A DNA stretch of 64,000 nt from Paludibacter sp. (GTDB taxonomy: Bacteria; Bacteroidota; Bacteroidia; Bacteroidales; Paludibacteraceae). Made by a program: the position numbers and the translations under genes. The stretch is taken from assembly GCA_024710005.1 (NCBI GenBank), contig JANJVQ010000020.1, positions 1-64,000 on the forward strand, in the 5' to 3' direction. The notes below the pieces were generated by a model. The model had not been told where the DNA came from, ran no database searches, and worked only from the letters and a program-made list of their open reading frames with translations. Positions within the stretch are counted from its first letter, which is position 1. Each line of letters opens with the position of its first letter. Shown here in pieces: positions 1 to 64,000 of the stretch.

Positions 1-636
1 CATGGCATTCTCACCAAAACCGGCAGTATTATGTACATCAATCACAGCACTTCCGGAGAAAATGGCGCCCAGCGAATCTGGAGCCAGCGGTGTGGGTAAA
101 TAAGTCCACGACACCAAATCCGTACTCACGGCATGTCCCCAGTGCATATTCTGCCAGCGCGTACCATAAGGATTGTACTGGAAAAACAAGTGATATTCCC
201 CATCCAGATACACCATACCATTCGGGTCGTTCATCCAGCCGTATTCAGGGCTGAAATGATATGCCGGCCGGAAAGTCTCGTTGTATTCGAACTCGAATTT
301 ATCAGATTGTTTGATGTTTTTGATACCAAGGGAATGTTTGTCAACATGTTCAAAATCAAGAATAACTTCTTTCCCTTTATAGGCTTTAACATCGATCTTT
401 ACCCAATAATCAATTTGATGCTGAGCCAACCGCAGTACAATCATTTCCTGCTCATCTTTATCCGGATAAGTTACTTTCATCCGGAATTCACGCCCTCTTT
501 CTTCTACTGGTAATAAAACAAAATCTCGATCTATTTTAACCTTTAACTGAAAGTGGCCTTCTTTTGTTGTATTTTTATTACATCCCGCTACAGTAACTAT
601 CAGGGATACTAATAAAATATTAATTAATTTTTTCAT
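1..636 (-). CDS. GH32 fructanase lipoprotein, C-terminus outside window
   Basis: N-terminal 212 residues of a GH32 beta-fructosidase; the gene continues past base 1. The start at 636 gives a lipoprotein signal peptide with a lipobox ending at Cys19 (TVAGC), so an outer-membrane anchor is likely. An N-terminal beta-rich stretch of about 90 residues precedes the catalytic fold, as in several Bacteroides GH32 enzymes. The GH32 motif WMNDPNG (plus strand about 226-246) contains the nucleophile Asp, and the following FFQYNPYG and WGHAVSTDL blocks are intact. It is the last visible gene of the fructan locus, 54 bp after SusD. Substrate linkage (beta-2,6 or beta-2,1) cannot be told from the fragment. 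Confidence 0.92.
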
Positions 637-689
637 CACGTGGTGTTTTTGGTTTGCAGGTCCAAAGAACCTGCAAACACGTCCAACAA

Positions 690-2435
690 TTATTCAGCAT
701 TTTCATACCCGGGATTTTGCTGATACAAACCACCGGAAAAATTAATCTGGGCCTGCGGAATAGGGAAATACTCATCTTTTCCGGCAGTAAACCGTGTTTC
801 ATCATTGAAATATGTTCTGAGCGTTTTTTCTGTGCTGATATAATCATTAATGGTTTCAGCTGCAACTCCCCAACGTACCAAATCAAAGAAGCGTTCTCCT
901 TCCATTGCCAGCTCCAGTTTCCTTTCAAAACGAAGCGCCTTTCGGGCATACTCCTGTGTCCAGATACAATTTACGCCATCATTATACTCATCAATTACAT
1001 AATTTGCGGCATTTACAGCTGAGTTGAGTTTTTTAACATAATTACTGTTTTTTGCTCTTTTTCTGACTTGATTTATCAAAGGCAAAGCCTCGTTTTGGCG
1101 CCCGAGTTCAATCAAAGCTTCTGCTTTCCACAACAGGACATCAGCATAGCGGATTATCTGGAAGTTTAACGCACTGGCTCCCCACGGCCAGCCTTTTACC
1201 ATATAGGGAGATCCTGGTCCCACAACAAATTTTTTACAACTATATTGTCCGTATGTAGCAGGTTCCCTCGACCATCTTTCATCATAATTTCTGGTGTAAT
1301 TTTTCCAGGGAATACCTAAACGACCCACTGTGAAGTCAAGTCTGGGATCAATATTATACAAGAAACCATCTGTAGCTTTCAGTATATTGCCGTTTTTATA
1401 GTTATCGAAGTCGGGAACACCGCCCGCAGTTGTTTTATAAGAGTTCACGAGATTCTGACTGGGCTGAAAGAATCCATCACCACCATATACCGGACCACGG
1501 GGGGTACATACCAGGTTACTCCAGTTGATTCTACCCAAATCGGTTCCATCTTCAATCGAATATTCAACACCAAAAACTGATTCAGCTCCGTGTTCATATT
1601 CTACCTCGGCCAATTGTTGAAAATCAGACAACAGCGAATAACCTCCGGCAGCTACCTGATCGCATAATGTAACAACTTCGCCCAACAAAGTCTGATCAAT
1701 TTCTGTAACCTGATTATTTACCGGATTCTGTTTGTAAGCTCTGTACAAGGTAACTTTAGCCTGATAAGCCAGCGCGGCATATTTTGTTACACGACCCACT
1801 TCCGGTTGTGTCGGTGGAAGCAATTCAGCAGCATCTTTAAATTCCTTAGCGATTTTTGCCAAAATCTCGTCTCTGGTAAATTCAACATTGGAAATATTGA
1901 TATAATCTTTGGTTTCAACATTCTCATCAAAATAAGGAATCTTGTTAAATAGCCTGCTCAGTTCGAAGAAATAATGAGCTCGCAGGAAGCGCATTTCTCC
2001 CAAACGGACATTCTTCAATGGTACGTCTTCAACACTTACTTCGTTCAGTCTTCTGATTGCACTATTCGCCCTTTGCACACTGATATACATATGAAACCAT
2101 TTACGATCCAGCAATCCATTCGTTGCATATACCCCGGTAAAAGTTTCAAAGGCATGAAATTCCCAGATGTCTGAAATACCACCACCACCTTTATATGCTG
2201 TTTCGGCGCGGACATCGCCATAGATCCAATTGTTTGTCGGAGAAAGAAAGGCTAAATCATTCCCTTCGGGTCCGGCTAAAGCTGCATATGCCGACGTACA
2301 TAAGGCATCGATTGCAGCCGGAGTACTTAAAATTTCATCGCTGAGTTTCCCTTGCGGCTTTGAATCCAGAAAATCATCACTACAAGCGAAGACTCCGAGG
2401 ATTAATATCATTAATGTTACTAATTTAAATTTCAT
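690..2435 (-). CDS. SusD/RagB-family nutrient-binding outer-membrane lipoprotein
   Basis: A 581-residue SusD homologue: signal peptide, lipobox Cys18 ([16 protein letters not shown]), TPR-like helical N-terminal half, and the family C-terminal block with ERxLELAxEGxRxxDLVRWG followed by YFPIPQAQI near the end. SusD proteins cap the SusC barrel and bind glycan at the cell surface. It lies 12 bp downstream of the SusC gene and is flanked by GH32 genes, so the ligand is inferred to be a fructan. Family assignment is secure; the ligand is inference from neighbours. Confidence 0.96.
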
Positions 2436-2447
2436 GACTGTCTGCTT

Positions 2448-5400
2448 TTAAAAGTTAAAATTAAATCCGAAAGTAAATGTACGGGGTAAAGGATAAGGAT
2501 ATCCTAATCCTTCGGGATCGGCTCCGGTATATTTCGTAATTGTCAGCAAATCCTGACCCTGCAAATAGAATCGGATACTGGATGCTCCGAGTTTCTCTGA
2601 GACTTTTTTCGGCACACTATATCCAATTTGAATATTTTTCAATTTTACATAGGAACCATCTTCAATAAAATATTCAGAGGTACGGTTTTCTTCATTGGTA
2701 TTCACTGCTGTCAAAGCCGGAATGTTCGAATCCGGATTTGTAACCGGATCAAATGCATTTAACAAAGCTGTTCCATGATTCCCTGTCCATAACTGGAAGA
2801 AATCAGTGTAGAACTTCGAATTATTCCAGGCTTTTCTTACTATACCATTCCAGAACATGGAAAAATCAAAAGATTTATAATTGACCGCAACATTCAATCC
2901 ACCTACAAATTTCGGTAAATCTGTACCCAACCAGGTTCTGTCCTTGTCATTTATTATGCTATCATTATTCAAATCAACGTATCTGATTCGACCGATTCCT
3001 TTACCTGGTTGACTGATTCCATCGTTCAGCTCGTCATCTGTTTTATAAATTCCGTTTGTTTTATATCCCATCCATGAACCAAGCGGTTGTCCAACAATAC
3101 TTTTATCAATTCCATTACCACCTCCCCAGGTATAATAAATATCTTCGGGAAGATCAGTGATCACGTTCTTGTAAGCAGTTCCTGTGAAGGACACTTCATA
3201 AGAAAAATCCTTATTCACAACATCGCGCCAGGTAACAGTACCTTCTATACCATTGTTTTTCAGAGAAGCTCCGTTATACGACATATAACCACCCTCCCCA
3301 ATCACGGCAATATACGGACGATCAATCAACATATCATCGGTTTTCTTGATGTAATAATCCAGGGTTAAAGTCAGTCTGTTTTTAAGCATAGCCAGGTCAA
3401 TCCCAACATTCGTTTGCGTCGTCACCTCCCACTTTATATCAGGATTACCTGAACGTTGTTTGATGATACCGTTATAGATTGTCCCCTGATTAATGCCGGC
3501 AAGGTCGTAACCGGCTGTTGTGAGATTAAACAAATACTTTGTATAGGTTGCCTCATTATCCATTTGATCATTCCCGTTTTGCCCCCAACTTGCTCTTATC
3601 TTCAGGTCTGACAACACATCAATTCCTTTCATAAAATCTTCCTCGGTAACCCTCCAACCTGCTGATACGGCAGGAAAATAGGCCGAGTTATTGTTGGCAC
3701 CAAATCTGGATGAAGCATCATTTCTGATAGTAGCCGAAAACAAATAACGATCATTGTAAGCATAATTCAATTTACCAAAATACGAAACCAGGGTTGTCCG
3801 GTCTTTCAGTCCACCATTTGTCTGTGTACCCTCGCCTGCACTCAAATAGCGATAATCCAACGATTCGACCAAATAGTCATCTCTCTGTGCATCCATAAAT
3901 TCATAGATTGTTTCTTTTGCTTCCATACCGGCAAATAAACTCACATTACTTTTATCGATACTAAAAGAATATGCGGCAGTATTCGACCAAATCCATTCCC
4001 TGTCGTAAGAAGATTTTACATATAATTTATTTTTGTCAACCACACGGCTGGAACCTTCAGACCATCTGGGTTCAAAATTTGACAGAAATTCATTGCGGTA
4101 GTTCAAACCAAAATTACTTTTCAGGACAAAATTTTTAACCGGTTCTATTTCCAGAAACACATTTCCGAAGATGCGCCATTGACTGAGACGATTATCCTTT
4201 TGCTGATCAAGTAAACGTACCGGATTGGGTTTGTCGCCCAGCCCCTGAGTCGGCCCGGCATATCCTCCATTGATATCATAAACCGGAATCAGCGGATGTT
4301 GAGCAATAGTCAGTTCCTCTATACCTCCTGGTTTAAGCACTTCCGACCAGTTACTTACATTCAGATTTTCCCCCAAACGAACCCTGTTTTTCAGAAAACT
4401 ATAGGTATTATTTAAACGAATATTAAATCGTTGGAAATTCGTGTATTTAATTAATCCATCCTGATCAAAAAAGTTAAATGAGAACAAGGAGGATGAATTA
4501 TCTGCAGCTGTTGCAACCGAGATATTATAATTTTGCAATAATGCTCTCTGATAAACCTGATCCGCCCAGTTTGTATCTCCTGCAGGCATCGTTTTATCAA
4601 TATCAATAAATTCCGGAATTACCGGAGTATCTCCATTTCCATATTGGTCATGACTTGGTTGCACCCCATCATTCTGATAAGCTTTCCAGTAAACATCACC
4701 CCATTGTTGTGCATTAAGCAGCGGAATGTTGGTGTGATATTGCTGTGTAGTAATCTGTCCATCAACATTTACCCTGGTTCCTTTTACTTTTCCTGATTTT
4801 TTAGTCGTGATAATGATTACCCCATTGGCTGCCTGTGTTCCATATATTGATGCTGATGCCGCATCCTTCAGAACCTGTATGGATTCTACATCATTCGCAT
4901 TCAAAAGCGTCGCGATATTAGCGCGTGTTTGCACACCGTCAATTACATACAACGGGGCACTATTGTTAATCGTTGTTACACCCCTGATGGTTGCGGCAGT
5001 AGAGGTTCCACCGGGCTGACCATCTGTCGTGATATTTACTCCCGGCAATCGTCCCTGTAAAGTTGACATGATATTACCTGTCGGGATACTACTCACATCA
5101 CTCAGTTTAACAACTGAAACGGCACCGGTAATTTCTGCTTTTTTCTCTGTCGTGTATCCGGTAACAACGATCTGATCCAGAAGAACTGCATCTGTATTCA
5201 AAACAACTTTGAGTTGTTTTTGTGTCCCGACTTTTATTTCCTGCATCTGCATCCCTACCATAGAGAACTGTAAAACAGCATCCTGAGATTTTACGGTAAT
5301 CGAAAAATTCCCGTCGAGATTGGTAATAACTCCATTTCGGGTACCCTTTTCAATCACGCTTACGCCAATAAGCGGTTGATTATCTTCCGATGATGTTACA

Positions 5401-5504
5401 ACACCACGCACTTCAACCTGCTGCGCCATCACGACGATCGAAAAGATCATTGAGAATAACAGTAGTAACTGTCGAAGTCTGATTTTTTTGTTTTGTCTTT
5501 TCAT
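2448..5504 (-). CDS. SusC/RagA-family TonB-dependent fructan importer
   Basis: A 1018-residue TonB-dependent receptor of the SusC type. In order: signal peptide (to about residue 27, VMAQQ), a carboxypeptidase-regulatory-like domain (about 30-115, VRGVVTSSEDNQPLIGVSV), the plug with the SusC signature (GRLPGVNI, then DPLYVIDGV-like APLYVIDGVQT, then IYGTQAANGVIIITTK), and a 22-strand barrel ending in the aromatic C-terminal FTFGFNFNF. It would import oligosaccharides released by the surface GH32 enzymes. It is followed by SusD after 12 bp and preceded by a GH32 gene after 36 bp, so these are probably cotranscribed. Confidence 0.97.
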   Translation of the reverse strand: MKRQNKKIRLRQLLLLFSMIFSIVVMAQQVEVRGVVTSSEDNQPLIGVSVIEKGTRNGVITNLDGNFSITVKSQDAVLQFSMVGMQMQEIKVGTQKQLKVVLNTDAVLLDQIVVTGYTTEKKAEITGAVSVVKLSDVSSIPTGNIMSTLQGRLPGVNITTDGQPGGTSTAATIRGVTTINNSAPLYVIDGVQTRANIATLLNANDVESIQVLKDAASASIYGTQAANGVIIITTKKSGKVKGTRVNVDGQITTQQYHTNIPLLNAQQWGDVYWKAYQNDGVQPSHDQYGNGDTPVIPEFIDIDKTMPAGDTNWADQVYQRALLQNYNISVATAADNSSSLFSFNFFDQDGLIKYTNFQRFNIRLNNTYSFLKNRVRLGENLNVSNWSEVLKPGGIEELTIAQHPLIPVYDINGGYAGPTQGLGDKPNPVRLLDQQKDNRLSQWRIFGNVFLEIEPVKNFVLKSNFGLNYRNEFLSNFEPRWSEGSSRVVDKNKLYVKSSYDREWIWSNTAAYSFSIDKSNVSLFAGMEAKETIYEFMDAQRDDYLVESLDYRYLSAGEGTQTNGGLKDRTTLVSYFGKLNYAYNDRYLFSATIRNDASSRFGANNNSAYFPAVSAGWRVTEEDFMKGIDVLSDLKIRASWGQNGNDQMDNEATYTKYLFNLTTAGYDLAGINQGTIYNGIIKQRSGNPDIKWEVTTQTNVGIDLAMLKNRLTLTLDYYIKKTDDMLIDRPYIAVIGEGGYMSYNGASLKNNGIEGTVTWRDVVNKDFSYEVSFTGTAYKNVITDLPEDIYYTWGGGNGIDKSIVGQPLGSWMGYKTNGIYKTDDELNDGISQPGKGIGRIRYVDLNNDSIINDKDRTWLGTDLPKFVGGLNVAVNYKSFDFSMFWNGIVRKAWNNSKFYTDFFQLWTGNHGTALLNAFDPVTNPDSNIPALTAVNTNEENRTSEYFIEDGSYVKLKNIQIGYSVPKKVSEKLGASSIRFYLQGQDLLTITKYTGADPEGLGYPYPLPRTFTFGFNFNF

Positions 5505-5540
5505 GAGATTCTGACTTAATTGTTTTTAATCAATCACTAA

Positions 5541-7781
5541 TTATTTTATAAGTATTTTTTTTACAACTACATGTTCATTTGCAATAATTCTGACAATGTA
5601 AACTCCTGGCTTAACTATCCTGTTTAGCATTATCTTATTGGGTGACAACTTTTTTTTTATAATTTCTTTTCCTTCCATATTCATCACACTGACATCCATG
5701 GCCCCTGCGATTCCGGTTACTGATATCAAGTGATGCTCATCTACTGTTACATCTATCTTTTCCACTTCTTGCTGCATTTCACGAACATCTGTTGTATTGT
5801 TCCAGATAGAATTCAACTTCCAACCCTCGAATGCAGATAAATTTGTAGTGCCTCCATTTGAAAACAATTCAATATCGGTTGCATCCGCAGCGGGAAACAT
5901 TAATGACGAAATTACATTTTCCCCATCGTTAATAAAGATTTCTATTGTCGACTCATCAACAAAAACATGAAATTTTAATTGCGATGATTTATTCTTTACC
6001 GGAATATACAAACGCTTTGGAAATCTGTCGCTAAAAGATACATTTCCTGATTGTGTACGGTCAAAATAAACATTTGAGGTGGCTGCGTTATACCCCAATA
6101 CAACTTTGTACATTCTTTTCGCACAGAAATTGATTCCAAAATCCTGATTCATTTCTCCTGTTAAATCAAATGTGAATTTAGCTTCGTATACATTTCTTGC
6201 CGGTTTAAAGTCATCAAACAATTGAGTACCTGTTACCGGTTTATTTTCAACAGATACCCGCTCCTTTCTAAGCGATTCAAATCCTTTGAAAGGGCGCTGA
6301 ATCATGACAAATCCTTTTTCCGACGCTTTCAGTTCAATTTCGCGCGGCAACGACTGGACACCTCTCCAGGGAGCAGTAGGAGTTACAGTGGCGTATTCCC
6401 AGTTACTCATCCAGGCTTGCCACAAAGGCTGGGAATTTGAATCATCATAATCACGATACGGACGGACAGCATAAAAATCGGGGCCCCAATCACCCCACAA
6501 AGCATGCTCAAGTCCTGTGTTAATAAGCACATCTGAAAACATGATCTGATCAATTAGAATATGTCCCCAGCTTCCTGTGCTTTCATCCACAATTTCAATT
6601 ACAGCGTCTTTTCCAAGAAACTCACTTACATTCCACCCTTTCCATCTCAACGACTCGAAATTATCGCCTGCAGCCCTTCTGACTATTTGCCCGTCCACAA
6701 TTAAACGGGCACAAGTTAAATCAAGGTTATTTCCACCACCAATCAGGAAATTTATGTTATTTTTTTCAATTTTGAACGGCGAAGAAATCATTTTACCGGT
6801 ATTCCCATCACCCGCGTGATACGAATTCACTAATTTACCTCCTATATAACCAGAAACTGACATTTGATTCTCCAGTGTTCCATTTGCCGGAGCACTTCCA
6901 AATGCATTTCCCTCTACACGCCATCCATCAAAGTTATTTTTCTCAAACGATTCAAAGACAACGCCATCTATCCCTGTTCCATGGTGTAAATGTGATTCAC
7001 ACAAAGGATCTAAGGTAAAATTTGTCCCATTAAAATTTCCGACAAAGTATTCAGCTTTATTGGGTCCCATCCCTACAATCAACACCCACTTCTTAGCATC
7101 ATTATTTCCATTTACGGGTAATTGTACCATGCTTGATACCTCCCAGATTTCCTGACGGGCAGCCACAGGACCGAATGAACTCAGATAATCCCATTTTTTG
7201 AGGTCTTGTGAAGCATAAAAAAGCACCTTTCTTTCATCCGCGAGGACAATATTCATAATCCATCTTTTTGTTGATTCATGCCAAATGACATCCGGATCAC
7301 GAAATGAATTGCTGTTTATGTCCAGAACAGGATTCCCCTGATAATACTGAAATCTATTATAATTTACATCATCTGAATTACAGTAAGATATAGACTGATT
7401 CTGTAATCCCGTAGGTTGGGCAGATGTATAGATTGCAACCATGGGAACTTTAGCTCTCGTGTTGAAACCTGCCGTGTTGTTTGTATCCACCACTATTGAA
7501 CCTGTAAAATAACTGAAACCTGTTCCCCCGAGCATTGGCCAGTCCAGTTGTTTCCAATGGACTAAATCGGTAGAAATTGCGTGCCCCCACCAAAAAAAGT
7601 GATATTTACCATCGTACTTTGTTAATCCACAGGGATCTCCAATCCAGCCATCCTTTGCAGTAAAATGATACTGAGGGCGGTACAATTCATTGTAAAATTC
7701 CTGTGCATGGATTACTGTAAGCATAAACGACATTATGCCGGCAATACTACACAAAATAACCCTATGTAATGATTTTATCAT
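5541..7781 (-). CDS. Secreted GH32 enzyme with inserted beta-sandwich and T9SS sorting domain
   Basis: A 746-residue secreted GH32 enzyme. Signal peptide to about residue 26. The nucleophile motif reads WIGDPCG (Asp49) instead of WMNDPNG; the RDP motif is present (Asp162) and the acid/base Glu214 lies in WEVSS. The usual FFQxNP...W loop between the nucleophile strand and WGHA is absent (HFFWWGHAIS). Residues about 285-425 form an inserted domain (FDGWRVEGNAFG, GGKLVNSYHAGDG, HILIDQIMF) seen in levanase-type GH32 proteins. The C-terminal 65 residues match a T9SS type A sorting domain (GVYIVRI, then KKILIK). Expected role: surface or secreted fructan hydrolysis. The family is sure; activity and linkage are inferred. 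Confidence 0.93.
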   Translation of the reverse strand: MIKSLHRVILCSIAGIMSFMLTVIHAQEFYNELYRPQYHFTAKDGWIGDPCGLTKYDGKYHFFWWGHAISTDLVHWKQLDWPMLGGTGFSYFTGSIVVDTNNTAGFNTRAKVPMVAIYTSAQPTGLQNQSISYCNSDDVNYNRFQYYQGNPVLDINSNSFRDPDVIWHESTKRWIMNIVLADERKVLFYASQDLKKWDYLSSFGPVAARQEIWEVSSMVQLPVNGNNDAKKWVLIVGMGPNKAEYFVGNFNGTNFTLDPLCESHLHHGTGIDGVVFESFEKNNFDGWRVEGNAFGSAPANGTLENQMSVSGYIGGKLVNSYHAGDGNTGKMISSPFKIEKNNINFLIGGGNNLDLTCARLIVDGQIVRRAAGDNFESLRWKGWNVSEFLGKDAVIEIVDESTGSWGHILIDQIMFSDVLINTGLEHALWGDWGPDFYAVRPYRDYDDSNSQPLWQAWMSNWEYATVTPTAPWRGVQSLPREIELKASEKGFVMIQRPFKGFESLRKERVSVENKPVTGTQLFDDFKPARNVYEAKFTFDLTGEMNQDFGINFCAKRMYKVVLGYNAATSNVYFDRTQSGNVSFSDRFPKRLYIPVKNKSSQLKFHVFVDESTIEIFINDGENVISSLMFPAADATDIELFSNGGTTNLSAFEGWKLNSIWNNTTDVREMQQEVEKIDVTVDEHHLISVTGIAGAMDVSVMNMEGKEIIKKKLSPNKIMLNRIVKPGVYIVRIIANEHVVVKKILIK

Positions 7782-7810
7782 CCTGCATTAATTAATAATA
7801 TTGAAATTAG

Positions 7811-7865
7811 TGTAACTCCCATCTCTTTTAGAAAAATTATCATAACAAAAAAGATGAGAGTTACA
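7811..7865 (-). other. Imperfect hairpin between locus genes
   Basis: TGTAACTC at 7811-7818 pairs with GAGTTACA at 7858-7865; after a 2x2 internal mismatch ATCT pairs with AGAT, then a T/A run continues the stem. It sits in the 99-bp gap between a DUF4960-like gene and the downstream GH32 gene. It could be an RNA-processing or attenuation site that sets different levels of the flanking genes. There is no clear T-tract after the stem on the transcribed strand, so it is not called a terminator. Confidence 0.4.
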
Positions 7866-7880
7866 AAAGGCTAAACAGGT

Positions 7881-9020
7881 TTACATTACAAACTTATGAG
7901 CTGCAAGGGGATTACCTCCTTTATCGGATATTTTAAGGATATACATTCCACCACTCAACGTAGAGACATCAACTCCTTCACGTATATTTTCACCATTGTA
8001 TACATGCAAAAGAGATCCATTCACATTATATAAACTTACTTTACCAATCTGGTCATTATGATCGATGGACAATACATTCTGATTTAATTTCAGCCTCATA
8101 CCTAATTCAATAACCGAATTGAGTCCCGAAACACTCCCTTTTAATTCGTCCAATGCATTTTTGGTTAGTCTGACTACATTAGCCTGATAGGGATTCGTAC
8201 CATTTTTAATTGCCCATTCATAACCTCCGACTCCAATCGTGATACAGGTTCCTTTATACACTTCTGTGGGTTTCCAGCGTGAAATAGCTGAACCAAAATA
8301 GTCCTGCACATGTCCCCAGGTACCCAAAGTAGTAACATTGTGAGTCGATTCCCAGGTAGTCAGTTTTGCTTCATTATCATTAGGTAAACCTGCATCAGCA
8401 ATATCCATGGTCCAGAAACAGTTGTGGTCTTCTTTCCATCCAGCACCAATTAATGGTATTGTAGTGTATTGATTGCCATTGCCTCTTGTTACACTTTCAG
8501 TAGTCAGTCCTGCAAACAGAGGATCTGTCGACCTATCGAAAACGGTTTTTGCCGGATCCCAGGTTCCATAGGCTGTTGCCAATGACCATACGTCCGGATT
8601 CTCACCACCGGGACCTGCACCACCAACCACATTGGGCCACATATCTGTACGACCGAATTCATATAACAAGTTGTTGGCATAAATTGACAGTAATAAATTT
8701 CCTCCCGCTTTGTAATAGTCATTGAGCACCTCCGCAACCGCGTATATTGCATCCGGTGCATCGGCATAACCGCTTTCATTGTCGGCATAAATCCAGATTA
8801 CGCCATACTGTGAAAGATCAACGGTTCCAATCTGTGAAACAGGGATATAATCGCCACCATAGGTAGTTGTAAACCATTGTGCGGCCGCTTTTTCATCGTC
8901 ATCAGTAATTGCTGCTACAGATGCAGCAACATTTAAAAACCCTGCCTTTTTTGTACTGGCAGAAACAATTACGTTAAAAAATAAAACGCAAAGGATTAAA
9001 AGTAAATAATTTTTTTTCAT
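7881..9020 (-). CDS. DUF4960-like surface glycan-binding protein, T9SS cargo
   Basis: A 379-residue protein with a signal peptide (about 21 residues), one globular domain (about 25-290) and a C-terminal T9SS-type domain (about 300-379; GGMYILKI, then AAHKFVM). The domain carries DDDEKAAAQWF, a YKAGGNLLLSIYA block and WKEDHNCFW, shared with the next gene and with the N-terminus of the 1098-residue GH32 fusion. From memory it matches the Pfam family DUF4960, found in Bacteroides fructan loci where a family member serves as the surface levan-binding protein. No catalytic motif seen. Inferred role: fructan binding at the cell surface. Confidence 0.8.
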   Translation of the reverse strand: MKKNYLLLILCVLFFNVIVSASTKKAGFLNVAASVAAITDDDEKAAAQWFTTTYGGDYIPVSQIGTVDLSQYGVIWIYADNESGYADAPDAIYAVAEVLNDYYKAGGNLLLSIYANNLLYEFGRTDMWPNVVGGAGPGGENPDVWSLATAYGTWDPAKTVFDRSTDPLFAGLTTESVTRGNGNQYTTIPLIGAGWKEDHNCFWTMDIADAGLPNDNEAKLTTWESTHNVTTLGTWGHVQDYFGSAISRWKPTEVYKGTCITIGVGGYEWAIKNGTNPYQANVVRLTKNALDELKGSVSGLNSVIELGMRLKLNQNVLSIDHNDQIGKVSLYNVNGSLLHVYNGENIREGVDVSTLSGGMYILKISDKGGNPLAAHKFVM

Positions 9021-9067
9021 GATTGTTATTAATAAAAAGTTAGTATTAAAAGATTTGAGATAATGTT

Positions 9068-10225
9068 CTATTTAATTAATTTATGTATTGTTTTTATAGC
9101 TCCTTTTGTTGTTTCAATAAGGTAAACTCCCACCGGCAAACCATCAATGCTGATTTCATGATGATCGTTTTTTATGCGGATAGAATGAATCAGGTTTCCA
9201 CTAATTGAATAGATGTTTGCCTGTGTGTTTTCAGAGAAATTCTCAAACTTTATTACATCGTTTGCAATTACGACGCTCGATTCATCCTGATTATTAAAAG
9301 CTAAGTTTGTGCTGATGCCCATTGGAGATAATTCATCCAACGCGTTTGTAGTAAGTTGTTCTATATTGGTTTGATACACGTTAGTCCCTGAATTCTGATT
9401 CCATTCATAAGAACCTATCCCTATCGTAATAGCTTTACCAACAAAATCTCCCTTTGCATTCCAACGTGTTACTGCCGAGCCAAAATAATCCTGTACATGC
9501 GCCCAGGTCGCCAATGAATTTGTTGACCATACATTTTCAAAATCAATCTGTTTATATTTATCATTATTTGCTTTATCGGGTTGAGGATTCCAGAAATAAT
9601 TATGGTCTTCCTTCCATCCGGCACCTAAAAAAGGAATTATCGGATAAATATTTCCATTATCTCGGGTAACATAACTTACTCCGGTCATTCCATCATAAAG
9701 GGGATCAGTAAATTTGTTAAACACCTCAGGTGTACCCACGAAAGTACCCCAGGTGGGAGATGCGTACCAAACATCCGGATTATTTCCTCCATTTCCGAAA
9801 CCTTTCAGTTCAACAGCCAAATCATAACGGCCCAAATCAACTACATAACGTGTTGCATAAATTGAAAGCAACAAATTTCCGCCAGCTTTATAAAAATCAT
9901 TGATGGCCGTTTTCACATCAGCATCAAGGAATGCAGCGGCAAATTCATTATTGATTGTTGTTTCATCCGACTGACGATCGAAATGTATCCACAGCGCTTT
10001 GTAATCTGACAAATCTGCTGTATTATCTTTAATTTGAGAAACAGGGAGAAATACCCCACCATAGGTATTAACCAGCCAGTTGGCAGCAGCGTATTCATCA
10101 TCATCACCGCTGTTTTGAAGATCATTTAATGTTGCAAAAGTGCTTACAAAAGCTACTTTTGAGGGCTGAGCAATGAGACTAATGCTCACAATACACACTA
10201 AAAAGAGTAATAATGTTTTTTTCAT
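9068..10225 (-). CDS. DUF4960-like surface glycan-binding protein, T9SS cargo (paralogue)
   Basis: A 385-residue paralogue of the gene just downstream: signal peptide ending near AQP at residue 21, the same DUF4960-like domain (DDDEYAAANWL, YKAGGNLLLSIYA, WKEDHNYFW, DYFGSAVTRW), then a T9SS sorting domain (GLPVGVYLIETTKG and terminal IHKLIK). It lies 47 bp from its paralogue and 51 bp after the GH32 fusion gene, consistent with tandem duplication inside one transcription unit. Differences between the paralogues fall mainly in loops, which would fit different fructan chain lengths or linkages, but that is speculation. Confidence 0.8.
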   Translation of the reverse strand: MKKTLLLFLVCIVSISLIAQPSKVAFVSTFATLNDLQNSGDDDEYAAANWLVNTYGGVFLPVSQIKDNTADLSDYKALWIHFDRQSDETTINNEFAAAFLDADVKTAINDFYKAGGNLLLSIYATRYVVDLGRYDLAVELKGFGNGGNNPDVWYASPTWGTFVGTPEVFNKFTDPLYDGMTGVSYVTRDNGNIYPIIPFLGAGWKEDHNYFWNPQPDKANNDKYKQIDFENVWSTNSLATWAHVQDYFGSAVTRWNAKGDFVGKAITIGIGSYEWNQNSGTNVYQTNIEQLTTNALDELSPMGISTNLAFNNQDESSVVIANDVIKFENFSENTQANIYSISGNLIHSIRIKNDHHEISIDGLPVGVYLIETTKGAIKTIHKLIK

Positions 10226-10276
10226 GACAATTTGATTTAAATGTTTAATGAATCTGTTTTTTATGTAGAATTAGTA

Positions 10277-13200
10277 TTAATTTTTGAATACTTTCTTTAT
10301 ACGGCTGGAATTCTCAGTATTTATCTGAATCAGATAGATATTCTTTTCAGCCAGATTAGCCCCGGTATATGACTCAGGATAAACATTTCCGGCTAATACC
10401 CGTCCCAGGGAATCATAAATATTTAGCGTTGCATTAACAGGCAAATTCTCGTAAATCAACTCATTATCAGAAAAATAAATATTGATTTTATCCTGAGAAC
10501 CGGGATTACTTATTCCTGTGGCATCTTTTGCAGAAAGTTTCCATGCTTTTACAGCGTTAACAAAAGTTTCCGTTCCCTCCGAAAAAACTTCGACACCATT
10601 TGATTCCGGATCAGTTGGAAAAATCCTGATTGAAAACGCACATCTGTTATTGATGAATATATCCATAATAGAATGATCAATAAACAAATGGATTTTACAG
10701 GTTTGTCCGACCGCTATTGACTCAGGTAGGGAGCTGACATACAAACCATTATACAGCCATCCATCATTTGACAACCGATTAATTGATCGGGCATCAACCG
10801 TAAAAAGGTTTCTTGCCGGTTCATAAAAGATTTTAACTGCATTAAGGCCACTTTTGCGTACATTAAATCCAAATTTCTGATCCTGATGAGATGAGACAGT
10901 GAAAATGCCTTCAATCTCCACAGCTTTTCCGTTAACCGGCTCCATTGACTGTTCACCTAACAGGCTATGATTAACCATATTATACGAAGCCGCATTAGCC
11001 CTCATATTTCTCAAACCATCGTACGGACTTTGAATCAGGTTATTATTCGCATCCAACGACCATTCGCGTGGCAAATTAAAAGTATGTGCCCAACCCAGCT
11101 TCCGGTTATCATCACCACCCAGTTTGTCAGGTACGATTCCGATTACAATATTTTTTCCGTCTTTTTGCATTACAGAGGGTGATAGCAGGCCAAACCCATC
11201 TTTCGACATATTTCCTAATTCCACTTCTTTGGGCGCATGCGTATATGGATTAAAAGTGCCATCCTGATTAATCGTACCTACCCAATATAAAGTCTCAACC
11301 CCGTTTTTAGCACCCAATGGTGTTGCAACAAATAACCATTTCCCATCAGACATAGGAACAACTACCGGCATTTCCCAGAATACACCATAATCGGTACTTG
11401 TAGCCTGATAAAAAATACGACCATCATTACTCCATGTTTTTGAGTTTACATCATATTGATGCAATGTTGCAGCACCTCTTCCTCCTTTTCTTGCTCCAAC
11501 CACCATATAGATAGTTCCGTTAGCCTTAAAAACATACGGATCGCGGAAATCTTCATCCAATCCGGACGGACGATGCGGAATAACCGGATTGGCTGCAACT
11601 TTCTCCCAGTTGATAAGGTTATTATCCAGGGGACGAGCTTCTGCAATTGAAGTTTTACCAAAATCTGCTGATGTATAATAAATGTATGGAAGTCCACCCG
11701 TTAGATCCGGATCTGAAAAGACACAGCCCGACCAGGCTCCTTTTATGTCATACCAGGAATCGGGTACAACCGCAGGCCTTTCCTCTTTCCAGGTGATTAA
11801 ATCTTCACTGGTAACATGTCCCCAGTGTATCCTGCCCCAATAAGGTCCGTTCCCGTTTTTCTGAAAGAAAAGATGATATTTGCCATTATGATAAATCAAA
11901 CCATGAGGTTCATTTGTCCAGTTTGCAGCCGGCATAGCGTGAAAAACCGGTCGTTGAATTTCATTTTCAAATCTGACTGTTGGTATTGAAAGATCGGCGG
12001 GGTTCTCGGGTATCAGTTTATTTTGTGTAAAGTCATGCTCTCCTGAATATATCCTGAAATCATCTATTAAACCATTAATGGTATTCAATCTGAAAGGCCC
12101 CACCCATCGATTCACATCATCATACGACTTTCCTATATAAAGTGCCGGCGAGCCCGGATTTAATTCGTTTGCCACAAAGCCTGATTTTGCTATCAACTCA
12201 TTGTTTTTATACAAAAGTATTTCACGTCTTCTTACGCTAACAACTGCAGCCAAATGCACCCACTCATATTTCGGAAATTTTTCAGGAGCATAACATTTCA
12301 CTTTCACTCCATTGATAAACATCTCGAAACCATATCTGCCATGTGTATTTATTGTAAATGCAAAGCCTGTTTCTGTAGTCATATTTCCGGCAATGTAGGT
12401 TTGTGTATCATCAACTCCATCGATGTGCATCATCGGATACGACTCCATGGCGCACCAAACTGAAGTCGATATTGCCTGAGAATCCAATTCTGTTACATTA
12501 AACCGACCTCTTATATAAGTAGAGAAACCGTCAAACCGCAAAGCATTACCCTCAGCACCCGGGATATTTTCTCTGATTGCTTTCGCATTATCAACCGTAA
12601 AAGTCCTGTTTGAGAGTATTTCTGTAATAGACGTTTTCGATTCATTTAACTCCATTGGGAAGTGTGCGACAAGTTTGGAGTCGACATCTACCGTATCAGT
12701 TACAATCTTATTGGTTGCCAGATATGACAATGCATTGGAAGTCAACCTCCTCAGATTTAATAAATACTCATTGGTTTTATCATTCTGATTCCATTCATAA
12801 GCTGCCAACCCAATAGCTAAACAATTTCCTTTATATTCGGCTGTGGGAAGAAACTCAACAATACCTGCACAGCAAAAATCAGTAACCTGCCCCCAGGTTC
12901 CTATTACCCGGGCATTATTTTCAGTTTCAAAAGCATTAACTACATTTCCGCTGTATCCATAGGAGTTTAAATCCCACATACTGTTATGATCTTCTTTCTG
13001 ACCTGAACCTATTAATGGGATTGTTGTATGGGTATAAATCGTATTATTTGTTGACAGTCCGGCGTAAACAGGATGTGTAATGTAATTATAAGTCATGCCG
13101 ATATTAGGATTAATACTCCATATATCCGCATTAAAATTCGAAGGACCAGCACCAATTATCGAAGGCCTTCTGGTTGTTCTTCCCAAATCAACGATATATT

Positions 13201-13573
13201 GCGTTGCGTGCACGGTCAATAACAAATTACCACCTTGTTTATAATAATCAGTCAGTTTGGTTTTAACATCTGAATCTTTCAAAATTGAAGGAATTGCACC
13301 GGTACCGTTTTCTTTATCAATATGTAGCCAGATGACTTTATACTGAGATAAATCAACTTCATTATTTTTTATGCCCGAAGTAGTTATAATGTCACCATTG
13401 GAATTAAACAAACTGAACCAGGTTGCGGCAGCTTTTTCATCATCATCTTCAATAGATTCAATATTATCGTAGCTTGTAATAAAAGCATATTTAACATCTG
13501 CTGATAATACTGAATTTGATATAGATAAAAAAAACAGAAAAAACAAAATAATAGAATTGAATGATGCTTTCAT
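10277..13573 (-). CDS. Multidomain DUF4960-LamG-GH32 protein with T9SS domain, Glu at nucleophile position
   Basis: A 1098-residue fusion. Signal peptide to about residue 25; DUF4960-like domain about 28-290 (DDDEKAAATWF, YKQGGNLLLTVHA, QKEDHNSMW); LamG/concanavalin-like domain about 305-510 (STYIRGRF, GLIDDFRIYSG); GH32 five-bladed propeller and C-terminal sandwich about 530-1010; T9SS sorting domain to the end (terminal RIKKVFKN). GH32 residues: NEPHG in place of NDPNG, so Glu555 replaces the usual nucleophile Asp (codon GAA, plus strand 11909-11911); RDP Asp678 and acid/base Glu734 (WEMP) are present. It may be a hydrolase variant or mainly a fructan-binding protein. It starts the second transcription block of the locus, below a paired operator. 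Confidence 0.9.
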   Translation of the reverse strand: MKASFNSIILFFLFFLSISNSVLSADVKYAFITSYDNIESIEDDDEKAAATWFSLFNSNGDIITTSGIKNNEVDLSQYKVIWLHIDKENGTGAIPSILKDSDVKTKLTDYYKQGGNLLLTVHATQYIVDLGRTTRRPSIIGAGPSNFNADIWSINPNIGMTYNYITHPVYAGLSTNNTIYTHTTIPLIGSGQKEDHNSMWDLNSYGYSGNVVNAFETENNARVIGTWGQVTDFCCAGIVEFLPTAEYKGNCLAIGLAAYEWNQNDKTNEYLLNLRRLTSNALSYLATNKIVTDTVDVDSKLVAHFPMELNESKTSITEILSNRTFTVDNAKAIRENIPGAEGNALRFDGFSTYIRGRFNVTELDSQAISTSVWCAMESYPMMHIDGVDDTQTYIAGNMTTETGFAFTINTHGRYGFEMFINGVKVKCYAPEKFPKYEWVHLAAVVSVRRREILLYKNNELIAKSGFVANELNPGSPALYIGKSYDDVNRWVGPFRLNTINGLIDDFRIYSGEHDFTQNKLIPENPADLSIPTVRFENEIQRPVFHAMPAANWTNEPHGLIYHNGKYHLFFQKNGNGPYWGRIHWGHVTSEDLITWKEERPAVVPDSWYDIKGAWSGCVFSDPDLTGGLPYIYYTSADFGKTSIAEARPLDNNLINWEKVAANPVIPHRPSGLDEDFRDPYVFKANGTIYMVVGARKGGRGAATLHQYDVNSKTWSNDGRIFYQATSTDYGVFWEMPVVVPMSDGKWLFVATPLGAKNGVETLYWVGTINQDGTFNPYTHAPKEVELGNMSKDGFGLLSPSVMQKDGKNIVIGIVPDKLGGDDNRKLGWAHTFNLPREWSLDANNNLIQSPYDGLRNMRANAASYNMVNHSLLGEQSMEPVNGKAVEIEGIFTVSSHQDQKFGFNVRKSGLNAVKIFYEPARNLFTVDARSINRLSNDGWLYNGLYVSSLPESIAVGQTCKIHLFIDHSIMDIFINNRCAFSIRIFPTDPESNGVEVFSEGTETFVNAVKAWKLSAKDATGISNPGSQDKINIYFSDNELIYENLPVNATLNIYDSLGRVLAGNVYPESYTGANLAEKNIYLIQINTENSSRIKKVFKN

Positions 13574-13642
13574 TTGATTTGTTAGATTTTGTCAATATTT
13601 AAATTTGAATAAACCGACTAATTTTGACCTGATATCACAATG

Positions 13643-13650
13643 CAAAAATA
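13643..13650 (-). promoter_or_regulatory. Predicted -7 element of the downstream fructan operon
   Basis: On the minus strand the sequence reads TATTTTTG, matching the Bacteroidota -7 consensus TAnnTTTG, about 70 nt upstream of the start at 13573. No TTTG -33 element is found at 19-21 bp, which fits a promoter that depends on an activator bound at the adjacent dyads (13672-13708). Confidence 0.5.
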
Positions 13651-13671
13651 GATTGACAAAACACCCTTTGA

Positions 13672-13708
13672 TGTAAAAAATGTTACATCTTCGTGTAATT
13701 TTGATACA
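13672..13708 (-). promoter_or_regulatory. Paired TGTA...TACA operator A
   Basis: Two dyads lie in tandem: TGTA-N8-TACA at 13672-13687 (16 nt) and TGTA-N7-TACA at 13694-13708 (15 nt), starts 22 bp apart. The same pair with the same sizes and spacing recurs at 15305-15341 upstream of the other block of the locus. Spacing of two helical turns suggests two dimers of one regulator on the same DNA face. The regulator gene is not in the window. Confidence 0.65.
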
Positions 13709-13712
13709 TTAA

Positions 13713-15254
13713 TTACCAGATACTATTAAATCGGCGGTATTTTAGGGAGGAAAAACCGGAACCAGTGTTTAATGACAGACTTACTTTATTGTAGATACTT
13801 TGCGGGAAGACCTGATTGCTGATTGAACGGGATCCATCATTTACAATGATTTCGATTGAAGATTGATCTACATAAATATCTAAAGTCGTTGAATCAGTTT
13901 CAGAGTAGAAAGGACATGAAAAAACACCGGGAAAATGATTGGAAAATGAAACTTTACCTGATTCACGGCGATCAAATACAATTTGGTGCTCAGGAACGTA
14001 GATTTTTACCTGACTCTGATCATTATTGTCGTTAACCAATGACAAGGTCAGAATCTGATTGTCTGACAAAGATGTGGTAAATTGCAAATGATATGCTTTC
14101 GGGTTATCCGGAATGCTGAAAGATTTTTCATCCGAACTGAGGACACCATGATAAAGTGTAGTCCATGCTGAACCAAAAGCATTGATTTCTGAAACGACTT
14201 CGTTATTTATGCTGAAGTTACCCTGTTCATTTTTCACAAGTGATAATGCTCTGGGTAAAGTCATGCTGCCTCTTGAAGCATTTCCTCCCGATGAGTATGT
14301 TGGTATGGCACCTGCATATTCCCAGTTGTTCATCCAGGCAATTTGAATTCTTCTACCGTCCTCTTCCGGGATATTATCCCAGGTGATACCGGCATAATTA
14401 TCTTTACCATAGTCGAGCCATAAGGGATATGAATATGGGTCCGCAATAAAGGTTACACCATTAAATTCCCCGATAAAATATTGTGTGCCTGATCCGCCAT
14501 TCGGAGCACCAGGATTAATGCTCACTAACAATATCCATTTTGTTTCATCTTCGAATTTTAACGGAAATAAATCCGGACATTCCCATACCCCACCATGAGC
14601 ACCAATGCCTGAACCAAATTCGCTCAATTTAGTCCACACCTTTAAATCGGGTGATTGATAAAAACTGATGGTTTGTCCGGTTGCCAGTGACATAATCCAT
14701 TGTTTCGCAGGCTCGTACCAAAAGACTTTGGGATCTCTGAAGTCAGGTCTTCCCGGGTTACTCAAAACCGGATTGTTTCTGTACTTAATAAATGACCGGC
14801 CTTTATCAGTACTGAATGCAATTGATTGATGCTGGGAACTTCCTGCTGATGTATAAATGGCTATCATCGCATCTTTACCGAATCCTGCCGTATTGTTTTT
14901 ATCTATCACAACACAACCTGAAAAAATATCCCCCAAAGCATCCGGTTTGAGCGCAACATTCAGTTGCTTCCAGTGGATCAAATCCGTGCTGACAGCATGT
15001 CCCCAACTCATGTAACCCCATCCGGAACCAAAAGGATTATGCTGAAAAAAGAGATGATATTCACCTTCGTGGTAAACCAAACCATTAGGGTCATTTATCC
15101 AGTTATACTTTGAGGAGAAATGTATTTGCGGACGAAACAAGCCACTATATCCCTTGTCAACAAGAATGTCCTTTTCTTCTTCTTTTATACAAGCATGAAG
15201 AAACACAACCAATAACAATACTATGTAAACGAAAAATCGATGTAATAACTGCAT
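13713..15254 (-). CDS. GH32 levanase/fructanase lipoprotein
   Basis: A 513-residue GH32 enzyme with all core motifs: WINDPNG with nucleophile Asp55, [21 protein letters not shown], and WECPDLF with the acid/base Glu; a C-terminal beta-sandwich follows (SVKIYVDxSSIEI-type block DIYVDQSSIEIIVNDG). The signal peptide ends in a lipobox at Cys22 (FLHAC) followed by Lys/Glu residues, so it is probably a surface or periplasm-facing lipoprotein. It is the promoter-proximal gene of the whole locus, with operator B upstream and operator A in the 139-bp gap after it. Exo- versus endo-action cannot be decided from sequence alone. Confidence 0.94.
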   Translation of the reverse strand: MQLLHRFFVYIVLLLVVFLHACIKEEEKDILVDKGYSGLFRPQIHFSSKYNWINDPNGLVYHEGEYHLFFQHNPFGSGWGYMSWGHAVSTDLIHWKQLNVALKPDALGDIFSGCVVIDKNNTAGFGKDAMIAIYTSAGSSQHQSIAFSTDKGRSFIKYRNNPVLSNPGRPDFRDPKVFWYEPAKQWIMSLATGQTISFYQSPDLKVWTKLSEFGSGIGAHGGVWECPDLFPLKFEDETKWILLVSINPGAPNGGSGTQYFIGEFNGVTFIADPYSYPLWLDYGKDNYAGITWDNIPEEDGRRIQIAWMNNWEYAGAIPTYSSGGNASRGSMTLPRALSLVKNEQGNFSINNEVVSEINAFGSAWTTLYHGVLSSDEKSFSIPDNPKAYHLQFTTSLSDNQILTLSLVNDNNDQSQVKIYVPEHQIVFDRRESGKVSFSNHFPGVFSCPFYSETDSTTLDIYVDQSSIEIIVNDGSRSISNQVFPQSIYNKVSLSLNTGSGFSSLKYRRFNSIW

Positions 15255-15304
15255 AAGACTCTTTTATTATGTGGACGAAGATATGCAAAACATCATCAAA
15301 CAAA

Positions 15305-15341
15305 TGTAACTCTGGATACATCTGCTTGTAATTTTGATACA
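15305..15341 (-). promoter_or_regulatory. Paired TGTA...TACA operator B
   Basis: Two dyads, TGTA-N8-TACA at 15305-15320 and TGTA-N7-TACA at 15327-15341, starts 22 bp apart, about 50 bp upstream of the first GH32 start at 15254. The second dyad (TGTAATTTTGATACA) is identical to that of operator A at 13694-13708. A weak -7-like ATGTTTTG follows on the minus strand at 15293-15286. Confidence 0.65.
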
Positions 15342-15381
15342 TTTATATCGCTGAAAATAAAAAAGCTTACTATACATCAGG

Positions 15382-16029
15382 TTACATCACCAGTTCCCCA
15401 AAAAACTCCGGTCGGTGAAAATCGGGATTTTCAACCTCAATCGGGCTCCAGCTGACATAATGCGGAACTGAAGTTTCATCACCGCATTTATAGAAGTTGG
15501 CTCTGATGCTTTCCGGCAGATTGTCGGGATCAATGCCAAGCAGACTAAATGGAATTTCAACAGTTAAAGTCCAGTCGAAATTGCCTTTTTTCTCTTCGAA
15601 AGGCTCGTTACCCAAAGATGCATAGCGTTTGATTTGCGACATCTTCTCTACAGATAAAGGATTTACATCCTCCGTTCTGCTTTTTCTCTCTGTTGCCAGG
15701 CAAGTACCGATGCAGTTAAATTCAAAATTGAAATAGGTTTTGCTCCCGGGAACCTGACAAAAGAACTCAACACAGCTGTCCTGCCAAACCGGATCCTGAT
15801 CCTTGGAGTAAATGGCTTTTATTTGTTTCTCGTTAACAACAAAATGAATAAAGAAAGCCTTCGAGGAACGGGCAATATTGAACCGGGCATCTGGTCTGAC
15901 AGAATAGGAGTCAGGCCAGTTAACGGTATCAATTTGTTCAAGATTATCCATGCCTCCGGTTAAGGAAGCAGCTTCTTTAATTGTAGCCTGATCTAAACCG
16001 GCCAAATAATTTACTTTGTGTACTTTCAT
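15382..16029 (-). CDS. CBM9-like carbohydrate-binding protein
   Basis: A 215-residue protein without a signal peptide. It resembles the CBM9-like (CBM9_2) family: a WPDSYSVRPDARFNIARS strand, FFIHFVVNEKQIKA, an acidic DSCVEFF block, YFNFEFNCIGTC, and a terminal WSPIEVENPDFHRPEFFGELV. Such proteins are common single-gene relatives of xylan-binding modules in Bacteroidota, and their ligand is generally unknown. It ends 41 bp before operator B of the fructan locus and is probably transcribed with the methyltransferase-like gene upstream (14-bp gap). A link to fructan use is possible only by position. Confidence 0.75.
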   Translation of the reverse strand: MKVHKVNYLAGLDQATIKEAASLTGGMDNLEQIDTVNWPDSYSVRPDARFNIARSSKAFFIHFVVNEKQIKAIYSKDQDPVWQDSCVEFFCQVPGSKTYFNFEFNCIGTCLATERKSRTEDVNPLSVEKMSQIKRYASLGNEPFEEKKGNFDWTLTVEIPFSLLGIDPDNLPESIRANFYKCGDETSVPHYVSWSPIEVENPDFHRPEFFGELVM

Positions 16030-16043
16030 CTTATTCTCCTTTT

Positions 16044-16796
16044 CTACCTGCCCGACTCATCCAGCAGATTTGTATATTTCTTCATTATTTTCAATACAAA
16101 ATACAGAACAGCTGATACCACCGTGCACCACAATACCCAGTCATTTTCGATTTTTATTTCTCCGCGAATAAATGAATAACGGATGTTGTGAAAAATAAAC
16201 AGCAGTATGAAGATAGCAAATACCCCATTCTTCTCCTTTTTCAGTATTTTTTTCATGCTGAAAGGATATTTTGACTTTACTTTAAATTTACCGGATGGAA
16301 TAAATGGCGGTGTTGTAGCTGCCCAATCAACATAAGGCTGGCCGAACTTCCGGCGAAGGAATTGTTCTTCGGCATACATAATTCTTTCGTAATAGATCCA
16401 GTAAGCCAATACGAAAACGATAAAGAACCATGCGTTGGCAATGAGGATAACAGCGCCTGCCCACATGAAAAAGTTACCCAGATAGAGCGGGTGACGAACA
16501 GTTGAATAAATTCCTGTCGTATTGATTTCATCGGCCAACTGTTCTTTTGTATTTCTGCCTGAAGTATTGGCCGGTGTATGTCCCACCGCGATAATCCGGA
16601 TCATTAAACCCGAAAAACTAACTACCAGCGAAATAATCTCAATCAGTGTATATGTTTTATCATTCGAAACCACCTGTTGGTTGATGTTGTCGTAGAAAAA
16701 CACGATGATTCCCGCTAAAATAATGATGAGTGGCAAAAAACTCCTGTATCTGAAAAGGATATTGCCTTCTTGTTCTAATGATTCCTGTAATGCCAT
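16044..16796 (-). CDS. Isoprenylcysteine/phospholipid methyltransferase-like membrane protein
   Basis: A 250-residue integral membrane protein with about six hydrophobic segments. The block YSTVRHPLYLGNF (about residues 97-109) followed by an ERxMYAEEQFLRRKFGxxY helix is the signature of the ICMT/PEMT-like methyltransferase superfamily, which binds S-adenosylmethionine at the membrane face. Bacterial members act on diverse lipids or small molecules, so the substrate is not assignable here. A C-terminal extension adds two further hydrophobic stretches. Its only evident partner is the CBM9-like gene 14 bp downstream. Confidence 0.75.
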   Translation of the reverse strand: MALQESLEQEGNILFRYRSFLPLIIILAGIIVFFYDNINQQVVSNDKTYTLIEIISLVVSFSGLMIRIIAVGHTPANTSGRNTKEQLADEINTTGIYSTVRHPLYLGNFFMWAGAVILIANAWFFIVFVLAYWIYYERIMYAEEQFLRRKFGQPYVDWAATTPPFIPSGKFKVKSKYPFSMKKILKKEKNGVFAIFILLFIFHNIRYSFIRGEIKIENDWVLWCTVVSAVLYFVLKIMKKYTNLLDESGR

Positions 16797-16813
16797 GTTA
16801 TTTTTGAATTTTC

Positions 16814-16846
16814 AGACCTGTCAGGTTTTAGAAACCTGACAGGTCT
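16814..16846. repeat. Intergenic 15-bp-arm hairpin repeat
   Basis: AGACCTGTCAGGTTT (16814-16828) and its exact reverse complement (16832-16846) surround a 3-nt loop in the gap between ung and the methyltransferase-like gene. The ACCTGTCAGGT type of hairpin is, from memory, a dispersed intergenic repeat in Bacteroidota. It may also end the ung transcript's opposite-side neighbour, but no T-tract is present on either strand. Confidence 0.7.
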
Positions 16847-16855
16847 ATTGTTATA

Positions 16856-17518
16856 TTACCATTGAATCGGCAATTTCTCTTTTGACTTTAAAAATTCGTT
16901 TGCCTCCGAGAAATGCCCACATCCTATAAAACCTCTATAAGCCGATAAGGGCGATGGGTGAACCGAACGTAAAACCATATGCTTCGCGTGATTGATGAGC
17001 ACTCCTTTCTGTTGTGCATAAGAACCCCAAAGCATAAATACCAGATTCTCTCTTTTCTCTGAAAGAATCCTGATTACGGCATCTGTAAAAATCTCCCATC
17101 CTTTTCCCTGATGCGAACCAGCCTTGTGAGCCTCTACTGTCAAAGTAGCATTCAGGAGCAGAACTCCTTGCTTTGCCCAACGCAACAAATTACCGGTTGA
17201 TGGTACCGGAATATGTAAGTCACGTTCAATCTCTTTAAAAATATTGACTAAGGAGGGTGGAAAATCGACCCCATCGTTGACAGAGAAGCACAAACCATGC
17301 GCCTGACCCGGACCGTGATAGGGGTCTTGTCCCAGCATGACCACCTTTACTTCATCCAGTGGACATTGGTCGAATGCATTAAAAATCAGGGGAGCCGGAG
17401 GGAAAACCTTTTTGGTTGCATACTCCCGTTTGACAAAGTCAACAAGTGCTGCAAAATAAGGCTTGTCAAATTCTGCTTGCAGCGCCTCTTTCCACGATTT
17501 TTCAATTTTCACATCCAT
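16856..17518 (-). CDS. ung: Uracil-DNA glycosylase
   Basis: A 220-residue family 1 uracil-DNA glycosylase, which removes uracil from DNA as the first step of base-excision repair. The water-activating loop GQDPYHGP (residues 63-70, catalytic Asp65), the uracil-pocket motif [14 protein letters not shown] and the DNA-intercalating [11 protein letters not shown] (from residue 187, catalytic His187) are intact. Length is normal for the family. It lies 13 bp after the C-S lyase gene, so the two are likely cotranscribed without a functional link. Confidence 0.97.
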
Positions 17519-17531
17519 TGTTTATTTCATC

Positions 17532-18704
17532 TTATTTAAAAGATATGGCTTTTTTTAGTTGCATCATGGCTTGTTCAATAATCTTACGGGAACAGGCTAC
17601 ATTCATACGCAGATGATACTCGCCGCCGGGTCCGAAAATCGTTCCTTTATTCAATCCTAAACCGGCTTTCCGGGCAAAGAAACGATGTAATTCATCAGTG
17701 TCCATACCCAAATCCCTGCAATCCAACCACATCAGAAACGATGCTTCGGGACGCATAGCTTTGATCTGCGGGATGAATTCCCGCAGATAGTCCATCACAT
17801 AATTCACATTTTCTTCTACATATTTCAACATCGCAACCCGCCAGTTTTCACCTTTGGCATAGCAGGCTACCGTTGCCTGATAAGCAAAGATATTTCCGGA
17901 GTTCATCTCGGAAGCTTCCAGATAGTCAGCATATTTCCGGTATAATTTCGGGTTGGGAATGATATAAAATGAAGAAACAATTCCCGGCATATTGAACACT
18001 TTACTGGGTGCCATAAATGTGACCGAATTGGCAGCGGCTTTTTTGGAAACCGTAGCATAGGGAATGTGTTTGTGCCCCGACAAAATCATGTCTGCATGAA
18101 TCTCATCAGAAACTACGAGGATATTGTGTTTTGAACAAATGTTATCAAGCTTGCGGAGGGTTTTCAACGACCACACCCGCCCTCCGGGGTTATGGGGATT
18201 GCACAAAATGAGCATCTTTGTTTTGGAAGTAATCTTCCGTTCCAAATCTTCGAAATCCATTTCAAATTTCCCTTTTTCTTCAATAAGCTGATTATACACC
18301 AATGTCCGGTTGTTGTTTTTTACTACATTGAAAAAAGGATAATAAACCGGCGGCTGTACGATGACCTCATCGCCCGGCTCAGAATAACACTGTACGGCAA
18401 ATGCCAGTGCCGGCACTATCCCGGGAACAAAACCAACCTGATCTCTCTCCGGCTCCCAGTCGTGATGTGTTCTCAGCCATTCCGTGAACAAACTGAAAAA
18501 GTTGCGGGGCGGTATGGTATAACCCAAAATCGGGTGCTCCAATCTTTTGTGGATAGCCTCCAACACAAAATCAGGTGTACGGAAATCCATATCCGCCACC
18601 CACAAAGGCAACACATCCTCTGTTCCGAAGAGGGTTTTACATCGTTCTACTTTTACCGCGTTGGTATTCGTGCGGTCAATTATTTCATCAAAATTGTATT
18701 TCAT
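17532..18704 (-). CDS. PatB/MalY-type PLP-dependent C-S lyase or aminotransferase
   Basis: A 390-residue fold-type I PLP enzyme of the MalY/PatB group: LPLWVADMDF near residue 32-41, NPHNPGGRVW (about 169-178), SDEIHADMI (about 199-207), the Schiff-base lysine in MAPSKVFNMPG (Lys235), and the C-terminal substrate Arg in HLRMNVACSR. These enzymes mostly cleave cystathionine or cysteine S-conjugates to release a thiol, pyruvate and ammonia. Whether the biological substrate is cystathionine is not shown by context; the neighbours are ung and a phosphatase-fold gene. Confidence 0.9.
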   Translation of the reverse strand: MKYNFDEIIDRTNTNAVKVERCKTLFGTEDVLPLWVADMDFRTPDFVLEAIHKRLEHPILGYTIPPRNFFSLFTEWLRTHHDWEPERDQVGFVPGIVPALAFAVQCYSEPGDEVIVQPPVYYPFFNVVKNNNRTLVYNQLIEEKGKFEMDFEDLERKITSKTKMLILCNPHNPGGRVWSLKTLRKLDNICSKHNILVVSDEIHADMILSGHKHIPYATVSKKAAANSVTFMAPSKVFNMPGIVSSFYIIPNPKLYRKYADYLEASEMNSGNIFAYQATVACYAKGENWRVAMLKYVEENVNYVMDYLREFIPQIKAMRPEASFLMWLDCRDLGMDTDELHRFFARKAGLGLNKGTIFGPGGEYHLRMNVACSRKIIEQAMMQLKKAISFK

Positions 18705-18716
18705 ATTATATCTTGT

Positions 18717-18788
18717 CTACAGTCACCAGTCTACAGTCACCGGTATGTCATTGCGAGAAGTTCACGAAGCGAACGACGTAGCAACCTC
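18717..18788. repeat. Intergenic dispersed repeats (CCAGTC type and CATTGCGAG type)
   Basis: Two repeat types lie side by side. Bases 18717-18744 contain a doubled CTACAGTCACC(A/G)GT unit, also found near 24371-24481 and 28585-28645. Bases 18747-18788 begin GTCATTGCGAG and continue with GAAGCGAACGACGTAGCAA, a form of dispersed repeat widespread in bacterial intergenic DNA. A third type (CCGTTTTCTGCTTTCCGCTTTC) follows at about 18825-18850. Confidence 0.6.
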
Positions 18789-18849
18789 ATATGTGTCTGC
18801 ATATGGCCATTTAACCTTCAACTTTCCGTTTTCTGCTTTCCGCTTTCAG

Positions 18850-20424
18850 TTATTCGCTATTCGTTAATATAATTGCCTCCCCAATATTGGCATTCGGATA
18901 TGGTATGTTTAATATCTTAGAGATTGTTGGTGCAATATCTGTAATCTGATGTTGATTTGCTATTCGTTGCTGTGGAATTTTCGCACCATAAAACCATACC
19001 GGCAAATTAGAAATCAGGGTATTTGATTCTCCTACCGGATTTTCACGGTCATCTACTTCCAGCCAACCCGGCATCAGGGTCAGGATAATATCGCCGGCAT
19101 AATTTTTATGGACCGAATTTCTGATTTTAGCCATTTCAGTTCCCGGATGAGCTCCGTTATTCATAAGCTGACTAAATCGGTATGCCGACTGCACGCCCTC
19201 AAACTCCAGCATAAAATCAATGGCAATTTCCTTCATTTGCCTGAAATCAAGCCCTTTATCTTCTATCAGTTTTTTATTCAGATAAATATTTTTACCGTAA
19301 TAGCCATTAATCCATTTTTCCTGACCGTAAATAGCCATCAGATAAGAGCTTAAAAGCGCCATGGAACGATTTGCATTAAAATAGCCTGCATGGATGTTAT
19401 GTTCTTTCAGTTCTTCAGGGGCATAAGCATTGGTCTGGTTTCCAAATAGCACAAAAAGTACCTTTTCTGCTCCTATTTTATTTTCAATTTTTTGAATCAG
19501 AAACTGCAACTCATCATCTAACCGGAGATACATGTCCTCTTTTTCGAGTGTTTGCAATGAGAGTTTCTTTTCATTGGGCGTGCGTACCGTAAATTGAAGC
19601 ATCAAAGCATCCGGAAACTTATCCATTCCCAACTCCTGTTCCTGAAAAATCCGTAAGGCTAATTCGGCTACCAGAGAATTAGCCGATGGCGTTTGTTTCA
19701 ACATGGTGGCAGGACTGTTACTCTTTCTTTTTGAAGTACTTTTATACTCAAATGATTTTGGATTTCGCTCATTAAGCGCTGCTAAATAGGTTGATGGCGG
19801 ATACAAAGGCTGCCACGCTCTGTCGACATAACGCTGAAAAGCTCCGTTAACATTCATATCCAGGGCCTGCCAGGGCATACCCTCAGCATAATAATCCGTC
19901 GAGCTCCATTTCATCAATACATCATCCATCCAAACCACGCCATTGGCAGCATGACCACCTAACGCGATGACATCCTCTGCATGTAAACCGATGGCATAGG
20001 ATTTTGATTTTCGTTGGGTAGCCATCATGAGCTCGTCAACAATACCCGTCGTTCTGAAATTTCTGGCTGAAAGCTTCAGATGAGATTCTATACCGGAATA
20101 GGCCGCATCCTGAAAAATTGATTCGACATTGCCTGTATTTCGGTTTAATACCTGATTCGACACAACCCCATGATAATAAGGAACCGTACCGGAAGTTAAC
20201 GTTACAATATCGGTTGCATTTCCCGAAGATGATATATTTAAAGTTATATTTGAAAGAGCAACACCCTCACCTGTCAATTTTTTAAAGCCACCAGCGACAA
20301 AACGATCCTGCAGTTCCTCAATATGTCTTTGTTGCAATCCATCCACCATAATGCCCACCACCAAACGCGGCTGTGCCGAGACAAGGAATGGGAGGAGGAG
20401 GAGTATTAATATTACCTTATTCAT
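18850..20424 (-). CDS. Alkaline-phosphatase-superfamily secreted protein, probably degenerate
   Basis: A 524-residue protein with a signal peptide (cleavage near VSAQP, residue 18). The first strand VVGIMVDGLQQRH and the GNATDIVTLTSGTVPYYHG block match the PafA/nucleotide-pyrophosphatase-like alkaline phosphatase fold, and ITDIAPTISKILNIPYP matches its C-terminal strand. However, the usual metal-binding Asp-His-Gly after the central strand is replaced (VLFGNQTNAY), and the usual HGSPxxYD block is replaced by ESNTLISNLPVWFYG. It is therefore probably a non-catalytic or altered member. Periplasmic location is inferred. The physiological role is unknown. Confidence 0.7.
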   Translation of the reverse strand: MNKVILILLLLPFLVSAQPRLVVGIMVDGLQQRHIEELQDRFVAGGFKKLTGEGVALSNITLNISSSGNATDIVTLTSGTVPYYHGVVSNQVLNRNTGNVESIFQDAAYSGIESHLKLSARNFRTTGIVDELMMATQRKSKSYAIGLHAEDVIALGGHAANGVVWMDDVLMKWSSTDYYAEGMPWQALDMNVNGAFQRYVDRAWQPLYPPSTYLAALNERNPKSFEYKSTSKRKSNSPATMLKQTPSANSLVAELALRIFQEQELGMDKFPDALMLQFTVRTPNEKKLSLQTLEKEDMYLRLDDELQFLIQKIENKIGAEKVLFVLFGNQTNAYAPEELKEHNIHAGYFNANRSMALLSSYLMAIYGQEKWINGYYGKNIYLNKKLIEDKGLDFRQMKEIAIDFMLEFEGVQSAYRFSQLMNNGAHPGTEMAKIRNSVHKNYAGDIILTLMPGWLEVDDRENPVGESNTLISNLPVWFYGAKIPQQRIANQHQITDIAPTISKILNIPYPNANIGEAIILTNSE

Positions 20425-20431
20425 TTTACGA

Positions 20432-20581
20432 AAGATTTTTTTTGCGAAAAACGGAAAGCGAAAAGCGAAAAACAGAATACATTTATTATCATAAAGTAAA
20501 AATTTTATATACCAATTTAAAATTTATTTTAACGCTTTTTCTCCATACACTTTTCGCTCTACGTTTTCAGCTTTGCGCTTT
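20432..20581. repeat. Intergenic CGAAAA/CGGAAA-rich repeat region
   Basis: The gap between hisB and the phosphatase-fold gene holds GCGAAAAACGGAAAGCGAAA-type purine-rich repeats (about 20447-20475) and, near 20550-20582, the complementary pyrimidine-rich form (TTTTCGCTCTACGTTTTCAG). The same repeat type occurs at 18825-18867, 26669-26690 and 36694-36808. The two opposed halves could pair across an AT-rich loop. Confidence 0.5.
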
Positions 20582-21721
20582 TTATAGCGTTCCCTTTGTC
20601 GAAGGTAATTCATACTGATAAATATCCCGTTTTACCGCCATTTTGATGGATTTTGCCAATGCCTTGAAGATTCCTTCAATCTTGTGATGTTCATTTTCTC
20701 CTTCTGCTTTGATATTCAAATTCATCCGGGCAGCATCACTCAGTGACTTGAAGAAATGCATAACCATTTCCGTTGGCATATCTCCTACGTATTCCCGTTT
20801 GAATTGCACATCATACATCAACCAGGGGCGACCACCGAAATCCAGTGCTACCGAGCACAGACTTTCATCCATCGGCAGGGTAAAACCATAACGTTCAATG
20901 CCCCTTTTGTCGCCGATAGCCTTTGACAGCGCTTCACCCAGGGCAAGGGCGGTATCTTCAATTGTGTGATGTTCATCTACCTCTAAATCTCCTTTTACAT
21001 GGATAGTCAGGTCACAACCGGCATGGCGACCGATTTGTTCCAGCATGTGGTCGAAGAACTTCAAGCCGGTATTGATATCTGCTTTTCCACTTCCATCTAA
21101 GTTGATTTTCACAAAAATATCCGTCTCTTTGGTTGTACGCTGAACTGTAGCAACCCTTTCTCCAGCAAACAAAAATTCAGTAATGCGATCCCACGAAGTT
21201 GTCTGCAAGGCGCAATACTCCTGCAATCCGTTATCTTCCAACACCTTATCATCTCCACTTATAAATATTGCCTTACAACCCAGATTCTTTGCTAATTCAA
21301 CATCAGTAACTCTGTCACCGATAACAAAAGAATGCTCCAAATCATAAGCATCAGCAAAATACTCTTTCAGCATCCCTGTCCCTGGTTTCCGTGTCGGCAG
21401 GTTTTCCTCCGGAAAAGATTTATCAATAAAGATTTTATCAAAATCAATTCCTTCATTATTGAGTACCTGCATCATCTTTCCCTGCACCGTATCGAAAAGA
21501 GCCTGCGGATAACCGGGTGTGCCCAGTCCGTCCTGATTGGTCACCATTGCCCATTCAAAGTCTAATTTATGCCGGATGAAATACAAGTTACGGATAACAC
21601 CGGGCAAAAACTCCAGTTGTTCTAAATTGTCAACCTGATAGGTAACTGGTGGTTCTATGATAATCGTACCATCTCGATCGATAAACAAGACTTTCTTTTT
21701 TTGTTGATTACTTGCAGACAT
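20582..21721 (-). CDS. hisB: Bifunctional histidinol-phosphatase / imidazoleglycerol-phosphate dehydratase
   Basis: A 379-residue fusion enzyme performing two steps of histidine synthesis. The N-terminal HAD phosphatase half has FIDRDGT (Asp15, Asp17) and [16 protein letters not shown]; the C-terminal dehydratase half has the metal-binding blocks [28 protein letters not shown] and [15 protein letters not shown]. The start at 21721 (MSASNQQ) is chosen because a further in-frame upstream ATG at 21841 would add 40 residues not seen in the family. No other his genes are next to it, so the histidine genes are either dispersed or outside the window. Confidence 0.96.
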
Positions 21722-21903
21722 GGGCTGAACTTTTTTCAGAAAATTAAAACGACTACAAAAATAGTTTATTTTTAGCTGATTGAAAAATGTTTGTAACGTA
21801 GGCTTAATAGTTTGCTGAAAGCTTTGCCCTAAACCATTCACAAATCAAACATTTTTCCTGTTAATTTTCAGTAAACACCTTTATAATTACGAAGAAATAA
21901 TTT

Positions 21904-21911
21904 TACTTTTG
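21904..21911 (+). promoter_or_regulatory. Predicted -7 element upstream of the ORF6N gene
   Basis: TACTTTTG matches TAnnTTTG and lies about 100 nt upstream of the ORF6N start at 22012, in the 290-bp divergent gap with hisB. A -33 TTTG was not clear. The rest of the gap shows nothing else recognisable. Confidence 0.4.
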
Positions 21912-22011
21912 CAATCTATAATTGTTTACACATCAATGGCTACGGAAGCTGCATTTAAAAGATTCTGACATCTTAGTTTCTAAGCCTAAACCAACATAAC
22001 TATTTAATTTT

Positions 22012-22581
22012 ATGACTGAAGATTTACAACTCCAACCTATTACGATTCAAAACAAAATTTATGAAATAAGGAATCATAAGGTAATGCTGGATTTTGATCT
22101 GGCGGAACTTTATGGTGTAGAAACAAAACGGCTGAAAGAAGCTGTAAGAAGGAATATCACCCGTTTCCCATCTGATTTTATGTTTGAACTTGAAATTATA
22201 GAATGGAAAAACTTGAGGACGCAAATTGCGTCCTCAAGTTGGGGAGGAGTACGATATAAACCTTTTGCATTTACAGAACAAGGCGTGGCAATGCTGGCAA
22301 GTGTTTTAAAAAGTGAAACTGCAATACAAGTCAATATTGCTATTGTAAGAGCTTTTGTCGCTATTCGTCAATCATTATTTCTACAACCAAACGATAAAAC
22401 CACAGCATTACAAGCCGAAATGAAAGAGCTCAAAACTTATATAGAAGAGGTTTTTGCCGACTACAACGACATTAATGAAGACACCCGCATGCAAATTGAG
22501 CTTATTAACCAATCTTTGGCGGAATTGCAGAATGAAAAGAAACAGTTAACGAAGCCACGGAATAAAGTCGGATTTATTTAA
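22012..22581 (+). CDS. ORF6N-domain protein (phage antirepressor-like)
   Basis: A 189-residue protein whose first ~120 residues form an ORF6N domain: VMLDFDLAELYGVETKRLKEAVRRN, RFPSDFMFEL, then YKPFAFTEQGVAMLASVL and a helix IVRAFVAIRQ. ORF6N domains are DNA-binding modules found in phage regulators and in many Bacteroidota chromosomes. The C-terminal ~60 residues are a probable coiled coil rich in Glu, Gln and Lys. No phage genes surround it. The codons for N-L-R-T-Q-I-A-S-S-S form a perfect 31-bp palindrome (22210-22240). Function unknown; target sites might include its own gene. Confidence 0.9.
   Translation: MTEDLQLQPITIQNKIYEIRNHKVMLDFDLAELYGVETKRLKEAVRRNITRFPSDFMFELEIIEWKNLRTQIASSSWGGVRYKPFAFTEQGVAMLASVLKSETAIQVNIAIVRAFVAIRQSLFLQPNDKTTALQAEMKELKTYIEEVFADYNDINEDTRMQIELINQSLAELQNEKKQLTKPRNKVGFI
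22210..22240. repeat. Perfect 31-bp palindrome inside ORF6N coding sequence
   Basis: Arm AACTTGAGGACGCAA (22210-22224), central A (22225), and the exact reverse complement (22226-22240). It falls at residues 67-77 of the ORF6N domain, in the stretch that varies most within the family as I remember it. Fifteen uninterrupted base pairs around one unpaired base are not expected by chance inside a coding region. Confidence 0.9.
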
Positions 22582-22597
22582 AACTAAAATTTTGTTC

Positions 22598-22628
22598 TTT
22601 GAATAATTGAATATTAATCATACCTTTG
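22598..22628 (+). promoter_or_regulatory. Predicted promoter of the AspT-type transporter gene
   Basis: TTTG at 22598-22601 and TACCTTTG at 22621-22628, separated by 19 bp, match the Bacteroidota sigma-ABfr consensus well. The ATG at 22690 follows after a ~55-nt leader. Confidence 0.7.
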
Positions 22629-22689
22629 CAGCAATTTAAAGATTGTGTTTATTTTCAGACAACTACCTCACAAATAATTGTTTACAAAA

Positions 22690-24366
22690 ATGGAATTAGA
22701 TTGGTTAATTTCTCTGTTTACGGAAGAAGGCATCGCGCACACGATTTTACTCTATGCATTTGTCATCGCGATGGGTGTAATGATTGGAAAAGTGAAATTT
22801 TTCGGCGTTTCGTTGGGAGTTACTTTTGTTTTATTTGTCGGCATTCTGGTCGGACATCTTGGCTTTAGCGCCAATCCTGAACTGATGCATTTCATGCGTG
22901 AATTCGGACTCATACTTTTTATATATTCTATCGGATTGCAGGTAGGACCGGGATTCTTTTCTTCCTTTAAGAAAGGCGGCATGCAACAAAACCTGCTGGC
23001 AGCAAGCGTTGTCTTGCTGGGAGTTGGTGTTACCATCGCACTTTATTATATTTTTGCCGGTAGAATCCCCATGTCGATGTTTGTCGGGATCCTTTCGGGA
23101 GCAGTTACCAATACGCCGGGACTCGGAGCCGCGCAGGAAGCGCTCAGACAATTGTTTGATGCCGGACAAATTACTGAAATCCCGCAAATTGCCCTGGGTT
23201 ATGCAGTCGCCTATCCACTTGGTGTAACCGGGATTATCTTCTCACTTATCATCATCCGTGTACTGTTCAAAGTGAACATGGAAAAAGAACACGAGAAATT
23301 CAAAGAGAACAGCAGTTCTACTGAAGGAACAAAAATAATGACATTGCAGATTCACTCCAAAGCTATTCACGGGAAGAATCTGGTACAGATACGTAAGTTA
23401 ATCGGAAGACAATTTGTAATTTCGAGACTTTTCCACGAAGGTGAGTACTCCATCCCGAAAGGCGAAACTGTAATACATAACAATGATATCGTGTTGGTTG
23501 TAGCAGCCGAAGAGGATGCCGAGGCTGTAAAGGAACTGTTAGGAGATGTCGTTGAATATGACTGGAAAGAATCGGAAGTGAAGATGATTTCACGCAGGAT
23601 TGTGATTACCCGCGACATCATCAACGGGAAAACACTGGGTTCGTTGAGATTAAGAGCGTTGAATGTGAACTGCACGAGGGTAATCCGTTCGGGATTCGAT
23701 TTGTTTGCCAGCGAAGATCTTGTATTACAGGTGGGCGACCGCGTTGTGGTGGTTGGTTCTCCTGAATCAATCAAACGAATAGAAGAGGTATTGGGAAATA
23801 CACTGAACCGCTTGAATGAACCGCACTTAATCACGCTTTTTATTGGAATTTTTCTGGGAATTATCTTCGGAAGTATCCCGTTCTTCATCCCGGGTATGCC
23901 AATGCCGGTAAAACTGGGTTTGGCTGGTGGTCCACTCGTGGTAGCTATTCTGCTGGGACGGTTCGGATTCAAATTAAGGCTCATCACCTATACAACCCAA
24001 AGTGCCAACCTCTTACTGCGTGAAATAGGGATTACCTTATTCCTTGCCAGCGTGGGTATTGCCTCGGGAGGTAAATTCGTTGAAACGGTTGTGCACGGTG
24101 ACGGACTCTTATGGGTTGCCTGTGGTGTACTCATCACCATGATCCCGTTGTTGATCGTGGGTATCTTTGGCCGAAAAGTGATGAAGATGAACTATTTCAC
24201 CCTGATGGGTTTACTGGCTGGTAGTACCACCGACCCTCCTGCACTTGCCTACGCCAATGCCACCGCCGGAAACGATGCTCCGGCAGTTGCCTACTCAACT
24301 GTGTATCCGCTTACCATGTTTTTACGGGTAATTATGGCGCAGATACTGATACTGGCGTTTGTGTGA
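22690..24366 (+). CDS. AspT/YidE-family putative exchanger with two TrkA-C domains
   Basis: A 558-residue membrane transporter of the aspartate:alanine exchanger family. Layout: about five membrane segments (residues 15-200), two RCK/TrkA-C cytosolic domains (about 210-290 and 295-380; [12 protein letters not shown] and [16 protein letters not shown]), then about five to six more segments to the end. The repeated [13 protein letters not shown] and [13 protein letters not shown] motifs are the family's paired substrate-site sequences. The ATG at 22690 ([10 protein letters not shown]) is preferred over an in-frame TTG at 22678. Substrate unknown; members exchange amino or dicarboxylic acids. 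Confidence 0.93.
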
Positions 24367-24370
24367 TGTT

Positions 24371-24479
24371 AATGTCGCCAGTCTCCAGTTACCAGTCGGC
24401 ATATGCTGATTTCTTGTTCAGAGATATAACTCCTAAGACTATGATTATAGACTGGTGACCGGAGTCTGGTGTCCGGAGT
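24371..24479. repeat. Intergenic CCAGTC/GGTGACCGG inverted repeats
   Basis: Between the convergent transporter and LolA-like genes, GTCGCCAGTCTCCAGTTACC (from 24375) faces GACTGGTGACCGGAGTCTGG (from about 24451) as an imperfect inverted pair with a ~50-nt loop. The same motifs recur at 18717-18744 and 28585-28645. The pair may act as a two-way terminator. Confidence 0.55.
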
Positions 24480-25214
24480 CTATTTAAGAGACGATTTATT
24501 GAAAACACTTGCCGGAATCTTCTGGTCCAGTGTTATTTCCTGTATCATCATACGGGTTCCGTCACCACTTTTGAGCATATCTTTGTAGAGCATGGTCATC
24601 GGGTACCAGCGTCCCTGCACCCTTTTCACGTCACTGAATGTAATCTTTTTCAGCAGCTTACCGCTTTTGGCAAACATCTCGACTTTTAAGGGAATAAACC
24701 TTTCCTGATCGACCCACATTTGCTGCGACTGATAATTTACATCCGGTTTGATGGCGGTAAGGGTGAGTATCCAGCATTTTCGTCCGTCGATAACTTCTTC
24801 GCCGGTCACATTGGCTGCGTATTGTTCCAACAGAGGTGTATCGTTCATCATGTCCTCGTACGACATATCACTGCCCATGACCGATTGCCGCAACATGTGA
24901 CCGGAAATCTGGATTACCCGGTCGGTTGAGGGGGAATAAATCCACAACTGATTCTCGAGTTTAAGCATTTTGGTTCCTTTCTCTCTTGCCGGAGCCAGGT
25001 ATTCGGTAAATGCCCGTTCGTCGCCTTCGCTCCAGGATTTGGATTCCATGGTACGGGTTCCCCTCGCGGTGTTTATTTCCATTTTAGCTGTAACAATGCG
25101 GGATTTGGCCGACATGTTGGCATCGATTTTATCCAGCAGGGTTTTGCCGGAGGGGTATGATTGCGCCGACAAGATGAAGGGGAAAAGAAGGAGGAATAAT
25201 AAAGTTGGTTTCAT
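24480..25214 (-). CDS. LolA-like outer-membrane lipoprotein-sorting family protein
   Basis: A 244-residue periplasmic protein. The start at 25214 (MKPTLLFLLL) gives a signal peptide cleaved near LSAQS; a longer frame to 25244 only adds a non-signal leader. Fold features of the LolA/LolB-like family used with ABC exporters: KTLLDKIDANM, LWIYSPSTDRVIQISGHMLRQSVMGSDMSYEDM is present as consecutive blocks, then WILTLTA and RWYPMTM. In such operons the protein is thought to carry a lipid or lipoprotein between the exporter and the outer membrane. It is the last gene of the TetR-headed operon, 120 bp after the permease gene. Confidence 0.85.
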   Translation of the reverse strand: MKPTLLFLLLFPFILSAQSYPSGKTLLDKIDANMSAKSRIVTAKMEINTARGTRTMESKSWSEGDERAFTEYLAPAREKGTKMLKLENQLWIYSPSTDRVIQISGHMLRQSVMGSDMSYEDMMNDTPLLEQYAANVTGEEVIDGRKCWILTLTAIKPDVNYQSQQMWVDQERFIPLKVEMFAKSGKLLKKITFSDVKRVQGRWYPMTMLYKDMLKSGDGTRMMIQEITLDQKIPASVFNKSSLK

Positions 25215-25334
25215 ACATCCACTAAAGTTAATTGTTAGTATCAAGTTTTAAATCAAGTTATAGTATATCTGGTACGTCTGGTCTCTCTCACTGAAGTTGC
25301 TTGTTGCAATCAATTTCAGTGAGATAGACCTGCA

Positions 25335-26606
25335 CTACGCCTGCAACTCCTTGAACAAATTCGCTGTTTGCCTCTTATATATCCCGATTCCGGCGAGCAT
25401 CGCCCCGATTACGGTCGACAACACCCCGGGAATGAACCCGATATAATAAGTCGTTGCATTGATTTGCGCCCTGAAAACCGTTGGCATGATGATCGTCGAA
25501 TCCTGAATCATGTCGCCGGCATCAATGCCATGTTCCTGCATCAGGTAAGCAAAAAACAACCCGATGGCTATCCCGATGACCGAACCAAGCAATCCTACCA
25601 ATACGGCTTCTCCCACCAGTGAACGGTAAGTCTCGTGCTTGTTCTCACCAATCGCGAGTCGCAATCCGAATTCGCCATACCGGCGTAGCCCGCCCAGCAA
25701 ACCAGCATTCCACAAGACAATCGACATGGCAAAAACAAAAATCAGGATTACGATAAACTGCGCATTTTCGGCGTAGGTTATCATAAAGTCCATACCATTG
25801 CTCATGCTCATCGGCATCATCGTCAGCGAGAAGACATCCGCTTCATCCGTATTTTCAGCATTGAATTGATCGGCCACTGCATGCGCCCTGTCGTTTTCAT
25901 ACGGAGCATCTTTAAAGAATCCAAGTATCTCTCCAGCGGCATCTTCCATGTTAAGCGCCATCCTCACATCCTCGATATCTGCATAAATCATCCCTTTATC
26001 GAGCATGCTGATGCCAAAATGGAGGGTGCCGCAAACCGTGAAATTATACATGGCCATGTCGCCGTACATGGTACTTGAAATCAGGGTTACCGGATCACCA
26101 AGTTGCAATTTCATCTTTTTGAATAGCTCATTAGAAATCAACACTTCGCCGTTCTTCTCAGGGAAACGACCGCTAATCAGCTTCGGCTTTAAATCCATAC
26201 GGATGATTTCATCTTCTGTCCCCAGCAGGTGAATACCGGCGCCCGCCACATTGCCCTGTGCACGGGTGGTGCCGAGGCTATCAGGCGCATCCAGCAAACC
26301 ACCGAACATAATCCTGTCCGTCCATTCCATATCCGGATGAACCGCGTTCAATTGTTCCATAATTTCATCAACACCCGTCATGGCATAATCATTCGGCATT
26401 TGCGAAAGATTTTCCTTGTAGGCATTGGTCACCACTTTCACGTGTCCGGAAGTAAATCGGGCAGCCGATTCGATGCTGTCATAAAACACGCCGTTCATAT
26501 ACGCCTGCAGGAACACCGTCATCATCACGCCAATGGCTACGACGATGATGGGCAGCAGACTACGGCTTTTATCCCGGATTAAACCTTTGAATAAGAATTT
26601 TATCAT
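25335..26606 (-). CDS. ABC transporter permease, FtsX/LolC-type (second permease)
   Basis: A 423-residue FtsX-like permease: N-terminal membrane segment (about 15-40), a large MacB-type periplasmic domain (about 45-265), then three membrane segments (about 275-305, 325-360, 380-410). The C-terminal LRRYGEFGLRLAIGENKHE coupling region is typical of LolC/E and MacB permeases. It follows the first permease and should form a heterodimer with it, driven by the ATPase at 27869. The export substrate is unknown; with a LolA-like protein and an outer-membrane protein in the same operon, a lipid or lipoprotein cargo is plausible. Confidence 0.92.
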   Translation of the reverse strand: MIKFLFKGLIRDKSRSLLPIIVVAIGVMMTVFLQAYMNGVFYDSIESAARFTSGHVKVVTNAYKENLSQMPNDYAMTGVDEIMEQLNAVHPDMEWTDRIMFGGLLDAPDSLGTTRAQGNVAGAGIHLLGTEDEIIRMDLKPKLISGRFPEKNGEVLISNELFKKMKLQLGDPVTLISSTMYGDMAMYNFTVCGTLHFGISMLDKGMIYADIEDVRMALNMEDAAGEILGFFKDAPYENDRAHAVADQFNAENTDEADVFSLTMMPMSMSNGMDFMITYAENAQFIVILIFVFAMSIVLWNAGLLGGLRRYGEFGLRLAIGENKHETYRSLVGEAVLVGLLGSVIGIAIGLFFAYLMQEHGIDAGDMIQDSTIIMPTVFRAQINATTYYIGFIPGVLSTVIGAMLAGIGIYKRQTANLFKELQA

Positions 26607-26636
26607 GATGTTTTAATTTAATTGTTCGTTTGGCGT

Positions 26637-26668
26637 TTGTAGAGACGCGATTAATCGCGTCTCTACAA
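26637..26668. repeat. Perfect 32-bp intergenic palindrome (GTAGAGACGCG type)
   Basis: TTGTAGAGACGCGATT (26637-26652) is followed directly by its exact reverse complement (26653-26668). Palindromes with GTAGAGACG ends are, from memory, high-copy dispersed elements in several bacterial phyla. It lies between the two permease genes of one operon, so it will be transcribed as a strong hairpin and could affect the downstream permease. A CCGTTTTCCGTTTTCCG stretch follows at 26670-26690. Confidence 0.85.
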
Positions 26669-26691
26669 TTTCCGTTTTCCGTTTTCCGTTA

Positions 26692-27861
26692 TCACAACGC
26701 CTTCCCCCGTATCGCTTCTGTCGGGTTCATTTTTGCAATTTTTTTCGCGGGCAGGTAACTGACTACTGCTGTTACGATGAAAATGAACAGCACCGTACCA
26801 ATGACCAGCCCCGGAGAGATGACAGCATACATGGTATCTCCCATCGGGATGCCGAAATCTGCCGCTTCTACTGGAAAAGTAATGCCTCTCTCAACCATAA
26901 AATAGAACAGTGGCGCTCCCCAAACAGTACCGAATGCCAATGCCAGAATGGCGTAAAGCGAACCTTCCATAGTAAAATGCCGAACCACCTGCTTGCGGGT
27001 CATACCCAACGCAATCATGGTTCCGATTTCCTTTTGCCTGCGGAAAATCGACAAGGTCTGGGTGTCGAAAATGGCCAGCATCGCCAGCAGCAGAAATATC
27101 ACATAAAACACACTGGTGCCGATTGATTTGGTCTTGACCATCAGTAAAGTCGCTTCCGTCAGCTTTTCAGTGCTTTTGAAATCCCATCCGGAAACACTAA
27201 CAACTTCTTTTTCCGGGGATTTAATCAGGATATTGGCACAGCCTTCGTTGAGGGTCATCGCCTGCAACCGGTCTAATGGCAACCAAAGCGTACCCACATC
27301 AATTGCCGGAACCGTTGTTTTAAAAATGCCCACGATGCGGATATCGGCAGCTTCAAAAGTACCGTTACTATCGCGCCAGCGCAGAGTCAGCACATCATTC
27401 AGTTTGAGTTTGGCCTGGCGAGCCATGTAAGCCCCCATGACCACCGGAATTTCATCCGTCACTTTATTCAGCGAGTCAGTCGGTATCTCCAGCAGTTGCT
27501 GGTTCGGCTGAATGCCTTTCAGCAACACACCCTGCATGCGTCCGTCGGGATAAATTGTTCCCTGCGTGATCAGAATCGGCTCTATCAAGTGATTCTTGAT
27601 ATCAGTCGCGAAGACTTCAGGAATCTGCACTGTACTGGAATCAAGGGTAAAAGGATCGTGCGGATCATATTTTTCCTGCCAGTACTGACCGTCGGCTATT
27701 TCCCAGCGAACAGCATCTTCTGTAGCCTGCTTGCTCCATCCCTGCAGGATTCCCTGCATGATGATGATCATCACAAAGGAAATGGAAAGCACGAAAACAT
27801 TCAGCCAGGTTTTCAGTCCATTACCGATGAGACTTCTGAAAGCGGTTTTAATCAGCTTCAT
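26692..27861 (-). CDS. ABC transporter permease, FtsX/LolC-type (first permease)
   Basis: A 389-residue FtsX-like permease from the ATG at 27861 (MKLIKTAFRSLIGNGLKTWL). An in-frame start at 27888 would overlap the ATPase gene, so the inner start is preferred; it leaves a 7-bp gap. One N-terminal membrane segment, a periplasmic domain (about 45-235) and three C-terminal membrane segments. The FRRQKEIGTMIALGMTRKQV coupling sequence is clear. Partner of the 25335 gene and of the ATPase immediately upstream. Confidence 0.92.
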   Translation of the reverse strand: MKLIKTAFRSLIGNGLKTWLNVFVLSISFVMIIIMQGILQGWSKQATEDAVRWEIADGQYWQEKYDPHDPFTLDSSTVQIPEVFATDIKNHLIEPILITQGTIYPDGRMQGVLLKGIQPNQQLLEIPTDSLNKVTDEIPVVMGAYMARQAKLKLNDVLTLRWRDSNGTFEAADIRIVGIFKTTVPAIDVGTLWLPLDRLQAMTLNEGCANILIKSPEKEVVSVSGWDFKSTEKLTEATLLMVKTKSIGTSVFYVIFLLLAMLAIFDTQTLSIFRRQKEIGTMIALGMTRKQVVRHFTMEGSLYAILALAFGTVWGAPLFYFMVERGITFPVEAADFGIPMGDTMYAVISPGLVIGTVLFIFIVTAVVSYLPAKKIAKMNPTEAIRGKAL

Positions 27862-27868
27862 AAGGCAT

Positions 27869-28570
27869 TTATTTTGAAGGTTCTGCAATCAGTTCGTCAG
27901 CTACTACTTTCCCATCTTCCAGCCTGATGATGCGTTTGAGATAGGAGATTACTTTTTCATCGTGGGTCGCGAACACGAAGCTGGTCTTCAATTCTTCATT
28001 GAGTTTCAGCATGGTTTGCAGGATGTTATGCGAATTCTTCGAATCTAAGTTGGCGGTGGGCTCATCGGCCAACACCAAACTCGGGCGTTTCACCATGGCA
28101 CGGGCAATAGCTACGCGCTGACATTCACCTCCCGAGAGCTGTGCCGGCCGGGATTTTACTTTGTCCGTCAACCCCACCCATTTCAGGGTTTCCATTACCC
28201 TTTCTTTGCGTTCTTCCGCGGTCATGTTTAGTAACAATAGTGGGAATTCCACATTTTCGAATACGGTATAAACCGGCAAGAGGTTATAACTCTGGAAGAT
28301 AAAACCAAGTTCTTCTTTGCGAAGCTTGGCTGCCTCTTTGGGGGTTAGTTTACCAACTGAGCGTTGCAGCACCACCACCTCACCGTCCGATGGCACATCC
28401 AATGAGCCGATGATATTCAGCAGGGTGGTTTTACCCGAACCGCTCGGTCCGACCAATCCGGCAAATTCACCTTCAGCAAATTGCAAACTGACATCCTTCA
28501 GGGCGGTGAAAAACCCTGTTCCAACGGGAAAATTCTTTGTCAGATTTTTTACATCAACGATTGTTTTCAT
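27869..28570 (-). CDS. ABC transporter ATP-binding protein, LolD/MacB type
   Basis: A 233-residue ATPase with Walker A GPSGSGKTT (about 40-48), Q-loop FIFQSYNLLPV, signature LSGGECQRVAIARAM, Walker B LVLADEPTANLD and switch His in FATHDE. The lineage is the LolD/MacB/FtsE group that works with FtsX-like permeases. Its two permease partners follow directly. Powers the exporter of the TetR-controlled operon. Confidence 0.96.
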   Translation of the reverse strand: MKTIVDVKNLTKNFPVGTGFFTALKDVSLQFAEGEFAGLVGPSGSGKTTLLNIIGSLDVPSDGEVVVLQRSVGKLTPKEAAKLRKEELGFIFQSYNLLPVYTVFENVEFPLLLLNMTAEERKERVMETLKWVGLTDKVKSRPAQLSGGECQRVAIARAMVKRPSLVLADEPTANLDSKNSHNILQTMLKLNEELKTSFVFATHDEKVISYLKRIIRLEDGKVVADELIAEPSK

Positions 28571-28584
28571 GTTTTAATTTTTTT

Positions 28585-28643
28585 TGTCGCCAGTCACCAG
28601 TCACCAGTCGCCGGTCTGGTGTCCGGTGTCCGGTGTCCGGCGT
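28585..28643. repeat. Intergenic CCAGTCACCAGTC / GGTGTCCGG tandem repeats
   Basis: Three to four CACCAGTC-type units are followed by three GGTGTCC units, together an imperfect inverted repeat, in the gap between the outer-membrane-protein gene and the ATPase gene. Same repeat family as 18717-18744 and 24371-24479. Confidence 0.6.
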
Positions 28644-29810
28644 CTAAAAGTATATATTAATCATAAATTGCACCCCCTTGCCTGCATATAAATTCCGGCC
28701 TTGCGTTTGTAAAACCGGCAGGTTATAATTCACAGGATTCCAGTATGCCATCAGGTACAGCGAGATATTATCATAAGTACGACTCCAGGTCAGGTAATTG
28801 AGCCACATGCTGTTTGCTCCGGCAGGTAGAAAAAACACCATACCCGACAGGTTATCCAACAACGAAACCGGATAAGTCAGCATACTACCCACTAACTGCG
28901 CGCTTGCTCCGCCTGCAAATAACTTATCGCCTGTGTGATAGCGGAAATACTCCAGCGTAACCCCCAATCCGTTCCCTATCGGCAGCGTATAGTCGGCACC
29001 TACATTCAGCATATCCGTTTTAGTTGGTATGCTCAGGGTGTTATCCTGCAATAAACTTATACTCGACTCGAACCACACCCCGATTTCGACATCCCATTTC
29101 CCATTCAACCCGATGCGGTTCTCAGCTAATTCGACTGAAGGAAAAGGCAAATTATACATATTATGATCTGACTGCAAGGTACGGTGATGGTAACTTAACC
29201 CCACTTCACCCGGACCGGCCGGATGCTCAATCCGTCCTCCGAATTCCGGTTTCCATAAAGATGATCCAAATAACTCGTAGCCTTTTGGTTTCTCATTACC
29301 CAACATACCCCATAACCAAATATTCGCGTTGCTTTCAAAATAATACTTCCCCAACACGGCATATACACCATCGGTCAGTTGCAGCGGATCACGCACATCC
29401 ATGCCATCGAACCACATCAACGGACGAAACAACTTTGCCGAGCCGAAATTTATCTTTTGCAGTCCGGCCCGAATCTCGAATTGATCATTCGCGTACCTGC
29501 CCCAAATGCGATAAGGTTTTATTTGTCCGGTGGTGTCCACTAAATTTCCCTTTTCATAAGTAAGACTACCATTAATATTCAACGATGCCTCAAAATCGAC
29601 ATAAGATTGTTTTTTAAAATCAAATTTCCCGGTCAGGGTCGGCACAAACCTGCCTCCGGGTTGTATAACAGATGGATTCTCAAACTGAGCAGTTGTCCAG
29701 AGTACCGCCTGCCCATTAAATGCAACACCAGCCTTATCTTCTGCTGAAAGCAAAAGTATACCTGTGCAAAATAACAATCCTATAAGTATCGACTTAGTTT
29801 TCATCGTCAT
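28644..29810 (-). CDS. Outer-membrane beta-barrel protein (porin-like) of the exporter operon
   Basis: A 388-residue protein with a signal peptide (MKTKSILIGLLFCTGILLLS) and an aromatic-rich, alternating sequence ending in GVQFMINIYF, as in outer-membrane barrels. The layout resembles DUF1302-like barrels: KPYRIWGRYANDQFEIRAGL, FGSAKLFRPLMWFDGMDV, RDPLQLTDGVYAVLGKYYF. The first ATG (29810) overlaps the TetR stop by one base (TAATG), which points to translational coupling; a second ATG is at 29804. In comparable operons such barrels accompany MMPL or ABC exporters and LolA-like carriers. Specific function unknown. Confidence 0.8.
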   Translation of the reverse strand: MTMKTKSILIGLLFCTGILLLSAEDKAGVAFNGQAVLWTTAQFENPSVIQPGGRFVPTLTGKFDFKKQSYVDFEASLNINGSLTYEKGNLVDTTGQIKPYRIWGRYANDQFEIRAGLQKINFGSAKLFRPLMWFDGMDVRDPLQLTDGVYAVLGKYYFESNANIWLWGMLGNEKPKGYELFGSSLWKPEFGGRIEHPAGPGEVGLSYHHRTLQSDHNMYNLPFPSVELAENRIGLNGKWDVEIGVWFESSISLLQDNTLSIPTKTDMLNVGADYTLPIGNGLGVTLEYFRYHTGDKLFAGGASAQLVGSMLTYPVSLLDNLSGMVFFLPAGANSMWLNYLTWSRTYDNISLYLMAYWNPVNYNLPVLQTQGRNLYAGKGVQFMINIYF

Positions 29811-30391
29811 TAATCATTAAGCACCTTTTCAATCGGCATGATGCCATAAACCAGCACCTGTGCTACCTGCTTCACCAATTCTTCGGCGCTGCCAAACAAC
29901 ATCATGGCTTCAGGTGCTTTCAGGATGTCCGCCATTTTACCATAGTACCACAGCACAAAATTCAGATTCAAATCAGGATTCATTTCTCCTCTGCGCTGAC
30001 CATCTTTTAGAAAATTCATCAGCAACAGCATCGATTCCTGCATCGTTTTTTTCCAGTACTCCATTATTTCAGTTGCCGCCGGATCAAAAATGTCCGCAAC
30101 AAATTCCATCGAAATACTTTTACTGAATTCAAACTTGAGTTCCATCGCTTTACTCATTTTCTCGGCAAAACTTCCCGGTCCGTCAATTAATATACGGAAA
30201 TCCTGCAAACTCTGTTTCGAAATCTCATCTACAATATACAGTACCAACGCATTCTTGTTATCATAAAAAGTATAGTATGTTTTCCGGCTCACATGGGCTT
30301 TTCTGCATATCTCATCAACCGTAACTTTCTTAAAACCATATTTTAAGAAAAGCTCTTTTGCTACCTGTTCAATCTTTTGTTTTTTAGTCAT
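29810..30391 (-). CDS. TetR-family transcriptional regulator
   Basis: A 193-residue TetR regulator. The N-terminal helix-turn-helix is clear: FLKYGFKKVTVDEICRKAHV then SRKTYYTFYDNKNALVLYIVDE (about residues 13-55). The rest is an all-helical ligand-binding domain. It heads an operon with the barrel protein, ABC exporter and LolA-like gene, and an inverted repeat overlapping its own promoter (30417-30456) suggests autorepression relieved by an unknown ligand, perhaps the exported compound. Confidence 0.93.
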   Translation of the reverse strand: MTKKQKIEQVAKELFLKYGFKKVTVDEICRKAHVSRKTYYTFYDNKNALVLYIVDEISKQSLQDFRILIDGPGSFAEKMSKAMELKFEFSKSISMEFVADIFDPAATEIMEYWKKTMQESMLLLMNFLKDGQRRGEMNPDLNLNFVLWYYGKMADILKAPEAMMLFGSAEELVKQVAQVLVYGIMPIEKVLND

Positions 30392-30416
30392 CGCAATAAA
30401 AGTAACATTTTCGGCT

Positions 30417-30456
30417 CAAAGTTACATATTTTGTTTACTTCGCAACTATATGTAAC
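30417..30456 (-). promoter_or_regulatory. TetR operon promoter and likely operator
   Basis: On the minus strand TTG (30445-30443) and TAACTTTG (30424-30417) are 18 bp apart and form a good promoter. A 9-bp inverted repeat, GTTACATAT (30421-30429) and ATATGTAAC (30448-30456), brackets the promoter, with one arm overlapping the -7 element. This is the expected position for an autorepressor site. Confidence 0.65.
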
Positions 30457-30522
30457 CCATAAACCTCGATATTTAACTTTTATTTAACACTTCTAATGAA
30501 TCATTCTATACCTGAGTCAAAA

Positions 30523-30549
30523 TTGAACCGCCAAGTTTCGGTATTTTTG
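30523..30549 (+). promoter_or_regulatory. Predicted recX promoter
   Basis: TTG at 30523-30525 and TATTTTTG at 30542-30549 (16-bp gap, slightly short for the consensus), 16 nt before the recX ATG at 30566. Transcription diverges from the TetR operon. Confidence 0.5.
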
Positions 30550-30565
30550 CGGAAACTTATTGCTG

Positions 30566-31024
30566 ATGAAATCCAACCCGCTGACATACGAAGAAGCACT
30601 CTACAAATCGGCTGCATATTGCTCACAATCTGAGCATTGTATATCCGAACTAAAGAACAAGCTGACACAATGGAGTGTCACGGAATCAGATCAGTTTAAG
30701 ATCATCCGGTATCTGAAAGAAGAAAAATACTTAGACGAAAAGCGGTTTGCCTTTGCCTATGTAAAAGATAAATTCAGGTACAACAAATGGGGCAAAATAA
30801 AAATCAGGCTGGAACTGCATCAAAAGAAAATTGAAAAAGAGCTGATTGAAGCGGCGCTTGAAGAAATAGATGAAGAAGAATACAAGGGAATGATTATCCG
30901 GTTGGCAAAAGAAAAAGAAAAGAAGCTGACCTATCGGAATGAATACGAAAGAAAAGGCAAACTGTACCGCTTTTTGGCGGGCAAAGGTTTCGAGATGGAC
31001 GTAATCAGTAAGATAATACAGTAA
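30566..31024 (+). CDS. recX: Regulatory protein RecX
   Basis: A 152-residue RecX, a modulator that binds RecA filaments and limits recombination. Three-helix repeats are visible: EALYKSAAYCSQSEHCISELKNKL-type first repeat, YLKEEKYLDEKRFAFAYVKDKF (the RecX core), and KIRLELHQKKIEKELIEAAL. The C-terminal GKLYRFLAGKGFEMDVI repeat completes it. The ATG at 30566 (MKSNPLTYEEA) is preferred to an in-frame TTG at 30560. recA is not in the window. Confidence 0.9.
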   Translation: MKSNPLTYEEALYKSAAYCSQSEHCISELKNKLTQWSVTESDQFKIIRYLKEEKYLDEKRFAFAYVKDKFRYNKWGKIKIRLELHQKKIEKELIEAALEEIDEEEYKGMIIRLAKEKEKKLTYRNEYERKGKLYRFLAGKGFEMDVISKIIQ

Positions 31025-31044
31025 GGGCGTATCGAATACGCCCT
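31024..31044. repeat. Hairpin at the end of recX (AGGGCGTAT type)
   Basis: AGGGCGTAT (31024-31032) and its reverse complement ATACGCCCT (31036-31044) with a 3-nt loop, starting on the last base of the recX stop codon. It resembles dispersed GTAGGGCGTA-type elements and could serve as a transcript end, though no T-tract follows. Confidence 0.65.
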
Positions 31045-31082
31045 ACACACATATCAACACACGCCACTACACATAACAACAA

Positions 31083-32603
31083 ATGAAACTCAATACAAAA
31101 AAAATATCAGACAGCTTTCTCGGCATGGTGGAAAAAGGAGGCAATGCACTTCCCCACCCTGCTGCACTTTTCGCGCTTTTCGCGCTGGGCACCCTCGTTC
31201 TATCGGGAATTGCAGCTGGGCTGGGCTGGCAGGGGATTAATCCTGCTACCGGTGAAACCATCCATGCAGTGAACTTGCTTTCGGTTGAGGGTTTGCACCG
31301 TATCTTGTTGGAGATGGTGACAAACTACACAGGATTTGCTCCGTTGGGAATCGTAATGGTGGCCATGCTGGGCGTGGGTATTGCCAACAGCAGCGGATTA
31401 GTCAAGGCTTTTGTAAACTCCATGCTGCTCAAAGCGCCACGTAAAATGATTACGTTCGCGGTTGTTTTTACCGGCATCATTTCCAACATTGCTTCCGATC
31501 TGGGTTACATCGTGATTATCCCGATGGCGGGTGTTATTTTTCATTCCTTAGGCAGACACCCGATTGCAGGTATGTCGGCAGCTTTTGCCGGTGTGAGTGG
31601 CGGATTCAGCGCCAACCTGCTTATTGGCACTATCGACCCTTTGTTGGCCGGTTTATCGACAGAAGCCGCTACCATCATCAATCCGGGTTATTATGTGATG
31701 CCGACTGCCAACTATTATTTTATGGTGGTTTCCACTTTCGTTATTGCTTTTGCTGGTACCTGGGTGACTTCAGCCTGGGTGGAACCGCGGCTCGGGGTGT
31801 ACAAGGGTGGTATACAGCAGGAAGAAATTAAAAACCTCACTGTTCAGGAGAAAAAAGGATTAAGATGTACCTTGGTTACCTTATTAATATGGAGCGCCAT
31901 TTTCGCAGCCGCACTTTTACCTGAAAATGGTATCCTGAGAGGAGCTGATAATTCAATTTTGCATTCTCCCCTGCTGAAAGGGTTCATTTCTGTATTGTTT
32001 TTGGTAGCCGGCTCATTGGGTATCGTATATGGTTACGTAGCGGGGACTTTCAAAAAACATGAGGATGTTATCAATGGCATGACCGATAGCTTCAAGGAAT
32101 TGATTGCCTTCCTTGTACTGGTATTCTTTGCCGCCCAGTTCGTTGCCTGGTTCAAGTGGAGTAATCTCGGGCTGCTCATCGCGATTCAGGGTGCCGGCTG
32201 GATTCAAAGCATGAACGTTGGACTGATTCCGCTGGTCATCATGTTCATTTTATTCGCTGGTTTCATCAACCTTTTCATGGGTAGCGCTTCGGCTAAATGG
32301 GCCATACTCGGACCGGTGTTCATCCCGATTTTCATGTTGCTCGGTTATTCTCCGGAATTATCACAGGCGGTGTATCGTGTCGGCGATAGTGTTACCAACA
32401 TCATCTCCCCCATGATGAGTTATTTCGCGTTGATTATTGTTTTCTATCAGAAATACGACAAGAAAGCAGGCATCGGCACCATCATCGCTACCATGCTTCC
32501 GTATTCAGTCGCGTTTTTCGTAGTTTGGACTGCACTGTTAATACTATGGATCTGGCTTGGGATTCCACTGGGACCTGATGCGGGGTTGTTTTATCAACGA
32601 TAA
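31083..32603 (+). CDS. AbgT-family transporter
   Basis: A 506-residue polytopic protein of the AbgT family (p-aminobenzoyl-glutamate importers and, in characterised homologues, antimetabolite exporters). Characteristic blocks: the N-terminal VEKGGNALPHPAALFALFAL, GFAPLGIVMVAMLGVGIANSSGL, SNIASDLGYIVIIPMAG, FSANLLIGTIDPLLAGLS and the C-terminal GSASAKWAILGPVFIPIFM. About 11-12 membrane segments, normal length. Stands alone between recX and era; era is convergent and begins 1 bp after it. Confidence 0.94.
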   Translation: MKLNTKKISDSFLGMVEKGGNALPHPAALFALFALGTLVLSGIAAGLGWQGINPATGETIHAVNLLSVEGLHRILLEMVTNYTGFAPLGIVMVAMLGVGIANSSGLVKAFVNSMLLKAPRKMITFAVVFTGIISNIASDLGYIVIIPMAGVIFHSLGRHPIAGMSAAFAGVSGGFSANLLIGTIDPLLAGLSTEAATIINPGYYVMPTANYYFMVVSTFVIAFAGTWVTSAWVEPRLGVYKGGIQQEEIKNLTVQEKKGLRCTLVTLLIWSAIFAAALLPENGILRGADNSILHSPLLKGFISVLFLVAGSLGIVYGYVAGTFKKHEDVINGMTDSFKELIAFLVLVFFAAQFVAWFKWSNLGLLIAIQGAGWIQSMNVGLIPLVIMFILFAGFINLFMGSASAKWAILGPVFIPIFMLLGYSPELSQAVYRVGDSVTNIISPMMSYFALIIVFYQKYDKKAGIGTIIATMLPYSVAFFVVWTALLILWIWLGIPLGPDAGLFYQR

Positions 32604-32604
32604 A

Positions 32605-33486
32605 TCAATCCAACTGATACCCGAACCCCCGCAGTTTCATCTCCTTATTCCGCCAGTCTTTCTCGACTTTCACGTAAAGCTCGAGAAAGACTTTCTTTTC
32701 GAAAAATGCTTCGAGGTCTTTGCGCGCATCAGTGCCTACTTTTTTCAGTGATTTTCCGCCATGACCGATGATGATGCCTTTCTGGGAATCACGCTCTACA
32801 TTGATGACAGCATTGATTCGAATCAGTTTGTCTTCTTCCTGAAATTGCTCCACCACCACTTCCACCGCATAGGGAATCTCTTTGTCGTAGTGTAGTAGAA
32901 TCTTTTCTCTTATAATTTCATTCACAAAAAAGCGTGCCGGCTTATCTGTGAGCTGGTCTTTCTCAAAAAACGGCGGAGACTCAGGCAGCAATTCTTTTAT
33001 CCGGTTAAACAGGGGTGTCACGTTGAATTTCTCCAACGCCGATATCGGGAAAATTTCTGCCCGGGGTAATAATTGTTTCCATTTATCAACCAGCGCTTCC
33101 AGTTTTTCCTGGTTAATCAAATCGATTTTATTGATAATCAGAATCAGATAAGCGGGATTCTCCTTTACCTTTTCGATAAAATCTGCATTTTTTTCGTTTG
33201 AATCAATGACATCTGTAACATATAATAACACATCTGCATCTGTTAAAGCAGAATTCGAAAATTTACGCATAGATTCCTGCAAACGATAATTAGGCTTCAA
33301 CACGCCGGGGGTATCAGAATATACTATCTGAAAATCATCGCCGTTGACAATGCCCAGGATACGATGACGGGTGGTCTGTGCTTTCGATGTAATGATGGAA
33401 ATCCGCTCCCCTACAAGGGCGTTCATGAGTGTCGATTTTCCGACATTGGGATTACCGACGATATTTACAAAACCTGATTTATGCAT
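32605..33486 (-). CDS. era: GTPase Era
   Basis: A 293-residue Era GTPase, needed for 16S rRNA maturation and small-subunit assembly. G1 GNPNVGKS (11-18), G2 AQTTRHRI, G3 DTPG (58-61), G4 NKID (119-122), then the C-terminal KH domain with IIGHGGKSLKKVG and LFLELYVKVEKDWR. The ATG at 33486 (MHKSGFVNIVG) fits the family N-terminus; an in-frame ATT further up at 33495 is unlikely. Normal length. Confidence 0.97.
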   Translation of the reverse strand: MHKSGFVNIVGNPNVGKSTLMNALVGERISIITSKAQTTRHRILGIVNGDDFQIVYSDTPGVLKPNYRLQESMRKFSNSALTDADVLLYVTDVIDSNEKNADFIEKVKENPAYLILIINKIDLINQEKLEALVDKWKQLLPRAEIFPISALEKFNVTPLFNRIKELLPESPPFFEKDQLTDKPARFFVNEIIREKILLHYDKEIPYAVEVVVEQFQEEDKLIRINAVINVERDSQKGIIIGHGGKSLKKVGTDARKDLEAFFEKKVFLELYVKVEKDWRNKEMKLRGFGYQLD

Positions 33487-33615
33487 AATAAACAATATTA
33501 ACCGAATGGCTGTTTATACTCATCAACAGGGATGTATAAACAAGTTAGTTCAAAAAAAATAACATGCAAAGATAATTTAAAATAGTTATAAGGATGTTAT
33601 AATCTATATTTTTCT

Positions 33616-33623
33616 TATCTTTG
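33616..33623 (+). promoter_or_regulatory. Predicted -7 element of the histidine kinase gene
   Basis: TATCTTTG matches TAnnTTTG exactly and lies about 20 nt upstream of the ATG at 33643. Confidence 0.6.
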
Positions 33624-33642
33624 AACCCCAAATTAACAATCA

Positions 33643-34809
33643 ATGCGCAAGTTATTTTCTACCCTTAAAATGCAGGAAATATCACAACACCTTAAATTGA
33701 TATTTATCATTATCGGTGCGGGGATTGTGGTCGCATCTACCTACTTCAGCAACAAACTCGGCAACTCGCTGGCACAGGAAGAAAAGAGAAAGATCGAAAT
33801 CTGGGCCGAAGCAACCCGCCAGTTAATCTTAGCCGACGAAACAACGAATCTTGATTTTATCATCTCCATTATAGAAGGAAATAAAACGATACCCGTTATT
33901 TTAGTCGACGAAAAGGACAACCTGCTATCATCCAAAAACGTAAAAGAGCCACTAAATGATGTCGATGGTTTTTACCGCAAGGAAATCAACCGGCTGAAAC
34001 ATAAAAACCCGGCCATCGAGGTGAAGCTGGGCGACAGTTCCCAGTACATATATTACGATGATTCCTTGTTGTTAAAACAGCTGTATTACTTCCCCTATGT
34101 ACAGTTGGGTATCATTTTCTTTTTCATGCTGATGGCTTTTGTTGCTTTTTCGAGTACCAAGAAAGCCGAGCAAAACAGGGTATGGGTAGGGTTATCCAAA
34201 GAAACGGCCCACCAGTTGGGCACTCCTATTTCTTCGTTACTGGCCTGGGTTGATTTATTAAAGATGAAGCACGAGGAAGATAAGATGATTGGGGAGATGT
34301 CGAAAGACGTGAACCGCCTGCGCATCATCGCCGAAAGGTTCTCGAAAATCGGCTCTGTGCCCGACCTGCAACTGGTTAGTCTGAACGAGACCATCCTGAA
34401 CGCGGTGCAATATATATCCAACAGAACATCTCAAAAGGTAAAAATTCAATGTCATTTCCCCGATAAGAATCACATTTTCATCAAACTCAACGTACCACTG
34501 TTCGAATGGGTGATCGAGAATTTATGTAAAAACTCCATCGACGCCATGGATGGCAGCGGGAAAATATATCTTTACATCACGAAAACCGATAAAGAATGTT
34601 TGATTGACGTGAAAGATACCGGAAAAGGTATCGAGAGAAGAAATTACAGGGCTATCTTTACTCCCGGCTTTACAACCAAAAGCAGGGGCTGGGGGTTGGG
34701 ACTTTCACTCGCTAAAAGAATCATCGAGGAATATCACAACGGGAAGATTTTTGTTAAGAGTTCGGAAGTCAATGTTGGCACAACCATCCGGATTATCCTG
34801 AAAGCATAA
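33643..34809 (+). CDS. Sensor histidine kinase
   Basis: A 388-residue membrane histidine kinase. Two membrane segments (about 17-35 and 150-170) enclose a ~110-residue periplasmic sensor. The H-box SKETAHQLGTPISSLL contains the phosphorylated His190; the ATPase domain has ENLCKNSIDAMDG (N-box), DTGKGI (G1), TPGFTTKSRGWGLGLSLAKRI (F and G2). No response regulator is adjacent, so it is an orphan kinase here. The signal sensed is unknown. It precedes the DUF177-rpmF-fabH operon. Confidence 0.94.
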   Translation: MRKLFSTLKMQEISQHLKLIFIIIGAGIVVASTYFSNKLGNSLAQEEKRKIEIWAEATRQLILADETTNLDFIISIIEGNKTIPVILVDEKDNLLSSKNVKEPLNDVDGFYRKEINRLKHKNPAIEVKLGDSSQYIYYDDSLLLKQLYYFPYVQLGIIFFFMLMAFVAFSSTKKAEQNRVWVGLSKETAHQLGTPISSLLAWVDLLKMKHEEDKMIGEMSKDVNRLRIIAERFSKIGSVPDLQLVSLNETILNAVQYISNRTSQKVKIQCHFPDKNHIFIKLNVPLFEWVIENLCKNSIDAMDGSGKIYLYITKTDKECLIDVKDTGKGIERRNYRAIFTPGFTTKSRGWGLGLSLAKRIIEEYHNGKIFVKSSEVNVGTTIRIILKA

Positions 34810-34887
34810 TGTCAGCTTCAGACGCCGTTTTTTCGCTATATAAGGTTAATATTTTCAGTATATGTTTTATATTCACCAAACTTTTTG

Positions 34888-34895
34888 TACTTTTG
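34888..34895 (+). promoter_or_regulatory. Predicted -7 element of the DUF177-rpmF-fabH operon
   Basis: TACTTTTG matches TAnnTTTG about 29 nt before the ATG at 34924. The -33 region is less clear. Confidence 0.55.
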
Positions 34896-34923
34896 CACGG
34901 TTTTTTAAGCACATCAAGTAACT

Positions 34924-35499
34924 ATGTCTAAATTCGGACAATACAACATCATATTAAAGGAAATTGTAGACGGCGTTCGGGTTTTCGAATTTGATTTGGA
35001 CGACACCTACTTTGCCAAGATTGACAGTCCCGAGGTAAAAAAAGGGAAAGTAAAAGCGAAAGTAAGCGTTCAGAAAAAAATCGCGACATACGAACTGGCA
35101 TTTAAGCTGGAAGGAATTATCCTGATTCCGTGTAACCGTTGTCTGGATGACATGGAGCAGGCTATAAAGCATGAAGAAAAGATCGAAGTAAAATTCGGTA
35201 GCACTTATGCTGAAGAAAACGAAATCGTGGTCGTACCGGAAGCCGAGGGTAGTATCAACATCGCCTGGTTCCTGTACGAATTCATTGTGTTGAACATACC
35301 GATCAAACACGTTCATCCTCCGGGAGAATGTAACAAGACTATGGTCGATAAGCTGAAACGCCACATTACCCGTCAGAAAGACGACACAGAAGACAACGGA
35401 TTGTTTGATGGTGACGATGATGACGATTCAATAGAAGAAGATGTACAGGTTGACCCACGTTGGGAAAGTCTGCAAAATATAAACTTTGATAATAATTAA
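34924..35499 (+). CDS. DUF177 (YceD-like) protein
   Basis: A 191-residue protein of the DUF177/YceD family, which is almost always encoded just before rpmF and is thought to help ribosome or rRNA biogenesis. Typical block: LIPCNRCLDDMEQAIKHEEKIEVKFG with the paired cysteine region. The acidic C-terminus (GDDDDDSIEEDVQVDPRWESLQNI) ends in the family's DPRWxxL motif. L32 follows after 15 bp. Confidence 0.92.
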   Translation: MSKFGQYNIILKEIVDGVRVFEFDLDDTYFAKIDSPEVKKGKVKAKVSVQKKIATYELAFKLEGIILIPCNRCLDDMEQAIKHEEKIEVKFGSTYAEENEIVVVPEAEGSINIAWFLYEFIVLNIPIKHVHPPGECNKTMVDKLKRHITRQKDDTEDNGLFDGDDDDDSIEEDVQVDPRWESLQNINFDNN

Positions 35500-35514
35500 T
35501 TTAAACATACAACA

Positions 35515-35700
35515 ATGGCACATCCTAAAAGAAAACACTCGAAAACCCGCACAGCGAAGAGAAGAACGCACTACAAAGCGGAAGCTCCCACACTGGCAGT
35601 TTGTCCTAACTGCGGTGCACAACACATCTACCACACCATTTGTGGAGAATGTGGCTACTACAGAGGAAAATTAGCTATCGAAAAAACCGTAACTGTTTAA
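35515..35700 (+). CDS. rpmF: 50S ribosomal protein L32
   Basis: A 61-residue ribosomal protein L32: basic N-terminus ([20 protein letters not shown]) and a C-terminal zinc ribbon with CPNCG and CGECG pairs. It lies between DUF177 and fabH; the next ATG is 2 nt after its stop, so the three genes are surely one operon. Confidence 0.98.
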
Positions 35701-35701
35701 T

Positions 35702-36691
35702 ATGTCGAAAATTCATGCAGTTATCACTGGTGTAGGCGGATATGTCCCGGAATATATCCTGGACAATCACGAACTGAGCACCATGATGGACACCAGTGAC
35801 GAATGGATTACCACACGTGTTGGTATTAAGGAACGTCGTATTCTGAAAGAACCGAACACCGGAACTTCTTACATGGCTGTTAAAGCTGCACAAGAATTGT
35901 TTGCGAAAACGGGTACTAAACCGGAAGAAATTGATCTCATCCTGGTGGCAACAACCACGCCTGATTATATTTTCCCTTCCTGCGCCGCTGTAGTGGCCGA
36001 CAAGCTGGGAATTAAAAACGCGCTGGCCTTCGACTTGCAGGCTGCGTGCTCGGGTTTTATCGTTGCGCTTACCAATGCGGCCAGTTTCATTGAATCGGGA
36101 CGCTATAAAAAGATATTGGTTTTTGGTGCAGAGAAAATGTCGTCTATTACCAATTACGACGATCGTACCACCGCCCCTTTGTTTGGCGATGGCGCAGGTG
36201 TCGTACTGGTAGAACCTACCACGGAAGAAATAGGTGTAATGGACTCGCTGATTTACACCGATGGTTCGGGCGGTAAACACCTGATGCTGAAAGCCGGCGG
36301 TTCTGCTTATCCTGCTTCTGCTGAAACAGTTGAAAAGAAAGAACATTCGGTTTACCAGGAAGGTCAGTATGTATTTAAACATGCCGTGACCAACATGGCC
36401 GGTATTTCTGGCGACATCATGGATAAAAACAACCTGAAATCGGAAGACATCAACTGGTTGATTCCGCATCAGGCTAACTTACGCATCATCGATGCCGTGG
36501 TGAGCCGCACCGGGGTTCCTTACGAACGGGTAATCATTAACATCGAAAAATACGGAAATACCTCTGCCGCTACCATTCCTATTTGTATCTGGGAATCTGA
36601 AAAGAAATTCGAAAAAGGAGACAACATCATCCTTACCGCTTTCGGAGCCGGATTCACCTGGGGAGCAGTGTGGTTGAAGTGGGGATGCTAA
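35702..36691 (+). CDS. fabH: Beta-ketoacyl-ACP synthase III
   Basis: A 329-residue KAS III that condenses acetyl-CoA (or branched acyl-CoA) with malonyl-ACP to start fatty-acid synthesis. The catalytic triad is complete: Cys116 (LQAACSGF), His256 ([10 protein letters not shown]) and Asn286 ([12 protein letters not shown]); the C-terminal [13 protein letters not shown] is normal. The common rpmF-plsX-fabH order lacks plsX here. A shared hairpin (36746-36788) separates it from the convergent pfp gene. Confidence 0.97.
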
Positions 36692-36745
36692 TGAAGCGAA
36701 AAGCGGAAAACTGAAAGCGGATAGCAGAAGTTCACGAACAATATA

Positions 36746-36788
36746 AAAAGCGGAAAACTGTATGATTAAACATTAGTTTTCCGCTTTT
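36746..36788. terminator. Bidirectional hairpin between fabH and pfp
   Basis: AAAAGCGGAAAACT (36746-36759) pairs perfectly with AGTTTTCCGCTTTT (36775-36788) around a 15-nt loop, between converging genes. Copies of the AGCGGAAAACTGAAAGCGG repeat type flank it (36694-36720 and 36789-36808), so a dispersed repeat appears to be used as the terminator. T-rich stem ends are present on both strands. Confidence 0.7.
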
Positions 36789-36808
36789 CGTTTTCAGCTT
36801 TCAGCTAA

Positions 36809-38464
36809 TTAAAGTCCCTTCTCCAACTGCAAGGTCTTAGTCGGCTGATCGCAGACTTCGGTTGGACCGTAGTACTGGATAGGACCCGGGTACACATAGC
36901 TCAGGCTTTCGTCGGCCCATGCTTCGCGATTGGCAGCAAAGAATTTGAACGGTGCACCGTCTAATCTCACCAAAGCTTTCTGGATTACCGGTTTCATTTT
37001 ACCGTGACGGCGTTCCATGTTCATCATCATCGTGATAGGCACTCCGCCTGCAATCCATTCTGCTGCCGGAGCAGTGGTGTTGCGAACCGATGACATATAA
37101 CCGGTTTTACCTTCTGAAATCAATACAGAAGCGGTGTAACCCAGTGAATAAGTATAGTCGGCATCGAAGTTTGAAGGGATGGCACAACGACCTTCGTAAC
37201 CAAAGAAGTGGTTGATAGAAGAGAATTTGCCTTTGTACACGCCCTGAGCTTTCAGTTGCGCCAAGCGTTTAGCCACCATTTCGATGAGCAGTTTTTCCGT
37301 TTCAATCAACGAAACCTGTACGTTACCATGCGGGTCGCGATCGAGCGTCAGCTGACGGGCGATACCTTTCGGAAGATCGCGGTACACCTGAGCGGTTTCG
37401 GACGACAACATGCCTTTTACATACTGACGTTTCTCGTCGTCGGTTTCGAGCGCGTTGAAATCATCGTTATGAGCCAGCAAGTCATTGAGCTCAGCAATAA
37501 GCTTTTTCATGGCCGGGATAAATTCGATTAATCCTTCCGGAATCAGTACCGTACCGAAGTTCAGTCCGTGTTCCGCGCGATGCACGATTACTTTCACGAT
37601 ATTTTCCACCACATCCGACAAAGTCAGGTTATTGGCTTCCACTTCTTCTGAAATGATGCAGATATTCGGCTGACTTTGCAACGCGCATTCAAGCGTGATG
37701 TGAGAAGCAGAGCGGCCCATCAGGCGGATGAAGTGCCAGTATTTTTTTGCTGAGTTTGCATCACGCTGGATGTTACCAATCAGCTCGGAATATACTTTAC
37801 AAGCAGTATCGAAGCCAAAAGAAGTCTCGATCATCTCGTTTTTCAGGTCGCCGTCGATTGTTTTCGGACAACCGATTACCTGGATAGGTTCGCCTTTTTG
37901 TGCATAATACTCAGCCAGTACGCAGGCATTTGTATTCGAGTCGTCCCCGCCGATAATCACGATAGCGCTGACATCTAATTTATGGCAGATTTCAGCCCCT
38001 TTATCATATTGTTCAGCTTCTTCTAATTTCGTACGTCCCGATCCAATGATATCGAAACCACCTGTATTGCGGTATTCATCTACGATTTCCTTAGTCAGTT
38101 CAATATATTTATGATCAACCAATCCACTCGGTCCACCCAGGAAACCATACAGTTTATTGGCAGGATTGAGAGCTTTCAGTCCGTCGAACAATCCACTGAT
38201 TACATTGTGACCACCCGGCGCTTGTCCACCCGACAAGATAACCCCCACGTTTTTCACCGGATAGTTTTTCTTTTCACCCGGTTCAAAAGTTACCAGCGGC
38301 ATACCATAGGTATTCGGGAACAATTTTTTGATATCGTCCTGATCCGCAACCGATTCAGTTGCAGCGCCTTCTTTCAGCACCACATTCCCTTTCAGGGCAT
38401 TGGGCAATTTAGGCTGATAACCCGCCCTTGCGATCTGCAAAGGACTTTTAGTCATTGGTTTCAT
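36809..38464 (-). CDS. pfp: PPi-dependent 6-phosphofructokinase (long type)
   Basis: A 551-residue pyrophosphate:fructose-6-phosphate 1-phosphotransferase, which reversibly phosphorylates fructose-6-phosphate with PPi in glycolysis. GGQAPGGHN (80-88), GGDDSNTNA (172-180; the second Asp is the mark of PPi use rather than ATP) and PKTIDGDL (200-207) are present. Length is typical of the long plant/Bacteroidota group. It would serve fructose released by the fructan locus after phosphorylation, though this is a general glycolytic role. Transcribed towards fabH. Confidence 0.96.
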
Positions 38465-38536
38465 ACGTTTGATTTGATTTTAACTCTTTAGTTTATAATA
38501 GTTTGATGATTATGCTGGTTTTCTCCAAATTGACAG

Positions 38537-38544
38537 CAAATTTA
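38537..38544 (-). promoter_or_regulatory. Predicted -7 element of pfp
   Basis: The minus strand reads TAAATTTG, matching TAnnTTTG, about 73 nt upstream of the pfp start. From here to 38770 no gene or other clear structure was seen. Confidence 0.5.
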
Positions 38545-38770
38545 CAAAAAAATATGCAAAATAACAGGGTCGGGAGGGTAAATAAATATATTTTGAGGAA
38601 TTGCATGGAAAATTTATACGAATTGCACAGTAAAAATTTTGGTATGTCAAAAACTCGTTTTACATTCGCATATAATTAGCAATAAAACCTGGTTTTATAC
38701 CAGATAAGTTGATAAAAAACACCACCTTTTCATTCTATTGAGCCTACTCGTTCAGCATCAAAAAGCAATG

Positions 38771-38987
38771 TAGCTCTATCAAAAAGAGCAAAGTTGCTCT
38801 ACGCCTGAGAGCCTACTTGCTCTACAACATCGAACGAACTTGCACTACAATCACGAACTAAGTAGCTCAGCTCCCTTGAACGCACTTGCACGATGCCCGT
38901 TATGCCCTGCATAAAACTCATTTATATAGGGCGTAAAACTCATTTATGTAGGGCGTAAAATTCAATTAGTAAGGGAGTAAAATTCAG
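38771..38987. repeat. Degenerate tandem array, period 22-24 bp
   Basis: Units start at 38771, 38795, 38818, 38841, 38863, 38887, 38911 and then every 22 bp to 38987. The first six units share T(A/G)GC(T/A)C(T/A)AC-like heads; the last four share TAAAA(C/T)TCA(T/A)TTA followed by AGGGCG or a close variant. The spacing continues across the change of sequence type. It lies in the 696-bp gene-free stretch 38465-39160 between pfp and the RhuM fragment. It is too degenerate for a CRISPR array and has no constant repeat. Confidence 0.6.
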
Positions 38988-39005
38988 ATTCCTCGCTTTG
39001 CTACT

Positions 39006-39028
39006 GAAATTCGGAAATTCCGAATTTC
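39006..39028. repeat. Perfect 23-bp palindrome, TTCGGAAATTCCGAA core
   Basis: GAAATTCGGAA (39006-39016), central A (39017) and the exact reverse complement (39018-39028), intergenic. The inner 15 bases are identical to the core of the palindrome in the RhuM fragment at 39185-39209, and related to that at 41420-41444. Confidence 0.85.
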
Positions 39029-39073
39029 TTCATAGTTAGTGTTTCAACAAGCTTTGACTTTTACTGATTTTAG

Positions 39074-39144
39074 TAGACACATTTAAATTGGTTGTACTAA
39101 ATAAATAGACACTTCTGAAATAGTTGTACTGGAAATATAGACAC
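39074..39144. repeat. Three TAGACAC units at 32-bp spacing
   Basis: TAGACAC starts at 39074, 39106 and 39138, exactly 32 bp apart, each of the first two followed by a GTTGTACT(A/G) block about 17 bp on. The layout resembles remnants of insertion-sequence ends or regulator sites, but no transposase is present. Confidence 0.6.
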
Positions 39145-39160
39145 TTTCTCTTTTTTCGTA

Positions 39161-39394
39161 CTAAAAACGTTTACCTTCGGTTTGAACAGTTCGGAAATTC
39201 CGAACAGTTGCCGACGCATCCAACTCTCCTTCTTCAAATACATTTTTTACATGCTCGCTAATAGTGGCTTTCGATTTCTGAAAAAGTTCACACAGTTGAG
39301 TCTGCGTAAGCCAAACGCTTTCTTCCTCCAACCTAACATCTATCTTAATGCTGCCTTCGGAGTTTTGATAGATCAGGAATTCGCTACTATTCAT
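39161..39394 (-). pseudogene. RhuM-family N-terminal fragment
   Basis: A 77-residue open frame matching the N-terminus of RhuM (virulence RhuM / Fic-DOC accessory family): IYQNSEGSIKIDVRLEEESVWLTQTQLCELF, then KATISEHVKNVFEEGEL. Intact relatives run to about 300 residues; here the frame stops after VQTEGKRF, so the gene is a 5' remnant. The codons for V-R-N-F-R-T-V contain a palindrome (39185-39209). Its first 73 bases lie in the 489-bp direct repeat. Confidence 0.8.
39185..39209. repeat. 25-bp palindrome within the RhuM fragment
   Basis: A perfect 17-bp palindrome GTTCGGAA-A-TTCCGAAC (39189-39205) extends to 25 bp with a single mismatched pair. It falls in the codons for V-R-N-F-R-T-V of the RhuM-type domain. 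Confidence 0.85.
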
Positions 39395-39417
39395 TTTCTT
39401 ATCCTATATTATGATTG

Positions 39418-39489
39418 TTAGCAGGGTATATTCATGATATACTCGTCTTTCCAAACAGATTTGTATTCAATATTTTGAGATTCGAGCAT
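39418..39489 (-). pseudogene. AlbA_2 (Schlafen-type) N-terminal remnant, copy 1
   Basis: ATG at 39489 opens 23 codons beginning MLESQNIEYKSVWKDEY, nearly identical to the start of the intact AlbA_2 gene (MPETQNIEYKSVWKDEYLKW), then diverging and ending at TAA (39418-39420). A gene start that has lost its body. Confidence 0.75.
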
Positions 39490-39541
39490 AACTGTTTTAT
39501 TTTGTACCAAAAAACTTATATTTTTTACTTTTCTTTTCCTC

Positions 39542-39724
39542 CTAATACTTCTCATTCTTAAATCCCATACCTTTAAAATACTGTTTATCAAATATATCCG
39601 CTAAGCTATGGTGTATAGTCCGTATTGCTGGAGAGATTGTCGGGTTTGTATAGAATAGGATGACCTTCGTCCGGTAGGTGTCGAAATACCAATACGTGCT
39701 ATTACGTGATTCATAGTCATACAT
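39542..39724 (-). pseudogene. Small ORF of unknown function, copy 1, shortened by a stop
   Basis: Sixty codons, MYDYESRNSTYWYFDTYR to FKNEKY, matching the 67-codon copy at 41643-41846. Here TTG (Leu61) is changed to TAG. The other differences are CGG/CGA, TTT/TTC, GGA/GGG (all silent) and TAT/TGT (Tyr51Cys). No family recognised. Confidence 0.5.
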
Positions 39725-39810
39725 TTTAATACTGCAAGGTTAAATTATTCCTGTAGATAATCGCAAGAATAAAACTTAAAATAACTTTGGTATTTGCTGC
39801 TAAAATAAAA

Positions 39811-39972
39811 AATGCCTCCCACTATTTGGCGGAGAGGCTTACCAGATGTTTTTATTACGCATTATGCGTTACGCACTTTGCGTAAAGAAGTATTGCCCGC
39901 ATTATGTGCCATTATAAGAGGCAATCCGACATTTATCCGACATTTCCGACACAATTCGGATATTTAAGCGAT
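39811..39972. other. Intergenic stretch with small hairpins 3' of the AlbA_2 gene
   Basis: ACGCATTATGCGT (39857-39869) and ACGCACTTTGCGT (39871-39883) are two adjacent 5-bp-arm hairpins. TCCGACATTT occurs at about 39925 and 39936, with a third copy inside the AlbA_2 stop region at about 39976. GCCTC/GAGGC near 39815-39834 could form another hairpin. One of these may end the AlbA_2 transcript. Confidence 0.45.
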
Positions 39973-41301
39973 TTATCCGACATTTATTAGTTCATAATAT
40001 GCAGCTTTTTTGTCTCCAATTCGTTGAAGAAAGCCTTTTTCAATAAGGACTTCTAAGTCTCGTAGAGCAGTTCTATCTGTAATTCCTGTATTTATTTTTT
40101 GATATTCACTATTTGTAATTTTACCTTTTTCTTTCACATACAGGACTGCTTTAATCTGCCTTTCGCTCAGACCTAATTTACTCAAATCCTCTTTGTTGTA
40201 AATATCCTTACGGAAAACAATCAAAAAATCACTGCCTTCGTTTGTGATTATTGGAGGTGGCAATTTGGCCATCGAACATTGTTCGGTCATTATTTCAATG
40301 CCACGCCCCCACGATTCTACATAACCGCTACGGAAAAAAGCATTGGCAATATCAGGATTGTACGGACGTGAAGAATGTTCGTGCAAGAGTTTATCGACTG
40401 TCCAATTCTCAGGGAGTTGACCTTCGTTCCAAATTCTTATTCTATCGGCATACACCTTAATCTGAATAGGTGTACAACCTGCATAATCTTTGTGTGCAAC
40501 GGCATTTAAAAGTGCTTCACGCAAAGCCGCTACCGGATATTCGTAGGTTTCGACACGAGAAATTCCTTCGTAGCTTATCATTGCCCGAATGTACTTGGTA
40601 AAAAGCAAATCAATTGTTTTTTCGACTTGTTCCAACAGGTTGCCGTGTATGGTGTCTTGAAACAGCAAATCGCTTTCTGTGCGAAAAAAGCCGATTTTGA
40701 TATACGCTCCTGTAACGAACTTCTCAGGGTCGGGGTGGAAAAGCAACAATGCTGCCCTTTTCAAATGTCCATTTTCAATGAGATTCAGGTTGTTGAGTAA
40801 TTGCTCTGTGGATTCTTTTAGACACTTTTCATCAAGGCGTTTGGCTTCAATCCCTTTTTTCTTGAAGAACTCAAAGGTTTCCGGCTTTAATTCTGAAATC
40901 TGAACACTTGGAACGGTAACAGCATCCCATTTTTTTCCATATTTATGCAACAGAAATTTATCTAATGCTGCTCCTTTCAACTCTTGCTTGGTAGAACCGC
41001 TCCGAAAATGATACTCTCCTTTGTAGTTTACCGGATTGGGGTGTGGCTCAACAACAATTTCGACATAATCGCCTTGTTCTGTCTGGTACAGATTGACAGG
41101 AGCAACAATTCCCAGAATGGTGGTTATCTTATTGGGCAGTTCCTCCAACAGTTTCTTGGCATTCCTTACTCCTACTATATTGCCGTTATCGTCTTTACCA
41201 ATATAGAGCGTACCGCCCTGGGCATTGGCAAAACCGCATATCCATTTCAAGTATTCGTCTTTCCAAACGGATTTGTATTCTATGTTTTGAGTTTCGGGCA
41301 T
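39973..41301 (-). CDS. AlbA_2/Schlafen-type putative ATP-dependent DNA-binding protein
   Basis: A 442-residue protein from the ATG at 41301 (MPETQNIEYKSVWKDEY). N-terminal AlbA_2 (Schlafen AlbA-like) domain about 1-125 with NIEYKSVW, FANAQGGTLYIGKDDNG and YHFRSGSTKQEL; a GHKL-type ATPase-like domain about 245-370 (AALREALLNAVAHKDY, IRIWNEGQLPE, SYVESWGRGI-like GYVESWGRGIEIM); and a C-terminal winged helix (about 375-440). Such proteins are common in mobile and defence regions, some as regulators or nucleases. A longer frame to 41364 would add a palindrome-coded leader. It is flanked by the 489-bp repeats, which carry remnants of its own 5' end. Confidence 0.88.
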   Translation of the reverse strand: MPETQNIEYKSVWKDEYLKWICGFANAQGGTLYIGKDDNGNIVGVRNAKKLLEELPNKITTILGIVAPVNLYQTEQGDYVEIVVEPHPNPVNYKGEYHFRSGSTKQELKGAALDKFLLHKYGKKWDAVTVPSVQISELKPETFEFFKKKGIEAKRLDEKCLKESTEQLLNNLNLIENGHLKRAALLLFHPDPEKFVTGAYIKIGFFRTESDLLFQDTIHGNLLEQVEKTIDLLFTKYIRAMISYEGISRVETYEYPVAALREALLNAVAHKDYAGCTPIQIKVYADRIRIWNEGQLPENWTVDKLLHEHSSRPYNPDIANAFFRSGYVESWGRGIEIMTEQCSMAKLPPPIITNEGSDFLIVFRKDIYNKEDLSKLGLSERQIKAVLYVKEKGKITNSEYQKINTGITDRTALRDLEVLIEKGFLQRIGDKKAAYYELINVG

Positions 41302-41333
41302 AACATTGATGATCAATTGTTTTGTAATAGTGA

Positions 41334-41362
41334 GTGGTGTGTCGGGAAATCCGACATACCAC
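41334..41362. repeat. Imperfect palindrome upstream of the AlbA_2 gene
   Basis: GTGGTGTGTCGG (41334-41345) pairs with CCGACATACCAC (41351-41362) with a single G.T position, around GAAAT. It reads in frame with the AlbA_2 gene upstream of its likely ATG. The TGTCGG...CCGACA inner part recalls the GTCCGG...CCGGAC palindrome 60 bp further up. Confidence 0.7.
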
Positions 41363-41399
41363 ATTTTCTTATTTTATCTCACATTCTACTAATTTTCCT

Positions 41400-41516
41400 T
41401 TAATAGCACCGTGCTGAGTGGTTGTCCGGAATTTCCGGACAACCTTCCTCCAACCTAACATCTATTTTAATGTTGCCTTCGGAATTTTGATAGATCAGGA
41501 TTTCGCTATTGTTCAT
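41400..41516 (-). pseudogene. RhuM-family N-terminal remnant, copy 2
   Basis: ATG at 41516 opens 38 codons: NSEILIYQNSEGNIKIDVRL matches the RhuM start, then EEGCPEIPDNH is encoded by a palindrome (41420-41444) and the frame stops at TAA (41400-41402). Compared with copy 1, about 110 bp between the LEE codons and the palindrome are missing, and the palindrome differs in its outer bases. Confidence 0.75.
41420..41444. repeat. Perfect 25-bp palindrome at a cassette boundary
   Basis: GGTTGTCCGGAA (41420-41431), central T (41432) and the exact reverse complement (41433-41444). Its right end coincides with the left end of direct-repeat copy 2 (41444). Confidence 0.9.
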
Positions 41517-41539
41517 TTTCTTATCCTATATTTTGATTG

Positions 41540-41611
41540 TTAGCAGGGTATATACATGATATACTCGTCTTTCCAAACAGATTTGTATTCTATGTTTTGG
41601 GTTTCGGACAT
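41540..41611 (-). pseudogene. AlbA_2 N-terminal remnant, copy 2
   Basis: ATG at 41611 opens 23 codons beginning MSETQNIEYKSVWKDEYI, almost identical to the intact gene start, ending at TAA (41540-41542). Confidence 0.75.
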
Positions 41612-41642
41612 AACTGTTTTATTTTGTACCAAAAAACTTATA

Positions 41643-41846
41643 TTATTTACTTTTCTTTTCCTCCAAATACTTCTCATTCTTAAACCCCATACCTTTGAAA
41701 CACTGTTTATCAAATATATCCGCTAAGCTATGGTGTATAGTCCGTATTGCTGGAGAGATTGTCGGGTTTGTATAGAATAGGATGACCTTCGTTCGGTAGG
41801 TGTCGAAATACCAATACGTGCTATTACGTGATTCATAGTCATACAT
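41643..41846 (-). CDS. Small 67-residue protein of unknown function
   Basis: Complete version of the duplicated small ORF: MYDYESRNSTYWYFDTYR, then TKVILFYTNPTISPAIRTIH, ending LEEKKSK. I do not recognise the family. Against copy 1 three of five base differences are silent, mildly in favour of a translated gene. It could equally be a conserved piece of a larger lost gene; the aromatic-rich start shows no signal peptide or membrane segment. Confidence 0.5.
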   Translation of the reverse strand: MYDYESRNSTYWYFDTYRTKVILFYTNPTISPAIRTIHHSLADIFDKQCFKGMGFKNEKYLEEKKSK

Positions 41847-41940
41847 TTTAATACTGCAAAGTTAAATTATTCCTGTTGATAATCGCAAGAAAAAAACTTA
41901 AAATAACTTTGGTGTTTGCTGCTAAAATAAAATAACCATA

Positions 41941-44682
41941 TCAATAATCAAAATTATTTAATATCTCTTTTAAACGTTCTTTTTCCTTTGATTGATTGGT
42001 TTTAAAACGATAAACCTGAATTTTGTTGACTGAAAGAATTTTATCCTTAATTCTATCATGTTCAGCTTGTTTTTTATCCTGTTCATGATATTTGATACCA
42101 TCTACTTCTATAACGAAGAGTTTTTGCTTTGATACTTTGTTATAAAACAGAAAATCCACGTGTGTCCAAGGATGTAGTATATATTTTTGTTCTTCCTCAG
42201 TAAAATCATCAGTAGTTTTTACAATTGAGCTTAGCCTTATATGCATAGCATACCCAATTTTATAGTAATCAAGGAGTAAACTATCAATTAGCTCACACAT
42301 TAGCAACTCCGTTTTGTGTTCATGGGGTCGATTTTTATATTTCTCCAATAAGATATTGCTTTGTTCGGAATACAATAAATCAAAAACCGAAATTATAGTT
42401 GATTGTTTTGTAACTTCAGTACCATACAGATATTCTGCATATTTAATAAAGTCGCTGATGATGTTATTTTCCGAATGATACACTTTATCTGCAACAATGG
42501 CTGTTACTTTTTTTTGTCCACGTGAAATGGCCACATTCAGCAATTTTTCATTCGTTACAAAGTTGTATAATCTGCTTTTTTCATTATTCGGGTCCTGATC
42601 CAGAGCATTAACTACAAACGACAATATCACTTCTTCCTTTTGTCTGCCCTGAAATTTATGTATTGTATCAGCTTCAACATTCTCGGAAACAATTTGCTGC
42701 GTTAGCAAATCTGCCTGATAGCGAAATGGTGTAATTATCCCCACACTTTTAGAATTGTTCTCACGAACCAAATCTGCGATTTCATCAATTTCACGCTGAT
42801 TATACAAACCACTGCCATTAGTATTGGGATTGCTTCTTGCATGATTACCTTCTACCGTTTTAATAATTTGTAGATGATTACCTGTGTTCTTTGTCATGGC
42901 TATTAATTCGCCATCATAAAACATCTTGTTGCAGAAATTTATAATATCAGGGGCACATCTGTAATGTTCTTTCAGGAGAGTAGTAGGAACTGTCTTCATT
43001 GCTTCTTTCACCGATTTCAGAATCGAATTACTCGAATAGCGGTAAGCCTGTGGCACATCATATTGATTAGCCAGCAATTCAGATTGTTCAAAAAGCATTT
43101 CTTCATCAATTTGCTGCAACTGACGTGAATCACCAACCACTACCAGATTAGTAGCGCAACTAATGGCTAATGTACTACTGAGCAAATCACCTTGTGATGC
43201 TTCATCGATAATCATGTAATCGAAGCAAAAGCCCCGCGGTGCGTTGTTGAGTAACGAGTGAGTAGTACTCAACACCACTGGATAGCATTGTATAAATTCC
43301 TGATAGTTCTGTATATAATCAGCCGCAGTAAAAGTAGTGACCGATTGCTCGCTATAGTGCTGATGAATATGATGTTCCAACGATTTACGATAAAGCACTT
43401 GTAACTCTTTCGTTATCTGCTCTTTGCGCTGACTTCTTAAGTATTGCTTGTTGCTTTCTATTTGCTGGGTTATTTCTCTGGTGCGACTGATATAATACAG
43501 TTTCTCAACACTTCTAATTAATGCGTTGAGATCCTTATCCCTTATTTTTACTCTTAGCCTGAAAGCTATCAACCAACGTTCATAAAACCACAGTTTTCGG
43601 GGTTCCTGCAAACGAAGTAACAATGACAAATAAACAGCTGATGATAATCCAACTTTCAGACTTAAGGAATTGTCACTAACCAGTTCATAGTATCTTTTTT
43701 CATGTTGCAGTTCTATCAGTTGCGATTCCAACACAGCCGTTTCCACCTCCATGTCCTGAATTCTCTTAATCGTTTGACTAAGTACATCCATTTGCTTCAG
43801 TTCTTTTTCAGTTAATGGTAGTGGCTTATGTTTCAAAAACTCTGTAAGCGTATCTTGCTGGTCGGTTTCAAAAAACTGTATAACATTGGTTTTACTACCT
43901 AATCTGGCAGCCAGAAACTCTAACTTTTCTTCTTCTAACTTCTCGTACACATTCTCAACAGCAGTGTTGTTATTTGAAATTACCGCACAATTCTTTCCCG
44001 AGTACAGTATATTGGCAATCAAATTCAGAATAGTTTGTGTTTTTCCGGTTCCCGGAGGACCTTCAATAACCGAAATATTAAACTGCAATGCGGATGTTAT
44101 AGCTTTCGCCTGACTCTGATTATAATCGAAAGGCAATATCAATCGTTGTTTTTGAGTTAAGGCGCGAACGTTGCCCTGAAGATAATCCGACAAAACTGAA
44201 TCCGGCACTTGATTATCTAATCGCAAATAACTCTGCGATAGAAAACTCAGCGGTGAATTTTCTTCCGCTACACTATTGGCATATTGGGCTAAAGATTTGA
44301 AATAACGGTATATTTCCCGATAGTGATTATTTTTAAAACTTACTTGTCTCCCAAAGTAGGTTCTTACTGAAGATTGCACCCGGAAATATCCCTGCTCAAA
44401 GGCATCAACCTGACGGGCAATCACCTGATGTCCCTCTACATATACATCCTGTTTTCGGATATCAATAGTTTGTTTTTTGGAAAGGATTTTTACTTTATTG
44501 AGTGTATAAAAAAACTTCCCGCTTCCTCCTCGAAAATAAATGTCATAGCCTGTACGATTGCCGTAATAATATGCCTCATACATAGCAGAAATACTGTCAG
44601 TTTTATCTTCCCATTTGTCGCGGGGACTGTTGTATAGTAAAACAGCTTGATTGTTTGGATGAATGGATATGCGGTTGCCCAT
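41941..44682 (-). CDS. UPF1/DNA2-like SF1 helicase with C-terminal nuclease-like domain
   Basis: A 913-residue protein from the ATG at 44682 (MGNRISIHPNNQ); an in-frame TTG at 44748 would add 22 residues and shorten the gap to the Argonaute gene to 15 bp. Walker A GPPGTGKT (about 208-215), Walker B IIDEASQGD, GDSRQLQQI, LKEHYRC, and the C-terminal helicase motifs TIHKFQGRQKEEV and NVAISRGQKKV define a superfamily 1 UPF1-like helicase. A long coiled-coil insert follows motif Ia. The last ~130 residues have HVDFLFYN and LFVIEVDGIKYH (Asp...Glu-x-Asp), as in DUF2726/PD-(D/E)XK-type nuclease domains. Last gene of the SPARTA-containing string; a defence role is inferred from context. Confidence 0.85.
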   Translation of the reverse strand: MGNRISIHPNNQAVLLYNSPRDKWEDKTDSISAMYEAYYYGNRTGYDIYFRGGSGKFFYTLNKVKILSKKQTIDIRKQDVYVEGHQVIARQVDAFEQGYFRVQSSVRTYFGRQVSFKNNHYREIYRYFKSLAQYANSVAEENSPLSFLSQSYLRLDNQVPDSVLSDYLQGNVRALTQKQRLILPFDYNQSQAKAITSALQFNISVIEGPPGTGKTQTILNLIANILYSGKNCAVISNNNTAVENVYEKLEEEKLEFLAARLGSKTNVIQFFETDQQDTLTEFLKHKPLPLTEKELKQMDVLSQTIKRIQDMEVETAVLESQLIELQHEKRYYELVSDNSLSLKVGLSSAVYLSLLLRLQEPRKLWFYERWLIAFRLRVKIRDKDLNALIRSVEKLYYISRTREITQQIESNKQYLRSQRKEQITKELQVLYRKSLEHHIHQHYSEQSVTTFTAADYIQNYQEFIQCYPVVLSTTHSLLNNAPRGFCFDYMIIDEASQGDLLSSTLAISCATNLVVVGDSRQLQQIDEEMLFEQSELLANQYDVPQAYRYSSNSILKSVKEAMKTVPTTLLKEHYRCAPDIINFCNKMFYDGELIAMTKNTGNHLQIIKTVEGNHARSNPNTNGSGLYNQREIDEIADLVRENNSKSVGIITPFRYQADLLTQQIVSENVEADTIHKFQGRQKEEVILSFVVNALDQDPNNEKSRLYNFVTNEKLLNVAISRGQKKVTAIVADKVYHSENNIISDFIKYAEYLYGTEVTKQSTIISVFDLLYSEQSNILLEKYKNRPHEHKTELLMCELIDSLLLDYYKIGYAMHIRLSSIVKTTDDFTEEEQKYILHPWTHVDFLFYNKVSKQKLFVIEVDGIKYHEQDKKQAEHDRIKDKILSVNKIQVYRFKTNQSKEKERLKEILNNFDY

Positions 44683-44763
44683 TGAAAAGTTATTATGACA
44701 ACGTTCTTTTATTTCAATACCTAATAAATTGTATTTTCTAAAAGTCAAAATCGTGCACAGCCA

Positions 44764-46284
44764 TTAAATATAATGTTTAAATGGCAAAACACCTGATTTA
44801 ATATCTTTACCAGCAGTCAAAATCTCACCTACAGAATCAGCAAATTTTAATGTAACTGGAACTCCATCTCCATATATACATGAATTGTAATTCAACTTGG
44901 TGAGTCCCAATATATCCTTACATACAATTTCTATATCTGCACTTCCTCTTGTTATAGCAATTTCTAAAGGGTTAGGAGTTTCTAAGCCAATTTGAGTTTG
45001 AAAACGTGGTATAAAACCCTTAGTCCAAAAATATGCTTTGTTATCATCGTATTGCAACAATGTACCTCTCGGAACGCAATATTGAAATTGTCTGTATAAT
45101 TTAAAAGTGTTATTTTCTCTTATTCTAACACCAATTATCCTTGATTTACCAGCCGTAGCTTCTTCAAAGCCACGCCATTCATTATCATCAAAATAGGTCT
45201 TTGCATGAATAAATATTTCCTCAGGATAAAATTTGAACCTATCATAAAATGCTTCCATCGATTGAGAAATTATTTCAAATGCATCATTATATGATAAGTG
45301 AAACTCACCACTAACAGGATTCCACCACGGTCCCACATTTCCACGAAAGACCATTCCATCTCCTGAATCTAAAAACATTTGAGCTGCGCAACATGCATTT
45401 TTATTTTTGGAATCGGTCTCAGTTTTTTTATAAACTAACCCCAAGTAACAAACCTTTTCTCTCACACCACCAAGTTTCCAAGGCAAGCCTCCAAGTTTAT
45501 AATACAGAGTCGTTACAATATTCCATGCTTTTGCAGTGTCAAATTTTCTTTCAGCTTCAATTTTTTTATCATCTGTAAAGATATTCTCGTAGTTTATTTT
45601 ATCTTCTCTTATAATTTGGGTTATAATTTTAGAAGATAGAATTTTTGCTTTTAATTGATTATGGAAATTTATTTCAAATTGATAAGCTTCTTTTAATTGA
45701 TCTACTTCTTCCTGCATGTCAGAGAATAAAAGTAGCATATCTGAATTTCTATCTTTAGGCTTTAGCCCAATTGATATATTATCATCTCCTTTTTGAATTT
45801 TAGAATTTGGTCTACCATACTGAAAAATACATTGAGGAATAATAACAAGCCAAACATCTACTGGCATTTCCTCTCTATTGGTATATGCAATTAGTTTGTC
45901 AACATAAAGATTTACCCAATTGTGAACACGTTGGTGAGAATCTTTGTATTTCAGGTATTTTTGAATTTCTTCATCATCGATATCCAATTCTTGGATATTT
46001 TCAAAATTTATAGAGAATCCAAAAACAGCCTCAATACCAGGGAAATTTGGTCGTGCAATTGATCTTTCAGAGTTAAATATTGGTAAATGAATTTTTTTCA
46101 GATAATCAATTAGAACTTTTCTTAGCGAGTTTGATCCGATTATCCCAATAGTTTTTTGACCTTGAATTTTCTTATGATCAAATGCGCCAAAAAGCATCAA
46201 ACCGTCTCGAGGATCAATAGCCTTTTGTCCGTTTGCAAATGTTAGAAATGGTTCCTCAATATATTTTAATGTTGGTTCTATCAT
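44764..46284 (-). CDS. Short prokaryotic Argonaute (MID-PIWI) of a SPARTA system
   Basis: A 506-residue short Argonaute with MID and PIWI domains only. MID region with IGIIGSN and the helix before PNFPGIEAVFG; PIWI core KAWNIVTTLYYKLGGLPWKL, YLGLVYKK, MFLDSGDGMVFRG, EIFIHAKTYFDDNEW, and the C-terminal LNYNSCIYGDGVPVTLKFAD then LPFKHYI. Length equals characterised SPARTA Argonautes. Short pAgos lack the slicer tetrad and use guide-directed target binding to switch on the partner. Its start overlaps the TIR-APAZ stop by 4 bp (ATGA), the standard coupled pair. Confidence 0.93.
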   Translation of the reverse strand: MIEPTLKYIEEPFLTFANGQKAIDPRDGLMLFGAFDHKKIQGQKTIGIIGSNSLRKVLIDYLKKIHLPIFNSERSIARPNFPGIEAVFGFSINFENIQELDIDDEEIQKYLKYKDSHQRVHNWVNLYVDKLIAYTNREEMPVDVWLVIIPQCIFQYGRPNSKIQKGDDNISIGLKPKDRNSDMLLLFSDMQEEVDQLKEAYQFEINFHNQLKAKILSSKIITQIIREDKINYENIFTDDKKIEAERKFDTAKAWNIVTTLYYKLGGLPWKLGGVREKVCYLGLVYKKTETDSKNKNACCAAQMFLDSGDGMVFRGNVGPWWNPVSGEFHLSYNDAFEIISQSMEAFYDRFKFYPEEIFIHAKTYFDDNEWRGFEEATAGKSRIIGVRIRENNTFKLYRQFQYCVPRGTLLQYDDNKAYFWTKGFIPRFQTQIGLETPNPLEIAITRGSADIEIVCKDILGLTKLNYNSCIYGDGVPVTLKFADSVGEILTAGKDIKSGVLPFKHYI

Positions 46285-47669
46285 AAAATATCCTCCTCTA
46301 CTTCTTCTACATAATTCTCAATTTTTTCTAAACTCATAAATGTCTTAGGATCATGATAACCTACTTCGCTCCAAAAATTTTCAGGATATTCCTTCATGTG
46401 TAATGCATCTCCATTTTTTGAAACAATTATTTTTATCTCATTGTCTTCATCTTTTAAATACTGTAGAAATGCTAACATCATATCTCTCCATTCCTCATTA
46501 AAAAAACGTTTGCCCTTTTTTCTTCTGTAGCTATGTGCTTTTTTTGAATCATCAACTATTTTAAATCCATCTGTTGTAAATATTAAATGAGATTTCAATG
46601 AAAAGCCAACTATTGGAAATAGAACAGTTTGAGTAGATAATGCGTAATGCCAATGTCCGATTTTTTCAAACTTACCAGCAATAGTTTTTCTTTTGGGAGC
46701 TTTTTTTAAATCACTATAAGCATAATGAAATTTTATTGGTTTCAGATCTTGATAAAGAGGTAAGTAGAAAGCATACTTTTTATTAGATAATTCTGTTTTC
46801 CATAATCCTTTTCGTCTGAATAACTGTACGATAATATTAGTAAGTAATCGTTTGAAAAAATTTTCAACATCTTTTTGCTGAGGAAAAATATCTGAATCAA
46901 ATCCTTCGATTATTTGTGACAATGAAAATTTAAATACAGACTCTGGTTCTACGTCAAATACATCATCATTTCTTATTACCGTATAGTTCAAATACTCATC
47001 AAAAGAAGAAATAATATTAGATTGTCTACTTATAGGTATTTTATCATTAAGCTTTTGTATTTCAATTGCTTGTTTTTCATTATGAAATTGGTACATATAA
47101 AATACAGAAGGTAGTTTATATATTTGCCACCACGAAGTATAATATAATTCAGTTTTAGGAATAATTGAACAATTTGAAATATATTCATTTTCATACCATT
47201 CAGAAAAAGACGATTCAGCAACTTGCTTTTTTTTAGGAATATCATCTTTTTCAAGTTTCTTCAATAATTGCTTAAACCCATCTGCCCAATTACTTTCAAA
47301 AGGTATATGATTTATCATGTTAGCACCTATAAAAACATTATAGGGAGCAGTAGCTTCCAAATGTAACGGAATAATAAAATCTGATAAGGAGTACTGAGCA
47401 GCAATACTTTCTGCGTATGACCACTCTTTGTAAATCCCATTTTTCAAATTCCCACTATTATCACATATATTATTAGAATATACAAAAAGTACTTTTATTG
47501 CTTTATCTCTAATGACATTCTGAATGGTTTCCCAGAATTTTTCACCTCCCAATAACCCTTCTTTGTCAATCCAGGTTTTATAACCTAACATTTCAAGACG
47601 TGAAGCAAGCCAAATTGCAAATTCGTTATCTTCAGGTGTAGCATGACTTATAAACAATGTATCTCTCAT
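46281..47669 (-). CDS. TIR-APAZ effector of a SPARTA system
   Basis: A 462-residue partner of the short Argonaute. TIR domain about 1-140: LFISHATPEDNEFAIWLASR, GYKTWIDKEGLLGGEKFWE, VLFVYS; the likely NAD-hydrolysing Glu is Glu87 in EWSYAESIAA (Trp+4 spacing as in other TIR NADases). Residues about 165-462 form the APAZ region, with YYTSWWQIYKLP and the basic YRRKKGKRFFNEEW near the end. In known SPARTA systems a guide RNA/target DNA duplex triggers assembly and NAD(P) depletion, killing invaded cells. Visibly AT-rich relative to the flanking housekeeping genes. Begins 36 bp after the HIT gene. Confidence 0.93.
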   Translation of the reverse strand: MRDTLFISHATPEDNEFAIWLASRLEMLGYKTWIDKEGLLGGEKFWETIQNVIRDKAIKVLFVYSNNICDNSGNLKNGIYKEWSYAESIAAQYSLSDFIIPLHLEATAPYNVFIGANMINHIPFESNWADGFKQLLKKLEKDDIPKKKQVAESSFSEWYENEYISNCSIIPKTELYYTSWWQIYKLPSVFYMYQFHNEKQAIEIQKLNDKIPISRQSNIISSFDEYLNYTVIRNDDVFDVEPESVFKFSLSQIIEGFDSDIFPQQKDVENFFKRLLTNIIVQLFRRKGLWKTELSNKKYAFYLPLYQDLKPIKFHYAYSDLKKAPKRKTIAGKFEKIGHWHYALSTQTVLFPIVGFSLKSHLIFTTDGFKIVDDSKKAHSYRRKKGKRFFNEEWRDMMLAFLQYLKDEDNEIKIIVSKNGDALHMKEYPENFWSEVGYHDPKTFMSLEKIENYVEEVEEDIL

Positions 47670-47705
47670 AAAATTTAATCTGTAAATAATGTATTTATTC
47701 TCCTT

Positions 47706-48149
47706 TCAATACCCCTGCTTCCCCGCTATCACTCCTCTCACACCACCTCTCGGGTTCTCAACATCTCCCTTGTATCGTGGTATCAAATGAATATGAACAT
47801 GAAAAATGCTTTGTCCTGCCACTTCACCAACGTTTATACCAACGTTAAAGCCATCTGGATTGAATCGCTTTTGGATTATCTTTTTACAGCGATTTACTAC
47901 CTGCCACAATGCCTGTTGTTCGTGAATGCTTAATTCGAAATAATCGGCTACATGTCGTTTGGGTATTATTAATGTGTGTCCAGGATTTACTGGATAGCTA
48001 TCCAAAAATGCTATGGCAGTGTCTGTTTCTGTTATCAGTTCTTTGGTGCTGTCCAAATTGCAAAACACACATTCTCCTTTTTTATTTGGGAACGATATTG
48101 AAGTTCGCTCAATGGCAATTAAATGAGGGATATTGATATTCTTTTTCAT
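47706..48149 (-). CDS. HIT-family nucleotide hydrolase/transferase
   Basis: A 147-residue histidine-triad protein from the ATG at 48149, which overlaps the HNH stop by 4 bp. The active-site triad HVHIHL (His117, 119, 121) is intact, with VNPGHTLIIPKRH upstream and an N-terminal ECVFC knuckle (Cys27, Cys30). HIT enzymes cleave nucleoside phosphoramidates, dinucleoside polyphosphates or nucleotidylated products. Coupling to an HNH nuclease gene and position ahead of SPARTA suggest a defence-associated job rather than housekeeping; that is inference. Confidence 0.9.
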   Translation of the reverse strand: MKKNINIPHLIAIERTSISFPNKKGECVFCNLDSTKELITETDTAIAFLDSYPVNPGHTLIIPKRHVADYFELSIHEQQALWQVVNRCKKIIQKRFNPDGFNVGINVGEVAGQSIFHVHIHLIPRYKGDVENPRGGVRGVIAGKQGY

Positions 48150-49216
48150 AGTCGAAATGTATTTTGCCAATATTTAAAACCCATATTTTCGGCAATCTGC
48201 ACCATTGGCGAGAATGTTTTCTGAAATACATTCAAAAAATCATTTTCCGAAAGCCGTATCAGCTCTGGAAGAGAATCGTGCAACGTGAGATAATCTTCCA
48301 GTAATTTGCTATTCGGATTTTTGGGATAAATGGTCTGGATTGCTTGTTGATGCGCTCTGGCAAATGGTCGCAGATATTCTCCCAACACAGGTAAATTATT
48401 ACTTTTTGATGAATTAATTCTTGCATCAGCCGGAAGCAAATTCCACAATAAATTATGAGACACAAAGCTCCAGGGCACGAAATGGTCCAAATCATAATTT
48501 TTCTTATAAAGCTCTTTCCCAGTATATATACATTTCATTGAACCATTCAGGTCGATATATGCATCCCAGAAATTCCGCTGTTTTATAAGGGATTCTCGTT
48601 GGATTGGTTTAACAAGTTTAGAGGAGGCATCCGGCACATTAGGATTTCGTTTCTGAAGAAAAACAGCCAGATTCCAGAAAGTGAAATCTCGTAATATCAA
48701 ATAGTTGTCATTGAGATATTGATCCCATCTCGGATTTATTTCAATAACATCATCTTTAATCGAGTAAATGCAATTATTGGTGTATGACTGAGACAACCCT
48801 ACAACTTGATTATCTGTTGTATAATTTATCCAGGGAGATAAAAATCGATAAGGAACATTCAAAGTAAATACTCGTAATAGTCCTTTAATCTTTGGTTTGC
48901 ATAGATTGTTGAAAATCAATTTCTTTATCTCATCTTTCTTTGCATCAATAGGGATATTTAGTACTTTTTGTAATTCAATAATCTGATTGTAAAGTGAATC
49001 AGAATTTCCAAAAGATAAACGAAAATAATGTATGGGATACCATGCTTCAGCTATCATACCAACGATAATTTCCCAAAATGAAATTTGTCGGCGCTGCTCC
49101 TTTACAACTATATCAAGTATAGATACAAACCAATAATACTTGTATGTAGCAACAGTATTGTTGAATATTTGGGCTAACAATCTTGTGTTTATAGTATTAT
49201 CTTTTGGCAGTTCCAT
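48146..49216 (-). CDS. HNH endonuclease-domain protein
   Basis: A 356-residue protein with a C-terminal HNH nuclease domain: CIYTGKEL, then YDLDHFVPWSF (His245 metal/base), then HNLLWNLLPADARINSSKSNNLP-type stretch read as HNLLWNLLPAD followed by INSSKSNN. The N-terminal ~210 residues are unassigned, helical and rich in Tyr/Trp. HNH domains of this form cut DNA in restriction-like systems. First gene of the minus-strand string HNH-HIT-TIR-APAZ-pAgo-helicase, with a good promoter 95 nt upstream. Confidence 0.88.
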   Translation of the reverse strand: MELPKDNTINTRLLAQIFNNTVATYKYYWFVSILDIVVKEQRRQISFWEIIVGMIAEAWYPIHYFRLSFGNSDSLYNQIIELQKVLNIPIDAKKDEIKKLIFNNLCKPKIKGLLRVFTLNVPYRFLSPWINYTTDNQVVGLSQSYTNNCIYSIKDDVIEINPRWDQYLNDNYLILRDFTFWNLAVFLQKRNPNVPDASSKLVKPIQRESLIKQRNFWDAYIDLNGSMKCIYTGKELYKKNYDLDHFVPWSFVSHNLLWNLLPADARINSSKSNNLPVLGEYLRPFARAHQQAIQTIYPKNPNSKLLEDYLTLHDSLPELIRLSENDFLNVFQKTFSPMVQIAENMGFKYWQNTFRL

Positions 49217-49310
49217 TAAAACTAATTTCTAAAAACTAAAAATTTGGATGCTTAATAATCTGAATTAAGATGATTGGCAACCATTTAGCATCTCTTAATT
49301 ACACGCCAAA

Positions 49311-49318
49311 CAAAGGTA
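49311..49318 (-). promoter_or_regulatory. Predicted -7 element of the HNH-led defence string
   Basis: The minus strand reads TACCTTTG, an exact TAnnTTTG match, about 95 nt upstream of the HNH start at 49216. No other strong promoter was seen in the gaps down to the helicase. Confidence 0.55.
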
Positions 49319-49474
49319 TAAAAAAAACACATATTAACATATCATAAACTAAAAGTTTATATCTTTGCCCTGCTAATTCTGTTAAACTATCCCCACTATC
49401 GTTCATCACAGATTTCAGCATACTCCATCTACTTTCAACCCTCTGGTGCGATTATGCCCTGGCGATGGAGCAAG

Positions 49475-49906
49475 TTACAGTTTCACCTGCATCAACTCCT
49501 CCCCCAACCGATGCAGCGTTTCTTCTATCTCTTTTTTTCGGGCTGCCGATGGCCGTTTTACGTTACAGGCATAATGTCTCATTACTGCAGGACTAATACC
49601 TACCCGGGTGGCTAACTCCGTCAGGTTAATCATGGGAAAATCTTTGACTAATTCCTGAATGCTGTTGCGTTGTTTATCGGCTTGCTGTTTGTTGTAGTTG
49701 AAGAAACCTTCAAAACTTAAATCTTCGTCAATTGCTTCCCAATGTATGCCCATTGCTGACAATTCATAGTCTTCACGCTCGGCGGGTGTAGCATTCTTCA
49801 AACGGGGAAACCACTCCAAAGGCATACTTTTTACCGCACCCTGAACGGTTTCAATAAAAATCCGCTCATCTGAGAACCATAATCTTTTTAAGTCTTTTCG
49901 TGTCAT
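49475..49906 (-). CDS. DUF2442 protein with helix-turn-helix
   Basis: A 143-residue protein from the ATG at 49906 (MTRKDLKRLWF). N-terminal DUF2442 domain (LWFSDERIFIETVQGAVKSMPLEWFPRL, then ELSAMGIHWEAIDEDLSFEGFF) and a C-terminal HTH (INLTELATRVGISPAVMRHY). The pair DUF4160-DUF2442 is a frequent two-gene module that looks like a toxin-antitoxin pair, with this gene as the likely DNA-binding partner. The DUF4160 gene ends 14 bp upstream. Confidence 0.85.
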   Translation of the reverse strand: MTRKDLKRLWFSDERIFIETVQGAVKSMPLEWFPRLKNATPAEREDYELSAMGIHWEAIDEDLSFEGFFNYNKQQADKQRNSIQELVKDFPMINLTELATRVGISPAVMRHYACNVKRPSAARKKEIEETLHRLGEELMQVKL

Positions 49907-49920
49907 ATCCGTATTTTTTG

Positions 49921-50157
49921 TTAGCTGAAGTATTGTACCCAACAAGTTATTATTCTATCTAAATTCACTTCTATCAGCCGCTTTGCTGTTCTAAGTTCAC
50001 CTGACTTAAGTCCATTATTTTTCACTAAAGTAGCTTTATTGCCTAACAAATTAAATTTCGCTTCACCATCGCCATAACTCACATGTATATGAATTGGCAA
50101 ATGATCATCAGAATAAAAGTAAAAGCGAAATCCAAGTTCTCTAAACACCTCAGGCAT
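49921..50157 (-). CDS. DUF4160 protein
   Basis: A 78-residue DUF4160 protein: GFRFYFYSDDHLPIHIHVSY followed by GEAKFNLLG and a LIEVNLDRIITCW end. The HxHxH-like HIHIH-type pattern (PIHIHV) is the family mark. Paired with the DUF2442-HTH gene. Possible toxin or small regulator; biochemical role unknown. Confidence 0.85.
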   Translation of the reverse strand: MPEVFRELGFRFYFYSDDHLPIHIHVSYGDGEAKFNLLGNKATLVKNNGLKSGELRTAKRLIEVNLDRIITCWVQYFS

Positions 50158-50228
50158 AAATATACTTCATAATTATGCTACAAATATAGTATCATTTTTG
50201 ATACCACACAACTATTCTGTCAAAATAT

Positions 50229-52235
50229 TTACACCCTCGCAATCCTCACCGCAAACCCTCCTCCCGGAGCCAAATGTACTTTCAGCTTTTCTCCGGATTG
50301 TATGTTGCGTTTCTCGTGTTTGAAATCCATCGCGACTTTGTCGGCATTGATGCCATCGCGGAAAATTTCAAGTTCGTAGGTACCGGCGGGCAGGAAGCTG
50401 AAGTCGATTTCCAGGTCGCGTGCCTGCCAGTCGGTGAGGCCGCCGGCATACCACACATCGCCTTTTCGCCGGGCTATGGTGATGTATTTGGATACTTCGC
50501 CTGAAAGCGTTACCGTTTCGTCCCATACCGTGGGGATTTGCGCGATGAAGCGGGTGCAAAGCGGTTCCTTCAGATAATTGGTGGGGTTGTCGCACAGCAT
50601 GTTCAGCGGCGATTCGTATACCACATACTGGGCTAACTGCCGGCAACGGGTGCCCTGACTCATCGGCTCGGTAAAGATGGGTTTGAAGTTGGCTTTGATG
50701 GCGTTACGCATGGCGCCCTGGGTGTAGTCGACCGGACCGGCAAACATCCTGATAAAGGGAAAAGTGACATCGTACAACACCATATCCTGACTCGACCACT
50801 TCATTTGCTCCAATCCAAATACGCCTTCAAAATTTAACACATTCGGGTAGGTGCGCTGTAAACCGGTGGGTTTATACATACCGTGGAAATCGACCAGCAT
50901 GTGGTAACGGGCGCAGACCTCTGATGCCTTGTATATAAAATCGGTCATCAGCTGGTCGTCGCGATCCATAAAATCGATTTTGAAGCCTTTGACACCCATG
51001 TCGCGATAATGCCGGCAAATGTTTTCCATGTCTCGCGCGAAGGCATAATACCCTGCCCAAAGGATGATGCCGACTCCCTTATCTTCGGCATGCTTGATGA
51101 TGGCTTTCATGTCAATCTCCGGGACTACCTGCATCAAATCGGCCTGTAAATTCACCGCCCAGCCTTCGTCGAGTATGACGTATTCGATGCCCTGACTGGC
51201 GGCAAAGTCGATATAATATTGATAGGTCTCTGTATTGACTCCGGAAACAAAATCCACTCCACTGATATTCCAGGTGTTCCACCAATCCCACGCTACCTTG
51301 CCGGGCTTAATCCAACTGATATCGTTAACCCGTGACTCGTCGGCCAACTGATAAACGAGGTCACTATTCAGGATCTCAGCATCATTGTCAAAAACACCCA
51401 ATACCCGCCACGGAAATATCTTCTGGCCACTAACCTTAGCGATATAATTCTCACGCTCTTCTACCAACATCTGAAGCATGTTATGCGCTCCCTGAACTTC
51501 CTTTTTCGGATATGGTGCAAAAACTCCCGACAATTGCAAAGCGCCTTTTCTGTGATTCAGATACATCCCCGGGTAGCTTTCGAGATTGACTTCCGTGAAA
51601 AGCACTTTACGACCCTGACCGGCATCTGCCATCAATGGAAGTAACAACAGGGAATCGGGGCTGAAAGTCGACAGGGACGCATGGGTGTAAATATTCTCAA
51701 ATGAGTTGAAGAACTGTTTTTCAAATTGTATGCTCTTCCCTTTTTCTCTGGGTCGTATATAGGCAGCAAACAAAGGCACATCCTTTTCAAACTGAAAATC
51801 AGCAATTTCATCTTCAACGATAAAATCATTCTTTTTTGATGTCTCGAAACGGTATGCCACACCATCGTTATAAGCTCTGAAAACCACCGCGTAATCTTTG
51901 TATGCCAGTCTCAACTGCCGGTAATTTTCCTGTACCGATGCTTTTTTATAGAAAGGAGACGGTACAGATTGATTCACTTCACTCCGGGTCACCTTTCTGA
52001 TTTTGTCACCAGTAGCCAGTGCACTTCCGTCGGCCAGCTGAAGCGAAATTTCTGAAGCGGTAACAACCAAACCTTTATCATCAGAAACGGTAAAGGAAAG
52101 TTTATCCGCCTGGTTGATTTCGAGTTTCAACCGCTGATCGGGAGAATGGAGCACGTAAGCTTTGTTTTGAGCTGAAATATTGAATACTGAAAAGCTTATC
52201 AAACAATAAAAGAGAAGATTTTGTATGTTTTTCAT
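50229..52235 (-). CDS. GH97 glycoside hydrolase
   Basis: A 668-residue secreted GH97 enzyme from the ATG at 52235 (MKNIQNLLFYCLISFSVF, cleaved near ISAQN); a longer frame to 52361 would translate a dispersed repeat and is rejected. N-terminal super-beta-sandwich about 25-270, TIM barrel about 290-565 (WDWWNTWNISGVDF, YVILDEGWAV, GVKGFKIDFMDRDDQ), C-terminal beta domain with the terminal LAPGGGFAVRIARV. GH97 includes inverting alpha-glucosidases and retaining alpha-galactosidases; the Asp in KIDFMDRDDQ suggests the retaining type, but this is from memory of the family. Not linked to the fructan locus. Confidence 0.93.
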   Translation of the reverse strand: MKNIQNLLFYCLISFSVFNISAQNKAYVLHSPDQRLKLEINQADKLSFTVSDDKGLVVTASEISLQLADGSALATGDKIRKVTRSEVNQSVPSPFYKKASVQENYRQLRLAYKDYAVVFRAYNDGVAYRFETSKKNDFIVEDEIADFQFEKDVPLFAAYIRPREKGKSIQFEKQFFNSFENIYTHASLSTFSPDSLLLLPLMADAGQGRKVLFTEVNLESYPGMYLNHRKGALQLSGVFAPYPKKEVQGAHNMLQMLVEERENYIAKVSGQKIFPWRVLGVFDNDAEILNSDLVYQLADESRVNDISWIKPGKVAWDWWNTWNISGVDFVSGVNTETYQYYIDFAASQGIEYVILDEGWAVNLQADLMQVVPEIDMKAIIKHAEDKGVGIILWAGYYAFARDMENICRHYRDMGVKGFKIDFMDRDDQLMTDFIYKASEVCARYHMLVDFHGMYKPTGLQRTYPNVLNFEGVFGLEQMKWSSQDMVLYDVTFPFIRMFAGPVDYTQGAMRNAIKANFKPIFTEPMSQGTRCRQLAQYVVYESPLNMLCDNPTNYLKEPLCTRFIAQIPTVWDETVTLSGEVSKYITIARRKGDVWYAGGLTDWQARDLEIDFSFLPAGTYELEIFRDGINADKVAMDFKHEKRNIQSGEKLKVHLAPGGGFAVRIARV

Positions 52236-52344
52236 GATGATTTTGTGATTTTTAGAATTATTATTGCCGGGCGACGGACTCCCTGAACCGCCGCCGCTTA
52301 AGGATGATGTTTGTAAAATCAAATTGTGCGGCGGTGTTGCACAC

Positions 52345-52390
52345 TCACGTAAAACTGTCATTCCGAACGAACAAAGTGAAGTGAGGAATC
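52345..52390. repeat. Dispersed CATTCCGAACGAA-type repeat
   Basis: GTCATTCCGAACGAACAAAG then TGAAGTGAGGAATC, a common intergenic repeat type in Bacteroidota, between the divergent GH97 and NCS2 genes. Confidence 0.55.
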
Positions 52391-52426
52391 AACTGCAAAG
52401 ATATTAATATTTTCAATTTTATTGCA

Positions 52427-52434
52427 TATATTTG
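52427..52434 (+). promoter_or_regulatory. Predicted -7 element of the NCS2 permease gene
   Basis: TATATTTG matches TAnnTTTG, 77 nt before the ATG at 52511. Confidence 0.5.
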
Positions 52435-52510
52435 CATTTGCTCAGCGTATTCATTAAAATACCTGAAAAACAGCGTTTCATAAATAACTAATTTTCAACA
52501 TTACAAACAC

Positions 52511-53719
52511 ATGAGCAAAAAACCCTTTAAAATCAATCCCGATTTGAATCTGAGAAACACCATCATCGGTATTCAGTTTTTATTTGTAGCATTCGGCGCC
52601 ACGGTTCTGGTGCCGTTGTTAGTTGGAATCGACCCGGCTGTAGCACTTTTTACCGCGGGCATCGGTACTTTAATCTATCATCTTATGACAGGCGGTCAGG
52701 TTCCCATTTTCCTCGGGAGCAGTTTTGCATTTATCGCTCCCATCATCAAATCGACTGAATTATATGGTTTACCGGGCACTTTCGGGGGTATCATCGCCGT
52801 GGGTTTGGTTTATGCTGTCATGTCGGGACTGGTAAAGGCTTACGGACTGAAATTCATCGAGAAACTTTTCCCGAAGGTGGTGATTGGTCCGGTTATCATG
52901 ATCATCGGTTTATCGCTGGCTCCTGCCGCTGTTAATATGGCTAAAACTGACTGGCTGTTGGCAATTATCAGTCTGCTCGCAGCTGTATTTACCGTGATAT
53001 TTGCCAAAGGTTTATTTAAATTAATCCCTATTTTCATTGGCATCATCGTGGGCTATGTCGTAGCAGTTGTACTCGGACGGGTTGACTTCTCACAGTTTGC
53101 TGACACGAACTGGTTTGTACTGCCTCAGTTTGCCAAACCGGAACTGAACTGGCAGGCTATCCTGTTTTTAATCCCGGTAGCCATTGCGCCTATTATTGAA
53201 CACATCGGCGATGTGTACGCCATCAGCAATGTAGCTGAAAAAGACTTTGTAAAGAAACCGGGACTGCACCGTACTTTACTTGGCGATGGTATTGCAACCG
53301 CTGTGGCTGGTGCGTTTGGTAGTGTTCCCAACACCACCTACTCGGAAGTAACGGGAGCTATTTCGCTCACCAAGGTCACCAACCCGCTGGTATTGAGAAT
53401 TGCGGCCGTGACTGCCATCGTATTCTCGATGATCGGTAAAATTTCCTGGTTCCTGAAAACCATCCCGCAGGGTGTTCTGGGTGGTATCATGTTGTTGCTG
53501 TTTGGTACGATTGCTTCCGTGGGGATTAAAACCTTAGTCGATAATCACGTGAATCTTTCGGTAACACGCAACCAGGTAATCGTTTCCATCATACTCACTA
53601 TCGGCATCGGTGGCGCTATTATTTCTTACGGGAACTTCTCGCTGAGTGGTATCGGACTGGCATCGGTGGTTGGCGTAATTTTGAATTTAATACTGCCCGA
53701 TAAAAAAGAAAATGCATAA
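52511..53719 (+). CDS. NCS2-family uracil/xanthine permease
   Basis: A 402-residue NCS2 transporter (UraA/uracil permease type) with about 12-14 membrane segments. Family blocks: QFLFVAFGATVLVPLLVGIDPAVALF, QVPIFLGSSFAFIAPI, VIGPVIMIIGLSLAP, and the substrate-site region PIIEHIGDVYAISNVA then NTTYSEVTGAISLTKV. Proton-coupled uptake of uracil is most likely; a purine substrate cannot be excluded. Lone gene. Confidence 0.95.
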   Translation: MSKKPFKINPDLNLRNTIIGIQFLFVAFGATVLVPLLVGIDPAVALFTAGIGTLIYHLMTGGQVPIFLGSSFAFIAPIIKSTELYGLPGTFGGIIAVGLVYAVMSGLVKAYGLKFIEKLFPKVVIGPVIMIIGLSLAPAAVNMAKTDWLLAIISLLAAVFTVIFAKGLFKLIPIFIGIIVGYVVAVVLGRVDFSQFADTNWFVLPQFAKPELNWQAILFLIPVAIAPIIEHIGDVYAISNVAEKDFVKKPGLHRTLLGDGIATAVAGAFGSVPNTTYSEVTGAISLTKVTNPLVLRIAAVTAIVFSMIGKISWFLKTIPQGVLGGIMLLLFGTIASVGIKTLVDNHVNLSVTRNQVIVSIILTIGIGGAIISYGNFSLSGIGLASVVGVILNLILPDKKENA

Positions 53720-53756
53720 TTAACATTTTAATGAACCATATTTGTTTTCTTTTGTT

Positions 53757-53764
53757 TATATTTG
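53757..53764 (+). promoter_or_regulatory. Predicted -7 element of the OmpA-family gene
   Basis: TATATTTG matches TAnnTTTG, 46 nt before the ATG at 53810. Confidence 0.5.
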
Positions 53765-53809
53765 TAAAAGTTTTTTTTAAAAAACAATAACATAAAAAAA
53801 CAATTTGAA

Positions 53810-54508
53810 ATGAAAGCAAAAAGTATGTTCACCATGGCAGTAATCCTGACCGGAGCCATGTTATTATCGGGATGTAGCTCGATGAGTAAAGCTACAAAAG
53901 GAGGTTTAATCGGAGGTGGCGCAGGTGCCGTAATCGGAGCCGGGGTGGGCGCTTTAATCGGTAAGAGTCCGACCAGCACTGCTATCGGAGCTGCTGTCGG
54001 TACAGCTGTCGGTGCAACGACCGGTGTAATCATCGGCAAGAAAATGGACAAGGCTGCTGAAGAAGCTGCACGCATCGAAGGAGCTAAAGTAGACAGCATT
54101 ACCGATGCCAACAACCTGAAAGCGTTGAAGGTTACTTTCGATTCAGGTATTTTGTTCCAAACAGGTAAAAGCACCTTGAACACCGCATCAAAAGATGCCC
54201 TTTCAAAATTTGCCACCATCCTGAACAACAATGCTACCATGGATATTGCCATCATGGGACATACCGACAATACAGGTTCATTGGAAGTGAACCAAAAACT
54301 TTCTCTTGAAAGAGCGCAATCTGTTGCCGACTTCCTGAAATCAAAAAATGTAGCTGCCACACAAATCAAAGAGGTATCAGGTAAAGATTTCCAAATGCCG
54401 GTTGCTGATAACAGTACCGCTGCAGGTCGTGAACAAAACCGACGCGTAGAAGTATACATGTATGCCAGTGAAAAAATGATTTCTGACGCTGAAAAGGAAG
54501 CTAAATAA
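53810..54508 (+). CDS. OmpA-family lipoprotein with glycine zipper
   Basis: A 232-residue lipoprotein: lipobox at about Cys22 (LLSGCSSM), a glycine-zipper segment about 30-80 (GGLIGGGAGAVIGAGVGALIG, repeated GTAVGATTGVIIG), then an OmpA C-terminal peptidoglycan-binding domain (TFDSGILFQTGKSTLN, IMGHTDNTGSLEVNQKLSLERAQSV, GREQNRRVEVYM). Likely tethers the outer membrane to peptidoglycan. Followed by a clear rho-independent terminator. Confidence 0.94.
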   Translation: MKAKSMFTMAVILTGAMLLSGCSSMSKATKGGLIGGGAGAVIGAGVGALIGKSPTSTAIGAAVGTAVGATTGVIIGKKMDKAAEEAARIEGAKVDSITDANNLKALKVTFDSGILFQTGKSTLNTASKDALSKFATILNNNATMDIAIMGHTDNTGSLEVNQKLSLERAQSVADFLKSKNVAATQIKEVSGKDFQMPVADNSTAAGREQNRRVEVYMYASEKMISDAEKEAK

Positions 54509-54538
54509 ACATCTTCATAAAATTTTTATTATATTTGT

Positions 54539-54576
54539 CCGTCCTGAAAAACACCACTTTTCAGGACGGATTTTTT
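54539..54576 (+). terminator. Rho-independent terminator after the OmpA-family gene
   Basis: CCGTCCTGAAAA (54539-54550) pairs with TTTTCAGGACGG (54558-54569) around a 7-nt loop and is followed by ATTTTTT. A -7-like TATATTTG lies just before it (54530-54537), so the transporter gene downstream may be transcribed from within this gap. Confidence 0.9.
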
Positions 54577-54581
54577 ATCTG

Positions 54582-55859
54582 ATGAGCATGAAAAAACTCC
54601 CCCTCTATCTCCAAATATTAATCGCCATGGCCGTTGGTATCGGTTTCGGCTATCTCTTTTTATTCATTGGTCAGGCACAAATTATCACCGACTGGATTAA
54701 ACCCTGGGGGACTATCTTCATCCGGCTGCTCAAACTTATTGCCATTCCCCTTGTTTTCATATCTTTAATCAAGGGAATCAGTCAGATGCAGGATTTTGCA
54801 AAACTGTCGCGACTGGGATTGCGCACACTGGCTATTTACATGGTCACAACCCTCATTGCTGTGATCATGGGGGTGGGTATGGTAAGTCTCATACAACCGG
54901 GAAAGATGTTTCCGCACGAGAAAGCAGCTACTTATAAGGAAATGTACGCGGAGAACCTGGAAGCCGGACTCGAAAATGCGGAGAAAATAAAGGAAACCGG
55001 CCCGCTCAGTTTTATCATCGACATGGTACCGGAAAACCTGCTGGCTGCCGGTAGCGACAATTCCGCCATGTTGCAGGTAATTTTTGTCGCCATTCTCGTT
55101 GGCATTGCCATTGTACTCATTGGCGGAGAAACAGCCAACGTCCTCTCCCCCATCATCGAAGCCACCAACACGGTCATACTCAAAATCATCGACCTGATTA
55201 TGCTTGCTGCTCCGGTTGGCGTATTTGCCCTGATGGCTGGATTGATTGCAGACATGGGGGGCGATGGAGAAATGTTCGCTTCGCTCGGACTGTATGCCCT
55301 GACGGTTGTCATCACCTTATTCCTGATTGCTTTCATCTTCTACCCCGTCTTACTCAAACTGATTGTTAAATACAACATAAAAGACTTCCTGAAAGGCGTT
55401 TTCCCCATTCAACTGATGGCCTTTTCGACCAGCTCCAGTGCTGCTACGCTTCCTTTCACGATGGAACACAGTCAGAAAGCCCTCGGTGTCCCGGAAGAAA
55501 CAGCTTCGTTCGTCTTCCCTGTGGGCACCACCATCAACATGGATGGAACCAGCGCTTATCAGGCCGTGGCTATCTTGTTTATCGCGCAGATTTTCGGCAT
55601 GGATCTTTCTTTCGCGCAGATTCTAAGCGTGGTTTTCCTGACCGTATTGGCCTCCATCGGCACCCCGGGTGTTCCGGGAGCCAGCGTGGTCATGACGGTC
55701 ATGGTACTCACAACCGTCGGCATCCCTGCGGAAGGACTGGTACTCATCCTGGGTATCGACCGCCCGCTCGATATGCTGCGTACCGTGGTGAATGTCACCG
55801 GTGATGTCTTCGTGGCCAAACTTGTTCAACCCAAACAGACCCGACAAGAACCCGCTTAA
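54582..55859 (+). CDS. Dicarboxylate/amino acid:cation symporter (DAACS)
   Basis: A 425-residue GltP/GltPh-type symporter. Family blocks: IFIRLLKLIAIPLVFISLIKGI, the HP1 serine-rich AFSTSSSAATLPFTM, TM7 GTTINMDGTSAYQAVA with the NMDGT motif, and HP2 GTPGVPGASVVMTVMVL. Uptake of glutamate, aspartate or C4-dicarboxylates with Na+ or H+ is expected. The start MSMKKLPLYLQ at 54582 fits; normal length. Confidence 0.95.
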   Translation: MSMKKLPLYLQILIAMAVGIGFGYLFLFIGQAQIITDWIKPWGTIFIRLLKLIAIPLVFISLIKGISQMQDFAKLSRLGLRTLAIYMVTTLIAVIMGVGMVSLIQPGKMFPHEKAATYKEMYAENLEAGLENAEKIKETGPLSFIIDMVPENLLAAGSDNSAMLQVIFVAILVGIAIVLIGGETANVLSPIIEATNTVILKIIDLIMLAAPVGVFALMAGLIADMGGDGEMFASLGLYALTVVITLFLIAFIFYPVLLKLIVKYNIKDFLKGVFPIQLMAFSTSSSAATLPFTMEHSQKALGVPEETASFVFPVGTTINMDGTSAYQAVAILFIAQIFGMDLSFAQILSVVFLTVLASIGTPGVPGASVVMTVMVLTTVGIPAEGLVLILGIDRPLDMLRTVVNVTGDVFVAKLVQPKQTRQEPA

Positions 55860-55904
55860 AACAAGGCTGCGGACTACGCACCGTTAGCTTACTATGGCAC
55901 GCTA

Positions 55905-56264
55905 TTATCGAGCAGCCAGTTTCAGCAATTCTTTCAGCCGGTTGAGTTCTATTTCCAGCACTTCAATGTGTTTCTGATACATATCTAAGATTTCTTCAGG
56001 CAGGGTATATTGCCTCACTTCAGCACATTTAATAGTAGCATTATTTCTATCTACAACAGAAATGAGTTCATCCTCCGACTCGTAAATCTCTTCCAGGGAG
56101 ACTCCCAGAACCTTTGCAATTCTCAGCCACTGCTCAGCCGGAATCTTGATCTGGCCACTTTCGCGCCGACAGTAACACGAAACATCCATACAAAGCGCTT
56201 CCGCCATCCTGTCCTGCGTAAACCCCAGCTTTCTGCGCATTTTTATTAGCTTACTTTTGTACAC
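55905..56264 (-). CDS. XRE-family helix-turn-helix regulator
   Basis: A 119-residue protein with an N-terminal Cro/C1-type HTH (KLIKMRRKLGFTQDRMAEALCMDVSCYCRRESG) and a C-terminal helical tail (MYQKHIEVLEIELNRLKELL, probable coiled coil). The start at 56264 is GTG; an internal ATG at 56240 would remove part of helix 1 and is less likely. A minus-strand -7 match TAATTTTG lies at 56313-56306. It is divergent from the barrel-led cluster (56431-63005), which it may regulate. Confidence 0.85.
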   Translation of the reverse strand: MYKSKLIKMRRKLGFTQDRMAEALCMDVSCYCRRESGQIKIPAEQWLRIAKVLGVSLEEIYESEDELISVVDRNNATIKCAEVRQYTLPEEILDMYQKHIEVLEIELNRLKELLKLAAR

Positions 56265-56430
56265 GATAAAACTTCTCCTTTAAAAATAAGTATTTAGATT
56301 TTGCACAAAATTACAATAAAACTGCAATAAAAAGCAAGTTTTTGTTCAGAAATTATTTCAACCTTTGCATAGATTATTTTCTATTAACATAACCGATTCT
56401 GATTTTTACACATTAGCACTTAAATTCTAT

Positions 56431-58644
56431 ATGAAATTTTATCAACTCGTTTTTCCCGTATCATTTCTATTGCTGGTATTTTTCAACGACCTGACAGCCC
56501 AAACTTCACAACATTCCAACAGCATTCCAAACGCAACCGACACATCGGCCTGGAAATTACAACTAAAGGAAGTTAATGTAGTTGCCCGCAAGAAATTGTT
56601 CGTCAGAAAAAATGATCGTCTGATTTTCCATGTAGAAAACACCTTAAATAATTCCGGCAGCAATATTTTTGAGGCTTTGCGCATGACTCCGGGGGTACAG
56701 ATACAGGATAATCAAATCAGCATGACGGCGAAAAGTAATGTAACAATCACCATCAACGACAGGATAATTCCGCTCAGTGGAGAAAGTCTATCGGCTTATT
56801 TAAAAGGCATACCAACAGCTTCTGTTAAATCCATCGAAGTGATTTCGGCGCCATCTGCCAGATACGACGCGGAAGGTAACAGCGGCATTGTCAATATTGT
56901 ATTGAAAACGGCGACCAACGATTCATGGAACCTGAATCTGAGGGGAAGTTATACGCAAGCAACCTATCCACAGGGGAATGCCGGTGCAGAATTTAATTTT
57001 AGAACCAGAAAACTCTCATTTTATTCGGGTTTCACTTCCGATTTCAGACAGACTTTTTACGACATGAAGAACTCAATATCCTATGGGGATGAAACCTGGA
57101 TTTTAACTGCACCATTTAAAGGTAACACCAATTTAATCAACGGAAACGCAGGGTTCGACTATGAAATAAACAACCGATGGACTGTCGGAGCCCTGTATTT
57201 TGGCAACCTCTCGGGCAACTACCGTACAAACAACCACATCACTACTAATATATATGACACGGACGGATTTTTAAAGGAATACATGCTTACTGTGAGAAAT
57301 GTGAGCAAAAATAGCTATTTGAATGCCTTCAATTTACACAGCATCACAAAAATAGACTCGCTCGGCAAAAAGATCGTCGCTGATTTTGATTACTTTATTT
57401 ACAACGGATTCGATTCAATCAACAATCTTGGAAACACATACGATGCCGGCAGTAACCTGCTACCTGACTTGTATTATGCCAACATCAACTGCAACAATGG
57501 TAAAGTAACGAATTACGCAGCAAAAATTCATGTTGACCTGCCTCTGAAATGGGTAAACCTGGATTTCGGGGGCAAAGTGTCGTTTTCAGAAAACAAGAAT
57601 GATTTTGTTTTTTATGATAACAGCACAGGAAATTTAGTTGTGGATGCGAACCAGACAAATATCTTCACTTATAATGAAAAAATCAAGGCAGCTTATTGTT
57701 CTGCTGCCAAACAATTTTCAAAAAAGCTTGAAACACAAATCGGAATCAGACTGGAACATACAACAACAAAAGGATTTTCCAAAACGCTGAATCAGAATAC
57801 GATTAATCGCTATCTAAGGTTTTTCCCCAGCTGCTACCTCAATTACTCCTTAAGTGAGGAAAAATCAATCGGTTTAAACTATAACCGCAGGATTAGCAGG
57901 CCTGATTTCATGACATTAAACCCATTCAAATCCTATTTTAATGCCTATGACTATAACGAAGGTAATCCATTCCTTAAACCATCATACGCCGATAATTTTG
58001 AATTTGCACTGAACACAGCCAATTACGAACACAAACTTTGGGTTACAGCTGTTTCGGGTGATTATTTCAGTTTCCCGTTTGTGGATCCCGATACCAGAAT
58101 TGTACGCCACTACCCTGAAAACTGTGTCAATTATTTCAGTGCGGGATTATCGGAAAGCTGGTTGTTTGACAGGTTTCCGTGGTGGAATTCATATAATAAC
58201 GCGGTGGTTTATTATATGCGAAAAGAAGCAACTATCGCCGCAGCTCAACCGGCTATGGACATCGTAAGCGGTAAACTATACACCAACAATGATTTCGCGC
58301 TGAATAAAAAGAAATCAATTTTGCTCAATCTCGGGTTCTTTTACGAATTTCCATATCTGGCAGCCTACAACCGAATCGAGTCGCTATATATATTGTATGC
58401 CGGCATCAAGCTTCAGCTTTTCAACGAAAACATGACCATATCGCTAACAGCCAACGACATCCTGCGGACCAATCACTCTAAATCAAGTGTAACCTCCAAC
58501 AGCATCAGGTATGTTTATGATAATTACGGCGACTCCCAAAACATCCGGTTGTTTGTCAGCTACAAATTCGGCAACAGGGATTTACGCGCTACCAAACACA
58601 ATATAAGCAATACCGAAGAACAAGAACGGATAACAAACGGATAA
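56431..58644 (+). CDS. TonB-dependent-receptor-like outer-membrane barrel
   Basis: A 737-residue protein from the ATG at 56431 (MKFYQLVFPVSFLLLVFFND, cleaved near LTAQT). A short plug-like segment (ALRMTPGVQIQDNQI, SIEVISAPSARYDAEGNSGIVNI) is followed by a large barrel with the OMP_b-brl_3 character (GLNYNRRISRPDFMTLNPFKSYFNAYDYNEGNPFLKPSYADNFE is present as consecutive blocks). No carboxypeptidase-regulatory domain precedes the plug. Substrate unknown. A lipoprotein gene follows after 47 bp. Confidence 0.88.
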   Translation: MKFYQLVFPVSFLLLVFFNDLTAQTSQHSNSIPNATDTSAWKLQLKEVNVVARKKLFVRKNDRLIFHVENTLNNSGSNIFEALRMTPGVQIQDNQISMTAKSNVTITINDRIIPLSGESLSAYLKGIPTASVKSIEVISAPSARYDAEGNSGIVNIVLKTATNDSWNLNLRGSYTQATYPQGNAGAEFNFRTRKLSFYSGFTSDFRQTFYDMKNSISYGDETWILTAPFKGNTNLINGNAGFDYEINNRWTVGALYFGNLSGNYRTNNHITTNIYDTDGFLKEYMLTVRNVSKNSYLNAFNLHSITKIDSLGKKIVADFDYFIYNGFDSINNLGNTYDAGSNLLPDLYYANINCNNGKVTNYAAKIHVDLPLKWVNLDFGGKVSFSENKNDFVFYDNSTGNLVVDANQTNIFTYNEKIKAAYCSAAKQFSKKLETQIGIRLEHTTTKGFSKTLNQNTINRYLRFFPSCYLNYSLSEEKSIGLNYNRRISRPDFMTLNPFKSYFNAYDYNEGNPFLKPSYADNFEFALNTANYEHKLWVTAVSGDYFSFPFVDPDTRIVRHYPENCVNYFSAGLSESWLFDRFPWWNSYNNAVVYYMRKEATIAAAQPAMDIVSGKLYTNNDFALNKKKSILLNLGFFYEFPYLAAYNRIESLYILYAGIKLQLFNENMTISLTANDILRTNHSKSSVTSNSIRYVYDNYGDSQNIRLFVSYKFGNRDLRATKHNISNTEEQERITNG

Positions 58645-58691
58645 AACAATTACAATATAGATTATTCAACGTATTAACAAAATTAACCATT

Positions 58692-59690
58692 ATGACAAGA
58701 AAAAATTTATTCTTAGGTCTCGCGGCGATACTTTTAGTATCCTGTAACAATGAAAACGCGGGAAATTTATTTGAAACTGCTGATGAAGAAATCGCAGTAG
58801 AACTGTTCTCACACGTAAAACGTGTTGAAAGTATCGAGTTTCTTAACACTTCAGATTATGAAGAGTTCCTAAGCCCTGAAATGCGTTCTCAAATATCAAA
58901 GGACAAACAAGCTATGATGAAAGTGAGCGCTTCTAACAATAATGAATTAGATACAATTTATTCGTTATCGGAAATTCCAGTAATAAAGGAAATAGTTTCT
59001 AAGAATATTATCTATGCGTCAGGCAAAATGACCACTATCACACAGGACATTACACCTGATGAAGAGAACATTATAAATACGATGACTGCAACACCTTTAT
59101 TGCCTGAACAGACCATAAAGAAAACTGAAACTAAAGATGGCATGCTAATTTCATATGGAGCAGATGGCAACATACTCAGTTCAGAACCTTATGAAGAGCC
59201 AAACATGAAACCATTTTTAGATTCTTTGAGGTATTACATTGATTTGGCTGAACTTGAAAGCAGCAAACAATCCGTGAAAGCTCAATCCGCATTTACAAAA
59301 ATTAGAAACAGTGTAATGCCGGCTGGCGTGAATGTTTGGCAAATGGACGATGGCAATATTGTAATCGAGGAGATTATAAACAGCCAATCTGAGAATGAGA
59401 TGCGGGTTAAAGGTGTTTCAGGTCAAATGCGTTCACGTACAATAACAAATCCCGAAATGGACAAAACACTACGTTTCGAATTATATCAGGGCAACCAAAT
59501 GGTAAGCCGCCGAACCTATCAATATAATGGTAGCGACAAGCTCAAAAATTCTGTTAGAATCAAAGGAAGTGCCTTGGAAAATCCTTCAGGTATTATTTCA
59601 GAAGTTTTATTTATAAATGACAGAGGCATTCCAAAAATCAGGAAAACTCAGGAAGAATACAAACAAAACCAACTTATTGTACACTTTTAA
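58692..59690 (+). CDS. Lipoprotein of unknown function
   Basis: A 332-residue lipoprotein (lipobox ending at Cys18, LLVSCNNENAG). I do not recognise the family. The sequence is rich in Glu, Asn and Ser with no clear repeats; a C-terminal beta-rich half has LRFELYQGNQMVSRRTYQYN and KLKNSVRIKGSAL. AT-rich compared with the housekeeping genes. Lies between the barrel and the first hydrolase, probably in one operon. Confidence 0.75.
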   Translation: MTRKNLFLGLAAILLVSCNNENAGNLFETADEEIAVELFSHVKRVESIEFLNTSDYEEFLSPEMRSQISKDKQAMMKVSASNNNELDTIYSLSEIPVIKEIVSKNIIYASGKMTTITQDITPDEENIINTMTATPLLPEQTIKKTETKDGMLISYGADGNILSSEPYEEPNMKPFLDSLRYYIDLAELESSKQSVKAQSAFTKIRNSVMPAGVNVWQMDDGNIVIEEIINSQSENEMRVKGVSGQMRSRTITNPEMDKTLRFELYQGNQMVSRRTYQYNGSDKLKNSVRIKGSALENPSGIISEVLFINDRGIPKIRKTQEEYKQNQLIVHF

Positions 59691-59716
59691 ATCATTAACC
59701 TTCAAAAAAATTTAAC

Positions 59717-61021
59717 ATGAAACGAGTATTAATTATATTGAGTATTATCAGCACATTAACGTTTAGCGTTGATGCAGGTAAAATAGTTTTTTATATTCAT
59801 GGCACTTTTGCTGAAACAGCTTCCAAAGATCATAGTGATGATGATACACATAAATTAGGTATCTACAAAAGGGTTTTCACGCCAACAAATGGTACGCTTT
59901 GTTGGTATGATTCAAGAAATAAGTTACATGACATTGGTACACATTGTTATAATAAATATGTTAAGACACAAGAAACGAACAATGATGTAATCCTCGTGGG
60001 GCATAGTATGGGTGGCTCAGTTGTTCGAACCATGCTGGATAAATCTTCAAATATAAAAGGCATTATTACAGCAGGCACTGCAAACTATGGGTCAGTATTT
60101 TTCAATAAATTATCAAGTGGGGATGTGTGGTTTTTTCTGCAAGATATGTACAACAAGGGCTCAAATGCAATAACAGTATCAAAAGTGAATATTGCAAATG
60201 CGCTATTGCCTGGTTCTTCTTTTGCTGCAAGCCTGACCGAAAGAGTTTGCAAATACAATAGCGACAAAGATAAAACCCTGAATTTTCTAAAAACAGGATT
60301 TAATCATGTTGCAGTGCCTGTTTTTAATTACATATATCCCTGTTTAAATGAAATGGCTCAAAACAGCAATTTTAACAACGAATTAAATGCTAAGAAGATT
60401 AGTGTCCCGTACATTAATATTTATGGTGCTGAAGATGCATGGGAATTTGTACGACTATTGAGCACTCAAGCCCAACTCAAGGATGTAAACAGTATAAAAA
60501 ACATCGATAAAACGTACGATGAAGATGGAGTTAAACTATTGAATGGTGGTCTTTCTGTGGTGAATTTTATTCAGGATGCACACGATGTACTTTACGATGT
60601 TATGTCGGTAGTATCAATTGTGGTTTGGAAATATAAATCAACGAAAGAATTAGTGCGACAGGCTCGTTACAATTGGGATGGCCTATATAAATATATTCAA
60701 ACCGATATGCATAATGAGATATCCAAATACAATGGCTCGTATCAATATGAATCCCGTACTTACAGGTACACTATTTTAGGTAGAACTTACACTATGACTT
60801 CTTATGTGCCTGTAGTTCGCGAAAACGACGGCATGAACTGCGACAAAACGGTTATGCTTCCCGAAAGTATGGCTGGAACTGGAGGAGTGATTTATAATGT
60901 TCGAGCTACAGGTGTAAACCATATGGAAATGGGGAATCATAAAAAAATGAGAGAAATATTTGAACAAGCTTTTAAAACTAACACGTATGGTTCAGTATTC
61001 AAATTACAACAAACCCAATAA
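59717..61021 (+). CDS. Secreted alpha/beta hydrolase (lipase-like)
   Basis: A 434-residue protein with a signal peptide (MKRVLIILSIISTLTFSVDA). An alpha/beta-hydrolase fold is shown by IVFYIHGT (oxyanion side, about 23-30) and the nucleophile elbow VGHSMGGSVV (Ser97). Similar elbows occur in lipases and PGAP1-like deacylases. Catalytic Asp/His are not obvious; candidates are the Asp in NIYGAEDAWEF and the His in GVNHMEMGNH near the C-terminus. Substrate unknown. Overlaps the next gene by 35 nt. Confidence 0.8.
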   Translation: MKRVLIILSIISTLTFSVDAGKIVFYIHGTFAETASKDHSDDDTHKLGIYKRVFTPTNGTLCWYDSRNKLHDIGTHCYNKYVKTQETNNDVILVGHSMGGSVVRTMLDKSSNIKGIITAGTANYGSVFFNKLSSGDVWFFLQDMYNKGSNAITVSKVNIANALLPGSSFAASLTERVCKYNSDKDKTLNFLKTGFNHVAVPVFNYIYPCLNEMAQNSNFNNELNAKKISVPYINIYGAEDAWEFVRLLSTQAQLKDVNSIKNIDKTYDEDGVKLLNGGLSVVNFIQDAHDVLYDVMSVVSIVVWKYKSTKELVRQARYNWDGLYKYIQTDMHNEISKYNGSYQYESRTYRYTILGRTYTMTSYVPVVRENDGMNCDKTVMLPESMAGTGGVIYNVRATGVNHMEMGNHKKMREIFEQAFKTNTYGSVFKLQQTQ

Positions 61022-62276
61022 ATTGTTATTTGTAATACCTTTTGTCTTATTTATGTTGGGGTGCAGCTGTACCCCAACATCTATACCGGAGGAAGTAGAA
61101 GGAATAAAGCCACTCTGGAGCACAAAATTACCAGGTAAAGCAGGTGTTTATAATAGAGGAATTATTGGCTTTGCCTTATTTGATGGGAAAGCACATTTTC
61201 ACTCTACTTATTTCACAGGAATAATAAATGATGTATTTGAAGAAGACAATCGAATCCATGCGTTAGATATAGAAACAGGAAAGATACAGTGGACTTATCC
61301 CACTTCATATAATAAAAGTAAACCCATGTTTTTTGGTGGAGTACCCTATCAGTACAATGAATATGTGGTTACTAAAATGTGGAAACAAGGCTCTATTAAA
61401 ACGGATAAATTAGTAGGTATAAATTTTCAAACAGGGAAAGAAATCTGGTTCAATGAAATTCCTATTACATATTCAAATATCTGTAGTACAGATGTGGTAG
61501 GTGAAGAGGAAAGTTTTTACTTATTTGAACAAACCCGGAAAAATGCAATATTATGTAAAGGGAATATTTATACCGGAGAAACTGATGCTGTTTTGGTAGT
61601 GGAACCAGAACAAGGTTATAATTATACAAACATTACCTCTAATGTAGTATTTCAAAAAGAAAAAAGCCAAATAATTGCCGGAGCTTGGGAACGAGATACT
61701 ACAAACAGAGACACTTATGCATACCAAAATTTTTTATATATCATTGATGCAAAAAATAATTTTATATTAAATAAAATACACTCTGATTTCTTTGACAAGA
61801 AGATGTTAATTGCATATATTAGCTGCCATGGAGATAAAGTATATGCAGCTTGCGGTTTAACTACAATTTGTTATAACTTGAATACACTAACCGTAAATTG
61901 GACGTACAAATCAACCGAATCATACAATTACATGACAAATCAAATAGTTGTCAATGACGGTATTGTATTGCTATATGGTGATAACCGCTATGTAGGCTTA
62001 GATGCTCATACAGGCGAGAAACTGTATCAGGGTGATATTCAATGTGCAAAGGTAAATGCCTTCAATGGCTATGCATATATAATTGGTAGAGATGAGTATT
62101 TATATATTTTAGATATTAAGACCGGTAGAAAAACACATAAAATTACCTGTCCTGATAAATTAAAATCAGGCGATGGGTTTCATATTGCCTGCACTCCACA
62201 GGTTTACGGCGACAAATTATTTGTATTTGGCTATTATCACGCTTATTGCTACGATGCAGTGCCTAAAGAAGAATAA
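60987..62276 (+). CDS. PQQ-like beta-propeller lipoprotein
   Basis: A 429-residue lipoprotein from the ATG at 60987 (lipobox Cys26, FMLGCSC); an in-frame TTG at 60960 is possible. At least five BamB/PQQ-like propeller repeats are visible: IHALDIETGKIQWTYP, LVGINFQTGKEIWF, YNLNTLTVNWTYKS, YVGLDAHTGEKLYQGD and LYILDIKTGRKTHKI. Such propellers bind proteins or small cofactors at the envelope. The start lies inside the previous hydrolase gene, indicating translational coupling. Confidence 0.85.
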   Translation: MVQYSNYNKPNKLLFVIPFVLFMLGCSCTPTSIPEEVEGIKPLWSTKLPGKAGVYNRGIIGFALFDGKAHFHSTYFTGIINDVFEEDNRIHALDIETGKIQWTYPTSYNKSKPMFFGGVPYQYNEYVVTKMWKQGSIKTDKLVGINFQTGKEIWFNEIPITYSNICSTDVVGEEESFYLFEQTRKNAILCKGNIYTGETDAVLVVEPEQGYNYTNITSNVVFQKEKSQIIAGAWERDTTNRDTYAYQNFLYIIDAKNNFILNKIHSDFFDKKMLIAYISCHGDKVYAACGLTTICYNLNTLTVNWTYKSTESYNYMTNQIVVNDGIVLLYGDNRYVGLDAHTGEKLYQGDIQCAKVNAFNGYAYIIGRDEYLYILDIKTGRKTHKITCPDKLKSGDGFHIACTPQVYGDKLFVFGYYHAYCYDAVPKEE

Positions 62277-62291
62277 CCCACACAAAACTTT

Positions 62292-63005
62292 ATGAGAAAA
62301 CAGAATATCGCAATATTAGTTGTGGCATTTATAGGTATCATTTGCATACATGCTACAAATAAGGTTTATCTTGTGCATGGATATGGTGGTTTAGGCATAG
62401 AACTTAAAGAGATACAAAAAGCAATTCAAAAAACAGGATATGTCAGTGAAATTTATATCTACCCCAGTTTAGTGGAAGATGTAGATTCAGTTGCTAATGC
62501 ACTCTTTCATAAAATTCAGAAAGAAAATTATGATACAGTTTCTTTTGTCACTCATTCCATGGGTGCGTTAGTTGTACGATCAATGTATGAGCATCTTGAT
62601 TCATTAACATTTTTTCCTTTTATTCACAGGATTGTAATGATAGCTCCACCAAACAACGGATCACCAGTGGCTGATTTCTTTGCCCAGTTTTCGTTTGTTA
62701 AACACATTATTGGGCCGAACATCAACAACTTAACAACAAACCCATTAATGGGAGCAGGGAAATACCCAACACCTGCTTGCGAAGTTGGACTTATTGCAGG
62801 AAGCTTTGGTAGGAATAAAGGATTCAATATCTTTTTAAAAGGAGACAATGATGGCGTTTTAATTCCTGAACAAACAAAAATGGGTATTGAAAAAGATGTC
62901 ATCTTTGTAAAATCATCGCATGTAGGCCTTTTGTTCGACAAAAAAGTCAAAAAACAGGTAACTTCTTTCTTAAGATATGGAGTATTTAGCAAACTTGCTA
63001 AGTGA
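62292..63005 (+). CDS. Secreted alpha/beta hydrolase (small lipase-like)
   Basis: A 237-residue protein with a short signal peptide (about 22 residues). LVHGYGG (27-33), nucleophile elbow FVTHSMGALVVR (Ser89), a plausible Asp in GDNDGVLIPEQT and His in KSSHVGLLFD complete a lipase-type triad, in the order and spacing of small bacterial lipases. Fifteen bp after the beta-propeller gene. A second hydrolase of the same operon; the pair may act on the same envelope or host lipid, which is inference. Confidence 0.85.
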   Translation: MRKQNIAILVVAFIGIICIHATNKVYLVHGYGGLGIELKEIQKAIQKTGYVSEIYIYPSLVEDVDSVANALFHKIQKENYDTVSFVTHSMGALVVRSMYEHLDSLTFFPFIHRIVMIAPPNNGSPVADFFAQFSFVKHIIGPNINNLTTNPLMGAGKYPTPACEVGLIAGSFGRNKGFNIFLKGDNDGVLIPEQTKMGIEKDVIFVKSSHVGLLFDKKVKKQVTSFLRYGVFSKLAK

Positions 63006-63259
63006 TGGTAAACACACCACCATACTTTGCTGCCGCTGCCAGCACGAATATACAACATAAGCAAAGCTTCTTTTTTCTGAATTCACACACACCCTCTATT
63101 TCATTTGTTAAGCATTTTAACAAATTTCATTTCATTTTCACGACAATTCTTTTGTAATTATTACAATTAAACATTCGTGCACATTTTTTTCAAATCAAAG
63201 CTCAAATGATTTGGAGCGAATTGACATTATGCATAATTTTGCATCAGTTAATAAACATT
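63006..63259. other. Intergenic region with the dapF promoter
   Basis: AT-rich gap. TTTG at 63210-63213 and TAATTTTG at 63234-63241, 20 bp apart, form an excellent promoter about 19 nt before the dapF ATG. A hairpin TGTTAAGCATTTTAACA near 63105-63125 could end the hydrolase operon. Nothing else seen. Confidence 0.6.
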
Positions 63260-64000
63260 ATGACAACAATAAAACATAAAAAGCTTACATATTTCACAAA
63301 AATGCACGGAACCGGTAACGATTACATATATATTAACGGTTTTGAAGAGCACATAGAAAATCCATCCGAATTAGCTGTTCGATGGAGCGACCGACACAAA
63401 GGTATCGGTTCCGACGGGTTGGTTTTGATATTACCTTCGGAAAAAGCTGATTTTAGAATGCGCATGTTCAACGCCGATGGCTCAGAGTCGGAAATGTGTG
63501 GTAACGCCTCCCGATGCATAGGCAAATATGTATTCGACAAGGGCATGACCAGCAAGACCGAACTGACACTCGAAACCCTCGCGGGAATAAAAAAACTGCA
63601 ACTCTTTCCGGGAAAAGACGGAAAAATTGAACGGGTAACAGTGGATATGGGCGAACCAATTTTACAAACAAATGCAATCCCGGTAAGTACAGATAAAGAG
63701 ATGATGATTAACGAAACAGTTAAGTTTCCATCCGGAAGGGCATACAACATAACAACCGTGTCGATGGGCAATCCACACGCGGTGATTTTCACCGGCAACA
63801 TTGCCTCATTGGATTTACAGAAAACAGGACCGGAAATTGAAAACGCGGCGATCTTTCCAAACAGAACGAATACTGAATTTATCGAACTCGTTTCGTACGA
63901 CAAGCTGAAAATGCGCGTATGGGAAAGAGGATCGGGCGAAACCATGGCTTGCGGAACAGGCGCTTGTGCCGCAGCAGTAGCCGGAGTATTAAACAAACTA
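63260..64000 (+). CDS. dapF: Diaminopimelate epimerase, C-terminus outside window
   Basis: The first 247 residues of DapF, which converts LL- to meso-diaminopimelate for lysine and peptidoglycan synthesis. Substrate and catalytic motifs are present: [25 protein letters not shown] (catalytic Cys80), MGNPHAV, NTEF and [13 protein letters not shown] (second catalytic Cys231). Only about 20-30 C-terminal residues are missing. Unlinked to the envelope cluster before it. Confidence 0.97.

Follow-up and report, generated by a model that had tools for sequence, protein, structure and literature searches.

Paired direct-repeat sites at two fructan promoters of Paludibacter sp. as predicted targets of a fructose-sensing hybrid two-component regulator

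The two double sites preceding the fructan genes in the window, i.e. the 64,000-nucleotide stretch of Paludibacter sp. DNA analysed here (the initial 64 kb of contig C23), are in all likelihood activator sites of a fructose-sensing hybrid two-component protein (HTCS) of the BT1754/HTCS_Fru kind, predicted to be encoded beyond the left edge of the window at the distal end of the cluster. The best reading of the arrangement is that each promoter would bind one activated HTCS dimer overlapping the -33 region, and the paired sites are a clean new example of an already known form of gene control.

On the plus strand each double site, at 13672–13708 and 15305–15341, consists of a 16-nt and then a 15-nt TGTA...TACA element with starts 22 bp apart, and the second element, TGTAATTTTGATACA, is identical in both; the coordinates, the two lengths, the offset and the identical second dyad of the original prediction were all correct on re-check. 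The fructan genes are on the minus strand and the double sites are therefore better read on that strand, where both follow the formula TGTATCAAAATTACA-n6-TGTAWCn5TTACA. Promoter 1, before the DUF4960/GH32 gene with its ATG at 13573, reads TGTATCAAAATTACA-cgaaga-TGTAACATTTTTTACA, with the distal unit 1 at 13694–13708 (no mismatches to the family motif) and the proximal unit 2 at 13672–13687, the latter identical in the relatives G441 and G442. Promoter 2, before the GH32 gene with its ATG at 15254, reads TGTATCAAAATTACA-agcaga-TGTATCCAGAGTTACA, with unit 1 at 15327–15341, located by the pattern search, and unit 2 at 15305–15320, which has two differences in G441 and G442. The pattern TGTA-N8-TACA-N6-TGTA-N7-TACA is matched without mismatches by these two sites alone, in line with the claim that no such pair is present elsewhere in the window; the next matches have no fewer than three mismatches, and four are found in total with up to three (mean of shuffles 0.66). 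When the whole genome (3,242,810 bases in 36 contigs) was scanned with the stricter pattern TGTAWCN4TTACAN6TGTAWCN5TTACA, the two window sites were again the only ones with 0–2 mismatches, both having none, and there was one match with three mismatches, against one match for the reversed pattern used as a control. A matrix made from the sites of relatives only gives the window sites 54.7 and 29.4 bits, and the next-best position in the window -4.1.

The genes around the sites are all on the minus strand. Promoter 2 precedes a GH32 gene (13713–15254, Pfam Glyco_hydro_32N/32C) with the ATG 87 bp from the start of unit 1, and the first gene behind promoter 1 is a DUF4960-Laminin_G_3-GH32 gene (10277–13573, Pfam) with the ATG 135 bp from the start of unit 1. 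Downstream of it are two genes for probable DUF4960-type secreted proteins, assigned by resemblance (9068–10225 and 7881–9020), a GH32 gene with a secretion tail (5541–7781, by Pfam, the tail match being below the Pfam cut-off), the genes of a SusC-type TonB-dependent transporter (2448–5504) and a SusD-type lipoprotein (690–2435), both from the Pfam scan, and a GH32 gene truncated by the contig end (1–636), which in the close relative L039 is followed by transporter, fructokinase and HTCS genes. The SusC/SusD products of the window (690–5504) show 92–98% / 87–96% identity to those of L040/L039, about 40–44% / 36–46% to those of most of the family's remaining fructan loci, and 64% / 72% to those of G212 (L132), which belongs to another family of the order. 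As the identity is higher to this member of another family than to most fructan loci of the window's own, the SusCD block has probably been exchanged between lineages and placed under sites of the local type.

The HTCS gene is found outside the window at a contig end (G000:C15:957–3722, the same as L036:957–3722), and contig C15 starts with the adjoining gene of a pfkB-type kinase (fructokinase, 3–860). Its polypeptide contains Peripla_BP_4, HisKA, HATPase_c, Response_reg and HTH_18 domains by Pfam, and the sensor is of the periplasmic sugar-binding family (PF13407, PF00532) instead of the usual COG3292 type. The best PDB match of the sensor is 2x7x (a 'sensor protein' chain) over residues 26–338 with an E-value of 2.6e-97, which we take to be the fructose sensor of BT1754. 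The S/CHIP motif described as a mark of HTCS receiver domains (PMC11253607, in part) is present in the translation as ...STSHIPVML.... Contigs C23 and C15 are separate in the genome of the window, and their continuity is seen in L039, where a single contig matches the first 6 kb of C23 at 92% DNA identity and the first 4 kb of C15 at 87%, in the order GH32-SusC-SusD-GH32-transporter-fructokinase-HTCS, the transporter being of the Sugar_tr/MFS kind (Pfam). Since cluster, transporter, fructokinase and regulator share one contig there, the HTCS gene probably sits just past the left edge of the window. The activator had been proposed to be a hybrid two-component protein encoded outside the window, and the BT1754-type HTCS on C15, linked to the cluster in L039, supports this. 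In one relative a third copy of the site (L098:3141–3177) is located 228 bp before the HTCS gene itself, which suggests that the HTCS may drive its own synthesis in that genome, and in another the reading frame of the HTCS gene is broken in two (L047:9844–12621), by a frameshift or an assembly error.

Searching genome contigs with the HTCS protein as query yielded 29 loci, with the motif before their fructan genes. In relatives with homologous fructan loci the arrangement recurs, in most cases ahead of a GH32, SusC or DUF4960-type gene. Absence of the motif upstream of homologous loci had been named as the result that would tell against the original prediction; when this was looked into, the motif was conserved there. 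The HTCS is present at E <= 1e-150 in 26 of 150 family genomes, and the window-derived pattern with at most one mismatch is found in four of the 150, all of them among the 26. The refined pattern with at most three mismatches is found in 17 of the 150 genomes (two for the reversed control), 13 of them among the 26 with the HTCS and four among the 124 without it (G055, G071, G075 and G080; Fisher 9e-9), a count that is partly circular because the pattern came from HTCS loci, so that the window-derived pattern is the cleaner test. The loci behind both the refined pattern and the matrix were obtained through HTCS homology or with the pattern itself, the sites share ancestry, and many of the assemblies compared are draft metagenome bins. 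Where the HTCS identity is at least 59% a refined-pattern match is found in 13 of 14 genomes, G061 being the exception, and below 59% in none of 12; site and HTCS gene are on one contig in 10 of the 13 genomes. Six loci were fetched from the 13 HTCS genomes that have no refined-pattern match, and four of them (L111–L114) contain a drifted site, while the matrix scan gave no convincing site in L110 and L115, the latter having a weak one. When the search was widened beyond the family to 295 genomes of the order, the strict motif turned up in one of them, that of the window itself. In more distant HTCS loci a drifted form is seen solely with the matrix and the period search, by which no convincing site was found in L117–L120, L123–L125, L127, L131, L133 and L134.

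A different regulator encoded elsewhere, i.e. another HTCS or an unlinked AraC, LacI or Crp-type protein, is a quite improbable source of this pattern. The genome has 21 HTH_18 matches, and the site before SusC in L074 (G055) and the identical one in G075 (L075) are good double sites with a -7 at 21 bp in genomes where the HTCS_Fru matches are partial, at 34–39%, and a full-length match was not found; good sites together with these partial matches alone imply another regulator or a missing contig in these two genomes. Against such a regulator, the site occurs along with the HTCS_Fru gene, in most cases sharing a contig with it, a copy stands directly before the HTCS gene (L098:3177), and the genome has no further site with 0–2 mismatches. 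The refined-pattern matches in L073 and L084, from genomes without the HTCS, lack a -7 at 21 bp and look like chance.

When a score of at least 12 bits was required of the two units alone, all fetched loci together gave 44 distinct sites, and 2,951,212 positions of reversed sequence gave none. The first gene behind them is a GH32 gene in 18 cases, SusC in 11, a DUF4960-type gene in five and the HTCS gene itself in one, the remaining nine comprising seven other genes, one site with no gene found and the unrelated L073 site. The seven other genes encode two proteins with a CBM_4_9 match, a Sugar_tr transporter, a DUF2961 protein and three products with no informative match. The DUF2961 gene is preceded by the only site found in the relative G443 (L137:1501–1537); DUF2961 includes the GH172 difructose-dianhydride enzymes, which would fit a fructose regulon.

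The outer arms of both window sites do look palindromic, and the original prediction took them for the binding sites of two dimers, one per TGTA...TACA dyad. In addition to the TGTA/TACA arms of both window units, this unlikely alternative could draw on the outer 5 bp of unit 1, which are symmetric across relatives (6.8 bits), and on the TGTAAC...GTTAY units of more distant loci, which are also near-palindromic. However, in the matrix, which was built on 31 relatives' sites (leaving out the window sites, L073, L084 and the sites with four mismatches), the likeness of units 1 and 2 is greatest in the same orientation, over 14 columns, nine on the left with 11.3 bits and five on the right with 6.1 bits, whereas the arms within a dyad are alike when inverted mainly in their outer 5 bp, with 6.8 bits for unit 1 and 4.1 for unit 2. 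The inner bases and the greater part of unit 2 show less two-fold symmetry than the outer 5 bp of unit 1. Over the full length unit 1 scores -2.3 against its own reverse complement and unit 2 5.2 to 5.4, so that unit 2 keeps some symmetry, and the direct ungapped comparison of the two units scores 5.1. In the 31 relatives' sites unit 2 is usually TGnAACAAAwwTGACA and not a TGTA/TACA palindrome. Moreover, the linked regulator has an AraC-type domain, and no palindrome-binding regulator is seen among the listed genes of the L039 cluster. All 16 predicted HTCS motifs of Bacteroides in the account of Ravcheev and colleagues are direct repeats averaging 21 bp, interpreted there as sites of one dimer with both monomers on one face of the DNA (PMC3878776, in part), and by this published layout one dimer per promoter is more probable than the two of the original prediction. 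What the relatives share is more probably an asymmetric unit of 15/16 bp that recurs in one orientation with a 21-bp period than a pair of palindromes.

A motif-free search of 27 more distant HTCS loci for recurring 16-mers ahead of TAnnTTTG gave 21 as the commonest period, with seven counts at four distinct places (L122, L132, L135 and L136); period 15 had five counts, and the reversed control had none at 21 and four at 20. The period-21 repeats of these loci are TGTAACATTTGTTAT-like and located 21–22 bp from TAnnTTTG, and the resemblance suggests that such units may represent the drift of one site within HTCS_Fru loci.

The direct repeat with its 21-bp period also bears on the view, put forward in the original prediction as an alternative, that a SusR-like protein is the activator. 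SusR-like proteins also govern such loci and bind direct repeats, but their published repeats are 67 or 77 bp apart (PMC3878776, in part) against 21 bp start-to-start at both promoters here, and it is a fructose-type HTCS gene that is linked to the locus. The spacing thus practically rules out SusR-like sites.

The putative -7 element of promoter 1 is TATTTTTG (13643–13650, minus strand), with no mismatches to TAnnTTTG, and that of promoter 2 is TATCTTCG (15276–15283, minus strand), with one mismatch; both are located 21 bp past unit 2. The distance to the -7 had been thought to differ by about one helical turn between the two promoters, which does not hold, as it is 21 bp at both; the close relatives G441 and G442 retain the two promoters with unchanged spacing. 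Promoter 2 has, besides its imperfect -7, a unit 2 that is weaker than in most sites. For each of the 44 sites a TAnnTTTG-like sequence was sought 10–35 bp downstream, and of the 26 possible spacings the best match falls at 21 bp in 40 sites, at 22 bp in three and at 23 bp in one, the sole 23-bp site being that of L073, from a genome without the HTCS. A chance repeat or a functionless relic of a promoter duplication might come to mind, given that the intergenic DNA is AT-rich and that two promoters of one cluster could share ancestry, but with the fixed 21-bp spacing kept across genera though the DNA between the elements has diverged, this is hardly credible. Measured against the consensus of the primary sigma factor of Bacteroidota, with TAnnTTTG at -7 and TTTG near -33 (PMC7366714, in part), unit 2 would end near -32 and thus overlap the place of the -33 element.

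For BT1754, binding of fructose and a requirement for the protein in inducing its fructan locus are reported, as is DNA binding by an intact membrane HTCS (PMC3404733, in part), while the AraC-type domains are described as freed upon phosphorylation (PMC11253607, in part). In the proposed mechanism, fructose freed from fructans would bind the periplasmic sensor, upon which the kinase would phosphorylate the fused receiver domain, and in the membrane-tethered HTCS dimer each AraC-type DNA-binding domain would occupy one half of the direct repeat, a unit of 15/16 bp, with both units on the same face of the DNA as 21 bp corresponds to two helical turns. With the end of the proximal unit 21 bp before the -7, where a -33 element would lie, the bound dimer could bring in RNA polymerase in the manner of AraC-type class II activators. 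Promoter 2 would then drive one GH32 gene and promoter 1 the DUF4960/GH32/SusCD block, with read-through from promoter 1 perhaps reaching the transporter, the fructokinase and the regulator itself. The near-invariant 21 bp between the proximal unit and TAnnTTTG leads to a more tentative proposal, which we consider possible but somewhat less than an even chance, that the membrane-tethered HTCS dimer stands in for the -33 element and contacts the primary sigma factor of Bacteroidota in a fixed, class II geometry. In the literature on the BT1754 site and on HTCS transcription starts, as far as its text was covered here, no distance from an HTCS site to the -7 was found.

If this proposal is true, the rule unit-n(5-6)-unit-21 bp-TAnnTTTG might find HTCS-activated promoters and pairs of regulator and locus across the order without expression data. 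The analysis gives a testable assignment of regulator to promoter for a fructan cluster that is not from the well-studied gut genus and about 40 aligned natural variants of one predicted activator site with its promoter, and the fixed 21-bp spacing opens the activation geometry of a membrane-bound HTCS, on which little was found in print, to simple tests with spacing mutants.

Judged from its sequence, the locus fits the published HTCS class in every feature compared. The HTCS_Fru/BT1754 regulon of Bacteroides thetaiotaomicron likewise has a hybrid two-component protein with a sensor of the periplasmic-binding-protein type beside the fructan cluster, together with an inner-membrane transporter and a cytoplasmic kinase (PMC3878776 and PMC3404733, each in part), and its motifs belong to the direct repeats averaging 21 bp, the layout being the point of comparison with the sites here (PMC3878776, in part). 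The host of that regulon is from another family of the order, and the local unit here reads TGTATCAAAATTACA. The AraC-type domains of AraC at araBAD I1-I2 also bind a direct repeat about 21 bp apart whose proximal unit adjoins or overlaps the -35 region; AraC is a soluble arabinose-binding protein acting at a sigma-70 promoter, whereas the regulator here is a membrane-tethered kinase fusion and the promoter is of the Bacteroidota -33/-7 type. The HTCS_Man motifs of B. thetaiotaomicron share the start-to-start distance of 21 bp but have two 16-bp units with a 5-bp spacer, compared to a 15-bp unit 1 and a spacer of 6 here, and serve another sugar and another regulator (PMC3878776, in part). At the starch promoters of SusR, too, a Sus-type locus is preceded by direct-repeat activator sites, but with 67 or 77 bp between the units and a regulator from a different protein family (PMC3878776, in part).
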